From Gemmata massiliana (GTDB lineage: Bacteria > Planctomycetota > Planctomycetia > Gemmatales > Gemmataceae), in contig HG799466.1 of the NCBI GenBank assembly GCA_000531095.1, forward strand, positions 600,661 to 664,660: 64,000 nt of DNA, written 5' to 3'. Below, in pieces: positions 1 to 64,000 of this stretch. The translations under genes and the position numbers were made by a program. The notes beneath the pieces are model-generated. The model made no database searches. It was not told the origin of the DNA and saw only the letters and a list, made by a program, of their open reading frames with translations. Every line of letters begins with the position of its first letter. The stretch's first letter is position 1.

Positions 1-37
1 TAACTTCGTATAATGTATGCTATACGAAGTTATTACG
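1..37. other. 454 Titanium paired-end linker remnant (contains loxP)
   Basis: Bases 1-33 are a loxP site lacking only its first base: two 13-base arms around the 8-base spacer ATGTATGC. The following TACG continues the 42-base Titanium paired-end linker as I remember it, so all 37 bases match its 3' part. This is library sequence left at a contig end, not planctomycete DNA. A genuine Cre/lox construct would not be expected to carry the linker-specific TACG. Confidence 0.9.
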
Positions 38-477
38 CGGGTGGCGAACGGGAATTTCACCAGGACCGCCAACACGACCCACTTGTGCCCGTACCGGAAC
101 GCGGTGTACGAGTGGGTCGAGCGCACCGGGTTCCGGTGCCGGGCCTTGCCGTACACGTGCGGCCCCTTGTGCCCGTCAACCGTGTCGTCCCCGACCAACC
201 GCACCGGACCGTCCGGAACGATGTGATCCAGCACGAACCGCATCAACGCGCACCCGAGCGCGAGCCCGGACCAGGGCGCGCGGGAGAGCACCCGGCGGTA
301 GTCGGTGGGGTGCCCCGGGGCCAGGTGCCGGAGCGTGCGCAGCAGGTTCGCCACGGTGCGCCGACCGGTGCTCACCAGGGCACCGACCAACAGCGCCGAG
401 AACCGTTGGTACGTGGGGCTCGTGAAGTGCAGCGCGAGCACCTGTACCAGGTCGTGAGCCTCGGGTGGTAGAATCAT
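38..477 (-). CDS. IS transposase, DDE_5/IS701-like, N-terminal part only
   Basis: On the minus strand an open frame starts at ATG 477 (MILPPEAHDLVQVL) and runs about 146 codons to the contig end and into the linker without a stop. It contains GDDTVDGHKGPHVYGKARH, which matches the first catalytic Asp block of DDE-superfamily (DDE_5, IS701-like) transposases. It is followed by a Tyr- and His-rich stretch with HKWVVLAVLVKFPF. The remaining catalytic residues and the C-terminus lie beyond the contig end. A multicopy insertion sequence is a common reason for an assembly to break, which fits its place at the very end. The family is judged from motif memory, so the exact IS family is uncertain. Confidence 0.75.
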
Positions 478-482
478 GGCAG

Positions 483-542
483 CCGTCCGTGGGCGAGGGC
501 CACGGGAGCTTCAGCAACCCCATGATACCTCACCACGGACGG
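483..542. repeat. 10-bp inverted repeat upstream of the transposase
   Basis: CCGTCCGTGG at 483-492 and CCACGGACGG at 533-542 are perfect inverted copies 40 bases apart, just upstream of the transposase start. They may belong to the left end of the insertion sequence or form a hairpin over its leader. No target-site duplication can be checked because the other IS end is missing. Confidence 0.55.
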
Positions 543-580
543 CCCTGAGAATCGGCACCAGTCGAGCTCAGATTGCGGCG

Positions 581-1183
581 ATGAACCCATCTCCCGAGTT
601 CCGAGGGCTCGCATCCGATATTTCGCACGATATCTACAAAATGATGAAGCGCCCCGATTTGTACTCGGAAAACGATTTAAAGGATGTTTTGCTTACTAAT
701 GATCTCAAGGATGCCATCGCACTTGGTGAAAAGAGGACGCACATACAGACATTGTGCCTAAATCGATCGCTGCTGGCTGCGGCGTTTCCGAATCAGGTGG
801 CACCAATTCCCGCCCACTATTACCTCACGACAGTTCGAGTCAAAGCCGGAAACCCCGTCATACTTGTCCTGACGTCTTATGAATCTTGCCGATGGCTGAT
901 CGAAGTCGAAGAGGGGGGAGAAGTGGCGGCGGTCATTTTGGGCGGAGGGGCACCACAAGAGGTCGACGGCACCAATGCTCCTGTTCTTTACCGATCCGGA
1001 GTGGACCCGTATTACAAGCGCCGAGTGGATGAGGTAATCGGTCCTTCATGGGATATCAACAATAAAACATATGCTCAGCTAGAGACGAGGGTCAAAGCGA
1101 TATTGGGCAAGTCTTTTACTGATTTCCAGGGGCAAAGAATACCTCCCCAGGGCGGCTTCACTGTTAAACCTAACGCTAAATAA
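581..1183 (+). CDS. Hypothetical protein next to the IS
   Basis: I do not recognise this 200-residue protein. The frame is open upstream to 476, but that part is compositionally IS-like, so I start at ATG 581 (MNPSPEFRGLASD). It has no signal peptide or membrane segment. The sequence is mixed alpha/beta-looking, with SDISHDIYKMM near the N-terminus and a central beta-rich part (YYLTTVRVKAGNPVILVLTS). Base composition is clearly lower in GC than the neighbours, with AT-rich wobble positions. Together with the adjacent IS this suggests acquired DNA. The IS may have removed a longer original 5' end, so the annotated start is tentative. Confidence 0.6.
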   Translation: MNPSPEFRGLASDISHDIYKMMKRPDLYSENDLKDVLLTNDLKDAIALGEKRTHIQTLCLNRSLLAAAFPNQVAPIPAHYYLTTVRVKAGNPVILVLTSYESCRWLIEVEEGGEVAAVILGGGAPQEVDGTNAPVLYRSGVDPYYKRRVDEVIGPSWDINNKTYAQLETRVKAILGKSFTDFQGQRIPPQGGFTVKPNAK

Positions 1184-1486
1184 CGTCGTGACCTAGTCAA
1201 CCGAAAGAGCGTTCCCGAGCGCTCATCCTTTGGAACCGCGTTCGTCTGTTCGGGGCACCTGCATTTCATTCGCTTGGTCGTTACGGGCACTCGCCGCACA
1301 AAACGTTGAGCGGGTGCCGCAAACGGAACTCATGGTCCCGGCGTTGGTGTTCGGACGGCACAAATCGACCTCAAATACGCCCAGAAACCGTTCTCGCGAC
1401 CTTCGGGAAATTTCTTTCGAGTTTTTCCGAAGTGTGCGCCACCGAGCGGGAACTGTACCGGCGTCGGCACTCGGTCGGAGGGGGCA
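1184..1486. other. Intergenic region before the sigma-factor gene
   Basis: About 300 bases with no convincing gene. The end of the region carries GGAGGGGGC just ahead of the sigma-factor ATG at 1487, a good ribosome binding site. I see no clear hairpin terminator or recognisable promoter. Confidence 0.5.
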
Positions 1487-3259
1487 ATGGCTGCGTCATC
1501 CCGAGGGTTGTTCGGCTTCGTCGCTCGACTGCGCCCGGCGCTGTCGGCCGATTCCGACGCGGACCTCCTGGAGCGGTTCGTCCGGACCGCGGACCAGACC
1601 GCGTTTGCGGGCTTGGTTCAGCGTCACGGGGCGATGGTTCTCTCGGTGTGCCGCCGGCGGTTGGTGTCCGAAACCGACGCGGAAGATGCGTTCCAGGCCG
1701 TGTTTCTGGCTCTGGCGACCTCGGCCGCGACGATCCGCCGGCGCGAATCTCTGTCCGGTTGGCTGTACAGGGTAGCTCATCAGATCGCACTGAAAGCCGC
1801 CGGTCGGCGCGCCCGGCACTCCGTCGCAGCGCTCCCGACGAGCGAGGTGCCGATGCCCGATTCACAACCCCCGTCGTGGGAAACCGACGAACTGAAGGCC
1901 GTCATCGACGCAGAAGTCGCGGGCCTACCGGACAAGCTCCGGGCGGTCATCGTGCTGTGTCTGATCGAGGGCCGGACCAACGTCGAAGCGGCCGCGGCGC
2001 TGGCCGTACCCACCGGTACGGTCGATTCCCGGCTCAACGCGGCCCGCAAGACGCTTCAGGCCCGGTTGACGCGGCGCGGGGTCGCGGTCGGGGCCGGGGT
2101 CGCGCTCGAACAACTGCTCGGCGGACCGGTGGAAGCGGCCGGTCCGCGGCTCACGGAACTGTTTGCCAGCACAATTTCGGCGGTGCTCACCGAGGCCGCC
2201 GGACCGGGGGGCGGGGCCGTCTCGCCCGCAGTAATCGAACTAGCCCGAGGAGTAACTGTAATGACGACGAATCTTCGAGGTTTCGCAGCGTTGGGACTCG
2301 TATTAGGGTTGTTGGGAAGTGTGGGTGCGGGGTTCTACCTCACCGCGGCCGATCCGGTCGCGCCCAAAACAAAGAGCGCGAATCAACCGCTCGCACCCGA
2401 AGCGCCCGCCGCACAACCACCGGTGGCGAAATCCGCGGCGCTGGAAAGCAAAGTGGACCCGAACTCGCGCGGAGAGGCAGCTCTACTCAAACTGGTGGGA
2501 GCGGGGCTTGCCCCCGACGGCGTGACGGTCGCAGAAGTCCTGAAAAAGATCGAGGACGAAACCGACCTCATAGTCCGAGTGGACGTGGACGCATTCCGGC
2601 GCATTGGGTTGTTCGGTGATGATACCGGCGAAGAGATCGATGCTTCCCTGAAGACGATCTACGAAACAAAACTTCATTTACCCCGGCGGGTCGAGAAAAT
2701 GCCGATGCGCGACGTGTTGGCCGATTCCTTGGCGCAAACTCGATTCGGCTCCAAGTGTACGTACCGGGTCCGCGGCGACCAATTGGTCATTGTGCCGGCC
2801 TACGTTCCCGCATTTCGGCCCGGTGTCAATCCGCTCGATCACGCCGAAGATGATAGTGCCGTTTTAACCGAGAAAATGATTAGTGAACACATCTATGGTG
2901 GGGTAGTGAGCGTCTCTGCGGATCGTAAACCGCTCAGCGACATTCTCGCCGATTTGCGGAAACAGACGGGGGCAAACATCGTGCTGGACCCGCGCTGCGA
3001 GGGCCAACGGCCGAAGCTGCCCTCACTAACGATCAGTTTGAACGATGCGAGACTGTATGACGCATTGCGGGTGATCACGGACATGGCGGAACTGAAGATG
3101 GTGTACGCTGGGAACATCTACTACATCACGACCGTCGAGAACGCGAAGACGTTCCAACCGCCCCTTTCCCGCCAACCCATACTACAAACGCCTCCATTCA
3201 CCCCGCCGCTTAACCCACAGCCGAACGCCGGTGGAGCGGGAGGCATGCCAATGCGGTAG
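1487..3259 (+). CDS. ECF sigma factor fused to a membrane segment and STN/secretin-N-like domains
   Basis: This 590-residue protein begins as an ECF sigma factor. Region 2 lies at about residues 23-105 (DADLLERFVRTADQTAF, then DAEDAFQAVFLALA and SGWLYRVAHQIALKAAGRR). Region 4 lies at about 145-200 (LPDKLRAVIVLCLIEGRTN, PTGTVDSRLNAARKTLQ). One hydrophobic segment follows at about 265-285. Residues 290-590 contain two copies of a short beta-alpha fold resembling STN/secretin N-domains (VTVAEVLKKIEDE...MRDVLADSLAQ and KPLSDILADLRKQTG...LYDALRVITDMAEL). Planctomycetes are known for ECF groups with such C-terminal extensions. The membrane segment would put the STN-like part outside the cytoplasm and the sigma part inside. 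Residue 259 is an in-frame Met with its own ribosome binding site. The target promoters are unknown. Confidence 0.88.
   Translation: MAASSRGLFGFVARLRPALSADSDADLLERFVRTADQTAFAGLVQRHGAMVLSVCRRRLVSETDAEDAFQAVFLALATSAATIRRRESLSGWLYRVAHQIALKAAGRRARHSVAALPTSEVPMPDSQPPSWETDELKAVIDAEVAGLPDKLRAVIVLCLIEGRTNVEAAAALAVPTGTVDSRLNAARKTLQARLTRRGVAVGAGVALEQLLGGPVEAAGPRLTELFASTISAVLTEAAGPGGGAVSPAVIELARGVTVMTTNLRGFAALGLVLGLLGSVGAGFYLTAADPVAPKTKSANQPLAPEAPAAQPPVAKSAALESKVDPNSRGEAALLKLVGAGLAPDGVTVAEVLKKIEDETDLIVRVDVDAFRRIGLFGDDTGEEIDASLKTIYETKLHLPRRVEKMPMRDVLADSLAQTRFGSKCTYRVRGDQLVIVPAYVPAFRPGVNPLDHAEDDSAVLTEKMISEHIYGGVVSVSADRKPLSDILADLRKQTGANIVLDPRCEGQRPKLPSLTISLNDARLYDALRVITDMAELKMVYAGNIYYITTVENAKTFQPPLSRQPILQTPPFTPPLNPQPNAGGAGGMPMR
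2247..2263 (+). promoter_or_regulatory. Internal Shine-Dalgarno and in-frame ATG inside the sigma fusion gene
   Basis: GAGGAG at 2247-2252 lies 8 bases before ATG 2261, which is codon 259 of the sigma fusion and in the same frame. The product from this ATG (MTTNLRGFAALGLVLG...) would begin exactly with the hydrophobic segment, like a signal peptide or anchor, and would lack the sigma domains. This supports a possible second, exported product, but it is inferred from sequence only. Confidence 0.55.
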
Positions 3260-3304
3260 ACGACGTATCGTTCACCAGCTCCAGCAAGATATACCAAAGC
3301 GACA

Positions 3305-3330
3305 CGGGCCGGAGCAGTAGCTCCGGCCCG
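3305..3330. terminator. GC-rich hairpin between convergent genes
   Basis: CGGGCCGGAGC (3305-3315), loop AGTA, GCTCCGGCCCG (3320-3330): a perfect 11-bp stem with a tetraloop. It lies between the 3' ends of the sigma fusion (+) and the kinase-esterase gene (-). No U-tract is obvious on either side, so terminator function is inferred from position and shape. Confidence 0.7.
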
Positions 3331-3356
3331 CGTCATATCCAAGGTGCGACCAGCGT

Positions 3357-6300
3357 CTACTTCGCCAGTTCCTTATCCAAGTACACAGTAACCTTCTCGG
3401 CCCACAGTTTACCGTGCGCCTTTAACCCCTTGGGGCTGAAGTGAATCCCCTTCCCGCCCTCGTCGCGGTTGTCGCCGGTAAGCGTGTCGGTGTCCGGCCC
3501 CTCCAGTGCGATCCCGCTGTCCCACAACTTCTTCTGCCCCGCACGCGAGTTCTCGAACCGGACCTGGTTGGGGTTGTGGTACGAGACTTGCGCCACGAAC
3601 CACGGTACCTCCCAACCGGCTACTTTGCGAGTTTCCCGGATCAGGTCCGTCATTTTGCGAGTGTATTCCTCGGGGGGCATGCCCACGTCCGATTCGCCCT
3701 GGTGCCATAGCACCGCACGGAACCCGTTCGGCCCGAGTTGGGTCATGCGCCCCGCCGTCCAACGACACAGTTCCCCGCCCGGCCCCCACTGGTTGACGCT
3801 CGTGCCCGAGTGTCCGGTCGACGCGATCCCGATGGGAACCTGATACTCCTCGAACATCGCGTCGCCGAACGCCGGCCAGTAGCTCCCGCCAGAAGTGTTG
3901 TCGTGAACGCCCGGTTGCGGGTCGTCCCCGATCTGCCAACCGGTTCCACTGAACGAGGACACCATCCCGGACTTCTGCTGAATCCGTTCCTGACCGCAGT
4001 TGGTGGAGTTCGACTGCCCCGCACCGACGAACACTTCACCGATACCCACGTGGTCGACGGCCATCTCGCCGACAACCTTACCGTCCTTCAGGGCACGAGC
4101 CTCGACCTTGTACCACCCTCCGGCTGGTGCGGGGATCGTGGCCTCAAAGGACCGTGCCTTGTCCGCGACCGGGATCTCGCGCCATTGATCGGGCAGTGTG
4201 CCCTGGAGCGGTTTGCCCGTCGTGCGCAGTTCCAGGCGATCGTAGGCCGAGCGCATTCGCCCGCGCACGACCATCGCGCCTTGGAGCTTGGTCTTCCGCT
4301 GATACACCTGATAATCCGCCGGCGAATCGAGCGTCAAATCGGTCGCGAGTGCAGGTTTGGCCCCCGTGAGGTCACCGAGTTTGCCCGCTTCGGCTGCGTC
4401 CGTCAGCCCGAGTTCGACGGTGATGACGCGCTTCTCCTTGGGAGCGAGAGACGCTTCCCAAACCTGATACTTCCCCTCCCACGGTCCCCATACCTTGCTC
4501 CCGCCGGTGAACTTCATTTTGGCTCGCCCCGCGAACCAAGTCGTGGTCCCCCACCCCGCCCCTTCGGGAGTCCCGGCGTCCTTGGATAGAGGCGTTTTAA
4601 CCCACTCGTCCTTCTCGTTCCGCACACCTGTAACCGACGTGTCCATCACCACGAAGAACGGCATGCCCTGGTCGGACCGGTTCTCAACCGTCCAGGTCAT
4701 CTTGTTCGGGAAGAAGTCGTACTGAACCGCGGCCTTATCGCACTGAGCCGTGATTGTCGTGGGAGAAGGTTGTTTGATGTCGAACGGTAGCGGGTACCCC
4801 GGCAGGAAGTACACACCGCGCGAGACGTTGATGTTGGCCTTCAGCACCTCGACCCCGTCGATTTTGATGCTGGGCATGCACCCGTCCGAGTCGACCGTCG
4901 CCTCGTACAGTTCGGTCTGAACGACGCGCGCCGGGCCGGACCGCGACACGATCACCGCTCCCGGAGTCAGTACGGGCTTCGGCACCTCGGCGCTGATGAT
5001 CGGTTCCAGCGTGAACTGCACGCGGTTGTAGGTCTTCGCGGTGCTCTCCCAGACCTGCGACCGGAACTCCGAGAACGGCCCCCAAAGCTTCGCGCGGCGT
5101 CTTCGGTCTGATCAGTCACCTTCACTGCCGCGCGCCCGGATAACCAAGTGGTCGTGCGCCACTTCGGGTCGAGCGGATCAGCGGGAGACCGCGACGCGGG
5201 TACCGAAAGCTGTTCGCCCTTCTCGTTCGCGACGTCGTAAACGGAACTCGAATCGAAGAGCAAGTAGTACGGCACGGTGTCGTCGGTCGCGTTGTTCGCC
5301 GTGACAGTAAGCCCGTTCGGAGTGAACTCGTAGCGAACGGTAAACGATCCGTTCTTCGCTTCGACAACGTTGGCCGAGGGCTGCTGAATTTCGGTCAACT
5401 TGACCAGCCCCTGGTGCCCGGCCTTCTCGTAGTAGAAGTACCCGCCCTGTGCCACCGTCCGGCCGCCCGATAGGGACGCCCCCGTTCGGAGGAACTCGAC
5501 CCCTGCGACCCGGAAACTACTGAGATTGCCGTCCGATTTGCTAATCAGCGCGTCGTATTTGGCTGCCTGAATGCGCAGCCCGTCAGCCCCGGAAGTGATG
5601 GTCACCTTCGGGTTGGCACGCGGCGGGTTCGGTACGCTGGGATTCCCTTGCGTGCCGGTACCCGGTGTTCCGTTATCCGGCCCCGGTGTTGGCGCGACGG
5701 GACCGGGCGTGGGATCGGTTCGCGGCCCCTGCGCGACTTGTTGTTTAGACGGTGGCCATAGTGCGTAACCGACGGCCCCGGCGATCCCGATCAGCGCCAG
5801 CGCAGCGACGCCGATCCATTTGCCCCCGGACCGGCGCTTGACGAGAACCGGCTCTTCCACAGCCGCAGCCGGTTTGGGCGTGCGTTTGGTGCGCTTGGTC
5901 GCGGCCTCGGCGAGCGTCGCCCGCAACCGAGCGGCACTGTCCTGATCGCTCGCGGAGATCCCGACGACGACCTTCTGCTCGCTGGCATCGGACAACCACG
6001 GCGCGAGCGCCGCGATCACCTCACCCGGGTTCTGGAACCGGTCCTCGGGCTTCTTCGCCAGCATCTTGGAAACGATTTGAGCCAGTTCCGGCGGGAACGT
6101 CCGGTCCTCCGCGGAGAGATCCGGCGGCGGCTTCATCTGGTGCTGCGCGAGTTTCTGCGAGGTCGTGCCTGTAAACGGCGGGCGACCGGTGACGAGTGCG
6201 TAGAACGTCGCTCCGAGGCTGTAAATATCGGCCCGGACGTCGATCTCACCCTCGCCGAGTGCCTGTTCGGGCGCGAGAAAATCGACGGTGCCGACGATCG

Positions 6301-7018
6301 CGCCCTTGTCCAGCATCTCCGTCAGGTTGTCGCCCTCGCTCCGGAGCGACCGGGCCAGCCCCATGTCCAGAATCTTGACCGTCCCGTTCGACGCCAGGAT
6401 CAGGTTCGCGGGCTTGATGTCGCGGTGAACGAACCCCTTCTCGTGCGCGTGTTGAAGGCCGGCTGCGGCCTGCGCGATGTACCCCACGGCCTGCGACGGT
6501 GCGACCGGCGTACCGCGTTCGAGGAGCTGGTCGAGCGTGCGACCCTCCACGAATTCGAGTGCCAGGTAGTAGACGTCACCCTGCTGAGCCACGTCGTGAA
6601 TGCGAACGATGTTCGGGTGGTCGAGAGCCGCCGCAGCGCGGGCCTCGCGCATGAACCGCTCGATACTCACCTTTTGATCGAGCCCGCGCTGGGAGCGCAA
6701 CACCTTGAGCGCGACGCGCCGGCGCAGCGCGCCGTGTTCCGCGAGGTACACGGACCCCATTCCGCCCTGGCCGAGTACGTCCTGAATGACGTACTGTCCG
6801 AGCTTGAAGCCCTTGTGCCGCCCGGAGAGGAACTGCTTCGCTTGAAAGCGAGTGAGTAAGCCCTCGCGAACGAGAACTTCAGCGGCCCGGATCGGTTCGT
6901 CGGGGAGATCGCGAATTTCGGCCAAGCGCTCGTCGAACGCGCCCGGGGAGTGAATCCCGCTCCCGCGGATCAGAGCCAGAAGCTCCGCGGTGCTGGCCGG
7001 CACAGGTAATGCTGGCAT
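3357..7018 (-). CDS. Ser/Thr protein kinase - TM - sialate O-acetylesterase-like fusion (one frameshift)
   Basis: Read from ATG 7018, residues 75-345 are a PknB-type kinase: GQGGMGSV glycine loop, Lys105, HRDIKPAN with Asp200 and Asn205, and DMG Asp218. A membrane segment lies at 401-421, then a Pro/Gly-rich linker and a beta-sandwich-like domain. The frame breaks at about 5091-5095. Skipping two bases (or adding one) restores KLWGPFSEFRSQVWES, which aligns with KVWGPWEGKYQVWEA of a second copy of the same domain further on. The second part ends as a SASA-type esterase (GAGQSNSTNCGQ; WHQGESD; a late Asp/His region). The repaired protein is about 1,220 residues. It would be a receptor kinase whose outside part resembles a carbohydrate esterase. 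The break is probably a sequencing indel, but a real split cannot be excluded. In that case 4967-7018 and 3357-5021 would be separate genes. Confidence 0.82.
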
Positions 7019-7294
7019 CGTTTCGTGTCACGCGAGAAAGGAACGGGAACCGCGAAAAGAAAGGGCGACGTGTTCGCGGCATAGCCCCGAAACATAGCTT
7101 ACCTTTTCCGATCGTGCTGTCGCAATAATTATCCGCGTCCCAGAATTCGGTTGTTCGCTAACCGGAATAATCGGACCTGACAAAGCACTGGTTCGGATGT
7201 GAAGGCGATCTGAATGGTCAGAACAGTGCCGTGCGTGTTGCAGCTAAATCTTCTCATGGAAAATATTTGCATCCAGAGAAGGTAGCGCGAAAAG

Positions 7295-8041
7295 TCAGGT
7301 CTCTACTCCGACAATTTGCAGCCAGCGATCCTCCAACATGCGGGCGTAAGCCACCGCGTCTATTCCGTGAGCGCCGAGCGCGAAGGCATCGTTCGCCTCG
7401 ACCAGCAAGGTGCGCCCGTCAGCAGTAACTCCAAAATCCAGAGCGTAAGCAACCGGGCCGGACGAGTACCCCTCGACGGCCCGACGCACGGTGTCGCTAT
7501 TCGATACCACAGACCACTCGCCCCTGTAGTGAGCCAGGCCCACGACCGCGCCACGGTGAACGAAGTAGCGCCATTCCGACACGAACGCAACCGGCTCGGC
7601 CGTCTGAATGCGGGTGTCGTCATTAAGGTGCTGTAACCGTGCCAATTCGGACGCACCGGTAACAACCGCACCCGCGAACGATTTGGTCTCCACAAGCGGT
7701 TTAATGAACAGCGAAACTGCATCGGGAGAACGGAATCGCTCGCGCACGGCCCCGAGTGTCGATTCGCAAATCTCTCGACCGGCGAACTCCAGCAGCGGAG
7801 CGGGAAGATCGAGGGGTAACGGTACGGTCGCGCCGATTTGTCGCAGTGCCATGTGAACCGCGACAGTTCCCCCAACAACCAGAGTGCGCGGATCAAGCGG
7901 AAGGCACTTTTGAGTCAGATCATCCCACTCGAAGAAATCGAGCGGGTACCCGAGGTGCGAAAATCCACGCCAAGCGGCGTAGCACGCTTCGCTGGCGATT
8001 TCACCGCCGGACCTCTTGATGTAGACGCGCCGCAACCTCAT
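7295..8041 (-). CDS. ATP-grasp domain protein (R2K clade, family 3-like)
   Basis: The likely start is ATG 8041 (MRLRRVYIKRSGGEIASEA); the frame is open further upstream, but that part looks non-coding. The 248-residue product has the layout of R2K-clade ATP-grasp proteins (formerly DUF4343). An Arg/Lys pair occurs around FIKPLVETKSFAG, followed by VSEWRYFVHRGAVVGLAHY and then YALDFGVTADGRTLLVEAND, the acidic metal-binding strand. These enzymes are predicted to join an amine to a carboxylate using ATP; substrates are unknown. No toxin, phage or peptide partner is visible nearby. It lies upstream of the kinase-esterase gene on the same strand with a 276-base gap, so it is probably not in one transcript with it. 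Confidence 0.75.
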   Translation of the reverse strand: MRLRRVYIKRSGGEIASEACYAAWRGFSHLGYPLDFFEWDDLTQKCLPLDPRTLVVGGTVAVHMALRQIGATVPLPLDLPAPLLEFAGREICESTLGAVRERFRSPDAVSLFIKPLVETKSFAGAVVTGASELARLQHLNDDTRIQTAEPVAFVSEWRYFVHRGAVVGLAHYRGEWSVVSNSDTVRRAVEGYSSGPVAYALDFGVTADGRTLLVEANDAFALGAHGIDAVAYARMLEDRWLQIVGVET

Positions 8042-8148
8042 TCGCCCTATTCCCACCAAACGAATAGAGTTCCGATTCGGTTCGACTGCGAACGGCGCCC
8101 ATCTTTGGCAACGGGGCACCCACTCATTTCAACACAACCAGCTGCCCA

Positions 8149-8976
8149 TTACGGCTTCGGAGCAGGGACCGTGGGCAGTCCGCCGCAAGCCGGGTTGCAG
8201 TTGCCACTGAAGCAGGACACTTGCGGGCCGTCACACGGTCCGCCGCGCTTGAAGTAGCCCCCGAAGAGGTCTTCAAATGTGCCCTTGCTCGGCACGAAGA
8301 TCCGGTCGCCCGGGAGCAGTTGGTAGTTCGTCGAAGTATCGCCGAGTTGCACGATGTTCGTGTAGCACACCGGCAACACGGTCCGGCACCCGTCGGGGAG
8401 CGAGGGGCGGGCGACGATGATGTTTTGCAGCGACGCCCGGCGCGTCGGCCCGCCCGCCTGCGTGATCGCCGAGAGCACGGTATCGTGCCCCGTGACCGGG
8501 AACGCGCCGGGAGCGTTCACTTCGCCGAGCACGTAGAACACTTTCCCCGGGCGCGCGAGTAGACGAACCGTCATGGGCACGGCCTTCTTTTCCTTCGCCG
8601 CGACCGTGTCGCGGACTACCGCTTCAACTTCTGGTAGCGTCTTCCCCGCGACTACAGGGCGCCCGTATTGGCCGAGGTCGATGGTACCGTCGGGCTGCAC
8701 CGGCTGATCCGGCGGGAGCCGGACCGGGGCATCGAGTTCGACCGGCTGCACAAGCAGCGTGTCACCGGCTTCCACGATGTGAGCGGGGAGTAGGGACATC
8801 GCGAGTTCGCGCGGCACCGGCGCGGGAACGGGGGCCGTGTCGCGCACGGCCTTCGCGTTCTTACTAAGAGGATTGGTCGGTGTGCTGAACCCGAGCGATT
8901 CGCCCACGGTCGAGCACCCGGTTGTAACGAGTATCATTAGGCCGAGGGCGCCGAAGACCCGCGTGCGAATTGCCAT
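8149..8976 (-). CDS. Polysaccharide biosynthesis/export lipoprotein (Wza-like)
   Basis: The start at ATG 8976 is fixed by GGAAAGGAGT 7 bases upstream; an earlier in-frame start lacks this. The N-terminus MAIRTRVFGALGLMILVTTGC is a lipoprotein signal ending in the lipobox Cys. A poly_export domain follows (AGDTLLVQPVELDAPVRL, DGTIDLGQYGRPVVAGKTL) and then a SLBB-like part (VFYVLGEVNAPGAFPVTGH, LSAITQAGGPTRRAS, LLPGDRIFVPSK). Such proteins form or line the outer-membrane exit channel for polysaccharide. The 276-residue protein ends in an unusual Cys-rich tail (PCDGPQVSCFSGNCNPACGG). No glycosyltransferase or Wzc homologue lies beside it, so the exported polymer is unknown. Confidence 0.88.
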   Translation of the reverse strand: MAIRTRVFGALGLMILVTTGCSTVGESLGFSTPTNPLSKNAKAVRDTAPVPAPVPRELAMSLLPAHIVEAGDTLLVQPVELDAPVRLPPDQPVQPDGTIDLGQYGRPVVAGKTLPEVEAVVRDTVAAKEKKAVPMTVRLLARPGKVFYVLGEVNAPGAFPVTGHDTVLSAITQAGGPTRRASLQNIIVARPSLPDGCRTVLPVCYTNIVQLGDTSTNYQLLPGDRIFVPSKGTFEDLFGGYFKRGGPCDGPQVSCFSGNCNPACGGLPTVPAPKP

Positions 8977-9094
8977 AACACCGACTCCTTTCCAACTTAT
9001 CCGGAGCATCGGTGTTATCGGGTCGCACGGAACCTCCTCTTAAACCGTTCTTACTGCTACCTCCCAAACTGCGCCACTTCTCGGCACGACCCGG

Positions 9095-12000
9095 CTACCT
9101 GTTGCTCATGGAACTGCTCGAACCAAGTCCGAGAATGCCAGCCGCTTCGGCCGGAAGTACGTACCGCGACAGGAAGAACCGCACAGCCTGATCGGTCAGA
9201 ATCGCCCCGACGTTCACACGCACAATCGGGTTACTCGTCGACCCAGTAATCGTGAGACGCACCGTTCGATTCGAGAGAAAATCACTCACGTCGCGGATCA
9301 ACCCGATCGGGACCGGGCCGATTGCAGGTACACGCAGCCCGAACACCCGCAGCGCACGAACATCGGGACCGATCGTTCCCGTGTGCGCGACCACGTTCAG
9401 GTCCACGCGGCCACTGGTCGCAATTGTTCCCTCCGCGAACAACTGTGCGGCCGGGTTCGCCAGTGCGAGCCGCTCAACGCGGAACACGCCCTTACTCAGA
9501 TTCGCGCGCACGTCGCCCGACTGGAACGGCTTGACGAGTCCGGTGGTGTTCAGGAACGGCGTGACCTGACGCAGAATCGGGATTTCCTTCACCGACGTGT
9601 TGTTCAGACTGGCGATTAAGGTACCGCTCACGTCGTCGAACGAGCGCACGCGGGTGCCCTTCAGGTCGAACCGCCCTGTAAGCCGTCCGCTACCCAAAAG
9701 AGCATTCTCGCCGAGTTCCGGCGCGATCGTTCGCAGCGGTACGTCGGCGAACTTCACCTCTCCGTCCAGGCGCGTTTCCGTGCCCCAATCGAGTGACAAA
9801 TCGGCTCGGGCGCGTCCGGACCCGGCCTGGACCGACGCCTCACGCACGGTGAACCGCCCGTACCCGCCCGCTGCGCTCGAAAAGGTGAACGGTACCCGAA
9901 GGTCGGTCACCTGAACGCCGGACACGCTCCCACGTGGGAGCGTCACCGTGCCCGACCCTCGCATTTCGCCCCCGAGCCGGGCGTGAACGACCAACGAAAC
10001 CGGTCCGTCGAGTAGATCGTTGGAGCCACTGAACGGCGCGAGGAGCTTCTTCGCATCCGCGCCACTGAGTGCCAGCGTGAAGAAGTTGCGCTGGGTTTGT
10101 TCGAGCCGCACCTGTCCGCGTGCGCGGAGTTCACCGCCGGCTACGCGCCCGGTAACATCGGAGAGTTGCAGGACGCCGTCGCGCATCACCAGCAACCCCA
10201 CCAGCTCTTGCGAGACGAGCGTTCCGCCCCATTCGAGGCGCGTGAGGGTGATGCGCCCGGAACCGGTCGAGAGGTCGTTCTCGAAGTCGAAGTTCGCGTC
10301 GAGCCGCCCGCGGAGCGGTTCGAGCGCGCTGAACCCGATGCCACTCGCGAGTCGCGCGAGGTCCACGCCGGTTAACTTGAACGATCCGCGGTCGCGCTTC
10401 CCCTGTCCACCTGGCTCCTTGTCCTTCTTCTGGCCCGGGTAACGCCCCTTGATGTCAAACGACCCGCCGAGTGTCTTGCCTTCAAGTTCGTACTCCACCG
10501 CGCCGCCCTTGAGAGCGGCCTTACCGGTCAGGCGCTCTGCGGGGATGCCCTGAACGGTCAACTTCGGCGCGGTGATGTCCACATCGAGGTTGCCCACGCG
10601 CCCCTGTCCCTCCTTTGCAGGGGGGATTTCGCCACCGATCTTCCCGGACACCTTCCCAGCGATCTTGACAGGGAAATCCGGCACCAATTCTGCTGCGCCG
10701 CCCGCATCCAGGTCTTTGAACTCCACCCCGAAGGCACCCGCCTTGTCCGCAGCGAACGGTACATTGGCGGAACCGTTGAGCGTGCCACCGAAGGCGTTTG
10801 CCTTGAGGTCGGAAACTACCAGCTTTTCGGGGGTCAGTTCCCACTTCAGTTCGACATGATTAGCCGTCGATTGGGCGAGCGTAAGTTTCGTGGCCTTGAT
10901 GCGACCCGTCGCGGTGTACGCGAGTGGTGAGATCGTGCCCGTCAGGCGCGACTCCGTTTCCAGAAAGCCCTCAACGGGAGCGGGGAGTTGTGCTTCGGGA
11001 ACCAGTTTCCGCAAGTCGGTGATGCTCGTGCCGGTCGTTTTCACCGTGGCTGAGAACGGGTATTTGCCGGTTAACCCGAGCGTTGCTTCCGCGCCAACGG
11101 GAATACCTTCCAGAGTGACGTTCGCTTCTTTGAGTGTTGCGACGCCCTTTGCGACCGTGGCCGTGAGCCGGATGTCTTTTGCGCTGCGGCTCTCCACAAC
11201 GAGTTCGGACGAAGTTAGTTCAGCCGAGCCGTTCCACTCGTTGGGGTCCGAGAGCTTTTCGTAAGGTGCCTTCATCGCCACTTTGCCAGAAACAGCGCCC
11301 TTCAGAGCGAGTTTGAAGTCGGGTAATGCCTTGAGAACTTCGCCGAGCGGAATCTTGTCAATGGTTAGCGCGGCGCTCACGTCGCCCGGCGGCGATGTCA
11401 TGGCCGTGAGCGTTCCGCGAAACGTGCCGGATTGTGGCCCACTTTGGCTCGATTGATCGATCTTCCCGCTGAGATCGGTGAGGGTGAACTTCCCGTCCTG
11501 GTAGATCATGTTCGCGGAGATATCGCGAAGCGTCAGTCCTTCGAGTGTGAGCGATGGTGACGAGATCTTCCCCGTGAACTTGTAAGCCGCTTGGCTCACG
11601 GCCTGTGATACGGGGACCGCGATCGTCGCTTCCGCGCTCACTTTTCCGCTAATCTTGTAGTTGATCTTCACCTTCAGCTTTTCGAGCAATTCGGCGATGT
11701 TGATGTCACGGAAGCGGATGGTCGCGTCGAGCGTCGGTTCGCCGCCCTTAGCGGGCTCCTTCTTGTCGTCCTTTTTCGGTGGATCGGCAGGTTTCTTTTC
11801 CTGCCGCGCCGAGTTGCGCACGGGGGCCTTCGAGGGGCGCGTGTTGCTCGCGTTTTCCTTGTGCTGTTGGAACTCGTACTGACTTCCGGCTTTCCGCAAG
11901 TGGATCGGGATGTCGTCGCCGGGGAAGCCGACGACTTTCACATCCGTAATCACGCCGTCGCCACCGCCGCTCGGTTCGATCCGCCCGTCAGAATAAACCC

Positions 12001-13078
12001 GCAACACGAGGTCCGCGCTGCCTTTCAGCTTGCCTTCGATATCCTTTGGCAACTTCCACTCGGGCGGCAGCTTCTTGAGATCGAGGTTCGCGGCCGAAGC
12101 CTTCAAGGTGATAACGGTCGGTTCCGGACCGAAGTCTGCGTCGCCATCGACTGTGATCGACCCGCCCGCGAGCTCGGCCTTCGCGCCGACGAGCGTCACC
12201 TTCGCGCCCGTTATGCTGATTTGGCCGGTCACATTCGCGAGAGTCATATTTGCATCGGGAAGGGTAAGAGCAATTGCCGCAGGTTTGAGATCTACCGCGT
12301 AGTGAACGTCGCTCGCCGAATCGAGCCACAAACGCAGCGCAATGGCTCCGCGTCCGTCGGGCTTCACCCGCTGCCACACCGACGCGGGTACGAACGGGAT
12401 CGATCCGAGTTGGTGCATCGTGAGCGGGCCGTCGTCGGTCGCGAGTCGAACTTCGCCCGTCGAACCGTTCCGGGCCACGTCGCCAGAAATCGTCCACTTC
12501 GACCACGCGGGGTCGTCGATCGTACCGGACAACTTCACGTGATCGCCGGCCGGCGTGACGGAAGCGTTGAGGTTCTGTAGGGCGAACTCCGGGCGCCCGT
12601 CCTGTCGAATGGTGAGCCGTCCGTCGGCGAGGGTGATTGTGGGGAGTTCGCCACCTCCCTCTCCTCCACCCTCCGGAAACTTGGGTAGCGTGGTGATGAC
12701 ATTGCCATCAGCGCCGACGTGGAGCGTCAGGTTAACTCCCCGAAGCGTCACCGTTTTCGGCGCGATGCGACTCGTGGCTAGTCCGAACAGTGAGATATCG
12801 GCCGAGGCGTCCTCAACCGCGAAGACTTCTGCTTTGCTCGGGTCCGGCGCGGCCGGGTCGAATACTCGCATCCCGATCGTTGATGTGGCCAGTCCGAGCC
12901 GAACGCTCGTCACCTCAACCGGCATCCCGATTTGCGCGGTGATCTTCCGACTCACAAGCTCCTTACCCGCAGCGGTGCCCAAATACGCTCCGATACCGAC
13001 ACGAACGAGGATCACGAACGCGAGACACACCCCGACACCGTAAAGTGCCCACCGGATTGCCGAACGTGCTTGAATCAT
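9095..13078 (-). CDS. AsmA/TamB-like large envelope protein
   Basis: From ATG 13078 (MIQARSAIRWALYGVGVCL) this is a 1,327-residue protein with a single N-terminal membrane anchor (about residues 10-33). A very long series of beta-strand repeats follows, typical of the AsmA-like/TamB superfamily. Blocks such as GSITVDGDADFG, GTLNGSANVPFAADKAG and GGELRARGQVRLE recur. The C-terminus (about 1,190-1,300, NTTSVKEIPILRQVTPFLN and VPIGLIRDVSDFLSN) matches the AsmA-like C-terminal domain. Family members are thought to bridge the envelope and carry lipid between membranes. The upstream frame to 13150 has no signal character, so I use the internal ATG. It lies just upstream of the Wza-like gene and may share its transcript. 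Confidence 0.82.
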   Translation of the reverse strand: MIQARSAIRWALYGVGVCLAFVILVRVGIGAYLGTAAGKELVSRKITAQIGMPVEVTSVRLGLATSTIGMRVFDPAAPDPSKAEVFAVEDASADISLFGLATSRIAPKTVTLRGVNLTLHVGADGNVITTLPKFPEGGGEGGGELPTITLADGRLTIRQDGRPEFALQNLNASVTPAGDHVKLSGTIDDPAWSKWTISGDVARNGSTGEVRLATDDGPLTMHQLGSIPFVPASVWQRVKPDGRGAIALRLWLDSASDVHYAVDLKPAAIALTLPDANMTLANVTGQISITGAKVTLVGAKAELAGGSITVDGDADFGPEPTVITLKASAANLDLKKLPPEWKLPKDIEGKLKGSADLVLRVYSDGRIEPSGGGDGVITDVKVVGFPGDDIPIHLRKAGSQYEFQQHKENASNTRPSKAPVRNSARQEKKPADPPKKDDKKEPAKGGEPTLDATIRFRDINIAELLEKLKVKINYKISGKVSAEATIAVPVSQAVSQAAYKFTGKISSPSLTLEGLTLRDISANMIYQDGKFTLTDLSGKIDQSSQSGPQSGTFRGTLTAMTSPPGDVSAALTIDKIPLGEVLKALPDFKLALKGAVSGKVAMKAPYEKLSDPNEWNGSAELTSSELVVESRSAKDIRLTATVAKGVATLKEANVTLEGIPVGAEATLGLTGKYPFSATVKTTGTSITDLRKLVPEAQLPAPVEGFLETESRLTGTISPLAYTATGRIKATKLTLAQSTANHVELKWELTPEKLVVSDLKANAFGGTLNGSANVPFAADKAGAFGVEFKDLDAGGAAELVPDFPVKIAGKVSGKIGGEIPPAKEGQGRVGNLDVDITAPKLTVQGIPAERLTGKAALKGGAVEYELEGKTLGGSFDIKGRYPGQKKDKEPGGQGKRDRGSFKLTGVDLARLASGIGFSALEPLRGRLDANFDFENDLSTGSGRITLTRLEWGGTLVSQELVGLLVMRDGVLQLSDVTGRVAGGELRARGQVRLEQTQRNFFTLALSGADAKKLLAPFSGSNDLLDGPVSLVVHARLGGEMRGSGTVTLPRGSVSGVQVTDLRVPFTFSSAAGGYGRFTVREASVQAGSGRARADLSLDWGTETRLDGEVKFADVPLRTIAPELGENALLGSGRLTGRFDLKGTRVRSFDDVSGTLIASLNNTSVKEIPILRQVTPFLNTTGLVKPFQSGDVRANLSKGVFRVERLALANPAAQLFAEGTIATSGRVDLNVVAHTGTIGPDVRALRVFGLRVPAIGPVPIGLIRDVSDFLSNRTVRLTITGSTSNPIVRVNVGAILTDQAVRFFLSRYVLPAEAAGILGLGSSSSMSNR

Positions 13079-13378
13079 GGTGCGGTCCCCGCTCGTGTCG
13101 CGTTCATTCACGCTAACCAATGCTGCAAGTGGCTGCACATCCTGTTCCAACCGTCTGCCCGCATTAGAGCTGTTTCACCCGGTACGGACGGCATTCTCGT
13201 AACAATTCGCACATTTTCTGACGTCAATTCGCATGACGTGTGAGGCTAACGGGATCAGGGACAGTGCGAGCTGTGGCAATCTGCGCAGCACGCGCGTTGT
13301 GGCCGAGGAAGTGCGGGGCCGTACCTTAACAGCCGGGCAGAAGTCACAACGAGAAATATCGGGAGCCGGAACCGTTCT
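13079..13378. other. Divergent intergenic region
   Basis: About 300 bases between the AsmA-like gene (-) and the phosphate transporter (+). It must hold the promoters of both. I see no operator-like repeat or riboswitch, and the short frames crossing it are shadows of the transporter. Confidence 0.45.
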
Positions 13379-14332
13379 ATGATCGTCACGCTCCTGTTCC
13401 TCGCGGCCTGCTTCGTAGCTTTCACGAACGGGGCCAACGCCAACTTCAAGGGCGTGGCCTCGCTGTACGGCAGCAACACCACCACTCTCCGCACAGCCGC
13501 CCTCTGGGGGACAGCGACCACGTTCGTGGGGTCGATTGTGGCGCTGTTCCTGGCAGAAGGGATGCTCTCTGCGTTCCGTGGGCGCGGAGTTGTACCGGAC
13601 GAACTGGTCGCGTCCCGGGATTTTGTCTGCGCTGTGGCTATTGGTGGGGCACTCACGAGTTTTCTGGCCACGCGGCTCGGGTTTCCCGTCTCCACCACGC
13701 ATGCCTTGGTTGGCGCACTGGCCGGAGCGGGGTTGGCTGGTAGCGGCGAGGTACGGTTCGAGGCGCTCGGAAAGCTGTTCTTTTATCCGCTGTTTTTCAG
13801 CCCTATCGTTGCGGCAGTCGCGGGTGCGGTGGTTTACTTGCTTCTGAGAGCCGTTCGTTTGATGCCGGACCACCGCACACCGTTATTGGATGTGTTGCAT
13901 TTCCTGAGTACCGGAGCAGCGAGTTTCGCACGCGGACTCAACGACACACCGAAGATGGTCGCCCTGATACTCGCGGTGCCGGGACTGGGCGTTCACTGGG
14001 GGTTCCTGATCGTCGCAGTCACCATCGCTCTAGGCGGATTGCTAGACATCAAGCGTGTTGCGGAAACACTCGGCAAAAAGGTCACGGGAATGAACCCCGG
14101 TCAGGGGTTCGCGGCCAGCTTGGTTACCGCCGGGTTGGTGACCACAGCGAGCCTTCACAGCCTGCCGGTAAGCACAACCCACGTCAGCGTCGGCTCTCTG
14201 TTCGGAATGGGCGTGGCCTCGCGACAAGTTCACTGGCGCAAGGTGGTCGAGATCCTGCTCGCGTGGATCAGCACGGTGCCGTGTGGGGCGCTTCTTGCGG
14301 CACTCGCCTATACGCTCATCACGCGGTTCTAG
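13379..14332 (+). CDS. pit: Inorganic phosphate transporter, PiT family
   Basis: The 317-residue protein is almost entirely hydrophobic, with about nine to ten membrane segments. It shows the duplicated PiT signature: FTNGANANFKGVASLYG near the N-terminus and ARGLNDTPKMVALILA in the second half. Each is followed by a conserved STTHA/STTHV segment (LGFPVSTTHALVGA, SLPVSTTHVSVGS). PiT carriers bring in phosphate, usually as a metal-phosphate complex with protons or sodium. The length is short for the family, close to archaeal and planctomycete forms that lack a large central loop. No PhoU-like regulator is adjacent. Confidence 0.92.
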   Translation: MIVTLLFLAACFVAFTNGANANFKGVASLYGSNTTTLRTAALWGTATTFVGSIVALFLAEGMLSAFRGRGVVPDELVASRDFVCAVAIGGALTSFLATRLGFPVSTTHALVGALAGAGLAGSGEVRFEALGKLFFYPLFFSPIVAAVAGAVVYLLLRAVRLMPDHRTPLLDVLHFLSTGAASFARGLNDTPKMVALILAVPGLGVHWGFLIVAVTIALGGLLDIKRVAETLGKKVTGMNPGQGFAASLVTAGLVTTASLHSLPVSTTHVSVGSLFGMGVASRQVHWRKVVEILLAWISTVPCGALLAALAYTLITRF

Positions 14333-14511
14333 TGCCGGCCCGTCATCGGAGATTCAACACTTCCTCTACCTGCACCCTCGTCGTTAGAATCGGCCACCGT
14401 AGTGCTTGCGCTCGGCAAGCACCCGTGTTCGCTCGCTGCGGGCGGACCTACAACGATTGGGCCTCACCGACTCGCACCCACCGTCCGCGACACGGCAAAG
14501 GAGCCTGTTCG

Positions 14512-16932
14512 ATGAACGTCAGGTGGTCGCTCTCCATTTGCTTCTTGTTCGTACTGGCCGCCCACGCACCTGCGGCCGAACTCGATCTGACACGAGCCGT
14601 CGTCGTCACCCCTCCGAACATCTCCGGACCGTCGGCGAAAGCGGTCCAGATGCTCCTCGAGGAGGTAGACACGCGGGCGATGGTTCACTGGGATCGGGCC
14701 GCGAAGTGGCCGGCCGCAGGCACGCCGGTTGTAGTGGTGGGGCAGGCTGATGAGGTCCGCGCGCTGCTCGAAAAACAGGGCATTGCCGTCCCAAAATCGG
14801 CTACACAGCCCAAGCCCGAAGGCTACCAGATCGGTACCGCGATCGGTGGAGCGAACCCGGTCGTATGGGTCGCGGGGAACGATCCGCGTGGGGTGCTGTT
14901 CGGTACCGGGCGCTTGCTCCGCGAACTGCGTCTCGGGCGCTTGAAAGTGACCCTCGCTGACAACTTTAAAGCGGAATCGGCCCCGACCACCACACTCCGC
15001 GGGCACCAGATCGGCTATCGCCCGAAGACCAATTCCTATGACGGCTGGACTGTCGCGATGTGGGAGCAGTACATTCGCGACCTTGCCGTCTTCGGGTGCA
15101 ACGCCGTTGAACTGATCCCGCCTCGATCCGATGACACCCCCGACAGTCCGCTGTTCCCGCTTCCGCAACAGCGCATGATGACGGAAGTTTCACGCATCGC
15201 CGGCGAATACGGGCTGGACGTGTGGATCTGGTACCCGGCGATGGACCGGGACTACGCCGACCCGAAAACGGTCGAATCGGCACTCAAAGAATGGGCCGCG
15301 GTGTTCCAGGCGCTCCCGCGAGTGGATGTCGTATTTGTTCCCGGGGGCGACCCCGGCCACACGCAGCCGAAAGTGCTGTTCGATCTGCTGGAGCGGCAAA
15401 CCGCGAACCTGAAGAAGTACCATCCGAAAGCGACGATGTGGATGTCGCCGCAGAGCTTCATTGGCTCGTGGATGGACGAGTTCTACGAACTGATTCGCCG
15501 CGAACCCTCCTGGCTGACGGGCGTGGTACACGGTCCGCAAACTCGGGTTTCGCTCCCGAAGCTCCGGGCCGCGGTGCCGCAGAAATTCCCCATCCGTGAC
15601 TACCCGGACATCACCCACAGCCGCCAGTGCCAGTACCCGGTTCCGGACTGGGACGTCGCGTTCGCGCTCACTCAGGGGCGCGAGGGGTGTAACCCGCGTC
15701 CCGTTCAGACGGCTCGCACGTTCCGGTACGGGCGCGCGAACACGATCGGGTTCATCACCTATTCCGAGGGGTGCCACGACGACGTCAACAAAATGGTCTG
15801 GAGCGCTCTGGGGTGGGACGACAAGGCGGATTTGACGGAAGCGCTGCGCCAGTACGGGCGGTACTTCGTTAGCCCTACGCTCGGGGACCGCTTCGCTGAC
15901 GGGCTTCTGGCGCTGGAGAAGAACTGGGACGGGCCGGTTCTCTCGAACACCGGGATCGATGAAACGCTGAAGCTGTTCCAGGAAATGGAACGAGACGCTG
16001 GTCCGCGGGAGAAGCTGAGTTGGCGCTACCAACAGGCGCTTTACCGGGCCTACTACGACGCTTACGTTCGTGCCCGGCTCAAACACGAGACGGCTGCACT
16101 GGACGCAGCCGTCGCTAAACTTCGTGGCGCTAAAACCTTCGGCGCCGTGAAAGCCATTGCCGAAGCCGAAGCCATTCTCGATCGAGCCGCAAAAGAATCG
16201 GCTGCTCCCGGGCTACGCTGGCGCCTCAACGAACTGGCCGAGGCACTCTTTCAGAGCATTCGGGCACAGCTCAGCATTTTGAAGCATCACGGGATGCCCG
16301 GTCGAGGGAACAACCTCGACACGGCCGACGTTCCACTCACTGACGCGGCGTGGCTGCGTACCGAAATGACGGCCGCGAAGGAACTCAAGGACGAGTCCGC
16401 GCGGCTGGACCGACTGAACGCCGCGGTGAACCGGACCGCCCCCGGTCCCGGTGGGTTCTACGACGACTTCGGTGACCCGAAGCGCCAACCGCACCTCGTC
16501 CGCGGACCGGGGTGGGAGAAAGACCCGGGGTTCGACGAATCGCCGCAATGTGCTTTCAGTATGCGAATCGGAGTTCCGCGAGCGTGGTGGCACTACGCCG
16601 AGACGCATTACGAAACGCCTCTGCGTGCGCAGTACGAAGGGCTCGATACGTTCGCTACGTACCGGGTGCGGATCGTGTACGGTGGACAGGAGGGGCGGAA
16701 GGTGCGTCTGACCGCGGGCGATGGCCACGAGGTTCACGCGCCGCTGGCGAAGCCGTTCGAGCCGGTCGAGTTCGACGTCCCCGCTGTGGCCACTGCCGGT
16801 GGCAAGTTAACACTGACTTGGACACCCGAACGCGGCGCCGGCGGACCGGGGCGCGGGTGCCAGGTGTGTGAAGTGTGGATCATCAAGCGCCCGGGAGTGA
16901 ATCCTAACGCGCCCCGGGATCATCAGCGGTGA
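14512..16932 (+). CDS. Secreted glycosidase-like protein (alpha-glucuronidase/GH20-type fold)
   Basis: I start at ATG 14512 (MNVRWSLSICFLFVLAAHAPAA), which begins a clean Sec signal peptide; the open frame further upstream overlaps the phosphate transporter. The 806-residue product has an N-terminal domain like those before GH20/GH67 catalytic barrels (VVVVGQADEVRALLEKQGI; VWVAGNDPRGVLFGTGRLL). A barrel-like part follows (YIRDLAVFGCNAVELIPPR; GLDVWIWYPAMDRDYAD; RVDVVFVPGGDPGHTQPK), then an alpha-helical region and a C-terminal beta-sandwich (about 690-800). It probably cleaves plant or algal polysaccharide side chains outside the cytoplasm. Catalytic residues cannot be assigned by eye, so the substrate is open. 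Confidence 0.7.
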   Translation: MNVRWSLSICFLFVLAAHAPAAELDLTRAVVVTPPNISGPSAKAVQMLLEEVDTRAMVHWDRAAKWPAAGTPVVVVGQADEVRALLEKQGIAVPKSATQPKPEGYQIGTAIGGANPVVWVAGNDPRGVLFGTGRLLRELRLGRLKVTLADNFKAESAPTTTLRGHQIGYRPKTNSYDGWTVAMWEQYIRDLAVFGCNAVELIPPRSDDTPDSPLFPLPQQRMMTEVSRIAGEYGLDVWIWYPAMDRDYADPKTVESALKEWAAVFQALPRVDVVFVPGGDPGHTQPKVLFDLLERQTANLKKYHPKATMWMSPQSFIGSWMDEFYELIRREPSWLTGVVHGPQTRVSLPKLRAAVPQKFPIRDYPDITHSRQCQYPVPDWDVAFALTQGREGCNPRPVQTARTFRYGRANTIGFITYSEGCHDDVNKMVWSALGWDDKADLTEALRQYGRYFVSPTLGDRFADGLLALEKNWDGPVLSNTGIDETLKLFQEMERDAGPREKLSWRYQQALYRAYYDAYVRARLKHETAALDAAVAKLRGAKTFGAVKAIAEAEAILDRAAKESAAPGLRWRLNELAEALFQSIRAQLSILKHHGMPGRGNNLDTADVPLTDAAWLRTEMTAAKELKDESARLDRLNAAVNRTAPGPGGFYDDFGDPKRQPHLVRGPGWEKDPGFDESPQCAFSMRIGVPRAWWHYAETHYETPLRAQYEGLDTFATYRVRIVYGGQEGRKVRLTAGDGHEVHAPLAKPFEPVEFDVPAVATAGGKLTLTWTPERGAGGPGRGCQVCEVWIIKRPGVNPNAPRDHQR

Positions 16933-16986
16933 GGTATTCCTGCCCTTTGAAGTCCAGGGTGCCCGTAGACGGTTACGAACCTCCAA

Positions 16987-17544
16987 CTATGCCTTTTTCA
17001 TCCGCTTGAAGTCGTCTGTGGGCGGGAGATTCGGATTGCCGGTCAACCGCCCACCCCGCTCCTGCAAGGCCAGTGCGTCGGCACCGACGTAAATCACGCT
17101 ACCGAAGTATTTGGATTTCTCGTAGACGTGCCCGAACGCTTTGGAGATTTGCCGGTACAGGCGCGTGGTATCCCCAGTCGAGTTGTTCGCTTCGATCCAG
17201 CCACAAATGACGGTCTTCTTCCGAAACACGCCGTTCGGTGTAAGTTGAATGGCTACTTTGAAACTGCGCCCGTCCAAATCATACCACCGTTGTCCCTCAA
17301 TCGGTGGGGTCGCTCGAAGCCGGATCTTTGGTTGCTCCGGGAATACCCAGTACCTCGGCCCATCGAAGTATTTCTTGGAGACGACCGTCCCCAAGTCGGG
17401 GAGTGACAACAGCCCCTTAAAAAACGTGTAGGCTTTTTCCGGGTACGAAGTGTCGGGGACGAAATAGAGGTTCGAGAACAATTCGTTCGACGCGACAAGG
17501 AGTTCGTAATCCGCCTTGGTCGCGAAGTATTGGACGCGCGGCAT
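16987..17544 (-). CDS. Hypothetical protein
   Basis: I do not recognise this 185-residue protein. ATG 17544 follows AGGA with a 7-base gap, supporting the start. There is no signal peptide or membrane segment. Features include an aromatic-rich N-terminus (VQYFATKADYELLV), KKYFDGPRYWVFPEQPK in the middle and a charged end (DDFKRMKKA). GC is lower than in the surrounding genes. It is convergent with the glycosidase gene and divergent from the zinc peptidase, so it is probably transcribed alone. Confidence 0.6.
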   Translation of the reverse strand: MPRVQYFATKADYELLVASNELFSNLYFVPDTSYPEKAYTFFKGLLSLPDLGTVVSKKYFDGPRYWVFPEQPKIRLRATPPIEGQRWYDLDGRSFKVAIQLTPNGVFRKKTVICGWIEANNSTGDTTRLYRQISKAFGHVYEKSKYFGSVIYVGADALALQERGGRLTGNPNLPPTDDFKRMKKA

Positions 17545-17740
17545 TAGTCATTCCTGCCAAACGATCAGCTCACTGACCGACGACATTAGCCAGGTTACTC
17601 GAAATTGCGAGAAGATGCCTTCTCTAGTGGATCTGCTGGACACTTCCGGGCTTGGTTTTCCGCGCGGCACGAAGTTCGCATTGCGAGGAAACGTATATCG
17701 CCCCTCCCGCGGCGAGACCTCAAAATAGCCGAGATCGTTG

Positions 17741-18841
17741 ATGAAGGTCTTCCATTGCGATCACTGCGATCACCTCGTGTTCTTCGAGAGCGTCCGCTGT
17801 GTCCGCTGTGAGCACCCGCTCGCCTACCTTCCGGATTTGGGGGTAACAGGATCGCTCGATATTATCGGTGACGGCCTGTGGAAGTCCCCGCTCGCCCGAG
17901 CCGAGGGAAAGACGTACAGGCTCTGCCAAAACTACACCGAGCACAACGTCTGCAATTGGGCACTGCCCGCGGACGATGACAACCCTTATTGCCAATCCTG
18001 TCGGTTAACTCGCGTCATTCCCGATCTGGCACCGACCGGAAACAAAGAGGCTTGGTACAAACTCGAAGTCGCCAAGCGACGCTTACTGTACACGTTGCTC
18101 GCACTCAAACTGCCGATCGCGAGCAAACAGGATCAGGAAGCGACCGGGCTGGCGTTCGAGTTCCTCGCCGACCCGACCGATCCGGACGCGCCCGCGGTGC
18201 TGACAGGCCACAGTAACGGTCTGATTACCGTTAACATCGCCGAAGCAGACGACGCCGAACGCGAGCGCCGACGGCACCAGATGCGGGAGCCGTACCGGAC
18301 CGTGCTCGGTCACTTCCGCCACGAGATCGGCCACTACTATTGGGATGTGCTCGTCAAAGACGGCCCGGCACTCGACCGCTTCCGCGAACTGTTCGGCGAC
18401 GAGCGCGAGGACTACGGCCAGGCGCTCGACCGCTACTACAAAACCGGCGCGCACCCGGATTGGCAGGAACGCTTCATTTCCGCCTACGCGACCGCGCACC
18501 CCTGGGAAGATTGGGCCGAAACCTGGGCGCACTACCTACACATGACCGACACGCTCGAAACGGCCATCGGCTGCGGGTTATCGGTGAAGCCAAAGCGAGT
18601 GGGCGAACCGGTGATGAAGCCGGAAACGAAGGCGGTCGCTCCCACGCCGTCCGCGTTCGAGGCGATGCTCAGTGACTGGCACGCGCTCACTTACGTCCTG
18701 AACAACCTCAACCGCGGACTGGGATTAGCCGACGGCTACCCGTTCGTGATTTCGGCACCAGTGATCGAGAAGTTGCGGTTCGTGCACGAAGTGGTGTCGA
18801 CCCCAACTGTTAAAACGGCGCCGGTTATGGCCCCGATCTAG
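17741..18841 (+). CDS. Zinc-ribbon zinc metallopeptidase (Peptidase_Mx type)
   Basis: The 366-residue protein starts at ATG 17741 (MKVFHCDHCDHLVFFESV). Residues 1-90 form a zinc ribbon with four CxxC-type pairs (CDHC, CVRC, CQNY...C, CQSC). Residues 100-290 match the putative zinc-binding metallopeptidase family: FRHEIGHYYWDVL gives the HExxH pair (His194, His198, Glu195), and HPWEDWAETWAHYLH supplies a likely third ligand. No signal peptide is seen, so it acts in the cytoplasm. It faces the transglutaminase gene and their stop codons share CTAG at 18838-18841. The family often sits beside ATP-grasp/alpha-E/transglutaminase operons, so it may process the same substrate. Confidence 0.85.
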   Translation: MKVFHCDHCDHLVFFESVRCVRCEHPLAYLPDLGVTGSLDIIGDGLWKSPLARAEGKTYRLCQNYTEHNVCNWALPADDDNPYCQSCRLTRVIPDLAPTGNKEAWYKLEVAKRRLLYTLLALKLPIASKQDQEATGLAFEFLADPTDPDAPAVLTGHSNGLITVNIAEADDAERERRRHQMREPYRTVLGHFRHEIGHYYWDVLVKDGPALDRFRELFGDEREDYGQALDRYYKTGAHPDWQERFISAYATAHPWEDWAETWAHYLHMTDTLETAIGCGLSVKPKRVGEPVMKPETKAVAPTPSAFEAMLSDWHALTYVLNNLNRGLGLADGYPFVISAPVIEKLRFVHEVVSTPTVKTAPVMAPI

Positions 18842-19719
18842 TCGTCTTCAACGGCGACATCGACGGACACTTTAATGGCGTGTTGCCCGCCACCGAGAAT
18901 CACCCCTTTGAGCGGGCTTACGTCGTCGTAGTCCCGCCCCCAGGCGAGCAGAATGTGCCGCTCCTGCGGAATCTGGTCGTTCGTCGGGTCCAGATCCACC
19001 CACCCGTAGTCACCACAGAACAGACTCACCCAGGCGTGAGTCGCGTCCGCACCAATCAGACGCGGGCGTCCCGGAGGCGGTAGTGTAGACAAGTACCCGC
19101 TGACGTACCGCGCCGCTAACCCGAGGGACCGGAGGCACGCGAGCAACAGGTGCGCGAAGTCCTGACACACCCCGCGGCGCTTCTCGAACACTTCCGCGAC
19201 CGGCGTCGCCACGGTGGTGGCCCGCGGGTCGTACACGAACCCGGTGTGAATCCGGTTCACGAGGTGGAGGGCCGCGTCCAAAATCGAGCGCCCGGGTGTG
19301 AACGAAACGGCGGCGAACTCGGCGTACCGCGGATCGGCCGCGGCGAACCGGGAATCGAACACGAACTGGTACGCATCGAACCAGTCCGGGGCGCGGTCGT
19401 GCCCCAACCGGTCCCGGACGCGCTCCCACGCGGGCGTCGCGCCCGGAACAATGTCCAGAGGCGGTTCAACCGCGATCCGGTGCTCTACTCGCACCGTCAA
19501 TTCGCGGTGCGGTTCCTGGATGGTGAAGTAGTGGACCGGGTTACCGAAATAATCGACGCGCTCCTCGATCACGGCCGGGCCGGGCGAAATCGACAGAATC
19601 GAAGGCTCGGATTGCTGCCGGGAGCATTCCCGGATGAACAGGTGCGCGACGTTCTGACAGAGTGAAACCGATTCGGTGTACTCGTAAGCGGTGACGTGCG
19701 TAATCGCATAGCGCGTCAC
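18838..19719 (-). CDS. Transglutaminase-like cysteine peptidase of the ATP-grasp operon
   Basis: The start is GTG 19719 (VTRYAITHVTAYEY). It overlaps the TGA of the upstream gene as GTGA, so translation is probably coupled. The 293-residue protein has a bacterial transglutaminase N-terminal beta domain (about 1-80) and a core with the catalytic triad in order: Cys in RRGVCQDFAHLL, His in DATHAWVSLF, Asp in GWVDLDPTND. There is no signal peptide. In this family the triad is predicted to hydrolyse or transfer amide bonds, here probably on a peptide modified by the ATP-grasp enzymes. It is the last gene of the five-gene operon and ends tail to tail with the zinc peptidase. Confidence 0.9.
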   Translation of the reverse strand: MTRYAITHVTAYEYTESVSLCQNVAHLFIRECSRQQSEPSILSISPGPAVIEERVDYFGNPVHYFTIQEPHRELTVRVEHRIAVEPPLDIVPGATPAWERVRDRLGHDRAPDWFDAYQFVFDSRFAAADPRYAEFAAVSFTPGRSILDAALHLVNRIHTGFVYDPRATTVATPVAEVFEKRRGVCQDFAHLLLACLRSLGLAARYVSGYLSTLPPPGRPRLIGADATHAWVSLFCGDYGWVDLDPTNDQIPQERHILLAWGRDYDDVSPLKGVILGGGQHAIKVSVDVAVEDD

Positions 19720-22307
19720 AACGGCTCTCCCGAGTCGGCCCCGGTCCGGCGAATCGGGTCGGGGGTCGCCATGTGGCGCGAGGTCTGGAGGTGGCTGAGG
19801 TACTGCTGGGTGATCGCGTCGGACAGAATCGGGAGCCACCCGCCCACGTGGTTGAGCAGATCCCGCAGCCCCGGGCGCACACCATCTTCAACCATTGCGA
19901 GGCGCTCCGGCTCGGCCAACCGCACGGAGCCGAGCGCGGCCAGCGCGAACCGCTGTTCCGGAGAGCGTATGCTTACGGTCGGGCGCGGCAAGTGATCCAC
20001 ATCATCAACCAGAGCCGCGAGTTGCGTGGCCAGCGAGCGCGGGTTGGTTTCGTCCTCGACAACCAGGTCGAGCACCGCTTCTGCGCGAAGGCTACTCAGG
20101 TACCGGCGCCGGTAGGTCATCCCGCTATCCACCACTTCCAGCACCGCGTCGAGCACCGGTCCTTCGTGCTCAGCGGTCGTCACGAGCGTCGCCCGTAGCA
20201 GCCCGATCAGGTACATCGCCCGTTCCAACTTGCGGCCCATGTTCAGGAACCGCCACCCTTCCCCGCGGGTCATGCTCTCGGAAACGAGCCCGCCGAACGC
20301 GGCCAGGGTGGTGACGGTTCGGTTCAACAGGTCGAGTACATCAGCCGGAGTCGGTTCGTCGTCATCAGTATCGGGGGTGAGTTCTCCCGGAAGCGCACTC
20401 AAAGTGTTGACCACGCGCCACATATCGAGTGAGATCAGATCCCGAACGACCGAGGCCACGAGCCGAACGCACCGAACGACGGACACGAGGCTGTTCGAGT
20501 CCGATGCGGCGAATACCGCCGGGAGCACGCGAGCGAACGGATCGTCTGACGTGTTCGCACGCAGTGGCTTGTGATCGCCCTGTGCCGCAAGAGCAGCGAA
20601 AAGCGAGGGCAGCTCCGGGCTGTCGACCAAGCCGGACCGTTCGGTCAACCGAACCACGATCCCGCGGAGGAGCCGCGTCAGCCCTTCGGCGCGTTCCGCG
20701 TACCGGCCGAGCCAGAACAGGTTGTCCGCGGCGCGACTCGGCAAATCGCCACCGGACCGCGTCAGTGCGACCCGATACCCCGCGGCCGGGAGCAGACTGA
20801 AGTCGCTCACCTCGGTATCCGCGAGCACCCAGGTGTCCTTGCTCCCGCCCCCGCGCTGCATCGACACGACGGTCGTGTCTGACGAAGCACTCACTCGCGT
20901 CAATCCGCCCGGCATGAACGCGAACCCGCCCCGAGAATCGGCCGCGAGGTACGAGCGGACGACCAACTTCCGCGGAACGAGCCGGTTCCCGTCCAGAACG
21001 GGCGTCGCGGACAAGTCGATGCGCTCTTGCGCAACGAAATCGCGCGGTCGGTTCCGAATTCGGGCCGCAAGAGCCGCGCGCTGAGTCGTGGACAGGTCCG
21101 ACGGAAACTCCGGCTCCATCCGGCTCGCCGGGAACGCCGGTTTGATGACGAGATCGGCCAAGTGATCGAGTACGTAGCGAAGTGACTCCGGGTCACCGCA
21201 CCACCACGTGGGTACGGAGTCGAGGAGCAGTTCCTCACCTAAAAGCGTTCGGCATAATCGCGGAAGGAACGCGGGGAGCGCCGGGGTTTCCAGTAACCCG
21301 GTGCCGAGCGCGTTCGCCACCGCGACGTTACCGCTCCGGACCGCGTGCACAAGCCCCGGCACCCCCAAGAAGGAATCCGGGCGCAGTTCGAGCGGATCGC
21401 AGAAGTCATCGTCCAGTCGGCGGAAGATCACTTCCACCGGTTGCAACCCGCCGAGCACTTTGAGGAAGACGCGATTGTCCCGCACCGTAAGGTCGCCGCC
21501 CTCGACGAGCGTGTAACCGAGATATCGCGCGAGGTAGGCGTGCTCGAAATACGTCTCGTTGTACGGCCCGGGGGTGAGCAGAACGACGCGCGGGTTGTCC
21601 TTGTTCCGCGGTGCGAGCGACCGGAGCGTGTCTCGCACGGTCTGGAAGAACAGAGCCAACCGATTCACACGGCAATCGCGGAACGCTTCCGGGAGCGTCC
21701 GCGTCATCACGATGCGGTTTTCGAGCGCGTACCCAGCGCCTGAAGGAGCCTGGGTGCGGTCCCCGATCACCCGCCAGTTCCCGTCGGCCCCGCGCCCGAG
21801 GTTCGCCGCGTAGAGGTGGAGGTATCGCCCACCTGGAACTCGTACCCCGTGAACGGGCCGAAGGAACCCGGGGTTCGGAACAACCAGTTCCGGCGGAAGT
21901 ACGCCGTCTTTCAGGAGCCACTGTGGGCCGTAAAGATCAGCGAGGACGAGTTCTAAGAGTTGTGCCCGCTGAACGAGTCCGTGTTCGAGGGCCGCGGCTT
22001 CGATGTTCGGGATGAGGAGCGGGATCGGATCGAGTTGCCAGGGGCGGGCAATGCCGTCGGGGTCGCCGTAAACGTTGTAAGTGACACCGTTTTCGCGGAT
22101 CAGATCTTTCGCTTCGCGCCACCGCCGGGCCATCTCGATCGGCCCGAGTTCTTGCAGCGAACCAAAGAATTTCGCCCAGTGGGGGCGGGATTTCCCGTTG
22201 CGGTCGATCGCTTCATCGAAACCGGCCGGCACCTCATACCCCGACCGGGGGTCAGTGCCCGGTGGAGCATGGGGGTCGGTCGGCTCGTATGAACGGTGTT
22301 CTGGCAT
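19716..22307 (-). CDS. Circularly permuted type-2 ATP-grasp fused to an alpha-E domain
   Basis: I start at ATG 22307 (MPEHRSYEPTDPHAPPG); the frame stays open to 22349. Residues about 40-530 are a circularly permuted ATP-grasp: NGVTYNVYGDPDGIARPW, APSGAGYALENRIVM, FRRLDDDFCDPLELRPDSF, VANALGTGLLETPAL and the closing [12 protein letters not shown]. The alpha-E helical domain follows from about residue 545 (RAADNLFWLGRYAERAEGL; RGEGWRFLNMGRKLERAMYL). These are two separate genes in most genomes and in the other copy of this very cluster (25895-28529). The ATP-grasp part is predicted to ligate an amine to a carboxylate. The alpha-E part has no known catalytic role. The stop overlaps the next gene's GTG. 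Confidence 0.9.
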   Translation of the reverse strand: MPEHRSYEPTDPHAPPGTDPRSGYEVPAGFDEAIDRNGKSRPHWAKFFGSLQELGPIEMARRWREAKDLIRENGVTYNVYGDPDGIARPWQLDPIPLLIPNIEAAALEHGLVQRAQLLELVLADLYGPQWLLKDGVLPPELVVPNPGFLRPVHGVRVPGGRYLHLYAANLGRGADGNWRVIGDRTQAPSGAGYALENRIVMTRTLPEAFRDCRVNRLALFFQTVRDTLRSLAPRNKDNPRVVLLTPGPYNETYFEHAYLARYLGYTLVEGGDLTVRDNRVFLKVLGGLQPVEVIFRRLDDDFCDPLELRPDSFLGVPGLVHAVRSGNVAVANALGTGLLETPALPAFLPRLCRTLLGEELLLDSVPTWWCGDPESLRYVLDHLADLVIKPAFPASRMEPEFPSDLSTTQRAALAARIRNRPRDFVAQERIDLSATPVLDGNRLVPRKLVVRSYLAADSRGGFAFMPGGLTRVSASSDTTVVSMQRGGGSKDTWVLADTEVSDFSLLPAAGYRVALTRSGGDLPSRAADNLFWLGRYAERAEGLTRLLRGIVVRLTERSGLVDSPELPSLFAALAAQGDHKPLRANTSDDPFARVLPAVFAASDSNSLVSVVRCVRLVASVVRDLISLDMWRVVNTLSALPGELTPDTDDDEPTPADVLDLLNRTVTTLAAFGGLVSESMTRGEGWRFLNMGRKLERAMYLIGLLRATLVTTAEHEGPVLDAVLEVVDSGMTYRRRYLSSLRAEAVLDLVVEDETNPRSLATQLAALVDDVDHLPRPTVSIRSPEQRFALAALGSVRLAEPERLAMVEDGVRPGLRDLLNHVGGWLPILSDAITQQYLSHLQTSRHMATPDPIRRTGADSGEPL

Positions 22308-22402
22308 CCGGGGTACGGGGGGCAGGTACAAAGGACAATGCCGGACCACAACCAGCGGTCCGGCTCCCCGACCCCTGAGCTGCGATGTCTGTCCCGTTTA
22401 CA

Positions 22403-25400
22403 TCATTCTACCGCATCAATTGACACGCGGCCGAGGACCGCCGATTCTTTATCCCGAGCCGGCGCCCGATATTGTGCCGGTTTAGGCCGGCGCAAATCAA
22501 GTGTGAATGGGAACTCAGCGTCCGGCTCTTCCGGCGGCGCGCTCACCGGACCGGGCGTATGACCGAACGCGAAGAACCGGGCGATCCGCCGACTTTCGGC
22601 CGCGAGCGCATTCACCGGGAAGTCTTCGAGTGCCCGCCCGCCCGGGTGCGCGACGTGGTAGGTGCAGCCACCGATGCTCCGATCGTTCCAGGTGTCCAAC
22701 ACGTCGAAGACAAGCGGCGCGTGAACGGGGATCGTCGGGTGCAAACAACTCGGGGGCTGCCACGCACGGTACCGGACGCCCGCCACAAATTCCCCGTTCG
22801 TCCCGGTCGGGTGCAGCGGAACGCGACGGCCGTTACACGTCAGAAGGTGACGCGGATCGGTCAGCCCGCGCACCTTCACCTGAACCCGTTCGACCGAGGA
22901 ATCGACATACCGGCTCGCTCCCCCACCACTCGGCTCCTCACCTAGCACGTGCCAGGGTTCGATCGCGGTTCGGAGTTCCAGATTCACGCCGCGGCTAGTA
23001 GCCGTGCCGAGGACCGGGAACCGGAACTCCACGTGCGGCGTGAACCAGGCCGGATCGAGCGCGTAACCGCCGTGGGCGCGGAGTTCGTCCAGCGCGTCCG
23101 TAAAATCCTCGTGGACGAAGTGCGGCAGCATGAACTTGTCGTGGAGTGCGGTTCCCCAGCGCACGAGTTTGTGTTCATACGGTTTGCGCCAGAACCACGC
23201 GACGAGCGACCGCATCAGGAGCATCTGGGCACAGCTCATCCGCGCGTGCGGCGGCATCTCGAACGACCGCAATTCCAACAGCCCACGCCGGCCCTCTGCA
23301 GAGTCCGGGCTGAACAGCTTGTCGATGCAGAACTCGGCGCGGTGTGTGTTGCCGGTGAGATCGGTGAGCAGGTGCCGGAACAAGCGATCGACGAGCCACG
23401 CGGGGGGACTTCCTCCCGCGCGCACTTGGCCGAACGCGATCTCCAGTTCGCGGAGCGCATCGTGTCGGGCTTCGTCCACTCGCGGGTGCTGGCTCGTGGG
23501 GCCGATAAACAGCCCGCTGAACAGGTACGACAGCGACGGGTGATTGTGCCAGAACCCGACGAGGCTCTTGAGCAGGTCCGGTCGACGCAGAATCGGGCTA
23601 TCGGCGGGTGTGGGCCCGCCGATCACGACGTGGTTCCCGCCGCCGGTCCCGGTGTGCCGGCCGTCGAGCATGAACTTCTCGGTACACAGCCGGGATTGCC
23701 GTGCTTCTTCGTAAAGCGTGGTGGTGATGTGAACGAGTTCGTCCCAGGAGTGCGCCGGGTGCATATTCGCTTCGATCACGCCGGGATCGGGTGTGATCGA
23801 GAAGTGATTCACCCGGTGATCGTGTGGCGGCTTGTACCCCTCAATGAGCACGGGCCGGTCGAGTTCGGCAGCCGTTGATTCGATCGCGGCGACGAGTTCG
23901 AGGTAATCCTCCACGAAGCGGGCCGGCGGCATGAATACGTGCAGTTTGCCGTTCCGCGGTTCGACACACAGCGCGGTGCGGACCACGTTGCTCGGAGCCG
24001 GGCTGTGAGCGCTCCCATTACTCGATGGCAGGTGCGACCCAAAAGGTCGGCGGTGCCGGCCGTCGTGAGCACCCGTCGGGCGCCCCCAGACATCGAGCGG
24101 CGAATCAGGTGCGGTGCGCGCGAGGCCGGCCGGGATCGCGGGGCCGATGGGGTGCCTCGGCAACGGCCCGCGTGGGGCAAACGGATCGCGCTCTTCGAGG
24201 AACTGCCGGTCCGACGGCGGTTCCCAGGGAAGCGAATCGAGTGGCAACCGGTACCCCATCGGGCTGTCACCGGGTATCAGGAATAGGTTCTCCGTGCGAA
24301 TGAACCACGGGCCACTTTCCCACGGCGAACCCGGCCCGAACGCCTTGCGCAGCGGTAGTAACGTCCCGACCGCGCTACCGAGCTTCTGCTCGAACACTTT
24401 CGCCAGTCGCGCGCGATCTTCGGGGCCGTCCAGTTTATTGTTCAGCGGATCGACGTTCGTGGGCAGGCGCCGCTCGCGCCACATGTAGTACCAGGCGTCC
24501 TCGTACCCCGGGATCGCGTACTTCGGATCAACACCCAACTTCTCGGCCAACACCGCGGCAAATTGTGCCGCGTCGCCGGCACCGAACCCGTAGGGGTGGT
24601 CCTCATTGGCGACGAGTTGCGGGTCGGTCCAGATCGGCTGGCCGTCGGTGCGCCAATAACACCCGAGCGCCCAGCGTGGAAGCTGCTCGCCCGGGTACCA
24701 CTTCCCCTGCCCGAAGTGCAGCAACGCGCCGGGGGCGAACTTGTCGCGGAGCCGCTTCAGCAGTGTGACGGCCTGGCGCCGCTTCTGCGGCCCGAGAGCG
24801 GCGACGTTCCATTCCGGCGCGTCCCGATCATCGATGCTGACGAACGTCGGCTCACCGCCCATCGTCAACCGCACGTCCCACTCGCGGAGATCGGCATCGA
24901 TGTGCGTTCCGAGGGCGTTAATCGCGTCCCATTGCGGTTCGGTGTACGGCTTCGTAACGCGCGGAGCTTCGTCGATCCGCCTGATCGACATCTGGAAGTC
25001 GAAGCCCTCCACGACCGCATCGTCTTCGTCGCGCTTGGCCCAGAAAAACGAGCCGGTGACGGGCGCGGCGGATTGCGGATCGGCGGTACACGCGAGCGGG
25101 ATGTGCCCCTCCGCGGTCATCAACCCGGAGGTCGAGTCCAACCCGACCCACCCCGCTCCGGGCACATACACCTCGGCCCAGGCGTGGAGGTCGGTGAAGT
25201 CGGCCTTCGGCCCTTCGGGGCCTTCCAGGGGCTTCTCATCGGCCACGAGCTGAATCAAGTAGCCCGAGACAAAGCGTGCAGCGAGTCCGAGGTGACGCGC
25301 GAGTTGCGCCAGCAACCACGCCGAATCGCGGCACGACCCGCGCCCGAGTTCGAGTGTTTCTTCGGGCGTCTGTACGCCCGGCTCCCTCCGGATGACGTAA

Positions 25401-25870
25401 GAGACCCGCTGCCGGACGAGCCGGTTTAGCCCGACCAAGTAGTCGTTCATCTTCACGCCGGTCTGCCGCGCGCCGTCGATCAGCTTCTGCAACAGCGGTC
25501 CGGCGGGAAGCGTCTCGAGGTACGGCGCGAGTTCCCGACTGAGCGCCGCGTCGTACTGAAACGGGTACTCCTGCGCGTACTCTTCGATGAAGAAATCGAA
25601 CGGATTGATCGGTGTGAGATCGGCAATCAGATCGACGGTGACGACCAGTTCGGACACCGGCTTCGGGAACACGAGTCGCGCGAGGTAGTTGCTGTAGGGG
25701 TCTTGCTGCCAGTTCAGAAAGTGCGGGGTGGGTTCGATCGTGAGCGAATAGCTCGGGACCGGGGTCCGCGCGTGCGGGGCCGGGCGCAGCCGCACAACGT
25801 GCGGCATAAGCGTCACTGGCCGGTCGTAGGTGTACTTGGTGACGTGGTGGAGAGCTACGCGGATGCCCAT
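22403..25870 (-). CDS. Transglutaminase-DUF2126 (putative amidoligase) protein
   Basis: This 1,155-residue protein starts at ATG 25870 (MGIRVALHHVTKYTYDRP) after AGGA. The N-terminal 300 residues are a transglutaminase-like peptidase with Cys in GRGSCRDSAWLLAQ, His in FTDLHAWAEVY and Asp in GWVGLDSTSG. The rest is DUF2126, described in Pfam as a putative amidoligase: RLTMGGEPTFVSIDDRDAP, GQGKWYPGEQLPRWALGC, DPGVIEANMHPAHSWDEL, GRHTGTGGGNHVVIGG. One chain may therefore both make and break amide bonds. It is cytoplasmic, in the middle of the operon, 24 bases after the alpha-E gene. Confidence 0.92.
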   Translation of the reverse strand: MGIRVALHHVTKYTYDRPVTLMPHVVRLRPAPHARTPVPSYSLTIEPTPHFLNWQQDPYSNYLARLVFPKPVSELVVTVDLIADLTPINPFDFFIEEYAQEYPFQYDAALSRELAPYLETLPAGPLLQKLIDGARQTGVKMNDYLVGLNRLVRQRVSYVIRREPGVQTPEETLELGRGSCRDSAWLLAQLARHLGLAARFVSGYLIQLVADEKPLEGPEGPKADFTDLHAWAEVYVPGAGWVGLDSTSGLMTAEGHIPLACTADPQSAAPVTGSFFWAKRDEDDAVVEGFDFQMSIRRIDEAPRVTKPYTEPQWDAINALGTHIDADLREWDVRLTMGGEPTFVSIDDRDAPEWNVAALGPQKRRQAVTLLKRLRDKFAPGALLHFGQGKWYPGEQLPRWALGCYWRTDGQPIWTDPQLVANEDHPYGFGAGDAAQFAAVLAEKLGVDPKYAIPGYEDAWYYMWRERRLPTNVDPLNNKLDGPEDRARLAKVFEQKLGSAVGTLLPLRKAFGPGSPWESGPWFIRTENLFLIPGDSPMGYRLPLDSLPWEPPSDRQFLEERDPFAPRGPLPRHPIGPAIPAGLARTAPDSPLDVWGRPTGAHDGRHRRPFGSHLPSSNGSAHSPAPSNVVRTALCVEPRNGKLHVFMPPARFVEDYLELVAAIESTAAELDRPVLIEGYKPPHDHRVNHFSITPDPGVIEANMHPAHSWDELVHITTTLYEEARQSRLCTEKFMLDGRHTGTGGGNHVVIGGPTPADSPILRRPDLLKSLVGFWHNHPSLSYLFSGLFIGPTSQHPRVDEARHDALRELEIAFGQVRAGGSPPAWLVDRLFRHLLTDLTGNTHRAEFCIDKLFSPDSAEGRRGLLELRSFEMPPHARMSCAQMLLMRSLVAWFWRKPYEHKLVRWGTALHDKFMLPHFVHEDFTDALDELRAHGGYALDPAWFTPHVEFRFPVLGTATSRGVNLELRTAIEPWHVLGEEPSGGGASRYVDSSVERVQVKVRGLTDPRHLLTCNGRRVPLHPTGTNGEFVAGVRYRAWQPPSCLHPTIPVHAPLVFDVLDTWNDRSIGGCTYHVAHPGGRALEDFPVNALAAESRRIARFFAFGHTPGPVSAPPEEPDAEFPFTLDLRRPKPAQYRAPARDKESAVLGRVSIDAVE

Positions 25871-25894
25871 GCGGGGTTCCTGTTCCGAATTCGG

Positions 25895-26911
25895 TTAGGA
25901 CTGGCTCTGTGTCTGGGTCATCGCGGCGGGTGCCGGGGGCGGTATCGGCGCCTTCGAGTCGGGCGGGCGCACGTCCGCGGCAAAGAACGTCGCGTGGATG
26001 GCTTCCCCGATTTCGTGGACCGAATCGACGACGTGCGTGAGCGTCTCGTGTAGCCCGTCGCGGATCACGTCGGGAATCATCCGCGCGTCCAGGTAGGCCA
26101 GCAGAGTCGCGAGCCGCCGCTCCGGTGCGGTCGGGGCGTGACCGGGCGGGTTACCCGCCACGGCCGCGGTCGCGGCTTCGCATTCGCGCAAGCACCGGCG
26201 AACCGATCGGGGGAACTGCTCGTCGAAGATCAGGAACTCGGCGACCGCGGCGGCGGGGTCGCTCGGCATCAACCGGGGTTTCTTGTGGAACGGCTCGTAC
26301 CCTGAGCAACTCATCAGAATCGCGACCCAGTGCGCGTTGTCGATCGGGCTGCCGACGTCTTCGACCCGGGGCAGCAACGTGTGGTACTTCACGTCCATGA
26401 TCCGGGCGGTCTGGCTGGTCCGCTCCAAATAAGTCCCGAGCTTGAAGAACTCCCACGCCTCGCCGTGGCTCATGGTGGTGTCGGCGATGCCGTGGATGAG
26501 CTGGTTGATGCGCCGCACCTGGGCGTAGAACTCGCTCCGGTGCGCGTCGAAGAGCGCGCGCCCCTCGTCCCCCTGCATCCACAGGTGGTAGTAGTTCAGG
26601 CGCTCCCACATCTCGGCCGAGATCACTTCGCGGATGATCCGGGCGTTCTCCCGCGCCCACGCCAGCGACGACGCGATGCTGAACGGGTTGTCCCGGTCCC
26701 AGGTCATGAACTCCTGGACGTTCTCGGCGGTCGGCTCGTCTTTGTAATCGTGGACGCCCGAGATGATGAGCAGCGGGCGCCACTGCTGCTCGACCGGGAC
26801 GTGGAAGTCCAACAGGAGGGTGTGGTTGACTTCGAGAACCCGGGCCGTATTTTCCGCTCGTTCCAGGTACCGGGCGAGCCAGAAACAGTGCTCCGCAACA
26901 CGGGAAATCAT
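25895..26911 (-). CDS. Alpha-E domain protein
   Basis: From ATG 26911 (MISRVAEHCFWLARYLERA) the 338-residue protein is all-helical and matches the alpha-E family. It has the N-terminal FWLARYLERAENTARVL signature, a central SHGEAWEFFKLGTYLERTSQ and a conserved RISQ-like Arg-rich helix. The function of alpha-E is unknown. It nearly always lies beside circularly permuted ATP-grasp genes and may bind their substrate. Here it is the stand-alone version of the domain fused in the gene at 19716-22307. Its short C-terminal tail is rich in Pro and Ala. Confidence 0.88.
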   Translation of the reverse strand: MISRVAEHCFWLARYLERAENTARVLEVNHTLLLDFHVPVEQQWRPLLIISGVHDYKDEPTAENVQEFMTWDRDNPFSIASSLAWARENARIIREVISAEMWERLNYYHLWMQGDEGRALFDAHRSEFYAQVRRINQLIHGIADTTMSHGEAWEFFKLGTYLERTSQTARIMDVKYHTLLPRVEDVGSPIDNAHWVAILMSCSGYEPFHKKPRLMPSDPAAAVAEFLIFDEQFPRSVRRCLRECEAATAAVAGNPPGHAPTAPERRLATLLAYLDARMIPDVIRDGLHETLTHVVDSVHEIGEAIHATFFAADVRPPDSKAPIPPPAPAAMTQTQSQS

Positions 26912-27008
26912 GCTCAATCGCCGGGGGTCAGAGATCGGTTCGATTCGCGCCGGAACAACTCATCGATCCAGGTGTGTGAGCACCAACGCGCTCACACACA
27001 CCACCTCG

Positions 27009-28529
27009 CTATTGCGGGTGGCGGCCGTTCTCAAGCACCCACGTGTCTTTGCTCCCACCGCCCTGACTGGAGTTCACAACCAGTGAACCCTTCGTCAGCG
27101 CGGTGCGAGTAAGACCGCCGGGCAGCACCCACGTTGAGCTACCGGTAATAATGTACGGCCGCAGATCGACGTGACGCGGGGCGACGCCCTCGTCGGTCCA
27201 GGTCGGGCAGGTGCTCAGCGTTACGACCGGTTGTGCGACGTAGTTGCGCGGGTTGTCTTTGATCTTCTCCGCGAACTCCGCGCGCTGCGCCGCGGTGCTG
27301 AACGGCCCCATTAGCATGCCGTATCCGCCGGACTCGTTCACCGCCTTGACGACCAATTCGTCGAGGTGATCGAGGGTGTACCGCTCGTCTTCCGGGCGGG
27401 CGCAGATGTGCGTCGGGACGTTCTTCAGGAGCGGCTCTTCGGACAGGTAGAAGCGGATCATGTCCTCGGTGTACGGGTACACCGCCTTGTCGTCGGCGAC
27501 CCCGGTGCCGACTGCGTTCGCGAGAGTCACGTTGCCGGCGCGGTACGCTCGGAACAGCCCGGGTACCCCGAGCAGGCTGTCGGGGCGGAACGCTTCAGGA
27601 TCGAGGAAATCGTCGTCCAATCGGCGGTAGATCACGTCCACGCGCTGCGGTCCGCGTGTGGTCTTCAGATAGACCACGTCGTCGTGAACGAACAAGTCCT
27701 GGCCGAACACGAGTTCCACGCCCATGTGCCGCGCGAGGAAACTGTGCTCGAAGTACGCGGAGTTATACTGCCCCGGTGAGAGCACCACCACGCACGGCGA
27801 CGTGCTCGCGGAAGTAGGCGCGACCGACGCCAGTGCGTCGCGCAGGCGCCGCGGATAGTCCTCGACGCGCTTCACCCGGATGTCCGCGAACAGTTGCGGG
27901 AACACCTTCTTCATCACGGCCCGGTTCTCGAGCACGTAGCTCACGCCGCTCGGCGTCCGGCCGTTGTCTTCGAGCACGAGGAACTGGCCCGCGGTGTCCC
28001 GAATGAGGTCGGTTCCGCAAATGTGAATGTAAACCCCGCCCGGAGGCGTGAAGCCGATCATCTCCTTACGGAAGCCCTTCGAGCCGAGCACGAGTTCGGT
28101 CGGGATCACGCCCTTGCGGAGAATCCGCTGGTCGTGGTACACGTCGTGGAGGAACAGGTTAAGCGCCCGAACGCGCTGAACGAGTCCGGCTTCCAGCACG
28201 TACCACTCGGCCGCCGGGATCGGGCGCGGGATCAGATCAAACGGGAAGATCTTCTCGACGCCGCGCCGATCGGAATAAACGCTGAACGTGACGCCCTGGT
28301 TAACGAAGGCCAGGTCCGCGTTGCTGCGCTTCGCCTGGAACTCGTGGATGTGGAACCGCCCGAGGCGCTCGACGACCGCGGAACAGTGTTGGTGTGGGGT
28401 GGGTGTACGGTCGAAGAGTTCGTCCCAGGCTGTCGCATGGGGAGCGTAATTGTCGAAGAGACGCGGCTTGTTAGCCAGTGACCCGTTGAGGCTCGGGGCC
28501 AGACGGGACGGGATTCCTAGAGTGGGCAT
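27009..28529 (-). CDS. Circularly permuted type-2 ATP-grasp protein (stand-alone copy)
   Basis: ATG 28529 ([17 protein letters not shown]) follows AGGAG with a 6-base gap and is preferred to the earlier in-frame ATG 28547. The 506-residue protein carries the family signatures [73 protein letters not shown] and [11 protein letters not shown]. Its predicted reaction is ATP-dependent amide-bond formation. It is the first gene of the operon 28529-18838. About 90 bases separate it from the alpha-E gene. The fused homologue downstream shares the same motifs but is clearly diverged, so the two are old paralogues rather than a recent duplication. Confidence 0.9.
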
Positions 28530-28656
28530 GGGAAGCTCCTGCCACATTACCAGGCTTCGGCCGCGCGCGGATCAGGCACAGATGTTGTTTCTGCGGTCGA
28601 ATCAAGCCATATTTGGGTTGATCTCCAGTGTAATTGCAAGTGTGGTGCCGAAATAC

Positions 28657-28711
28657 ACAGCACGAATCGCTTCGCAAGATCCCACGGACCTTACAAAGCG
28701 ATTCGTGCTGT
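28657..28711 (-). terminator. 16-bp perfect hairpin after gltD
   Basis: ACAGCACGAATCGCTT (28657-28672) and its exact inverse AAGCGATTCGTGCTGT (28696-28711) flank a 23-base loop, 4 bases past the gltD stop. The position fits a transcription terminator of the glt genes. The large loop and lack of a U-tract make the mechanism uncertain. Confidence 0.65.
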
Positions 28712-28715
28712 CGTG

Positions 28716-30182
28716 TTACCGAATCAAGCCGAGAGGAAGGTCGCGGCCCCGGAGCCGGCTCGGGCGCCCGGTCAGCGTTTCGTCGATGTGCCGGGCGGCT
28801 TCCCGCCCTTCCGCGATCGCCCAGACCACGAGCGACTGCCCCCGTCGGCAGTCCCCGGCCGCAAATACGCCGGGAACCGAGGTCGCGTACTTGCTATCAC
28901 TCCGGATCGCGCCGTTAGTCGTCAGGGCCAGCCCCAAACGCTCCGGGAGACTCTGTTCAGGTCCGGCGAACCCGATCGCGAGCAGCACCAAGTCGCACGG
29001 GAACACGAGTTCGGAGCCGTGCAATTCCTCGAACTGCCGTTCCCCCTCTTTGTCGTAGTAGTGGTGAATCCGGACCGCGTGCAGTTCCGTAACGCGGCCC
29101 TGGTCGTCACCGGCAAAGTGCTGCGTCTTGATCTGCCAGTCGCGCTTGCCGCCCTCCTCGTGCGCCGGCGTGATGCGGAGGATCTTCGGCCACAGCGGCC
29201 ACGGCGTCTCCGGGTTCATGTCTTCCGGCGGGCACGGGTTGTAGTCGAGCTGAAGGACCGACTTCGCTCCCTGCCGGTGGCACGTCCCGAGGCAGTCGGA
29301 CGCGGTGTCACCGCCCCCGATGATAATCACGTTCTTGCCGGTGGCGGTAATCGTTTCGGCATCGAGTGCGTCGCCGAACCCGCGCCGGTTCTGGGCGGTC
29401 AGGAACGTCATTGCCTGGACAACGCCCTTCAGGTTGCGACCTGGGATCGGCAGCTCCCGCGGTTTGGTCGCCCCGACTGTCAGCAACAGCGCGTCGTGTT
29501 TCCGGCGCAACTCCTGCGGGTCGATCGCGCCCCCGACGTCGGCGTTGAGCACGAACTCGATCCCCTCCGCGCGGAGCTGGTCCACGCGCCGGGTGACGTA
29601 CTCCTTCGACATCTTGAAGTCGGGGATGCCGTAGGTGAGCAGCCCACCGGCACGGTCAGCGCGCTCGTAAACGGTGACCGCGTGCCCGGCCCGGCGCAGT
29701 TGTTGCGCGGCCGCGAGGCCGGCCGGTCCGCTCCCCACGACGCCGACCGACTTACCGGTTTCGTGGCGCGGCGGTTCGGCGACGATCCACCCCTGCTCCC
29801 ACCCGCGGTCCACGATCGCCTGTTCGATTGTTTTGATCGTGACCGCGGTGCCGTTGAGCGCGAGAACACACGACGCCTCACACGGCGCGGGGCACGTTTT
29901 GCCCGTGAACTCCGGGAAGTTGTTCGTGTCGTGGAGCGCGGCGAGCGCCTCCTTCCACCGGTTCCGGTGAACGAGGTCGTTCCAGTCCGGGATGCGGTTA
30001 CCGAGCGGGCACCCGGTGTGGCAGAAGGGGATGCCGCAGTCCATGCACCGGGTCGCTTGCGCCCGCGTGCTCTCGACCGGCATCTCTTGGTACAGCTCGT
30101 CGTAATCGCGGATGCGCAGGTGGACCGGCCTCGGGGTCGGTTTCTGCGGCTCAACGTTCAAAAACCCGCGCGGGTCGGCCAT
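28716..30182 (-). CDS. gltD: Glutamate synthase small subunit
   Basis: The 488-residue protein matches GltD in length and motifs. An N-terminal Fe-S region (CMDCGIPFCHTGCPLGNRIP and CPAPCEASC) binds the 4Fe-4S clusters. The first dinucleotide fold (VGVVGSGPAGLAAAQQLRR) binds FAD, and a second (KNVIIIGGGDTASDCLGT) binds NADPH. It passes electrons from NADPH to GltB for making glutamate from glutamine and 2-oxoglutarate. GltB is encoded immediately upstream on the same strand, across a 267-base repeat-filled spacer. MADPRGFLNVEPQKPTPRP at ATG 30182 is the normal family start. Confidence 0.95.
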   Translation of the reverse strand: MADPRGFLNVEPQKPTPRPVHLRIRDYDELYQEMPVESTRAQATRCMDCGIPFCHTGCPLGNRIPDWNDLVHRNRWKEALAALHDTNNFPEFTGKTCPAPCEASCVLALNGTAVTIKTIEQAIVDRGWEQGWIVAEPPRHETGKSVGVVGSGPAGLAAAQQLRRAGHAVTVYERADRAGGLLTYGIPDFKMSKEYVTRRVDQLRAEGIEFVLNADVGGAIDPQELRRKHDALLLTVGATKPRELPIPGRNLKGVVQAMTFLTAQNRRGFGDALDAETITATGKNVIIIGGGDTASDCLGTCHRQGAKSVLQLDYNPCPPEDMNPETPWPLWPKILRITPAHEEGGKRDWQIKTQHFAGDDQGRVTELHAVRIHHYYDKEGERQFEELHGSELVFPCDLVLLAIGFAGPEQSLPERLGLALTTNGAIRSDSKYATSVPGVFAAGDCRRGQSLVVWAIAEGREAARHIDETLTGRPSRLRGRDLPLGLIR

Positions 30183-30243
30183 TGTCGTAGGGGTTAGGGT
30201 TGGGGGGAGGAAATTACGTCGCGATTCGCATCAACCCTGGGAT

Positions 30244-30420
30244 TGTTGTCCCGGATTGATCCCGGGACGTTACCCTGGATTGTTCCCGAAAGAACCCAGG
30301 GCGTTGCCCTGGGCTGGGGAATCGCAGGCCTGTTGTCCCGGATTGAACGAGACGTTACCTGGATTGGTCCCTCAGAACCCAGGGCAACGCCCTGGGTTCG
30401 GGCCGGGACAACACCTTGGG
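30244..30420. repeat. Tandem imperfect repeats with palindromes between gltB and gltD
   Basis: A unit starting GTTGTCCCGGATTGA occurs at 30245 and again at 30332, 87 bases later, each followed by a diverged ACGTTACC..TGGATTG. Each unit also contains a 19-base palindrome: CCCAGGGCGTTGCCCTGGG (30295-30313) and CCCAGGGCAACGCCCTGGG (30378-30396). They look like REP-type intergenic repeats and could fold into strong hairpins in the glt transcript, changing the gltB to gltD ratio. Confidence 0.75.
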
Positions 30421-30449
30421 TGCGAAACCGCGTCCGGGCAGGCAATCAA

Positions 30450-35021
<4,572 letters not shown>

Positions 35022-35399
35022 GGATTTAAAGGCAGGTGCAAACGTCGTACCCGAAGGATACGCTTAGCTGTAAAGCGTTCATTATCCAAGCAAAACTCAC
35101 ATAATGAACAATGTAAACATACTCAAAACGTGCCCGCCATCAATGCACAAAATGCCCAACTCCGGTCCGGGCACTCGGTTTCGGCCGTCATTTCCCTCCC
35201 GAACACCGAAGTAAGAACCGCGGATAACGCAGATCACGCGGATCAGACAGAGAGCAGAGAGCAGAGAGCAAAGATCACAAGACAAAAAGAGATGTGTTTT
35301 AGCCCCGGCAGGGGCGTCAGCGAGTAGCCAGGGATGGAGCACCGCGCAACCCCTGGCGAGACGGGCGTGGAAGCGCCCGTGTTTACGCACGAGCAAAAT
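35022..35399. repeat. Intergenic region with planctomycete-type repeats
   Basis: No gene is supported in these 378 bases. At 35217-35275 lies a GCGGATAACGCAGATCACGC-type block followed by three AGAGAGCAG units. At 35296-35358 lies AGCCCCGGCAGGGGCGTCAG and then CCAGGGATGG...CCCCTGG, a folded element I know as a recurring intergenic repeat in planctomycete genomes. CGGGCGTGGAAGCGCCCG at 35360-35377 forms a further hairpin. The region separates eutB from gltB. Confidence 0.6.
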
Positions 35400-36797
35400 T
35401 CACCCCGTCAGCACTTTGTTGATGCTTCCCAGCAGCGCCGGTCGCGCGCTACTCGTCAACTTCCCGTCGCGTGTGAGGCCGTAGGCTTCGAGCCACTCAC
35501 GGAACTCGGGTGCGGGGTGAAGTCCGAACAGGCTCCGCACGGTCGCGGCGTCGTGGTAGCTCGTGGACTGGTAATTCAACATCACGTCGTCGGTACACGG
35601 CACACCCATGATGTAGTTGCACCCGGCCGCAGCGAGTAAGAGCAGCAAGTTGTCCGCAGAATTCTGGTCCGCGTCGGCGTGGTTGGTGTAGCACACGTCC
35701 ACACCCATCGGCAGACCGAGCAACTTCCCGATGAAGTGATCCTCCAACCCGGCCCGAATAATCTGCCGTTCGTCCGCAAGGTATTCGGGACCGATGAACC
35801 CGACTACCGTGTTCACCAGGAACGGGTCGAAGGCTCGGGCGACCGCATGAGCGCGAGCTTCCAGGGTGAGTTGATCCACGCCGTGGTGCGCTTCCGCAGA
35901 CAGCGCGCTCCCCTGCCCCGTCTCGAAGTACATCACCTGCTCGCCAGCCCAATTCACGTCGCGCCGGCGGTGCGATTCGAGTACGCGCTCTCGGCCCTCC
36001 TTGAGCATCGAAAGTGTAACGCCGAAACTTCGGTTCGCCGCTTGCGTCCCCGCAACCGATTGAAACAGGAGGTCGACCGGAGCGCCTCGATCCAGAGCCG
36101 CGAGTTGTGTGGTAATGTGTGCGAGGCAGCACGCCTGCGTCGGCGCGCCGAGCTTCGTGATGAGGCGATCCAACAGGTGCAGAATCGCGGATACGGTTTC
36201 GACGGAATCGATCGCGGGGTTTACACCGATAACCGCGTCGCCGCACCCGTAAGCAAGGCCATCGACCGCGCTCACCAGAATGCCCGCGAGGTCATCGGTC
36301 GGGTGATTCGGCTGCACGCGGACGCCGAAAACGCCCGACCCGCCTAATGTGTTCCGACACCGGGTCACGTTGCGGATCTTGGACGCGACGAAGACAAGCT
36401 CCTTGTTGCTCATCAACTTCGCGCCGGCCGCGGCCACTTCCGGCGAAATTCCCCACGCTAACCCGCGAAGCACTTCTCCCGTCGTAGCCTCGTCCAGAAG
36501 GAACTCTCGGAACTCGCCCACCGTGAGCGACCCGATCCGCGCGAACGCCTTCCGGTCGTGTGTGTCGAGAATCAGTTTGGAAACGTCGTCTATGTCCGGA
36601 TCGATGACGGGTGCGTCGACGATGGAAGAGAGTGGTACATCCGCAAGTGCGAGTTTGGCTGCGACGCGCTCGCGCTCGGACCCGGCCGAGAGGCCAGCGA
36701 GCACGTCGCCAGACTTCAATTCGTTGGCCTTCGCGAGCAATTCGCGCAAGTCGGCGAACACGAATCGCTCGCCGCGAACGGTATGAGTGAACGGCAT
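35400..36797 (-). CDS. eutB: Ethanolamine ammonia-lyase large subunit
   Basis: The 465-residue protein is full length for EutB and carries its barrel motifs: CRNTLGGSGVFGVRVQPNHP, GCGDAVIGVNPAIDSVETV, YFETGQGSALSAEAHHGVD, CYTNHADADQNSADNLLLL and GVPCTDDVMLNYQSTSYHD. With EutC it forms the adenosylcobalamin-dependent enzyme splitting ethanolamine into acetaldehyde and ammonia. No eutC follows: the next 378 bases hold only repeats, then gltB. No microcompartment shell genes are seen. Ammonia from this reaction could feed the adjacent glutamate synthase pathway, but this is inference. Confidence 0.94.
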   Translation of the reverse strand: MPFTHTVRGERFVFADLRELLAKANELKSGDVLAGLSAGSERERVAAKLALADVPLSSIVDAPVIDPDIDDVSKLILDTHDRKAFARIGSLTVGEFREFLLDEATTGEVLRGLAWGISPEVAAAGAKLMSNKELVFVASKIRNVTRCRNTLGGSGVFGVRVQPNHPTDDLAGILVSAVDGLAYGCGDAVIGVNPAIDSVETVSAILHLLDRLITKLGAPTQACCLAHITTQLAALDRGAPVDLLFQSVAGTQAANRSFGVTLSMLKEGRERVLESHRRRDVNWAGEQVMYFETGQGSALSAEAHHGVDQLTLEARAHAVARAFDPFLVNTVVGFIGPEYLADERQIIRAGLEDHFIGKLLGLPMGVDVCYTNHADADQNSADNLLLLLAAAGCNYIMGVPCTDDVMLNYQSTSYHDAATVRSLFGLHPAPEFREWLEAYGLTRDGKLTSSARPALLGSINKVLTG

Positions 36798-36827
36798 AGT
36801 GTTAGCGATCGTACCAACTCGGGCTCA

Positions 36828-38246
36828 TCAGGACAGTACGCCCTTCACCACTTCGCCCTCGACGTCGGTGAGGCGGTAGTCGCGGCCCGCGTGCCGGTAC
36901 GTCAACTTCTCGTGGTTGATTCCCATTAAATGGAGAATCGTCGCGTGGAAGTCGTGAACGTGGACCGGTTTCTCCACCGGCTTGATTCCGTGCTCGTCGG
37001 TCGTGCCGTAAGCGACACCGCGCTTGACCCCTGCGCCGGCCAACCACGAACTGAACGCCCAGTTGTGGTGCTCGCGCCCGGGGTTGTCCGCGGTGTTGTT
37101 AAACGGCGTGCGCCCGAACTCCGTGGTCCACACGACAAGCACGTCGTCGAACAGCCCCACGCGCTTCAGGTCCGTGATGAGGCCCGCCATCGGTTGATCG
37201 ACCTGTTGCGCGAGCCGACCGTGGTCGGCCATATTCCCGTGCGAGTCCCAGTTCGCGCTCGACCCGGTGTGAATCAGTTCCACGAAGCGCACGCCGCGCT
37301 CGACCAGGCGCCGCGCCACGAGACACTGCCAGCCGAATCCCTCCTGCTGCCCGCGCTTCAGCCCGTACAGTGCGAGCGTCTCGTCGGTTTCCTTCGACAG
37401 ATCGAGGGCCGCGGGCATCTCGGACTGCATCCCGGCGGCCGTCTCGAAGGACTTGATCCGCGCGGCGAGGTTCGGATCGTCCGCGCGGGTGTTCTGGTGC
37501 TCCTCGTTGAACGCCTTGAGCGCCTCGAGTTCGAGTTCCTGGCGCTGGGCGGTGGGGACGCGCCGCTTGAGGTTCGCGATCGGCTCGGTGCCCGGGATCA
37601 CCCGCGTTCCCTGGTGCGCGCCGGGGAGGAAGTCCGAGGCCCACACCTGCGTACCCGCGTAGGGCATTTGCGGCGCGAGCACGAGGAACGACGGCAGGTT
37701 GCGGTTCGAGGTGCCGAGCCCGTAGCTCATCCACGAGCCGATGCTCGGCCGCGCGACCGTGAACGAGCCGGTGTGCATCCCGAGCGTCGCGTTGTAGTGG
37801 TTCGAGTGGCTCGTGTGCATCGAACGGACGAGCGAGATGTCGTCGATCTGCTTCGCCAAGTGCGGGAACAGGTCGCTCGTCTCGATGCCGCTCTTGCCGC
37901 GCGGGGCGAATTTCCAGTTAGGCTGTTTGAGGAACAGCTTTTCGTAGCCGGGGCGGTTGCGCGTTTCCGGGTGATCGAGTGTGACCGTCTTGCCGTGGTT
38001 CGCCGTGAGTTTCGGCTTCGGGTCGAACGAATCGACGTGCGACACGCCGCCGCTCATGAACAGGAAGATGACCGCCTTGGCTTTCGGCGCGAAGTGCGGT
38101 TTCTTGGGCGCGAGGGGGTCGGCGTCCGAGGCCCGGCGCTCCTCGGCCGCGAGCAACTCGGACACGATCCCGGGGAACAGTAACGACCCACCGACCATCG
38201 AGCGGACCGCGGCGCGCCGAGTGGGACGAAATCCAGGGAGTTCCAT
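36828..38246 (-). CDS. DUF1501 domain protein (sulfatase-like fold)
   Basis: I start at ATG 38246 (MELPGFRPTRRAAVRSMVGG); the longer frame upstream translates the intergenic repeat and should not be used. The 472-residue protein shows DUF1501 features. A Tat-like N-terminus (RRAAVRS) precedes a hydrophobic stretch, then KAVIFLFMSGGVSHVDSFDP, SMHTSHSNHYNATLGMHTG, WDSHGNMADH, VWTTEFGRTPFNN and GREHHNWAFSSWLAGAGVKR. The fold is alkaline-phosphatase-like, and the protein is probably exported. DUF1501 genes are found paired with DUF1549/DUF1553 genes throughout planctomycetes, as here, where the partner lies just upstream. Their substrate is not known. Confidence 0.93.
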   Translation of the reverse strand: MELPGFRPTRRAAVRSMVGGSLLFPGIVSELLAAEERRASDADPLAPKKPHFAPKAKAVIFLFMSGGVSHVDSFDPKPKLTANHGKTVTLDHPETRNRPGYEKLFLKQPNWKFAPRGKSGIETSDLFPHLAKQIDDISLVRSMHTSHSNHYNATLGMHTGSFTVARPSIGSWMSYGLGTSNRNLPSFLVLAPQMPYAGTQVWASDFLPGAHQGTRVIPGTEPIANLKRRVPTAQRQELELEALKAFNEEHQNTRADDPNLAARIKSFETAAGMQSEMPAALDLSKETDETLALYGLKRGQQEGFGWQCLVARRLVERGVRFVELIHTGSSANWDSHGNMADHGRLAQQVDQPMAGLITDLKRVGLFDDVLVVWTTEFGRTPFNNTADNPGREHHNWAFSSWLAGAGVKRGVAYGTTDEHGIKPVEKPVHVHDFHATILHLMGINHEKLTYRHAGRDYRLTDVEGEVVKGVLS

Positions 38247-38297
38247 CGCGTGCTCCAGAGCGCCAGCGCCAATAGCGGAAGTCGAACGACCAAAACC

Positions 38298-38385
38298 AGA
38301 AGAGTTTTTGACAGGATTAACCGGATCAAGTGAAAACCAGGTCTTCAATCCGGTTGATCCTGTTAATCCTGTCAAAAACTCTTCT
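38298..38385. repeat. 32-bp inverted repeat between the DUF1501 and DUF1549/1553 genes
   Basis: Arms 38298-38329 and 38354-38385 pair over 32 bases with one mismatch around a 24-base loop; the core is GACAGGATTAACCGGATCAA. A related half-copy, AATTAACGGGATCGACAGGA, occurs near 60365. It looks like a dispersed intergenic repeat and may reduce read-through between the two genes. Confidence 0.75.
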
Positions 38386-38389
38386 TAAC

Positions 38390-41368
38390 TTAATCCAGGT
38401 ACAGGAATTCGTTGCTCGCCAACAGCACGCGGGCGAGTGCGGCCCATGCCGCCTTTGTGCGTTCAGCGGGTGGGGTATCGGTGAGCGTGGCCGCGTACCG
38501 CTTCAGGAACGCATTCGCTGCGTCCTGTTCCTTGTTTGTCGGGGTTCGTTGGAACGCGGCACGGAACAGTTCATCGAGTCGCGCAGCCTCGGGCTTCGTC
38601 AGCGCACGCGATGCGACCTTTTCCGATTGGCCGTGGAAGAACGGGTCGTTGAGGAAGTAGAGAGCCTGCGTCGGGACGGTGGTGTCCTGTCGTTGCGGGG
38701 TGGTCGCGTTCGGGTCCGCGCCGTCGAACAGCCCGAGGAACGGGTGCCGGCGGTTGCGCACGCTAATGAGGTACACGCTCCGCTTGTCGGATTCAAAGAA
38801 GGTGCTGAACGGAACGTGTTGCGAGTAGCTCCAACTCGCTTCGGGCGGGAACGGGTGCGCGCCACCCGGTTTGCGGTCGAGTTGCCCGCTCGCGGTGAGG
38901 AGCGAATCGCGCAGTTCCTCGCCACTGAGCCGGCGCCGATCGAAGCGCCAGTACAATTCGTTGTTCGCGTCGACTTTGGCCGCGTCGGGCCGCAACACGC
39001 TGGCTTGCTGGTACGTCGCGGAGAGCATGATCTGGCGGTGAAGTGCCTTGACGCTCCACTGTTTTTCGACGAATTCGCTCGCGAGCCAGTCGAGCAATTC
39101 CGGGTGCGACGGGGCACTGCCGCGCGTGCCGAAATCGTTCGGCGTCTTGACTAACCCTTTCCCGAAGTGATGTAACCAGATGCGGTTCACCATCACGCGC
39201 GCGGTGAGCGGATTGTTCTTCGCCGTGATCCACCCGGCGAGTTCCAAGCGTCCGCTCCCGGCCTTGGCGGGAAGCGGTTCGCCGCCGAGCACTTCAAGCC
39301 AACGCCGAGGAACGACCGGCCCGAGTTTTTCCGGGTCACCGCGAAGGTGAACCTTCGCGTCGTGCGGGGTCGATTCCGTCACCGCAAATGCAACGTCCTG
39401 GACCGGCGCAGCGGCGACCAACGCGGCTCGTTCACGTTCGAGTGCCTGCTGCTTTTCGGACTTACCCGCAACTGTGAGCAGATCCGTCCCCATTTCGCCC
39501 GTGAATCGCTCGAGCAGCCAGCCAACACCGTCCGGTCCGCCCGGGTGCGCGTCTTTGATGCGACCGGTAATGCGAATCTTCCCGTCCACAGGACTGAGCC
39601 AGCCCACCGCGACGTTTCCGTTCGGTCCGGGGTGAACGAACACGGATCGCGCCGGGAGCTTCGTCCAGACGGGTGCCGGTTCTTTCGCGCAGTTCGCGAA
39701 CACCGATGGCGTGTCGCCGTTGCGCCACGCATTCAGGCCGAGCTTACCCGAGAGGTCGCGTGCGGATTCGGAAAGCGGAATCGGGCCGTCGCGCGTGTCG
39801 AGGAACCACCACACGCGCTTGTTGCCGTGTGTGTCCCCGTGCGGGTTCCCGGCGAGCAGGTCGTCGAGCACATCGGCCGTGAGGTTCCACCGGCGCTCCT
39901 TCCCGCCAATCTCGGCAATGTCCCACTCGATGAGCGTGGAGTCCGCGCCGTGGTTCTTCAGCGGGGTGACCGAGAGTTGGAGGAACTGACCCGAGCGCAC
40001 TTCGATCTCGGCGGGGAGCTTTTTGAACATCTGTTCACCGCCGTCGGGGATCTCGCCTCGGGCGATTGCGCGTCCCGTGGTCCCAGCGCGGGCTTTCAGT
40101 TCCTGAGCCAGCTTGGTTTGTTCGGCGCGGAGGTGCGCCAGTTGCGCGTCCAGGTTCGCGAGTTTGTCCTTGTACGGCTTCACCACGCGGTCCCACTCCG
40201 CTGGCGGCATCAGTGGAACGAGGTCACGCGGGCGCTGCTGCGGTTCACACCCGGGGAACGCGAACTTCGTGCTGTCGAGGATGCCGTAGAGGGCGTAATA
40301 GTCTTTCGCGGTGATCGCGTCGTACTTGTGATCGTGACACCGGGCACAGCCGATCGTGAGGCCGAGAAACGCCTTGCCCACCGTGTCGATCGTGTCTTCA
40401 TAAGTGAGGTGGATGTCCTTATCGATGTCGTGCCCGAAGCGCCGGGCGAGCGCGAGGAATCCGGTCGCGACGACGCGCGGGGCGTATTTCTCGTTGGGGT
40501 TCTGCGCTGCGACGATGTCCCCCGCGAGCTGATCCCGCAAGAACTCGTCGTAGGGCACGTCGCGGTTGACCGCATCGATCACCCAGTTCCGGTAGCGCCA
40601 GGCGTGGGGCAGCGGGTGGTCACTGTTTTCGCCCGCGGTGTCGGCGTAGCGCACGAGATCGAGCCAGTGCCGGCCCCAGCGCTCGCCGTAAGCCGATGAC
40701 GCGAGCAGCCGGTCCACCACTTTGGCGAACGCATCGGGCGAGTCGTCTTTCAGAAACGCTTCGATTTCTTGCGGAGTTGGGGGAAGCCCGGTCAAATCGT
40801 AAGTCGCGCGGCGAATGAGAGTTCGTTTGTCAGCAGTCGGAGAGAGGGGCAGGTTCGCTCCCGCAAGTTTGGCCCGAATAAACGCATCAATAGCGTTCGT
40901 TCCCGCGTTCTTCGGCACGGCCGGCCGCGTAACGGGTCGAAACGACCACCAGTCCTTCGCTTCCGCAGCGGTCACGCCCCCGAGGCGCGCGGGACCACCA
41001 ACACGGGGATCGACGGCCCCGTCCTTCACCCACTGTTCGAGCGCGGCGATTTCGGCCGCGGTGAGTTTCCCGTTCGGCGGCATCTGCGAAATGCCGTCCG
41101 CGCCGCTGAGAGCCTTAATTAACAGGCTCTCAGCGGACTTTCCAGGCACGAGCGCCGGACCGCTCTCGCCACCGGTCTGCCAGCCGGTTTTGGAATCGAG
41201 GCGCAACCCGCCCTTCTGCTTCTCCGGGCCGTGGCACTTGATGCAGTGCTGAACCAGAACCGGCCGCACTTTCGCCTCGAAGTGGTCCGTCGGGTCCGCC
41301 CCGCGCGTGGTCGCGGCGCCCCCGAGCAGACCAACGAACGCGACAACCCAGCGCGACGGGTAACACAT
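38390..41368 (-). CDS. Planctomycete cytochrome c / DUF1549 / DUF1553 protein
   Basis: The start is taken at ATG 41368 (MCYPSRWVVAFVGLLGGAAT), giving a signal peptide; an earlier in-frame Met adds 21 residues without signal character. The 992-residue protein starts with a cytochrome-type haem site (HCIKCHGPEKQKGG, Cys42, Cys45, His46). DUF1549 follows (TYDLTGLPPTPQEIEAFLKD; RWGRHWLDLVRYADTAGEN; CARCHDHKYDAI), then a beta domain and DUF1553 (LARVMVNRIWLHHFGKGLV; SHPELLDWLASEFVE). It is exported and probably electron-transferring or carbohydrate-related. It pairs with the DUF1501 gene downstream, separated by the inverted repeat. Confidence 0.94.
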   Translation of the reverse strand: MCYPSRWVVAFVGLLGGAATTRGADPTDHFEAKVRPVLVQHCIKCHGPEKQKGGLRLDSKTGWQTGGESGPALVPGKSAESLLIKALSGADGISQMPPNGKLTAAEIAALEQWVKDGAVDPRVGGPARLGGVTAAEAKDWWSFRPVTRPAVPKNAGTNAIDAFIRAKLAGANLPLSPTADKRTLIRRATYDLTGLPPTPQEIEAFLKDDSPDAFAKVVDRLLASSAYGERWGRHWLDLVRYADTAGENSDHPLPHAWRYRNWVIDAVNRDVPYDEFLRDQLAGDIVAAQNPNEKYAPRVVATGFLALARRFGHDIDKDIHLTYEDTIDTVGKAFLGLTIGCARCHDHKYDAITAKDYYALYGILDSTKFAFPGCEPQQRPRDLVPLMPPAEWDRVVKPYKDKLANLDAQLAHLRAEQTKLAQELKARAGTTGRAIARGEIPDGGEQMFKKLPAEIEVRSGQFLQLSVTPLKNHGADSTLIEWDIAEIGGKERRWNLTADVLDDLLAGNPHGDTHGNKRVWWFLDTRDGPIPLSESARDLSGKLGLNAWRNGDTPSVFANCAKEPAPVWTKLPARSVFVHPGPNGNVAVGWLSPVDGKIRITGRIKDAHPGGPDGVGWLLERFTGEMGTDLLTVAGKSEKQQALERERAALVAAAPVQDVAFAVTESTPHDAKVHLRGDPEKLGPVVPRRWLEVLGGEPLPAKAGSGRLELAGWITAKNNPLTARVMVNRIWLHHFGKGLVKTPNDFGTRGSAPSHPELLDWLASEFVEKQWSVKALHRQIMLSATYQQASVLRPDAAKVDANNELYWRFDRRRLSGEELRDSLLTASGQLDRKPGGAHPFPPEASWSYSQHVPFSTFFESDKRSVYLISVRNRRHPFLGLFDGADPNATTPQRQDTTVPTQALYFLNDPFFHGQSEKVASRALTKPEAARLDELFRAAFQRTPTNKEQDAANAFLKRYAATLTDTPPAERTKAAWAALARVLLASNEFLYLD

Positions 41369-41523
41369 TGTTGAGAGGTTCCAGCAATTGAAGGGGCCGG
41401 CGCCAAATCGCGCCGGCACGGTGGAGTGCAAGTGCCCCAGAATACCGCACCGTTCGTCGCGGCGAAAGAGCTTAGTGCTTCAAAGTTGATCGGAACTCGC
41501 CGGCCTTCTGTTACGGGCCGAAT

Positions 41524-44500
41524 TTAGCTCACTGCGTCAAGAATCCCTCGGACCTTCGCGGCCAACGCTCCCGGGGTAAACGGCTTTTGGAGGAACGCGA
41601 CCTCGGCCTCCAGGATGCCGTGCCGGACGACGGCGTCGTCGGTGTACCCGGACAAGAACAACACTTGAATACTCGGAACGAGTTCCGCCAGCCGCTCGGC
41701 GAGCTGGCGCCCGTTCATGCGCGGCATCACCACGTCGGTCAACAGCAGGTGAATTCGCCCCCGGTGCTCGCCGGCCACGCGGAGGGCTTCGATCCCGTCG
41801 CGGGCCTCCAGCACGGTGTACCCGCACCCCCGGAGCACGTGCCGGGCCAGCGCCCGCACGCCGTCCTCGTCCTCGACCAGCAACAGCGTCTCGCCCCCCT
41901 TGGGCATCGATTGTTGAAGCACGCGCGATTTGGGTGCGACCGGTCCCTGTTCGGTGCGCGGGAGGTAGACCTTGAACGTGGTCCCCTGCCCCACCTCACT
42001 GTAAACCCCCACGTGCCCGCCGCTCTGTTTGACGATCCCGTGGAGCGTCGCCAACCCCAGCCCGGTGCCGTGTTCCCCCTTGGTGCTGAAGAACGGCTCG
42101 AAGATCCGGGCCATTGTCGCCGCGTCCATCCCGGACCCGGAATCGGTCACGGCCAGCAGGACGTACCGCCCCGGGCGCGCGTCCGAGTGGGTGCGCGTGT
42201 AGGACTCGTCCAGTTCGACGTTCCGCAACTCGATCGTGAGCCGCCCGCCCGCGGGCATGGCGTCGCGCGCGTTCACGACCAGGTTCAGGAGCACCTGTTC
42301 GATCTGGCCGGGGTCGGCCAGCACGAACCCGGTCTCCGGGTCCGCCGCGACCGTCAACTGAATGTCCTCGCCGACGATCCGCCGGAGCATCCGCTCCACG
42401 TCGGTCACTACAACTGTGAGGTCCAGTATCTTCGGCTCGATGATCGCTTTCCGGCTGAACGCGAGGAGCTGCCGCGTGAGGCCCGTGGCCCGCTCCCCGG
42501 CCCGGACCATCTCCCGGATCAGGTCGCGGTTGAGATCGGCGGCGGGCAGGTTCGTCAGCGCGATCTCGCCGTACCCGTTGATAACGGTGAGCAGGTTGTT
42601 GAAGTCGTGCGCGACGCCCCCCGCGAGCCGCCCCACCGCTTCCATCTTCTGCGACTGCTGCACCTGTTCTTCGAGCAACTTGCGCTCCGTGATGTCCGAC
42701 CACGAGCCGACCGCTTCAACGGGTTCGCCGGCCGCGTCGCGCGTCAACCGGATCTCCCCGCGGGTCCACCGGTACGTGCCGTCCCCGTGCCGGAACCGGT
42801 ACTCGTTCGAGACGCGGCCCCGCGAGAACAGGTCCGCCTGGGTCCGGGCGAGTACCCGGTCCCGGTCCTCGGGGTGAATGTTACCGACCCACCAGTCGCG
42901 CTCGAACGCTTCCGAAGGCTCGTACCCGAGCATTTCCCGAACGGTTCCACTGATCCAACTGATGCCCCGGACCTGGTCCCCCCGGACCCCCTGTGCGAAG
43001 AGCACGGACGGGCTGGACGCCACCACGTGTTCCAACCGGTGCTGGGTGGACCGCAGGGCCTCTTCCGTGTGCTTCCGTTCCGAAATGTCCCGCACGACCG
43101 CGACCAGGTACTCGCGGTCGAGCTGAATGAAACTGAGGTTCACTTCGACGGGAAACGTGGACCCGTCCTTCCGCCGGTGCAGGCTCTCGAACGAGTTCTC
43201 CCCGGACGCGCGGCGGGCCGAGATCCCTTCCTTCCACGGCCGGCGCGCCACGACGGGATCAACGTCGTACACGCCCAGGCGCAAGAACTCGGCCCGCGTG
43301 TACCCGTGCAGCACCGCGGCCTGCTCGTTCGCGTCGAGGAACCGGCCCGTTTCGGGGTCGATGACCTCGACCCCGTCGATCGTCCGGTCGATCAGGGCGC
43401 GGAACAGGCGCAGCCCGCCCTCGGCGCGTTTGCGCTCGATGAACTGCCCGATCTGGCTCCCGAGGCTCTCGAACGTGCGGAGCAGTTCGGCGTCCGGTCG
43501 GCGGCTCGCGCGGCTGAAGAACTCCGCGACGCCGAGGATCTCGTTCCCGAACCGGACCGGGAACCCGAACCCGCCGTGCAGGTCCGCTTTCGCAGCCGCG
43601 TCGCCCCGCGGGAAGTTCGGGTCGCGCGTGACGTCGACGACCCAGAGCGGTTCCCCGGACGCCCACACGCGCCCGGGCAGCCCCACACCGGGGGCGAACG
43701 TGGTGGCCCGCGAAACCGCCCGGAACTCGGCCAGATCCGGATTCTCACCGGACCAGAGGTCGACGCACACGAGCGCGCCCCTCTGCGGGTCGACGATCCA
43801 GAGGCCGCCCACGTCCCAGCCGGTCGTTTCGCACACGGCCTCCAACAGTTTCGGGGCGGCGTCGCGCAGGTCCGCGGCCCGGGCGAGCGCGCTCACCACG
43901 GCGTGCTGGGCCGTCAGGCGCTGTTCGGTGCGCTTCCGGTCCGTAATGTCGCGCGAGATCCCGATCACCCCGATCACGTTCCCGTCCGCGTCCCGGTACG
44001 GCCCCTTGGTCGCGAGGTAAGTGCGGGTGACCCCGGCCGCGGTCAGCGTCTCCTCCCCCGTATCAACCTGACCGGACTCCAGCACCCGGCGGTCGTTGTC
44101 CATCGAGACGCGGGCACTCGCCGGGTCGAACAGTGTAGTGTCGTCCTTGCCGAGCACTTCCGCGACCGGCTTCCCGACGAACCGGGCCGCGGCCTCGTTG
44201 AACAGCAAGTATTTGCCGTCCCGGTCCTTCACGAACACCGCGTCGGTCGTCCCGTCGGCCACCGCGCGGAGCAGGTCCGCGGACCGGCGCACCTCGGCTT
44301 CCGCGCGCTTCTGCTCGGTCAGGTCCTGCACCTGTGCCACGAGTTGGAGCGGGCGCCCGGTCGGGTCGCGGACGAGGGACACGTTCGTCGCGCCCCAGAA
44401 GTGGTGCCCGGCCCGGTGAATGTAGCGCTTCACGACCTGAAAGACCGGAACCTCCCCGGCGATCAACCGGGCGCACCCGGCGCGGCACCCGGCGCGGTCG

Positions 44501-45696
44501 TCCGGGTGCGTAACGTCGGGCATCGAGAGCCCGAGCATCTCGTCCGGGGCGTACCCGAACACCCGGGCGAACGCGGCGTTCACCCGCACGAACCGCGCTT
44601 CGAGGTCGGTGAGCACCGTGGGCACCTGCGTGTGCTCGAACGCACTCCGGAACCGCTCCTCGCTCTCGCGCACCTCGGCCTCGGCCCGCTTCCGCTCGCC
44701 GACCTCCTGGGCGAGTTCCGACGTCCGGTTGAGCAGGTCCGCGTAGAGGCTCCCGTTCTCGTAGATCCGCCCGGTCTGGGCCGCGAGCATCGTAGCGAAC
44801 AGCTCGTCCTCGTCGGAAAAGGCGTCGGCCCCGAGCTTGTCCAGCAAGCACACCCACCCGTAGACGCGCGCCGGCGACAGGATCGGGGCCGCGAGCACCG
44901 CGCGGGCGTCCGGGAACGAGCCGGGCGCGCCGACCGCGCCGGGGCCGTCGGGCGTGAGTGCCCGGAAGCACTGCCCGGCCGCGATCGCATCGGCAATCGC
45001 GCCCGTGAGCCCGCCCGGGCGCCCAACACGCGCGCGGGCGGAGGGGTCCATACCGCTCGTCAAGAAGTACCGGTACCAGTGCTCGGTGGTCGAGATCCCG
45101 ACGACGGCGTACCGCGCACCGATGATCTGTCGGGCCGCGTCGCAGAAGAGCTGGAGCAGGTGCGCCGGGTCGCGCTCCGAACCGAGTTGCACCCCGAGTT
45201 CCACCAGGGCCGTGAGCCGCTCGTTCGTCCGCCGGAGCTCCTCCGCGCGCTGCGCGAGTTTGTCCGTGACCACGCGCAGGTGCTCGCGATCGAACTCGTC
45301 CACGGGCGGGACGCGGGCCGGGGGCGGGGTGTTCCCGAGCACGGTTTCGACGGCCCGCAGCACCGCCTCCGGCTCACTCGGCTTGGTCAGCACCTCGGAA
45401 ACGCCGCACTCGGCCGCGAGCCGGCGCGCCTCCGGCTCGTGGTAGTGCGCGGTGTAGAAGATGACGCGCGTGCTCGCGACGCGGGGGTCCGAGCGCAACA
45501 GGTGGACGAACTCGTACCCGTCCATCGTCGGCATGAGCACGTCGGCGATCACCAGGTCCGGGCGCGCGGCCCGGACCAGCGCCAGGCCCTCGGCCCCGTC
45601 CCCGGCCTCCAGGAGCCGGTGGCCGCCGTAGCCGAGCAGCGCGACGAGGAACTCCCGGTTGGCCGGGCGGTCGTCAACGATCAGAATCGTCGCCAC
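41524..45696 (-). CDS. Hybrid sensor histidine kinase (REC-GAF-PAS-PAS-GAF-PAS-PAS-HisKA-HATPase-REC)
   Basis: The 1,390-residue protein starts at GTG 45696, 7-8 bases after GGAGG, and overlaps the upstream response-regulator gene by 23 bases. The order is: receiver (DLVIADVLMPTMDG, Lys in LTKPSEP), GAF, two PAS domains (ending DLTEQKRAE and DITDRKRTE), GAF, two PAS domains (DISERKHTEE, DITERKLLEE), H-box (AVGRLAGGVAHDFNNLL), ATPase (NLVVNARDAMP; DSGSGMD; GLGLATLHGIVKQSGG) and a C-terminal receiver (LLLTDVVMPRMNG; LQKPFTPG). There are no membrane segments, so it senses cytoplasmic signals. With receivers at both ends it can take part in a multistep relay with its two operon neighbours. Confidence 0.94.
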   Translation of the reverse strand: MATILIVDDRPANREFLVALLGYGGHRLLEAGDGAEGLALVRAARPDLVIADVLMPTMDGYEFVHLLRSDPRVASTRVIFYTAHYHEPEARRLAAECGVSEVLTKPSEPEAVLRAVETVLGNTPPPARVPPVDEFDREHLRVVTDKLAQRAEELRRTNERLTALVELGVQLGSERDPAHLLQLFCDAARQIIGARYAVVGISTTEHWYRYFLTSGMDPSARARVGRPGGLTGAIADAIAAGQCFRALTPDGPGAVGAPGSFPDARAVLAAPILSPARVYGWVCLLDKLGADAFSDEDELFATMLAAQTGRIYENGSLYADLLNRTSELAQEVGERKRAEAEVRESEERFRSAFEHTQVPTVLTDLEARFVRVNAAFARVFGYAPDEMLGLSMPDVTHPDDRAGCRAGCARLIAGEVPVFQVVKRYIHRAGHHFWGATNVSLVRDPTGRPLQLVAQVQDLTEQKRAEAEVRRSADLLRAVADGTTDAVFVKDRDGKYLLFNEAAARFVGKPVAEVLGKDDTTLFDPASARVSMDNDRRVLESGQVDTGEETLTAAGVTRTYLATKGPYRDADGNVIGVIGISRDITDRKRTEQRLTAQHAVVSALARAADLRDAAPKLLEAVCETTGWDVGGLWIVDPQRGALVCVDLWSGENPDLAEFRAVSRATTFAPGVGLPGRVWASGEPLWVVDVTRDPNFPRGDAAAKADLHGGFGFPVRFGNEILGVAEFFSRASRRPDAELLRTFESLGSQIGQFIERKRAEGGLRLFRALIDRTIDGVEVIDPETGRFLDANEQAAVLHGYTRAEFLRLGVYDVDPVVARRPWKEGISARRASGENSFESLHRRKDGSTFPVEVNLSFIQLDREYLVAVVRDISERKHTEEALRSTQHRLEHVVASSPSVLFAQGVRGDQVRGISWISGTVREMLGYEPSEAFERDWWVGNIHPEDRDRVLARTQADLFSRGRVSNEYRFRHGDGTYRWTRGEIRLTRDAAGEPVEAVGSWSDITERKLLEEQVQQSQKMEAVGRLAGGVAHDFNNLLTVINGYGEIALTNLPAADLNRDLIREMVRAGERATGLTRQLLAFSRKAIIEPKILDLTVVVTDVERMLRRIVGEDIQLTVAADPETGFVLADPGQIEQVLLNLVVNARDAMPAGGRLTIELRNVELDESYTRTHSDARPGRYVLLAVTDSGSGMDAATMARIFEPFFSTKGEHGTGLGLATLHGIVKQSGGHVGVYSEVGQGTTFKVYLPRTEQGPVAPKSRVLQQSMPKGGETLLLVEDEDGVRALARHVLRGCGYTVLEARDGIEALRVAGEHRGRIHLLLTDVVMPRMNGRQLAERLAELVPSIQVLFLSGYTDDAVVRHGILEAEVAFLQKPFTPGALAAKVRGILDAVS

Positions 45697-46515
45697 GGGC
45701 GATCCTCCCCGCCTCGCGGAGACAGGACTCGATCTCGGTCAAGAGAGCTTCCGGATCAAGGGGCCGAAACAGGTACCGGGCCGCGCCGAGCCCCAGCCCG
45801 GTCAAGCGGTCCGACTCGTTCATCATGGTCGAGGTGATGAACACGAACGGGATCGGCGCGAGGCGCGGGTCGGCCTTCATCAGCCTGATAAGGTCGTACC
45901 CGGTTCCGCCGATCATGCACACGTCCGAGAGGACCAAGTCGCACGGGTGCGCGCGGGCCACGGCCAGCCCGTCCTCGACCCCCTCGGCCCCCAGCACCCG
46001 GAACCCGTGCGGCTCCAAAATGCTCCGCGCCAGTTCGCGGTTCACCGGCAGGTTGTCCACCACCAGCACCGTGTGGCGAACCGGTACGGGAACCGGCGCC
46101 CCCCCGCGGGCGCGGGCCGGGGCGGGAGGCTCGTCCGCTTGTCCAGCCAGAGGAACGCTTCGACCTGCCGCACAAACGTCTCGGGGTCGATCGGTTTGGA
46201 GATGTACCCGTCGAACCCCGCTGCCAGAACCTTGTCCCGGTCCCCGACCATAGCCAGTGCCGTGACCGCGATGAGCGGAACGGCGCGCCGCCCCGGGTCC
46301 GACTTGAGCTGCCGGGCCACCTCGTAGCCGTCGGTTTGGGGCAGGTGGATGTCGCAGATAATGAGGTCGAACGCCCCACGGTCCGCGATCCGGAGCCCCT
46401 CCGCGCCGTCGGTCGCGGTGTGCGGGGAATAGCCGTAAGCGCTCAACAGGTAGCTCATCAGCTCCAGATTGGCGGGGTTGTCTTCGATAACGAGGATGCT
46501 CGCGAGCACGATCAA
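45674..46515 (-). CDS. Tandem-receiver response regulator (REC-REC), broken by a homopolymer frameshift
   Basis: The first receiver (from TTG 46515 or GTG 46509) has IEDN, Asp55 in [13 protein letters not shown] and Lys107 in YISKPIDPE. The frame then runs into CWWWTTCR and stops. The second receiver ([16 protein letters not shown]..., Asp in [12 protein letters not shown]) is in another frame. The break lies at seven C's at 46100-46106. One more C (G on the coding strand) gives [19 protein letters not shown] and joins both into one protein of about 280 residues. This is the pattern of a pyrosequencing homopolymer undercall. The second receiver has Arg (LFRPLDPEA) where Lys is normally conserved. 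Both ends overlap neighbouring kinase genes. Confidence 0.85.
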
Positions 46516-48053
46516 TCCCCGCTCACTTGAAGAGTAAACGTGCTGCCGCGCCCGAACTCGCTCCGGACCGTGATCCGCCCACCGAGCAGGTCGGCCAGTT
46601 TCCCGCTCAGGTGCAGCCCCAACCCGGTCCCCTCGTGCCGCCGCTTCCCGGACGAATCGACCTGCGTGAACGCCGCGAACAGTTTCTCCAGGTCCTCGGG
46701 CCGGATGCCGATCCCGGTATCGGTTACGACGAACTCGGTCCGTGAACCGGGGCCGTCGCGTTGGGCGAGTTCGAGCGTCACCGTTCCGGTCTCCGTGAAT
46801 TTGATCGCGTTGTTAACGAGGTTCAGAAGGATTTGGCTGAGCGCCCGCCGGTCGGCCCGAACCGCCACGTCATCGGGCGGCACGCGGACCTCGAATCGGA
46901 GCCCCTTACCCTCGGCCTGCGGGCGCAGGGCCGTGGCGACCTCCTGGACCACCTTTTGGCAGACCAGTGCCTCCGGGTGCAACTCCACTTTCCCGGACTC
47001 GATCTTGGCGAGGTCGAGAAGGTCGTTAATGAGTGAGAGCAAATGCCGTGCGCTCGACTGGACCGTGCGCAGTTGTTTCTCCTGGTCCGCAGTCAGGGGG
47101 CCGGGCAAGCGCATCAGCAGCGTTCCCGTGAACCCGATGATCGCGTTCAGCGGGGTCCGCAACTCGTGGCTCATCGTCGCCAGGAAGTGGTCCTTCGCCC
47201 GACTCGCCTTCTCCAACTCAACGTTCTTCTCCTGGAGCGCCCGCTCGACCCGCTTCCGATCGGTGATGTCCCGAATCGAGCTGCTAACGAGAACGCCCTC
47301 TTCGGTTTCCAGCGGGCTGAGGCTGATCTCGACGGGGAACTCGCTCCCGTCCTTCCGCAACCCGTGCAGGTCGATCCCGGCCCCCATCGGTCGGACCCGC
47401 GGCGCGTCGAAAAAGCTCTCGCGAAACGCCGGGTGGTTAGCCCGGTACCGGACCGGTACCAGAACCTCGATCAATTGCCCCAACAGTTCCTCGCGCGCGT
47501 ACCCGAACAGGCGCTCGGTCTGGGTGTTGACCAGAACGATTTCGCCGGTCCGGTTCACGATCACCATTGCGTCCGGGGCCGATTCGAGCAGCCCGCGGAA
47601 CTTGGCTTCGGCCTTTTTGCGCTGGGTGACGTCCCGAACCGCGCTAATGACGTATCGCGCGGTGCCCGCGAACAACGGGCTGAGGCTGATTTCGACGGGA
47701 AATTCGGTCCCGTTCTTCCGCAACCCGTACAGTTCGCGCCCCTCGCCCATCGACCGGACCCGCGGTTCGCGGACGTACTCGGTGCGCAGGGCCGGGTGGT
47801 TGGTGCGGAACCGCTCCGGAACGAGTGACTCGACCGGTTGACCGAGCAGTTCGTCGCGCGTGTACCCGAAGAGGCGCTCGGTTTGAGTGTTAACGAGCGC
47901 GATGCGACCCGCTTCGTCGACGAACAGAAAGGCGTCCGGCGCCGCCTCAAGAAGTTCGCGAAAGTTGCCCCCCAGCGCCCGGTTGAGTGTGTCTTGCGGG
48001 CCGTGAGGGGGATCGGGGAGGGTCGATCGCATGTGGGTCTCGGTCCGGGGCAA
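46512..48053 (-). CDS. PAS-PAS histidine kinase, cytosolic
   Basis: The 513-residue protein has two PAS domains so alike that [22 protein letters not shown] and NHPA recur in each (about 30-150 and 155-275), pointing to an internal duplication. A coiled helix ([16 protein letters not shown]) leads to the H-box [18 protein letters not shown]. The ATPase follows with [28 protein letters not shown] and [11 protein letters not shown]. There is no membrane segment or receiver. Its TGA overlaps the next gene's TTG, so the response regulator downstream is its likely first target. The start could instead be ATG 48032. Confidence 0.93.
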
Positions 48054-48460
48054 CCGGTCCGTGCGGAGCGCCCGTCAGTTCCTGCGGCATCCGGGCAGCT
48101 ATTTATACAAAATTAAAAACATTCAATCGTTAGCCAATCTAGAACGAGTAACGATCTATACCAAGCTAACCTACTCCATTCGCCAGAACCGCGCCAAGTG
48201 AATTCACCTCCGAATTTGCGCGCGGGCCATCAATCTTCTTTAAGTCGTAAACCGCTCGGGTGCAAATCGCGTTTCCCGCGACTTGGAAGCCTGAAACCGT
48301 TGGCAATTGAGCGGGTTCTCGCCCAGTTACCGGCAGAACCCGCTGCGTCAGAAAAGCGCACCCGCACACGGACTTGCAAACATCTGTCGCAACAGTTACC
48401 TTCGCCCGCCAACGTACCGGATAAACCGTTCCGCACACTTGGCTTCGAGAGGATCTCCGC
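48054..48460. other. Divergent intergenic region, AT-rich, with GCTAAC motifs
   Basis: About 400 bases between the kinase operon (-) and the lipoprotein gene (+). An AT-rich stretch at 48105-48180 is the likely promoter area. GTTAGC (48129) and GCTAAC (48165) are inverted copies of the motif also found in pairs at 49359-49374 and 49488-49504. No gene on either strand here is convincing. Confidence 0.5.
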
Positions 48461-49333
48461 GTGCCGCGTTGTCTGTTCGGGTTGTTCGCACCGTTCGCAC
48501 TGTTCGCCACCGGGTGCGGCTCCGAACCGCCGGCCGTTGCGGGCGCGCCGCAAAACTCAACACCAACGAGTAACAAGCCTTCGGACTTCCAGCCCGGTGC
48601 GTGTGGAAAGGTCACGGGATTCGTGACCTGGACCGGTGCAGCGCCCGATGTGCCCCCGGTCACGGACGTGCGCCCGCGTGCGGACGGCAACGGTCTCGAA
48701 ACGCGGACGCTCACGCCCCCCTACGCCCCGCGCATCGACCGGTTCACGCACGCCCTCGGCGGGGCCGTCGTGTACCTGCGCGAAGTAAACCCGGCGCGTG
48801 CGAAGCCCTGGGACTTACCGCCCGTCACCGTCGAGATCCGCGATTCCCAAATCGTGGTCAAACAAGGGGATCGGCCCACCACGCGCGTGGGGTTTGTGCG
48901 CCGCGGGGAAGCAGTGAAACTGCAATCGAGCGAACCGGTGTTCCACGTCCTACGCGGGCGCGGAGCCGCGTTCTTCGCGCTGCCGTTTCCCGATGCCGAC
49001 AAACCACTTGAGCGCCAATTCGATGCCTTCGGCCGCATCGAACTCACGAGTGCCGCCGGGTTCCCCTGGCACGCCGCGGACCTGTTCGTCTGCGATCACC
49101 CGTACTACACCGTGTCCGAAGCGGACGGTCGGTTCCAGTTCACACAAGTCCCCGAAGGAACCTACGACCTCGTTGTGTGGCACCCGAATTGGGCGGTGAC
49201 GGCCAAAGAGCGCAACCCCGAAACCGGGCTCGTGAACCGCATTGTGTACGGACCGCCATTGGAAAACTCACGCCCGGTCGAAGTCACACCCGGTCGCACC
49301 TCGCTGGCAAACCTCACGCTCCTCCCCAAGTGA
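48461..49333 (+). CDS. Lipoprotein with cupredoxin/CarboxypepD_reg-like domains
   Basis: GTG 48461 follows GAGAGGA by 7 bases. The 290-residue product begins MPRCLFGLFAPFALFATGC, a lipoprotein signal with the Cys at residue 19. A beta-rich segment of about 150 residues (GGAVVYLREVNP, VTVEIRDSQIVVKQGDR) resembles the cupredoxin-like proteins of planctomycetes. A C-terminal carboxypeptidase-regulatory-like repeat follows (SEADGRFQFTQVPEGTYDLV). The usual copper-binding set is not clear. It probably faces the periplasm, anchored by lipid. No close partner is evident. Confidence 0.72.
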   Translation: MPRCLFGLFAPFALFATGCGSEPPAVAGAPQNSTPTSNKPSDFQPGACGKVTGFVTWTGAAPDVPPVTDVRPRADGNGLETRTLTPPYAPRIDRFTHALGGAVVYLREVNPARAKPWDLPPVTVEIRDSQIVVKQGDRPTTRVGFVRRGEAVKLQSSEPVFHVLRGRGAAFFALPFPDADKPLERQFDAFGRIELTSAAGFPWHAADLFVCDHPYYTVSEADGRFQFTQVPEGTYDLVVWHPNWAVTAKERNPETGLVNRIVYGPPLENSRPVEVTPGRTSLANLTLLPK

Positions 49334-49833
49334 CCAGCCAGGCGATCAAACGGCCCCTGCTAACATTTGCTAACCTTTTGGGAGCCAGAACAGTCGGCTC
49401 CGTCTCCCGGCGCGTGCCAAATGCCGATGAGTCCGTGACTTAAACTCCAAATACACCCGGCTGTGGGTCCAAATCTGCCCCCAAACGGCTAACATTCGGC
49501 TAACATCACTCAGCGCCGCAGACGCATTTTGTTACTCGGCGACACGATTTTTGAAGATTCCACTTCATCTTCGATTTCTGTGAGGCTCACCCAGCCGGCT
49601 GCACTTCCCATATTCTAACATAGTGAACAAAAGAATAAAGCCGCATAACTCGATTTCGGGAAATCCCCCCATCCCGAGTCGCCACTCGGGTCGGCCCGGG
49701 ACCGACCGCTTATGCTTGTGAAACTTTGGCGTCTTGAATGGTGGCGAGTGCCCGAGGCCGTGGCGACCTCATCAAGACACTCATCGAAAGTGTGCTGGTA
49801 GATTGGGTGATGAGCAGCGTCACCCAATCCATC
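49334..49833. other. Intergenic region with paired GCTAAC motifs
   Basis: About 500 bases without a supported gene. GCTAAC occurs in two direct pairs, at 49359/49369 and 49488/49499, spaced 10 and 11 bases, close to one helical turn. The surrounding context is similar (GCTAACATTT.GCTAAC and GCTAACATTCGGCTAAC). CCCGAGTCGCCACTCGGG at about 49675 is a small hairpin. Confidence 0.5.
49801..49829 (-). terminator. Hairpin after the TolC-family gene
   Basis: GATTGGGTGA (49801-49810) and TCACCCAATC (49820-49829) form a 10-bp stem with a 9-base loop, 4 bases past the stop at 49834. Its position suggests a terminator of the two-gene outer-membrane operon. No U-tract is visible. Confidence 0.65.
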
Positions 49834-51489
49834 TCACGACTGCGGTGTGTTGCCGATGGCCACGAAGAGTCGGAACTGAGCGACGTTGAACGCGACCACC
49901 GCACGGAGCAGTTCCTGGCGCGATTCGAGGAGTTGGCGGAAGCTGTCGATGATCTCGATCGGCCTCCCCTGCGCCTGTTTGATGCGCTCCATTTCGAGTT
50001 TGAAGCCCTCTTCCGCGATCACGAGGGCCTCTTCCGCGGTCTTGATCTGCGTGGATGCGGCCCGCGCGTTCGCGAGCGCCTCGGACACTTCCCGGCGGAT
50101 CTGGTTCGTCATCAAATCGTAACCGGCGATCCGCGCACCGAGGGCCGCGTCCGCCCCGCGCACCCGCGCCCGGTTCCCGAACCCGAGATTCTGCACGCTC
50201 CAGACCGCGAGCACGTCGAAATCCGAGCGCCCGCGAATGGGGCTGAAGTCGGACGTCGCCAGATTGCTCCCGCCCCCCGAGCCACCGTAGCTGTAACCGA
50301 CCGAGAGCGTCGGCAACCACGGGCGAACATGCTCCTGGCGCACGCGGGTCTGGGCTTCTGTGACCGCCGCGCCGCGTGCGAACACTTCGGGGCGCGATTG
50401 CAGCGCGTTCGCAATGAGCGGTTCTTGGTCCGCGTCTTCGGGAATCAGTCGGATCGGTTGCACGCTCCCGCCCGGAGTACGAAGCCGCACGGACGGGTCG
50501 AGGTTGAGCAGCCGGCACAGCCGCGCGGACGCGACCGCGACGTCTTCTTCCGCGCGCCGGAGGTCGCGCCGGAGCAGTTCGAGGTTCGTTTCGGCCCGCT
50601 TCGCATCGGATGCGCGGTACTGCCCCGCCTTCGCGTGAACCGCGGTCAGCCGAGTGAGTTCGCCCAGGTCCGTTTCCCCGCGGCGGAGAATATCGACCCG
50701 GCTCTCGGCCCCTACGAGTTCCAAATACCCGGCCGCGACATCAAGCAGGATCGCGTTCTGAATCGCCTGGGATTCGGACCGGCGCACCGCGACCCGCTGG
50801 CGCGCGGCGAGTGGCTCGTAGACGGCGTCGCCGAGGTGCGCGAACATCCGCACCCCGGGCACGACGGGCGGCCCCGACCCGATCGCCCCCGACCCGAACC
50901 CGAGGTAGAGACTCTGAAGGTCGACCGTGCGCACCAAACCCGAAGCCGAAAGGAATGCGCCGCGGTGCAACCGGAGGTTAGTTCCGGCACTGATATCCGG
51001 CAGTAACAGCGACCGCGCCGCGAGCTGGTTCGCGAGCGCTTCGCGGACGACCTCTTGGGCCAGGTTGATCGTCGGGTTCTCGACTCCGGCCAGGCGCAAC
51101 GCGACCCCAAGATCCAACGTGTTCTCGTGCTGCGCTTGAGGGGCGGAAGGGGCAGCAGCAGCCGGAGCGGGTACGGCTGGGAGCGCGTCGGGCTGTTCAA
51201 ATCGCGCGTTCTGAACGGGCGGCTTCGACACCCGGGAAGTTGTTGCGGCAGCCGGAACCACCGGGCTCGGTCGAACCGGGGACGCGGTCACCGAAACGGC
51301 AGTGCCTTCGGACCGAGGCGCGGGCGCCGGTCGTGCGGCCGAAGCGCCCGGCGCGGGTACACCCGGGTAGATCGGCCCACGTTGGGCCGGCTGTTCTGGA
51401 ACCGGCGCATCAAGCGACTGACAACCGACTGTCAGCGCGGTCCCAGCGCCCAGTACCGCCAGCCTCATTTTCAAGCGAACACGATCCAT
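49834..51489 (-). CDS. TolC-family outer membrane efflux protein (lipoprotein)
   Basis: ATG 51489 is preferred because GGGAGGA lies at the right distance; ATG 51495 is too close to it. The 551-residue protein starts with a lipoprotein signal (LAVLGAGTALTVGC), a Pro/Ala-rich linker to about residue 120 and then two TolC repeats. Typical pieces are LDLGVALRLAGVENPTINLA, ANQLAARSLLLPDISAG, RVAVRRSESQAIQNAI, ARLCRLLNLDPSVRLR and KTAEEALVIAEEGFKLEMER. Trimers of such proteins form the outer-membrane exit duct of efflux pumps or type I secretion. A closely similar gene lies directly upstream, so the pair arose by tandem duplication. No inner-membrane pump is in the window. Confidence 0.9.
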   Translation of the reverse strand: MDRVRLKMRLAVLGAGTALTVGCQSLDAPVPEQPAQRGPIYPGVPAPGASAARPAPAPRSEGTAVSVTASPVRPSPVVPAAATTSRVSKPPVQNARFEQPDALPAVPAPAAAAPSAPQAQHENTLDLGVALRLAGVENPTINLAQEVVREALANQLAARSLLLPDISAGTNLRLHRGAFLSASGLVRTVDLQSLYLGFGSGAIGSGPPVVPGVRMFAHLGDAVYEPLAARQRVAVRRSESQAIQNAILLDVAAGYLELVGAESRVDILRRGETDLGELTRLTAVHAKAGQYRASDAKRAETNLELLRRDLRRAEEDVAVASARLCRLLNLDPSVRLRTPGGSVQPIRLIPEDADQEPLIANALQSRPEVFARGAAVTEAQTRVRQEHVRPWLPTLSVGYSYGGSGGGSNLATSDFSPIRGRSDFDVLAVWSVQNLGFGNRARVRGADAALGARIAGYDLMTNQIRREVSEALANARAASTQIKTAEEALVIAEEGFKLEMERIKQAQGRPIEIIDSFRQLLESRQELLRAVVAFNVAQFRLFVAIGNTPQS

Positions 51490-51526
51490 TACCATCCTCC
51501 CATAAGGGCTGTTCTGTGCCGCGCCG

Positions 51527-53161
51527 TCACGGTTTGACCGGGAGCGACTTCGGCAGCGTGGGAGGAACAGGGAAAGGCCGCGGACCGGGCGGAACTTCGA
51601 TCACCGGGGGCGGTACGAGTTCGGCCGGAACGGGCCGAGCAAGCGCGTTCGCGGGCGGTTGACCCAGTGACACCCAGAGCTGGATCTGGGCGCGGTTGTA
51701 ATCGACGATGGTGTCCAGATACTCGTACCGCGACCGGCCGAGTAACCGCAAGCTGTCGATCGCTTCGAGCGGCAACCCGGCGCCCGCCTTGATGCGCGTG
51801 AAGTCTTCGGAATACGCCTCGGTGCTCGCGCGCACGGCTTTCTCGGTCGCGTCGATCTGGAGGAACCGGGCGCCCACTCGCGCGTGCGATTCGGCCACCT
51901 GCGCCCGCACGAGGTTCACCGTTTCGAGTTCGCGCAACCGCATCTGCTTCACGCGGCTGTCCGCGGCACGCACGAGAGCGACGTTCCCGACCCCCAAGTT
52001 GCGGAACGTCCAGAACACCACCACGTCGAAATCCGCGCGACCGTCCAGGTTGCTGAAGCGCGGCGCGAGCTGCCCATTACTGCCCGTCACGCCGGGGGGC
52101 GTGCTCACCAGGTCGCTCCCGCCGCCGAATCCACCGGCACTGAAGCCGAGGATCACGTTCGGTGAGAATGGTAGTACTTTCGCGAGCGACAGCTCGTAGA
52201 GCATCTCGCGCACCTCGGACCGGCGCGCGGCGAGTTCCGGGCGCTGCATGAGCGCGACCGCGAGCAGGTCCGCGAGCGGTGTCGGGTCCGGGACGAGCGG
52301 CGCGGGCACGACCCAGCCGTCGACCGGTTTGAGTCGCGTGGACGGGTTAAGGTTGAGCAACTGGCACAGGCGCGCGGAACTGGTAAGGGTGTCGGCTTCG
52401 GCCTGCGTGAGATCCGCGTCGCGGCGCCGCAATTCCACCGCGGCGCGGTCGGCGTCGGCCTTCCGCCCCTGCCCCGACTTGGCGTAGGCGTCCGTGATCC
52501 GGGCGAGTTCCGCGCCCTCGGTCCGGTTCTTCACCGCGATCGCCCGGCGCCCCTCGGCCCGGAGCAGATCGAGATACGCGGAGTAAACCCGCAGGAGCAC
52601 GTCGTTGCGCACGGCGTCGGCGACCGCGTTCGCCGTCGTGACGCGCTGGCGCGAGGCGAGGAACCCGTACCAGCTCGTACCGATGTTCAGGTTGTAGTTG
52701 AGGCCGGGAATGTTGACCGTGCCGGAGCCGATCGCGTTCGCACCGAGCCCGAGGTAAAGCGAATCGCGGTCCACACGCAACATGCTCCCGGTGGACTGCT
52801 GGAGTGTTCCACGGTGGGAGTCGTAGTTGGTCCCGACGTTGAGGTTCGGAAGGATTTGGGCCGCCGCAAGTTGGCGGGCGGCCGTGACTTCGGCGATCCG
52901 CTGGCGCGCGAGCAGCAATTCTGGATTCTCGGCACCCGCGAGCCGCAGCGCGCTCGCGAGGTCGATCGGCACTTCGCCGGGCGCGAGGATCGTTCCCGGG
53001 GGCGGATCGATCGCGGGCTTGGGTTGAGCACCTTTATCCGCCGGCCCGTCCTTTTTGGGCGGTTGATCGCTCTTGGGGGGCTGAGCCACTACGGTCGTCG
53101 CGAGCGCGGTTCCGAGAACGCCGCTCGCGAGCCGTACCCATACCCGGCGCGTCGTGCGCAT
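51527..53161 (-). CDS. TolC-family outer membrane efflux protein
   Basis: ATG 53161 (MRTTRRVWVRLASGVLG) follows GGAGG. The 544-residue protein has a Sec signal peptide ending near VVAQ, without a lipobox Cys, unlike its neighbour. A Lys/Pro-rich linker follows, then the TolC core (IDLASALRLAGAENPELLLA; ARLCQLLNLNPSTRL; ATEKAVRASTEAYSEDFTRI). The C-terminus is a Pro-rich tail. Its 37-base distance from the second TolC gene indicates one operon. The sigma-HlyD fusion gene at 54619 supplies a matching type of periplasmic adaptor, which suggests but does not prove that they work together. Confidence 0.9.
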   Translation of the reverse strand: MRTTRRVWVRLASGVLGTALATTVVAQPPKSDQPPKKDGPADKGAQPKPAIDPPPGTILAPGEVPIDLASALRLAGAENPELLLARQRIAEVTAARQLAAAQILPNLNVGTNYDSHRGTLQQSTGSMLRVDRDSLYLGLGANAIGSGTVNIPGLNYNLNIGTSWYGFLASRQRVTTANAVADAVRNDVLLRVYSAYLDLLRAEGRRAIAVKNRTEGAELARITDAYAKSGQGRKADADRAAVELRRRDADLTQAEADTLTSSARLCQLLNLNPSTRLKPVDGWVVPAPLVPDPTPLADLLAVALMQRPELAARRSEVREMLYELSLAKVLPFSPNVILGFSAGGFGGGSDLVSTPPGVTGSNGQLAPRFSNLDGRADFDVVVFWTFRNLGVGNVALVRAADSRVKQMRLRELETVNLVRAQVAESHARVGARFLQIDATEKAVRASTEAYSEDFTRIKAGAGLPLEAIDSLRLLGRSRYEYLDTIVDYNRAQIQLWVSLGQPPANALARPVPAELVPPPVIEVPPGPRPFPVPPTLPKSLPVKP

Positions 53162-53508
53162 GGTCCCCTCCGACAATTGGAACGCCGTCCCGCACCCGGC
53201 TCTGGCCGAATGTGAGTCCGAACTAGGGATCTGATCGAACTCGCGCGGGTGGTAAGATTAGTCGATTCGAGAGGTGGCAAGAGATTCATCGGATGCGCGG
53301 GGAGCGGAGATCAGTTTCTCGGCGCAGGATGGCGAATTTTCCCTCCACGCGGTGCGCAATTGCCCATGCGAAACGAGATGTGACCGTTTTCTGGCACGCG
53401 CCGGCGGGCCGTGAGGCGTCACCCACGTTGGTGAAGGAGTTGGGAGAGGTGAGAGTTGTGATTCGGAGAGGTACTTCAACTGACAGCACTGCGATCGGCT
53501 ATCACGAA
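53162..53508. other. Intergenic region upstream of the TolC operon
   Basis: About 350 bases holding the likely promoter of the TolC pair. The short frames crossing it do not look like genes. I see no clear repeats. Confidence 0.45.
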
Positions 53509-54405
53509 TCACTTCTTGCGGAAACTGAGCGCCGCGGCCTCGGTTAGCGCTAAATCCGCCTCGTGCCCCGGATCAACGTCTTGACTGGCGACCTGGATGT
53601 ACCGGCCCTCGTGCTTGGCAACGTAAATGAATCCGCGCATGGCTTTGCCGGTTCTGGAGTCGGTCCCGGACCACCGTACCCGGTGCATCGTCAGCCCGTT
53701 TACCGTGAACTTCTCGGCCGGCGACTGTTCCCAGTTCGTCCGCCGCTGTTCGATGCCGCGCAGCATGGTACTGAGGAATTCCTCAACGGACTTGTCTCCC
53801 GCTCCCGGGGGTGGAGTGGCCACCATCACCGTCAAACTCGCGGCCGTGCCGTCGGCTCGCCGCGCACCGGCCCATGCCCATGCCAGCATTCCCTCTGGGG
53901 GTTGGGCCGCCAATGCGGTGTAACCGACTGGCGGCCGGATTTGATAGCTGGACACATCTGAATAGGCTGCGAGTTGGCTCTCCAATTTCGGGTCCGGTGC
54001 CGCAACCGGAGCGCTGACGCCCCCGGCAGAGTCCGGGCGCGCTGGCGACGGCGAAGCGGAACGGATCTCGGCGACCGGTTTATTGTCCCTGATACCGAAC
54101 CAGTACACCGCCCCAGCGCCCAGTCCCAAAACAAGCACACCGACACCAACCAGAAGGAGCACGGGCGCACCGGACTTGGTCGGTTTCTGCTTCTTCAAGG
54201 AGCGGGCCGATTTCGGGTTCCGCTTCGGGCGGACGGGTTCGTCGTCTTGTTCGTCATCGGGTTCGTCGACGACTTCAAATGCCGGCTCGGTTGCCGGGAC
54301 CGGAATCCGCCCCTGGCACTTCGGACAGCGAACGACCTTTCCGGCCGCGGCATCGGGCGCTTTGATCCGGGCCTCGCAACCCGGGCACGAAATTGGAATG
54401 GGCAT
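53509..54405 (-). CDS. Zinc-ribbon, single-pass membrane protein
   Basis: ATG 54405 begins MPIPISCPGCEARIKAPD and is the natural start; the upstream frame is not protein-like. The 298-residue product has an N-terminal zinc ribbon (CPGC...CPKC, residues 7-30) like the MJ0042 type common in Gemmata. An acidic then basic linker follows, with one membrane segment at about 83-105 (VLLLVGVGVLVLGLGAGAV). The outside domain of about 170 residues (SSYQIRPPVGYTALA, EQSPAEKFTVNGLTMHRV) is a fold I do not recognise, with spaced aromatic residues. Its function is unknown. It is transcribed away from the sigma-HlyD gene. Confidence 0.75.
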   Translation of the reverse strand: MPIPISCPGCEARIKAPDAAAGKVVRCPKCQGRIPVPATEPAFEVVDEPDDEQDDEPVRPKRNPKSARSLKKQKPTKSGAPVLLLVGVGVLVLGLGAGAVYWFGIRDNKPVAEIRSASPSPARPDSAGGVSAPVAAPDPKLESQLAAYSDVSSYQIRPPVGYTALAAQPPEGMLAWAWAGARRADGTAASLTVMVATPPPGAGDKSVEEFLSTMLRGIEQRRTNWEQSPAEKFTVNGLTMHRVRWSGTDSRTGKAMRGFIYVAKHEGRYIQVASQDVDPGHEADLALTEAAALSFRKK

Positions 54406-54618
54406 CTGGTTCTCTGGAGGTGAGAAAAACGGAACACTTCGAGCTTTTTTAGCGAGGACCGACCGCCCCGCCACAACGCGGTTCGCGTGGCACGTTCGCC
54501 ACAACATTTGGGAAACCGTCGGCTCCGGAATTCTCCAAACTTTACGGCCGCGCAGAAAAAGATGGAGAACTCGTGCCCGTCCGTGGCTCTACTACGGTGA
54601 AGACCCCGAGGACACCCT

Positions 54619-56745
54619 GTGAACCACGGACCGCGCCGATTACCCCGAATCCCGGCTCTCAGCCCGACCGGTCCACCGGTCGACGCGGACCTGCTCGCGC
54701 GGTTCATCAGCACGGGCGACGAGGTCGCGTTCGAGCTACTCGTCCGCCGGCACGCACCGATGGTCCTCGCGGTCTGCCGCCGCGTGCTCACGGACCCGAA
54801 CGACGCCGACGATGCGTTCCAGGCCACGTTCCTGGTGCTCGCGCGCAAGGCGGCCTCGGTTGCGCGGGCGGAAGTGCTCGCAGGGTGGCTCTACCGGATC
54901 GCGTACCGGGCCGCGGTTCGGGTCCGTTCGGACCGACTCCGCCGCGCGACGCACACGGACGCGAACCCCGACCTTCTCCCCGCCCCATCAACTGACCCGA
55001 ACGCGCAAGAACTGGAGCGCGTGCTGGACGAAGAAGTCGCGAAGTTACCGGAGCGGCACCGGGTCGCGTTCGTCCTCTGCTGTTTGGAAGGTAAAACCGG
55101 CGAAGAAGCGGGGCGCCTGATCGGGTGCCCGCCCGGAACCGTCTCCTCGCGATTGACACGCGCACGCGAGCGCCTCCGGGAGCGCCTGACCCACCGGGGG
55201 TTCGCTCCGGCACTCGTCGTCACCGTGCTGAGTGCGTGCGCCGAAAGCGCGGCGACCGTGTCCGCACTGACCGCACTCATTGATTCCACCGTTCACGCTG
55301 CGCCCGGTTTCGCAACCCGGCGCCCAACAGCCCCGCTCACCGCTCGACCCGCCACGATCGCGGAAGGAGTGATCCGAACCATGAACGCGACCAAGCTCAA
55401 ATCCCTCGCTCTCTTGTTTGCCCTGGGTCTTCTCGCGGTCGGCGGCGTGTTCGCCGCACCGAACGCGGACCCCAAAGAAGAACCGAATCAACCACCGAAG
55501 GCGAAAGTTGAGGGCGCGCAGAAAACCCCGGCCGCTCCCGTTGTTCGGGTCGTTCAACCGCAACGCGGTGGACTAGACCGAATCTCCAGGCGCACCGGCA
55601 GCGTCGAACCGCTCCAACAAGCCGATTTGTTCGCCGCGACCGCGGGAACGTTGAAGAGGGTCAACGTGAACCTCGGCGATCACGTCAAACGTGGTCAGCT
55701 CCTGGCCGAGATCGACGCGCCGGCGCTCGTTTTGGAAGAGCGCCGGGCGCAGATCGATATTGAACAGGCGAAAAGTTTACTCCACGAAGCCGAAGCCGGC
55801 CTCCCCGCTGCCAGAGCAGTAATCAACACCGCCAAGCTCGTCGTGAAACAGCGCGAAACCGAAGAAGCCGGAGCCAAAGCTGCCCTCGTTATCTGGAAGA
55901 AAAAGTATGAGATGACCGTCAAAATTTCAGGGCCCATTACATCGGACGCTTCTGATGCCGAACTGCGCTTGCGTACAGCCGAAGCCCAATTTGAAGGTGC
56001 GACGGTAGCCGTTGAAAGCGCGAAAAGTGACATCACCGTGAAGCAGAGCAAGCTGCTTCAAGCCGAAGCCAATGTGGGTGCCGCTAAAACCACCATCGAA
56101 GCCGCCCACCTCGCACTGGAAAAAGCCAGGTTCGCATTGGCTCAAACCAAAATCGTGGCCCCGTTCGACGGGGTCGTGACCCGACAGAATGCCTCCACTG
56201 GCGACCACGTGCGCCTCAGTGAACGAGATGCCGACCGAGCATTGTTTACCATCACGCGCGTGGACCGCGTGCGGCTCGTGACAGCGATCCCCGAATCGGA
56301 AGTGGCTCGCGCTACAGTGGGTGTCGTTGCGGTTGTCACGTTTCCCTCGCGGCCCGGGGTACGCATCAGCGAAAAGATCTCGCGGATCGGGTTCGCGGTT
56401 GATCCGAAGACGGCGACGATGCGCGTCGAGGTCGATGTCCCGGCTGCGACCAACGACATCCGACCGGGCATGTTCGGTGAGGTCACGCTGACCCTCGGGA
56501 AAGGGCCGGCGGACGCGCTGCGCGTGCCACTCAGCGCGATTACCGATGGGCCGAAGGAACGGCCCGAAGTTTCACACGGTGTGTACGTGTACCGTGATGG
56601 CAAAGCTCGGCTCACCTTCGTAAAGGTCAGCCAACACAACGAGAAAGAAGTCGAGATCGCATCCGGTCTGACAGCAGACGATCTCGTCGTGGTCGATCCC
56701 AAGGGGTTGGGGTCAAAGCCTGAAGTTGCGGTTCAGCTCGAGTGA
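54619..56745 (+). CDS. ECF sigma factor fused to an HlyD/MFP periplasmic adaptor
   Basis: The 708-residue protein starts at GTG 54619. Sigma region 2 is at about 20-105 (DADLLARFISTGDEVAF; DADDAFQATFLVLARKA; GWLYRIAYRAAVRVR). Region 4 is at about 130-195 (LPERHRVAFVLCCLEGKTGE; PPGTVSSRLTRARERLRE). A hydrophobic segment follows at 259-280. From about 305 it is a membrane-fusion protein: lipoyl half (AGTLKRVNVNLGDHVKRGQL), long coiled coil (about 355-500), second half (IVAPFDGVVTRQNASTGDHV), beta-barrel and membrane-proximal domain. Adaptors of this kind link inner-membrane pumps to TolC-type ducts, two of which are encoded nearby. The coiled-coil part has lower GC than the rest. Residue 255 is an in-frame Met with its own ribosome binding site. 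Confidence 0.9.
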   Translation: MNHGPRRLPRIPALSPTGPPVDADLLARFISTGDEVAFELLVRRHAPMVLAVCRRVLTDPNDADDAFQATFLVLARKAASVARAEVLAGWLYRIAYRAAVRVRSDRLRRATHTDANPDLLPAPSTDPNAQELERVLDEEVAKLPERHRVAFVLCCLEGKTGEEAGRLIGCPPGTVSSRLTRARERLRERLTHRGFAPALVVTVLSACAESAATVSALTALIDSTVHAAPGFATRRPTAPLTARPATIAEGVIRTMNATKLKSLALLFALGLLAVGGVFAAPNADPKEEPNQPPKAKVEGAQKTPAAPVVRVVQPQRGGLDRISRRTGSVEPLQQADLFAATAGTLKRVNVNLGDHVKRGQLLAEIDAPALVLEERRAQIDIEQAKSLLHEAEAGLPAARAVINTAKLVVKQRETEEAGAKAALVIWKKKYEMTVKISGPITSDASDAELRLRTAEAQFEGATVAVESAKSDITVKQSKLLQAEANVGAAKTTIEAAHLALEKARFALAQTKIVAPFDGVVTRQNASTGDHVRLSERDADRALFTITRVDRVRLVTAIPESEVARATVGVVAVVTFPSRPGVRISEKISRIGFAVDPKTATMRVEVDVPAATNDIRPGMFGEVTLTLGKGPADALRVPLSAITDGPKERPEVSHGVYVYRDGKARLTFVKVSQHNEKEVEIASGLTADDLVVVDPKGLGSKPEVAVQLE
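55362..55383 (+). promoter_or_regulatory. Internal Shine-Dalgarno and in-frame ATG in the sigma-HlyD gene
   Basis: GGAAGGAG at 55362-55369 precedes ATG 55381 by 11 bases. This ATG is codon 255 and opens MNATKLKSLALLFALGLLAV, a good signal peptide ending GVFA-AP. A product from here would be a normal exported adaptor without the sigma part. The arrangement copies that in the first sigma fusion at 2247-2263. Confidence 0.6.
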
Positions 56746-56986
56746 AGTTCCCAACAGTTGATGGGCAGCGGGAAAGTGGTGTACCCTCTGAATCAAAGGA
56801 CGATTACCGACCAAAAGTGGTCCGTCGCCGGGGGCGCGGGCCGGCGCGAACCCGTTGCCCCCGGAAGAAGGGCGTTCCTCGCAGGCAGTGCTGAACCCTC
56901 TCCCGGTTCGGGCCGCCTGCCCCCCCCGAAAAGGAGAACCGCCGCCCTTGGCCTCGGCCCGGGGCCTCGAAGCGGAGCGCGACATC
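56746..56986. other. Intergenic sequence, nothing recognised
   Basis: GC-rich sequence after the sigma-HlyD gene with an 8-C run near 56920. It may belong to the decayed region that follows. No gene is supported. Confidence 0.4.
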
Positions 56987-57088
56987 CTAAAGCGGAAGCC
57001 TGCCCTGCGTGTGGAGCCGCTCGACCTCCTCGACGGTGAGCGCGCGACGGAGGAGGAGGAACTCGTCGATGCACCCGGTGAAGTTCGC
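56987..57088 (-). pseudogene. C-terminal tail of a LamG-like domain
   Basis: On the minus strand 33 codons read ANFTGCIDEFLLLRRALT and then VEEVERLHTQGRLPL before TAG. This matches the closing motif of LamG/concanavalin-A-like domains (F-G-x-IDE...RALT-x-EEV). The reading upstream is in another frame (TLNGTT), so at least one base is missing or extra near 57088. Only the tail survives; the rest of the gene is absent. Confidence 0.5.
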
Positions 57089-57114
57089 GTGGTGCCGTTG
57101 AGGGTACCTTCAGC

Positions 57115-57430
57115 GGTGGAAGCGCGTTCGGCCGCGTTGAGCGTACTATCGAGCCGCGCTGCGCGGTACGCCGATGCGGGTCAGGTTATCGACCTGGTCC
57201 TTCATGAGCGCGATGAGCGGTGAAATCACGACCGTGAGCCCCCCGCGAACGACCGCCGGCGCCTGAAAGCAGAGCGATTTTCCGCCGCCCGTGGGCATGA
57301 CGACGAGCGAATCGCGCCCGGCGAGTGACGCGCGGATGGCCTGTTCCTGAATCGGGCGGAGCGACGAGAACCCCCAGTGCTTAGCGACTGCGACGAACAA
57401 TGCGGGCGGCAGTGGAGCGGGGGCAGGCAC
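57115..57430 (-). pseudogene. recQ: N-terminal fragment of RecQ helicase
   Basis: From GTG 57430 the minus strand encodes [20 protein letters not shown] (Q-motif region), [14 protein letters not shown] (Walker A) and [17 protein letters not shown] (motif Ia): the first 90 or so residues of a RecQ DNA helicase. A stop occurs at 57146. Dropping one base near 57160 continues with [12 protein letters not shown], as RecQ normally does. About 10 codons later the similarity ends and the LamG tail begins. The DEAH box, helicase motifs and HRDC part are missing, so this is a remnant and cannot unwind DNA. Confidence 0.8.
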
Positions 57431-57681
57431 GATGAACCTCGGAAGGCGCGGGGGCGCGAGCGCAAATAAACATCCGTACCCTACCCCAGAGGCGGGGCTC
57501 GCGTCTACCCCAGCCGGAAAAGAACGGTTCGGCGAGCGGCGGTCCGGGTGCGCTGCGGTGCGGCCAACCAAAGTTCTAACGCCGCGAGGGGAAGGGCCGC
57601 TACCCCTGAGAATCACTTCAAACGGGGCCGGATCGTTGAAATTGCCGGTCGGCGGGAGTAGAATGACTGGGCAAATCGCCA

Positions 57682-57732
57682 CACGCCGGGACGACCCGAC
57701 GTTTTCCAACTCTTCGGTAGGGACGACCCACC
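57682..57732 (+). promoter_or_regulatory. Guanidine-II (mini-ykkC) riboswitch
   Basis: Two hairpins with the diagnostic ACGR loop lie in tandem: GGG-ACGA-CCC at 57688-57697 (stem extended by C87-G98 and, past a mismatch, ACG/CGT) and GGG-ACGA-CCC at 57720-57729 (extended by GGU/ACC with one bulge). They are 22 bases apart, within the family's usual spacing. Downstream, TAACGC (57735-57740) and GCGTTA (57748-57753) can form a stem that holds the AAAGG ribosome binding site in its loop. The gene that follows is a Gdx/SugE exporter, the expected target. Guanidinium would promote pairing of the two loops and raise expression. Confidence 0.88.
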
Positions 57733-57752
57733 ACTAACGCCAAAGGTGCGTT

Positions 57753-58070
57753 ATGGCTTGGGTATACCTTCTCATCGCAGCCATTTTTGAGATCTGCTGG
57801 GCCGTCGGCCTGAAATACACGCAGGGCTTCACGAAGCTCTGGCCGAGTGTACTGACCGTCACCGCGATGGCGGTGAGCTTCGCGTTCCTGTCACTGGCCG
57901 TTCGGACCATTCCGATCGGCACGGGGTACGTCGTCTGGACGGGCATCGGTGCCGTCGGAACGGCCATCCTCGGCATCATCCTGTTCAGTGAACCGATCAC
58001 CGCTTGGCGTGCTCTCTTTTTACTGCTCATCGTGAGCGGAGTCGTGGGGCTCAAATTCACCGCCCACTGA
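57753..58070 (+). CDS. sugE: Guanidinium exporter, SMR family (Gdx/SugE)
   Basis: This 105-residue protein has four membrane segments and the small multidrug resistance layout with the essential Glu13 (AIFEICWAVGLKYTQGFTKL). The GLKYTQGFTKLWPS segment and the closing VSGVVGLKFTAH are typical of the SugE/Gdx branch, which exports guanidinium in exchange for protons, rather than the EmrE branch. The mini-ykkC riboswitch directly upstream supports the substrate. It works as an antiparallel dimer in the inner membrane. The phosphatase-like gene starts 34 bases after its stop and may be co-transcribed. Confidence 0.93.
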   Translation: MAWVYLLIAAIFEICWAVGLKYTQGFTKLWPSVLTVTAMAVSFAFLSLAVRTIPIGTGYVVWTGIGAVGTAILGIILFSEPITAWRALFLLLIVSGVVGLKFTAH

Positions 58071-58104
58071 ACTCCACGAACTCACGTCGGGTTGGAGTAC
58101 GGAG

Positions 58105-58605
58105 ATGACGGACCAAACGGATGGTGCCAGTTTTGGCTGTAACTGGATCTCGCTCGGAAATGGGCGCCTCACGCTCTGGCACCGGCCCGGAGCGAGGGCC
58201 GTATCGCAGTTGAAGGCCTTTGGTTGCGACTGCATTCTGACCCTGCTGTCGCACCGGGAGGGAGCCCCCGCGGTCGGCAAACTGGCCGAACTCGCGGGCC
58301 TCGAATGGGTGTGGCTCCCACTTGAAAACGGACAGCCCCCGCGCGGGAGCGCTGCCGAATCCATCTTGTTGGCGTTGCCGGCTCTCGCCGAGCGCCTCAA
58401 CGCGGGGCGCTCGATTCTCGTCCACTGTTCGGCCGGTATTCACCGAACTGGGATGGTCGCGTATGCGCTGTTGCGCTGGTACGGTCACGACGAAGATCGC
58501 GCGTTGGCGATTATTGGCGAAATGAGAGCGCACACGGGGTCGGGTATCCAGCGGAAGCAAATCGACTGGGGGAATGAAACTGCCCCCCTTGGCTCCCGTG
58601 TGTGA
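58105..58605 (+). CDS. Dual-specificity/tyrosine phosphatase-like protein
   Basis: The 166-residue protein has the CX5R active site of cysteine phosphatases: VHCSAGIHRTGMVAYALL, with Cys108 and Arg114. The preceding part, LTLLSHREGAPAVGKLAEL and LEWVWLPLENGQPP, fits the variable loop region of DSP-type enzymes. No signal peptide is present. The usual general acid Asp in a WPD-type loop is not obvious; the acid may be the Glu in LENGQ. It follows the guanidinium exporter on the same strand, but a functional link is not apparent. Confidence 0.82.
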   Translation: MTDQTDGASFGCNWISLGNGRLTLWHRPGARAVSQLKAFGCDCILTLLSHREGAPAVGKLAELAGLEWVWLPLENGQPPRGSAAESILLALPALAERLNAGRSILVHCSAGIHRTGMVAYALLRWYGHDEDRALAIIGEMRAHTGSGIQRKQIDWGNETAPLGSRV

Positions 58606-58702
58606 GTGCTTCTTCCCATACTACCACGTTCGGATCGGGTAGAATAACAATCATCTTGTGTTCATCGGCAGCGGAGCCTCTCGGCAAACAGTGGAATTAC
58701 CC

Positions 58703-58963
58703 ATGCCTACTACCGAGCCGCACCGTAATCCGGAAGAGCTTGCACGCCTCGCCGCCGAAGTATTCGACCGCCGCGTGCGATCCTCCCTTCGACCCGAGGA
58801 CGATGGCAAGTTCGTTGCCGTTGATGTCGGGACTGGGGATTTCGAGATCGATGAAGACGACTACACCGCCGTCTCACGATTGCGCACCCGCAAACCGACG
58901 GCCGAAATTTGGTTGATGCGCGCCGGTCAAATGGCAGCCTACCGGATGGGACGCGGCCAATGA
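58703..58963 (+). CDS. Small protein preceding the aspartic protease gene
   Basis: From ATG 58703 (MPTTEPHRNPEELARLAAEV) the 86-residue protein is acidic in the middle (DDGKFVAVDVGTGDFEIDED) and basic at the end. Its TGA overlaps the next gene's ATG as ATGA, so the two are translationally coupled. The shape recalls small partners of clan AA protease genes in cyanobacteria and planctomycetes, sometimes treated as antitoxin-like, but I cannot assign a function. Confidence 0.7.
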   Translation: MPTTEPHRNPEELARLAAEVFDRRVRSSLRPEDDGKFVAVDVGTGDFEIDEDDYTAVSRLRTRKPTAEIWLMRAGQMAAYRMGRGQ

Positions 58964-59328
58964 TCTGGGGTGTGGTGAACGCGCGCCGCGAAGCCGTCGT
59001 TACGCTCTGCCTGCGCGGGCCAGGCGGGGCGGAGATAAGTGTCGATGCCGTGGTCGATTCGGGGTTCAGCGGGTCACTCACGTTGCGGCCGGCAACGGTC
59101 ACAACGTGAGTGACCCGCCAATCGGGTGGCAGCGCGATATTCGCCGATGGGTCGTCCCACTCGTTCGATATCTTCGCGGCAGAGGTCGAGTGGGACGGGA
59201 ACTGGCGAACCATACTCGTGTCGGCCGTGGGCACCGAAACCCTAATGGGAATGGGGCTTTTGGTCGGACACGAGTTGCGAATCGAAGTCGTACCGGGCGG
59301 CGAAGTGGAGATCAACCCACTACCCTGA
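58960..59328 (+). pseudogene. Clan AA (retropepsin-like) aspartic protease interrupted by TGA
   Basis: ATG 58960 opens MIWGVVNARREAVVTL, then DAVVDSGFSGSLTL with the catalytic DSG, and stops at TGA 59107. The same frame continues at once as VTRQSGGSAIFADGSSHSFD and then GMGLLVGHELRIEVVPGG, the rest of the known single-domain family of about 120 residues. There is no frame change, only a stop. GTG 59110 could restart translation, but the fragment would lack the catalytic Asp. The stop lies in one arm of a perfect 17-bp inverted repeat. Either the gene is dead or a local rearrangement made the stop. Confidence 0.82.
59069..59118. repeat. 17-bp perfect inverted repeat inside the protease gene
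   Basis: GCGGGTCACTCACGTTG (59069-59085) and CAACGTGAGTGACCCGC (59102-59118) are exact inverse copies with a 16-base loop. The loop contains a smaller competing palindrome, GTTGC..GCAAC. The second arm includes the TGA (59107-59109) that ends the reading frame. The first arm encodes normal family sequence (SGSLTL), so the second arm is probably the altered copy. Confidence 0.85.
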
Positions 59329-59345
59329 AGTTCGTCGGCGCCTCA

Positions 59346-60248
59346 CTACCGCAGCGGGTGCTTTTCGGGCTTACCCTGCGCGTCCAGAATCTGGAAGTGG
59401 TGGATGCCGCTCTTGCGATCGTCGGTGTAGGTCCACACTACCTTCTTCTCGCGCGTCACTTCGGTGAGTTTCGTTTGTTTGGCGGTCGCGTGGTGGCTCG
59501 TAATCACCGTGTTGCCGTTCTCCAGGCGCTGCACGCCACAGGCGTCGTTGATCGGCTTGTTCGGCAGGTCGTCGTTCGTCACGCGCCACACCTCTTTGCC
59601 GTCCTTGTTCACTTCGATCACCAAGTTGCCGAGCGTGCAGCCGATCAGCGTGTTGCCGTCGGGCAGGCGGATCGCGGTGAACGGCATGTGCGGGGTCTTC
59701 ACCTCCCACACGATCTTTCCTTTCGGGTCGTATTCGCGCACCACGCGATCCAAGAGTTGCGGCACGAGGTAGTGGCCGTTGGCGAGCTTGCGCGTCATCC
59801 GCGTTTGCAGGTGGTGATCCTTCGTTTGCGCTTGCAGCGGTACTTCGGCGAGCACCTTCCCGTCGCGGTTCACTTCGAGGATCCGCGGCTTGTCCCCGGC
59901 CTCGGTGAGCAGCACGTTCCCGTCACCGAGCGGCTGAACCGTGTTCACCTCGGACTGCGTTCCCCTAAACGCGAAGACCTCTTTGCCGTCCTTGTCGATT
60001 TCCGCGACTCCGCCCCCGGGGTAAGCTTTGCTCTTCGAGAGCGCGAGCAACACGTTGCCGTTTTCGAGCACCCAGCCGTCGCGCGATGAATGCGGGTACT
60101 TCCACGTTACTTTGCCGGATTCGTCGACGATAAACGTTTCCGCCCCCGTAGCGAGGAACCCGTGTTTGATTGGATCGGCGGCCCGTGCGGGCAACGAAAT
60201 CACGGTAACAACGAGCGCGATCGCACCCAGTCGGGAGAGGGAAAGCAT
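59346..60248 (-). CDS. Secreted beta-propeller protein (PQQ-like/arylsulfotransferase-like repeats)
   Basis: ATG 60248 (MLSLSRLGAIALVVTVISLP) starts a clear signal peptide ending ARA-AD; earlier in-frame starts lack it. The 300-residue protein has about six blade repeats with the pattern ...LENGNVLLAL..., LGDGNVLLTEAG, LANGHYLVPQLLDRVVREYD, LPDGNTLIGCTLGNLVIEV and LENGNTVITSHHATAKQTK. Such propellers act outside the cytoplasm as scaffolds or binding domains; no catalytic residues can be assigned. It is transcribed toward the broken protease gene, only 17 bases from it. Confidence 0.8.
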   Translation of the reverse strand: MLSLSRLGAIALVVTVISLPARAADPIKHGFLATGAETFIVDESGKVTWKYPHSSRDGWVLENGNVLLALSKSKAYPGGGVAEIDKDGKEVFAFRGTQSEVNTVQPLGDGNVLLTEAGDKPRILEVNRDGKVLAEVPLQAQTKDHHLQTRMTRKLANGHYLVPQLLDRVVREYDPKGKIVWEVKTPHMPFTAIRLPDGNTLIGCTLGNLVIEVNKDGKEVWRVTNDDLPNKPINDACGVQRLENGNTVITSHHATAKQTKLTEVTREKKVVWTYTDDRKSGIHHFQILDAQGKPEKHPLR

Positions 60249-60436
60249 TACGTGTTCTCGATAAGGTCGCGGCGGGACGGTAGGGCGGCTCGGCGATTGT
60301 CGCCAGAAAGCTCCGTTCCCACAAGGACTTATCGTTCGCAAAAAATGGGGCGACTTCGGACGGAATTAACGGGATCGACAGGATTTGAGAATGCGATGTT
60401 CGCTTCTACTCGTGAGCTATCAACGAGCGACGTACC

Positions 60437-60859
60437 TCACACCCCAATTTTCACTTTGCGGCGCGTGCTCACGACCGGCGTTTGACACGGCGGGCACATT
60501 GCGGCGACGATGTTTAACAATGTGCTCGGACCAAACGGCTTCGGCAGGAACTGTTCAGCACCAGCAGCAGAGGCGTAGTGTTGGTGAGCTTCGGACGTGT
60601 ACCCCGACATGATGACGACGCGGATCTGGTCTCCGAACCGCTCTTTCAGAGCGAGTGTAACCTGGAACCCGCTCTGACCGGGCAGGAGCATGTCAACGAT
60701 TGCTGCAGTGGGTTTGTGCTCGTAGGCCAATTCGACTGCGCGGAGGCCGTTACCGGTGGCGATAACTTCGTAACCCGCACTGTGAAGAAGAGTTTCGAGA
60801 GTGCTGCGCAGGTCGGGATCGTCTTCAACGAGTAGAATCGTGCCGTAGCGTGACGACAT
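60437..60859 (-). CDS. Single-domain response regulator
   Basis: The 140-residue protein is one receiver domain: acidic pair Asp13/Asp14 (LLVEDDPDLR), phosphorylatable Asp56 (AAIVDMLLPGQSG), Ser/Thr in VVIMSGYTSE and Lys107 in QFLPKPFG. A short Arg/Lys-rich tail follows (VSTRRKVKIGV). With no output domain it would pass phosphate or bind a partner. No kinase is adjacent; the three-gene phosphorelay at 41.5-48.0 kb is the nearest candidate. It is divergent from the agmatine deiminase gene. Confidence 0.92.
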   Translation of the reverse strand: MSSRYGTILLVEDDPDLRSTLETLLHSAGYEVIATGNGLRAVELAYEHKPTAAIVDMLLPGQSGFQVTLALKERFGDQIRVVIMSGYTSEAHQHYASAAGAEQFLPKPFGPSTLLNIVAAMCPPCQTPVVSTRRKVKIGV

Positions 60860-61059
60860 GCTGCCTCCTGCAACCGCACCCGTAGCACCGGGTAACTCGT
60901 CCGTGATGCTAAGGAACTATAGCCGTGTTATGGCCGGCTCGCAAGAACGGCCCCCAGCAGAATCGTTCTGTTGGGCAAGAAATTCCTAAGTTTCGCGCGG
61001 AATTAAAACATACCCGTAGCGTTTCGACATCGCCTGAAAATCCCCCTTACGGTCGCACG

Positions 61060-62127
61060 ATGACGGTACCGACACCCCTCGATAAACCCGCTGCACACGG
61101 ATACCGAATGCCCGCAGAATGGGAGCCGCACGCGGCCACCTGGCTCGGGTGGCCGCACCGCGAATCCGACTGGCCGGGGCGCCTCGAACCGATCCCCTGG
61201 GTGTACGCGGAAATCGTCCGCGCGCTCACTCGGCACGAGACAGTGAACCTGCTCGTCCCCGACGCAAAACACGCAGACTCCGCAGCCGATGTACTTTCGC
61301 GCGCGAACGCGGATATGGGCCGCGTGAAGTTGTGGGAACTGCCCACCGACCGATCCTGGCTGCGCGACTCTGGCCCGATCTTCGTGACCAACGCTGCCGG
61401 CGAGCGCATCGCCCTCGACTGGCGGTTCAACGCCTGGGCCAAGTACCCCGACTGGCAGCGGGACGATCTGGTGCCCGCGTTCGCCGCGCAGAAGCTGAAC
61501 GTGCCGAGTCTGCAACCGACCCACAACGGGCACCGCGTGGTACTCGAAGGCGGGAGCATCGACGTGAACGGGGCCGGATTGCTGCTCACAACGGAAGAGT
61601 GCCTGCTGAGCAAAACGCAGGAGCGCAATCCACCGTTCTCGCGTACCGACTACGAGCAAGTGTTCGCGGACTACCTCGGCGTGAAGAAAGTGCTGTGGCT
61701 GAACCGTGGGATCGTGGGCGACGACACGCACGGGCACATCGACGACCTCGCACGGTTCGTGGGGGCGCGAACCGTTGTGACCGTGGTGGAGACGAACAGC
61801 GCGGACGAGAACTACGCGATCCTCCAAGAGAACCGCGAGCGACTTGAGGCTATGACCGACTTGAACGGCACAAAGCTCGAAGTGGTGCCGCTCCCGATGC
61901 CGCGCCCGCTGATCTTCGATGGCACGCGCCTGCCCGCGAGCTACGCGAACTTCTACATCGCGAACGGCGTGGTGATCGTACCGACGTTCAACGACCCGGC
62001 CGACCGCGTCGCACTGGGCACGCTCGCGGACCTGTTTCCCGGGCGCGAAGTGGTCGGAATTAGCTGCGTCGATCTGGTGTGGGGTTTGGGCACCCTGCAC
62101 TGCATGACGCAGCAAGAACCACTTTGA
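61060..62127 (+). CDS. aguA: Agmatine deiminase family protein
   Basis: ATG 61060 (MTVPTPLDKPAAHGYRMP) is the natural start; upstream codons are intergenic. The 355-residue enzyme has the family's guanidine-modifying fold: EWEPHAATWLGWPHRESDW, TDRSWLRDSGPIFV, LEGGSIDVNGAGLLLTTEEC, IVGDDTHGHIDDLARFV and the C-terminal nucleophile Cys348 in GLGTLHCMTQQEP. It converts agmatine to N-carbamoylputrescine and ammonia on the route to putrescine. No carbamoylputrescine amidase is seen nearby. The closely related peptidylarginine deiminase type cannot be fully excluded, but the motifs fit AguA. A large inverted repeat follows the stop. Confidence 0.92.
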   Translation: MTVPTPLDKPAAHGYRMPAEWEPHAATWLGWPHRESDWPGRLEPIPWVYAEIVRALTRHETVNLLVPDAKHADSAADVLSRANADMGRVKLWELPTDRSWLRDSGPIFVTNAAGERIALDWRFNAWAKYPDWQRDDLVPAFAAQKLNVPSLQPTHNGHRVVLEGGSIDVNGAGLLLTTEECLLSKTQERNPPFSRTDYEQVFADYLGVKKVLWLNRGIVGDDTHGHIDDLARFVGARTVVTVVETNSADENYAILQENRERLEAMTDLNGTKLEVVPLPMPRPLIFDGTRLPASYANFYIANGVVIVPTFNDPADRVALGTLADLFPGREVVGISCVDLVWGLGTLHCMTQQEPL

Positions 62128-62131
62128 GTAA

Positions 62132-62230
62132 GTGAAGGGGCGAACGTGTGAGCGGGTGAAGGGGTGAAAAGAAAAGCACAACACTCCTGTCTTCTCACCC
62201 CTTCACCCGCTCACACGTTCGCCCCTTCAC
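62132..62230. repeat. 36-bp perfect inverted repeat between convergent genes
   Basis: Arms 62132-62167 and 62195-62230 are exact inverse copies (core GTGAAGGGGCGAACGTGTGA) around a 27-base loop. The second arm covers the last codon and stop of the gene on the minus strand. It can fold in both transcripts and probably ends both. Each arm itself repeats GTGAAGGGG. Confidence 0.85.
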
Positions 62231-64000
62231 TTCTTCGGCCATAGCACGCGACCGGCGGTAGTCGTCTTGATGCTGTAAAGCGTGCCACCACCGGTGATGT
62301 AGAGCGTCTTTAGGTCGTCACCACCGAAGGCACAGTTCGTGACTTCGTCGGTCGGCACGCCGACGAACGCGAGCAGGTTCCCCGTCTCGGGGTCGATCAC
62401 GTAAATGCCACCCTTAACGTCGGTTGCGGGTTCGGCCGGCGGGTTGGGCTTGTTCAACCCACCCGCGACGTACAACCGCCCCTTCGCGTCCTGCTTCAAG
62501 CCGTCCGGACCGCGGCCTTTGCCCCAATCGTGAAGGAGTTTTTGACTTTTGGGGTCAACGGTGCCATCGGCCTTCAGGTCGAAGCGCCAGAGCTTCCGCG
62601 CGCCGCCCTTATCGTTGTTGTTGTCCGCGACGAATAGGTACTTGTCGTCGGCAGAAACCAGCACGCCGTTCGCACGTTCCACTTCGCGCCCGATAACGCG
62701 GCTCACCTTGCCGTCGGTATCGATGCGGTACACGCCCTCGATCGTGTTACCCTTTTCGTCCTTCTGCTGCATGTCGTCGCGCGGGCCGTACCGCGGATCG
62801 GAGAAGTAGATACGGTCCTTCGAGTCGATAGTGAGGTCGTTGGGCTGGTTGTACTTCTTGCCACCGAACGCATCGGTGAGCACCGTGCGCTTGCCGTCGC
62901 GGTCAATGCGCGAAACCGAGCGCGACACCGGTTCGCAGCACACTAACTTGCCTTCGCGGTCGAAGAGTAGCCCGTTGGTACCGGACTTCTCGCGCCAGAC
63001 TTTTTTCTCGCCGTCCGGGGTGAGTTGGTGAATCCCCTTCTCGCCGCTCGTGAACACGCCGAACTTCGCGTCCCACGCCGGCCCTTCGCCCGCCGCACCG
63101 TCACCGGCGAGTTTCGTGAGCTTGGCGCCGGGCTCGAAAATCGGCCCATCTTTCGCATCGGTCGCAGTGAATCCCAGCCCCTTCACCACGTTCTCGGGCG
63201 TCGTGAGAACGAAATCCTTCTCCTGACCGAGTAACTTGAACGCACGCGAAGCGGGTTCGTAAGCGGGAGCGAGTTCGTCGACCTTGAGGGATTGCCCACC
63301 GACAGAAACGCCACCCGCGATCATCACGCGCTTACCCGCGCATAGTGCCGCGATGTGCGCGACATCCCCGACGTCGCGCAGGATACCCGGTGCGAGCGTA
63401 CCGAGGCGCTGATTGGTGTACGGCTCAGCCGTCACGAAACTGGCGAGCGTGTTCACGGCCGCTGCTTTGGTAATACGCTTGTCAGTAGCCGCGGCACACA
63501 GCGCGACCAGTCCGGCCGGGCCTTCACCAATGACGACAATTTCTCTCTCGTCGCCTTCGCGGAGTACGGTCAGCGCTCGCTGAAGGTCGGTACACCATTG
63601 TTCCAGTAGCGGGCGACCGAGCCATAGCCCCCACTCAGCAGAGTTGTGGTCGGGCGCACGCCCGATACGATCACCATTAGCGGCCAGCGTTCCAGTTCCG
63701 CGGAGGTCGAACGTAACGACAATGGCTCTCGATTTTTTCAGCTCGCGGTACAGTTCGCCCTTCTGCGCCGAGGCTGCACCGTCCAAGTTCAGGAGAACCA
63801 CCACCGGCGCGGTCAGCCCTCCAGTTTCCACACGCCCCGACAACTTTACTCCCTCTTCGGGATCGAGCGCGATAGTTGGTGGCGCCAAGTGCCAGTATGC
63901 GCTGAGATCGCCGGGTGAGCGAACGAGCTTCAACAGCGCGGCTCGGCGGGCTTCGGCCTCCCGATCCCATTCTTCCTTTGTGGACGGCATCAGTTTGCCG
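62227..64000 (-). CDS. Alpha/beta-hydrolase-like plus SMP-30/gluconolactonase protein (5' end cut by the window)
   Basis: The frame is open across the window edge (GKL before the Met at 63990), so the true start is probably beyond 64000. About 260 residues resemble the C-terminal part of an acetyl-xylan-esterase-like hydrolase (VVTFDLRGTGTLAANGDRIG; REIVVIGEGPAGLVALCAA as the nucleophile-elbow region, with Gly-Pro where Ser is usual). The rest, about 330 residues, is an SMP-30 propeller: GAAGEGPAWDAKFGVF, NQPNDLTIDSKDRIYFSDPR, ERANGVLVSADDKYLFVAD and GPDGLKQDAKGRLYVAGG. The propeller's metal-binding Glu, Asn and Asp positions are present. It probably hydrolyses a sugar lactone or ester outside the cytoplasm. 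The missing Ser may mean the first part is inactive. Confidence 0.82.
   Translation of the reverse strand, partial: GKLMPSTKEEWDREAEARRAALLKLVRSPGDLSAYWHLAPPTIALDPEEGVKLSGRVETGGLTAPVVVLLNLDGAASAQKGELYRELKKSRAIVVTFDLRGTGTLAANGDRIGRAPDHNSAEWGLWLGRPLLEQWCTDLQRALTVLREGDEREIVVIGEGPAGLVALCAAATDKRITKAAAVNTLASFVTAEPYTNQRLGTLAPGILRDVGDVAHIAALCAGKRVMIAGGVSVGGQSLKVDELAPAYEPASRAFKLLGQEKDFVLTTPENVVKGLGFTATDAKDGPIFEPGAKLTKLAGDGAAGEGPAWDAKFGVFTSGEKGIHQLTPDGEKKVWREKSGTNGLLFDREGKLVCCEPVSRSVSRIDRDGKRTVLTDAFGGKKYNQPNDLTIDSKDRIYFSDPRYGPRDDMQQKDEKGNTIEGVYRIDTDGKVSRVIGREVERANGVLVSADDKYLFVADNNNDKGGARKLWRFDLKADGTVDPKSQKLLHDWGKGRGPDGLKQDAKGRLYVAGGLNKPNPPAEPATDVKGGIYVIDPETGNLLAFVGVPTDEVTNCAFGGDDLKTLYITGGGTLYSIKTTTAGRVLWPKK

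Follow-up and report, generated by a model that had tools for sequence, protein, structure and literature searches.

A guanidine-II riboswitch aptamer upstream of a Gdx-type exporter gene in Gemmata, with a possible switch that involves the start codon

The window analysed here is the whole stretch of 64,000 nucleotides from Gemmata massiliana. It contains an exporter gene whose start codon is preceded by three short hairpins. Two of these resemble a known riboswitch aptamer and the third carries the ribosome-binding site. The features are the following:

57636-57664, + strand: putative sigma-70-type promoter, TTGAAA-17-TAGAAT (10/12 matches; one such site found, mean in shuffles 0.2)
57683-57702, + strand: P1 hairpin of the guanidine-II aptamer, ACG-C-CGGG ACGA CCCG-A-CGU, with one C/A mismatch (motif, RF01068, covariation)
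57703-57715, + strand: P1-P2 linker, predicted without pairing to the ribosome-binding site (Shine-Dalgarno to upstream 0.00, L001)
57716-57732, + strand: P2 hairpin, GGU-(A57719 bulge)-GGG ACGA CCC-ACC (motif, RF01068, covariation)
57726-57763, + strand: predicted OFF hairpin, 57726-57733 with 57754-57763 plus U57735-A57753, stacked on P3 (from folding only)
57736-57752, + strand: P3 hairpin, AACGC-CAAAGGU-GCGUU, whose last base directly precedes the ATG (stem score, tail permutation)
57742-57746, + strand: ribosome-binding site AAAGG, located in the loop of P3 and 6 nt from the ATG
57753-58070, + strand: gdx/sugE, probable SMR-family guanidinium exporter, 105 aa (PF00893, NF008512, PDB 6wk5, residues)

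P2 is composed of G57716-G57717-U57718, the excluded A57719, G57720-57722, the loop 57723-57726, C57727-57729 and A57730-C57731-C57732. A check showed that every pair given for P1 (apart from the C/A mismatch), P2, P3 and the predicted OFF hairpin is standard.

The product of 57753-58070 is an SMR protein (PF00893, 104 bits) that misses the cut-off of the SugE equivalog NF008512 (124 vs 126 bits). Its residues 1-104 match, without gaps, the SMR chain of PDB 6wk5 (E 1.4e-34), which we take to be Gdx-Clo. The residue set for the Gdx subtype of SMR exporters was taken from PMC7695847, where W16 is kept in Gdx and is glycine or alanine in Qac proteins; E13, W16, S42, Y59 and W62 are all present here. 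The gapless alignment and these residues link the protein to Gdx-Clo and other Gdx exporters, and we saw no difference in sequence. The family match, the alignment and the residues thus support a Gdx-subtype guanidinium exporter, the identity that had been suggested from the letters of the DNA. The genome contains two more SMR matches besides this gene.

The earlier note had described two GGG-ACGA-CCC hairpins, 22 bases apart, in front of a Gdx/SugE gene, and had assigned them to the guanidine-II (mini-ykkC) class. Both statements were borne out. The core GGGACGACCC occurs twice (57688-57697 and 57720-57729) with a spacing of 22 bases, and a covariance-model search of the window with the Rfam library detected RF01068 (Guanidine-II) at 57683-57731 on the + strand, with 32.5 bits compared to a gathering cut-off of 32. 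This is the single Rfam match over cut-off in the window (E-value 0.011 for the window against 4227 families). Across the 9.27-Mb genome, no other RF01068 match lies over cut-off or at E <= 0.001 (E 3.7e-4 for this one); a further match (24.3 bits, E 0.035) lies under the cut-off. The score is marginal, 0.5 bits above the cut-off with mismatches marked at P2, because P2 has the bulged A57719, and in the two nearest relatives the equivalent element falls under the cut-off (G400, 26.4 bits; G402, 26.1 bits). The two hairpins have ACGR-type loops and covarying stems, and the gene that adjoins them, the gdx ORF at 57753-58070, is one of guanidine transport; the second hairpin ends 20 nt before its ATG. 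Judged by sequence, we conclude that the element at 57683-57731 is a guanidine-II riboswitch aptamer that is ordinary for its class. The stretch marked earlier encloses the aptamer and the third stem as stated, but its end at 57753 is already the A of the ATG. Guanidine-I and DUF1989 were considered as well and rejected for this genome: neither the Guanidine-I riboswitch RF00442 (covariance model, E <= 0.1) nor DUF1989 (PF09347), the family of carboxyguanidine deaminase, has a match there.

Covariation was assessed in 27/28 distinct planctomycete leaders; L068 was omitted because its P1-P2 spacing is 113 nt. In these leaders, 83.9% of the P1/P2 stem cells are paired, two-sided change affects 53 cells compared to 23.6 in shuffles, and the covariation score is 0.375 compared to 0.175, a value reached by 0/500 shuffles. 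The number of pairs with two-sided change shows no excess in the 27 leaders (9 vs 7.9 in shuffles; 141/500 reach it). Sliding the stem partners lowers every measure bar one tie, and an earlier hand-picked set of 16/28 leaders was 86.6% paired (0/500 shuffles). Thus, the covariation whose absence had been named as refuting is found for P1 and P2.

Over-cut-off RF01068 matches occur in 22/392 genomes of the phylum, 10/95 of the family and 28/397 of the class, where the sets overlap and not each match is a real element. A two-hairpin leader is present at 14/30 gdx-like loci of Gemmataceae among the matches listed, 12 found by a strict pattern and two by eye (L063, where one P1 base is changed, and L068). 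In L068 (G480:C693), P1 lies 144 nt and P2 31 nt before the ATG, with the loops 113 nt apart compared to the usual ~32, which is a natural test of the permissible hairpin separation. Alternatively, two GACGACC motifs might have come to lie side by side by chance, the genome being GC-rich, and not serve sensing at all; the score exceeds the cut-off only slightly, and a proline-rich repeat gene (G493) is among the over-cut-off matches elsewhere in the class. The position before a Gdx gene, the like arrangement at the 14/30 family loci among the matches listed and the stem covariation argue against this explanation, which we consider extremely improbable. In the G493 case, three RF01068 matches, two of them over cut-off, lie inside a proline-rich repeat reading frame (L103, G493:C10, 1000-1900), and these are likely false positives of a short model in GC-rich repeats.

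To compare leaders, we merged those with identical last 40 bases and kept only leaders with a P2 motif no more than 45 nt from the start, which resulted in 14 Gemmataceae, 14 other planctomycete and 46 other leaders. The 46 are named non-planctomycetes, including several near-identical Pseudomonas, plus an unassigned bacterium (L186); judged from their names, we take them to be mostly proteobacterial. They stem from among the matches listed in a scan that demanded two perfect GGGACGACCC cores, and are for both reasons no fair sample of the class. Furthermore, test values overstate independence because the leaders are related.

The putative promoter suggests a transcript start near 57670-57673, about 10 nt before P1, and TAGAAT or TAAAAT stands 27-33 nt before the P1 loop in 8/14 Gemmataceae leaders (L068 could not be scanned). 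A transcriptional model with a terminator was rejected, as no terminator-like site was found in 57560-58120. The control of gdx is thus most likely translational, as is reported for the guanidine-II class (PMC12186494 and PMC9561414).

The third stem with the ribosome-binding site in its loop, also claimed earlier, proved to be common in the family. The stretch AAGGTG gives -3.9 kcal/mol against the 16S tail motif. A gapless stem near the ATG with a score >= 10 was found in 13/14 Gemmataceae, 5/14 other planctomycete and, among the matches listed, 14/46 non-planctomycete leaders (Fisher 3.9e-5 for Gemmataceae against the 46, with related leaders and the 46 taken from among the matches listed), and the ribosome-binding core lies inside the loop in 11/14 Gemmataceae leaders (exceptions: L034, L036 and L042). 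The stems vary in a compensatory manner across species (AACGC/GCGUU, AGCGC/GCGUU, GACG/CGUC, GCACGC/GCGUGU), and L021, outside Gemmataceae, has GACGC/GCGUC. P3 was scored by script; alignments could not place its 5' strand because the loop length varies. When the 3' tails of 14 distinct leaders (13 from Gemmataceae plus L021 from another family; fitted stems and related sequences) were permuted, the observed mean stem score was never reached in 3000 trials. Shuffles of single leaders were beaten at 0.05 by only 2/14 Gemmataceae stems. A pseudoknot between the P3 loop and an upstream ACC was spotted by eye.

The recurrence of the stem in 13/14 leaders and the result of the tail permutation, despite fitted stems and related sequences, are what would be expected if P3 itself controlled translation, with the loop-held site damping it and the ligand acting indirectly through stacking or transcript stability. 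However, the stem is weak in the window (-4.0 kcal/mol), few single-leader shuffles are beaten, and P3 (57736-57752) does not overlap P2 (57716-57732); thus, it cannot alone be the switch or the exclusive partner. We therefore regard control by P3 itself as quite unlikely.

Folding predicts a partner for P2 at the start codon. The strand ACCCACCA (57726-57733; the last loop base, the P2 3' strand and the next base) is predicted to pair with UGG at 57754-57756 and UGGGU at 57759-57763, in a hairpin that stacks on P3 and leaves no ATG base unpaired. In the window, the energies are -15.9 kcal/mol for this OFF hairpin with P3, -7.4 for P2 and -4.0 for P3. For whole folds, the OFF structure reaches -31.1 compared to -28.6 kcal/mol with P1 and P2 kept, and is thus favoured by 2.5 kcal/mol, or by 3.4 kcal/mol with a longer 5' end. 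Pairing of the P2 3' strand with the coding start exceeds 0.3 in 10/14 Gemmataceae, 3/14 other planctomycete and, among the matches listed, 7/46 other leaders (Fisher 1.5e-4 for Gemmataceae against others, related leaders). The mean of this pairing drops from 0.57 to 0.18 with the starts of 16 family SMR genes that lack the two-hairpin leader (among these, L080 has a single similar core and L079 appears to start at ACG), to 0.10 with sampled starts from other groups and to 0.15 with the own codons reordered. The pairing is also seen in leaders of Caulobacter (two), Hyphomonas and Azospirillum, which may have reached it independently. Two leaders from Caulobacter sp. MAGs (L149 and L210) combine it with a hairpin that holds the ribosome-binding site in its loop, possibly a convergence with planctomycetes.

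A different distribution is seen for leaders whose ribosome-binding site is predicted to pair with upstream sequence or P2: 3/14 Gemmataceae, 5/14 other planctomycete and, among the matches listed, 31/46 other leaders (Fisher 0.004 for Gemmataceae against others, related leaders). Such pairing belongs to the platform that is usual for the class, where the P1-P2 linker, the 5' flank (P0 helix) or P2 blocks the ribosome-binding site or start when no ligand is bound, as modelled for Pseudomonas aeruginosa and Gloeobacter (PMC9561414 and PMC5486947). The window could work in this way too, as its 5' flank forms a GCCA/UGGC helix with the start codon when P1 and P2 are kept. This helix, however, sits in the ligand-type fold, the opposite of what an ON switch needs, and in the window the ribosome-binding site has a pairing of 0.00 with upstream sequence or P2. 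We consider the usual platform rather unlikely here. The linker as an anti-Shine-Dalgarno sequence was rejected for the window, also with a pairing of 0.00.

In the guanidine-II class, guanidinium binds in both ACGA loops and keeps P1 and P2 together. We tentatively favour, with a little less than even confidence, a guanidine-II riboswitch that raises translation of the guanidinium exporter because P2 and the paired start region would exclude each other. With guanidinium in both loops, P1 and P2 would stay together. When the ligand is absent, P2 would open and 57726-57733 would pair with 57754-57763 in the start codon and the three codons after it, which would extend P3 into a single long hairpin with all ATG bases paired. 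When it is present, P2 would retain 57726-57733 and the start region would be easier for the ribosome to open. The analysis shows the aptamer sequence with its covariation, the exporter family and P3; the OFF hairpin comes from folding alone, and the ON direction and the translational mode are what we infer. More doubtful, yet possible, is the extension of this model to the guanidine-II elements of Gemmataceae in general. There, the P2 3' strand would serve as an anti-start strand by pairing with AUG and with the codons of M-A-W-V, the gene's own first codons would be part of the switch, and P3 would carry the ribosome-binding site and seed the OFF hairpin.

Several results stand against the OFF hairpin as a switch. 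Synonymous recoding mostly keeps the pairing in the 14 Gemmataceae leaders (window 0.95 vs 0.98) and drops it to <= 0.05 only in L032, L033 and L068; the fit between P2 and the start may thus be incidental, as the peptide M-A-W-V itself supplies the complement. The pairing is <= 0.21 in 4/14 Gemmataceae leaders (L035, L036, L064 and L065). When P2 is locked, the openness of the start codon rises by > 0.1 in only 4/14 Gemmataceae leaders and falls in L032 and L033, with a mean change from 0.35 to 0.42 (window 0.02 to 0.23), and codons 1-4 open by > 0.1 in 6/14; for the 46 others, among the matches listed, such opening is seen in 7 (start codon) and 14 (codons 1-4). This weak release is partly explained by the 5' flank, which then pairs there. 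In the window with P1 and P2 kept, the ATG is still held by U57735 and the 5' flank GCCA (57678-57681), and opening it by force requires 1.1 to 1.6 kcal/mol, according to which 5' end is assumed. A clean release of the start site is not obtained with any of the folding models, which do not cover P1-P2 kissing or the pull of the ribosome. Folding thus gives a reasonable picture of the OFF side but not of the ON side. The earlier note had announced a clear control model outside the best-known groups; the aptamer, exporter, phylum and third stem hold, but 'clear' was overstated.

Compared to the guanidine-II class (mini-ykkC, RF01068; P. aeruginosa, E. coli sugE), the element shares the two short ACGA-loop hairpins, the short linker, the nearby Gdx start and the lack of a visible terminator. 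It differs in the bulged A of P2, the extra hairpin holding the ribosome-binding site and the predicted OFF partner, which is the start-codon region. Guanidine-II riboswitches are reported mostly from Proteobacteria (PMC12186494). In the model proposed for P. aeruginosa and tested with mutants, the Shine-Dalgarno sequence is concealed by a P0 helix (PMC9561414), and in that for Gloeobacter a hairpin overlaps P2 and the ribosome-binding site (PMC5486947). The Gemmata proposal has the exclusion with P2 in common with such models but is directed at the start codon. In translational riboswitches such as Vibrio vulnificus add, the ribosome-binding site and AUG are buried in a sequester hairpin (PMC10907184); the likeness is a start codon paired in an OFF hairpin, which is predicted here. 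Ligand and aptamer differ, and in Gemmata the role of anti-start strand would fall to a strand of P2, a part of the aptamer itself.

In the open full-text literature, we found no paper that joins a guanidine(-II) riboswitch with Planctomycet or Gemmata, which is no proof of a first. The riboswitch class is known and its aptamer ordinary, whereas the platform variant is plausible but unproven. The locus places guanidine-controlled export in Gemmataceae, and if the platform reading is true, one tiny aptamer would be wired to two translation-blocking modes, with protein-coding codons in the switch.

Lastly, we noticed other loci. Within the window, an agmatine deiminase-like ORF (60925-62127, under curated cut-offs) lies ~3 kb downstream of gdx, and a single ORF at 54619-56745 fuses sigma-70 regions 2 and 4 with an HlyD-type membrane-fusion domain. 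In the planctomycete family f15, an over-cut-off guanidine-II match directly precedes a creatininase-family-like hydrolase gene in G113, where a type III glutamine synthetase-like gene comes next (L106, G113:C140, 2-1461), and directly precedes a glutamine synthetase-like gene in G271 (L003, G271:C328, 539-1245, minus strand); hydrolase and synthetase are under curated cut-offs (the synthetase is a fragment). These loci are not the guanidine carboxylase route and possibly represent another way to use guanidine; no paper joining creatininase, guanidine and riboswitch was found in the open literature. In G271, a further match (5186-5230) lies near the start of an ORF that was labelled sugar-isomerase-type by eye; creatininase- and glutamine synthetase-like genes follow downstream in the same orientation (L109, G271:C56, 1567-5230, minus strand). 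Divergent pairs of guanidine-II matches, ~115-310 bases apart, occur in six f15 genomes (L108/L018 in G174, L107 in G060, L017 in G252, L019 in G009, L006 in G129 and L009 in G279), and G113 and G271 carry such pairs too. One match of a pair stands before a urea-transporter-type ABC substrate-binding gene (under cut-off) and the other before UAAP1-like genes, in L108 also with a urea carboxylase-like gene.
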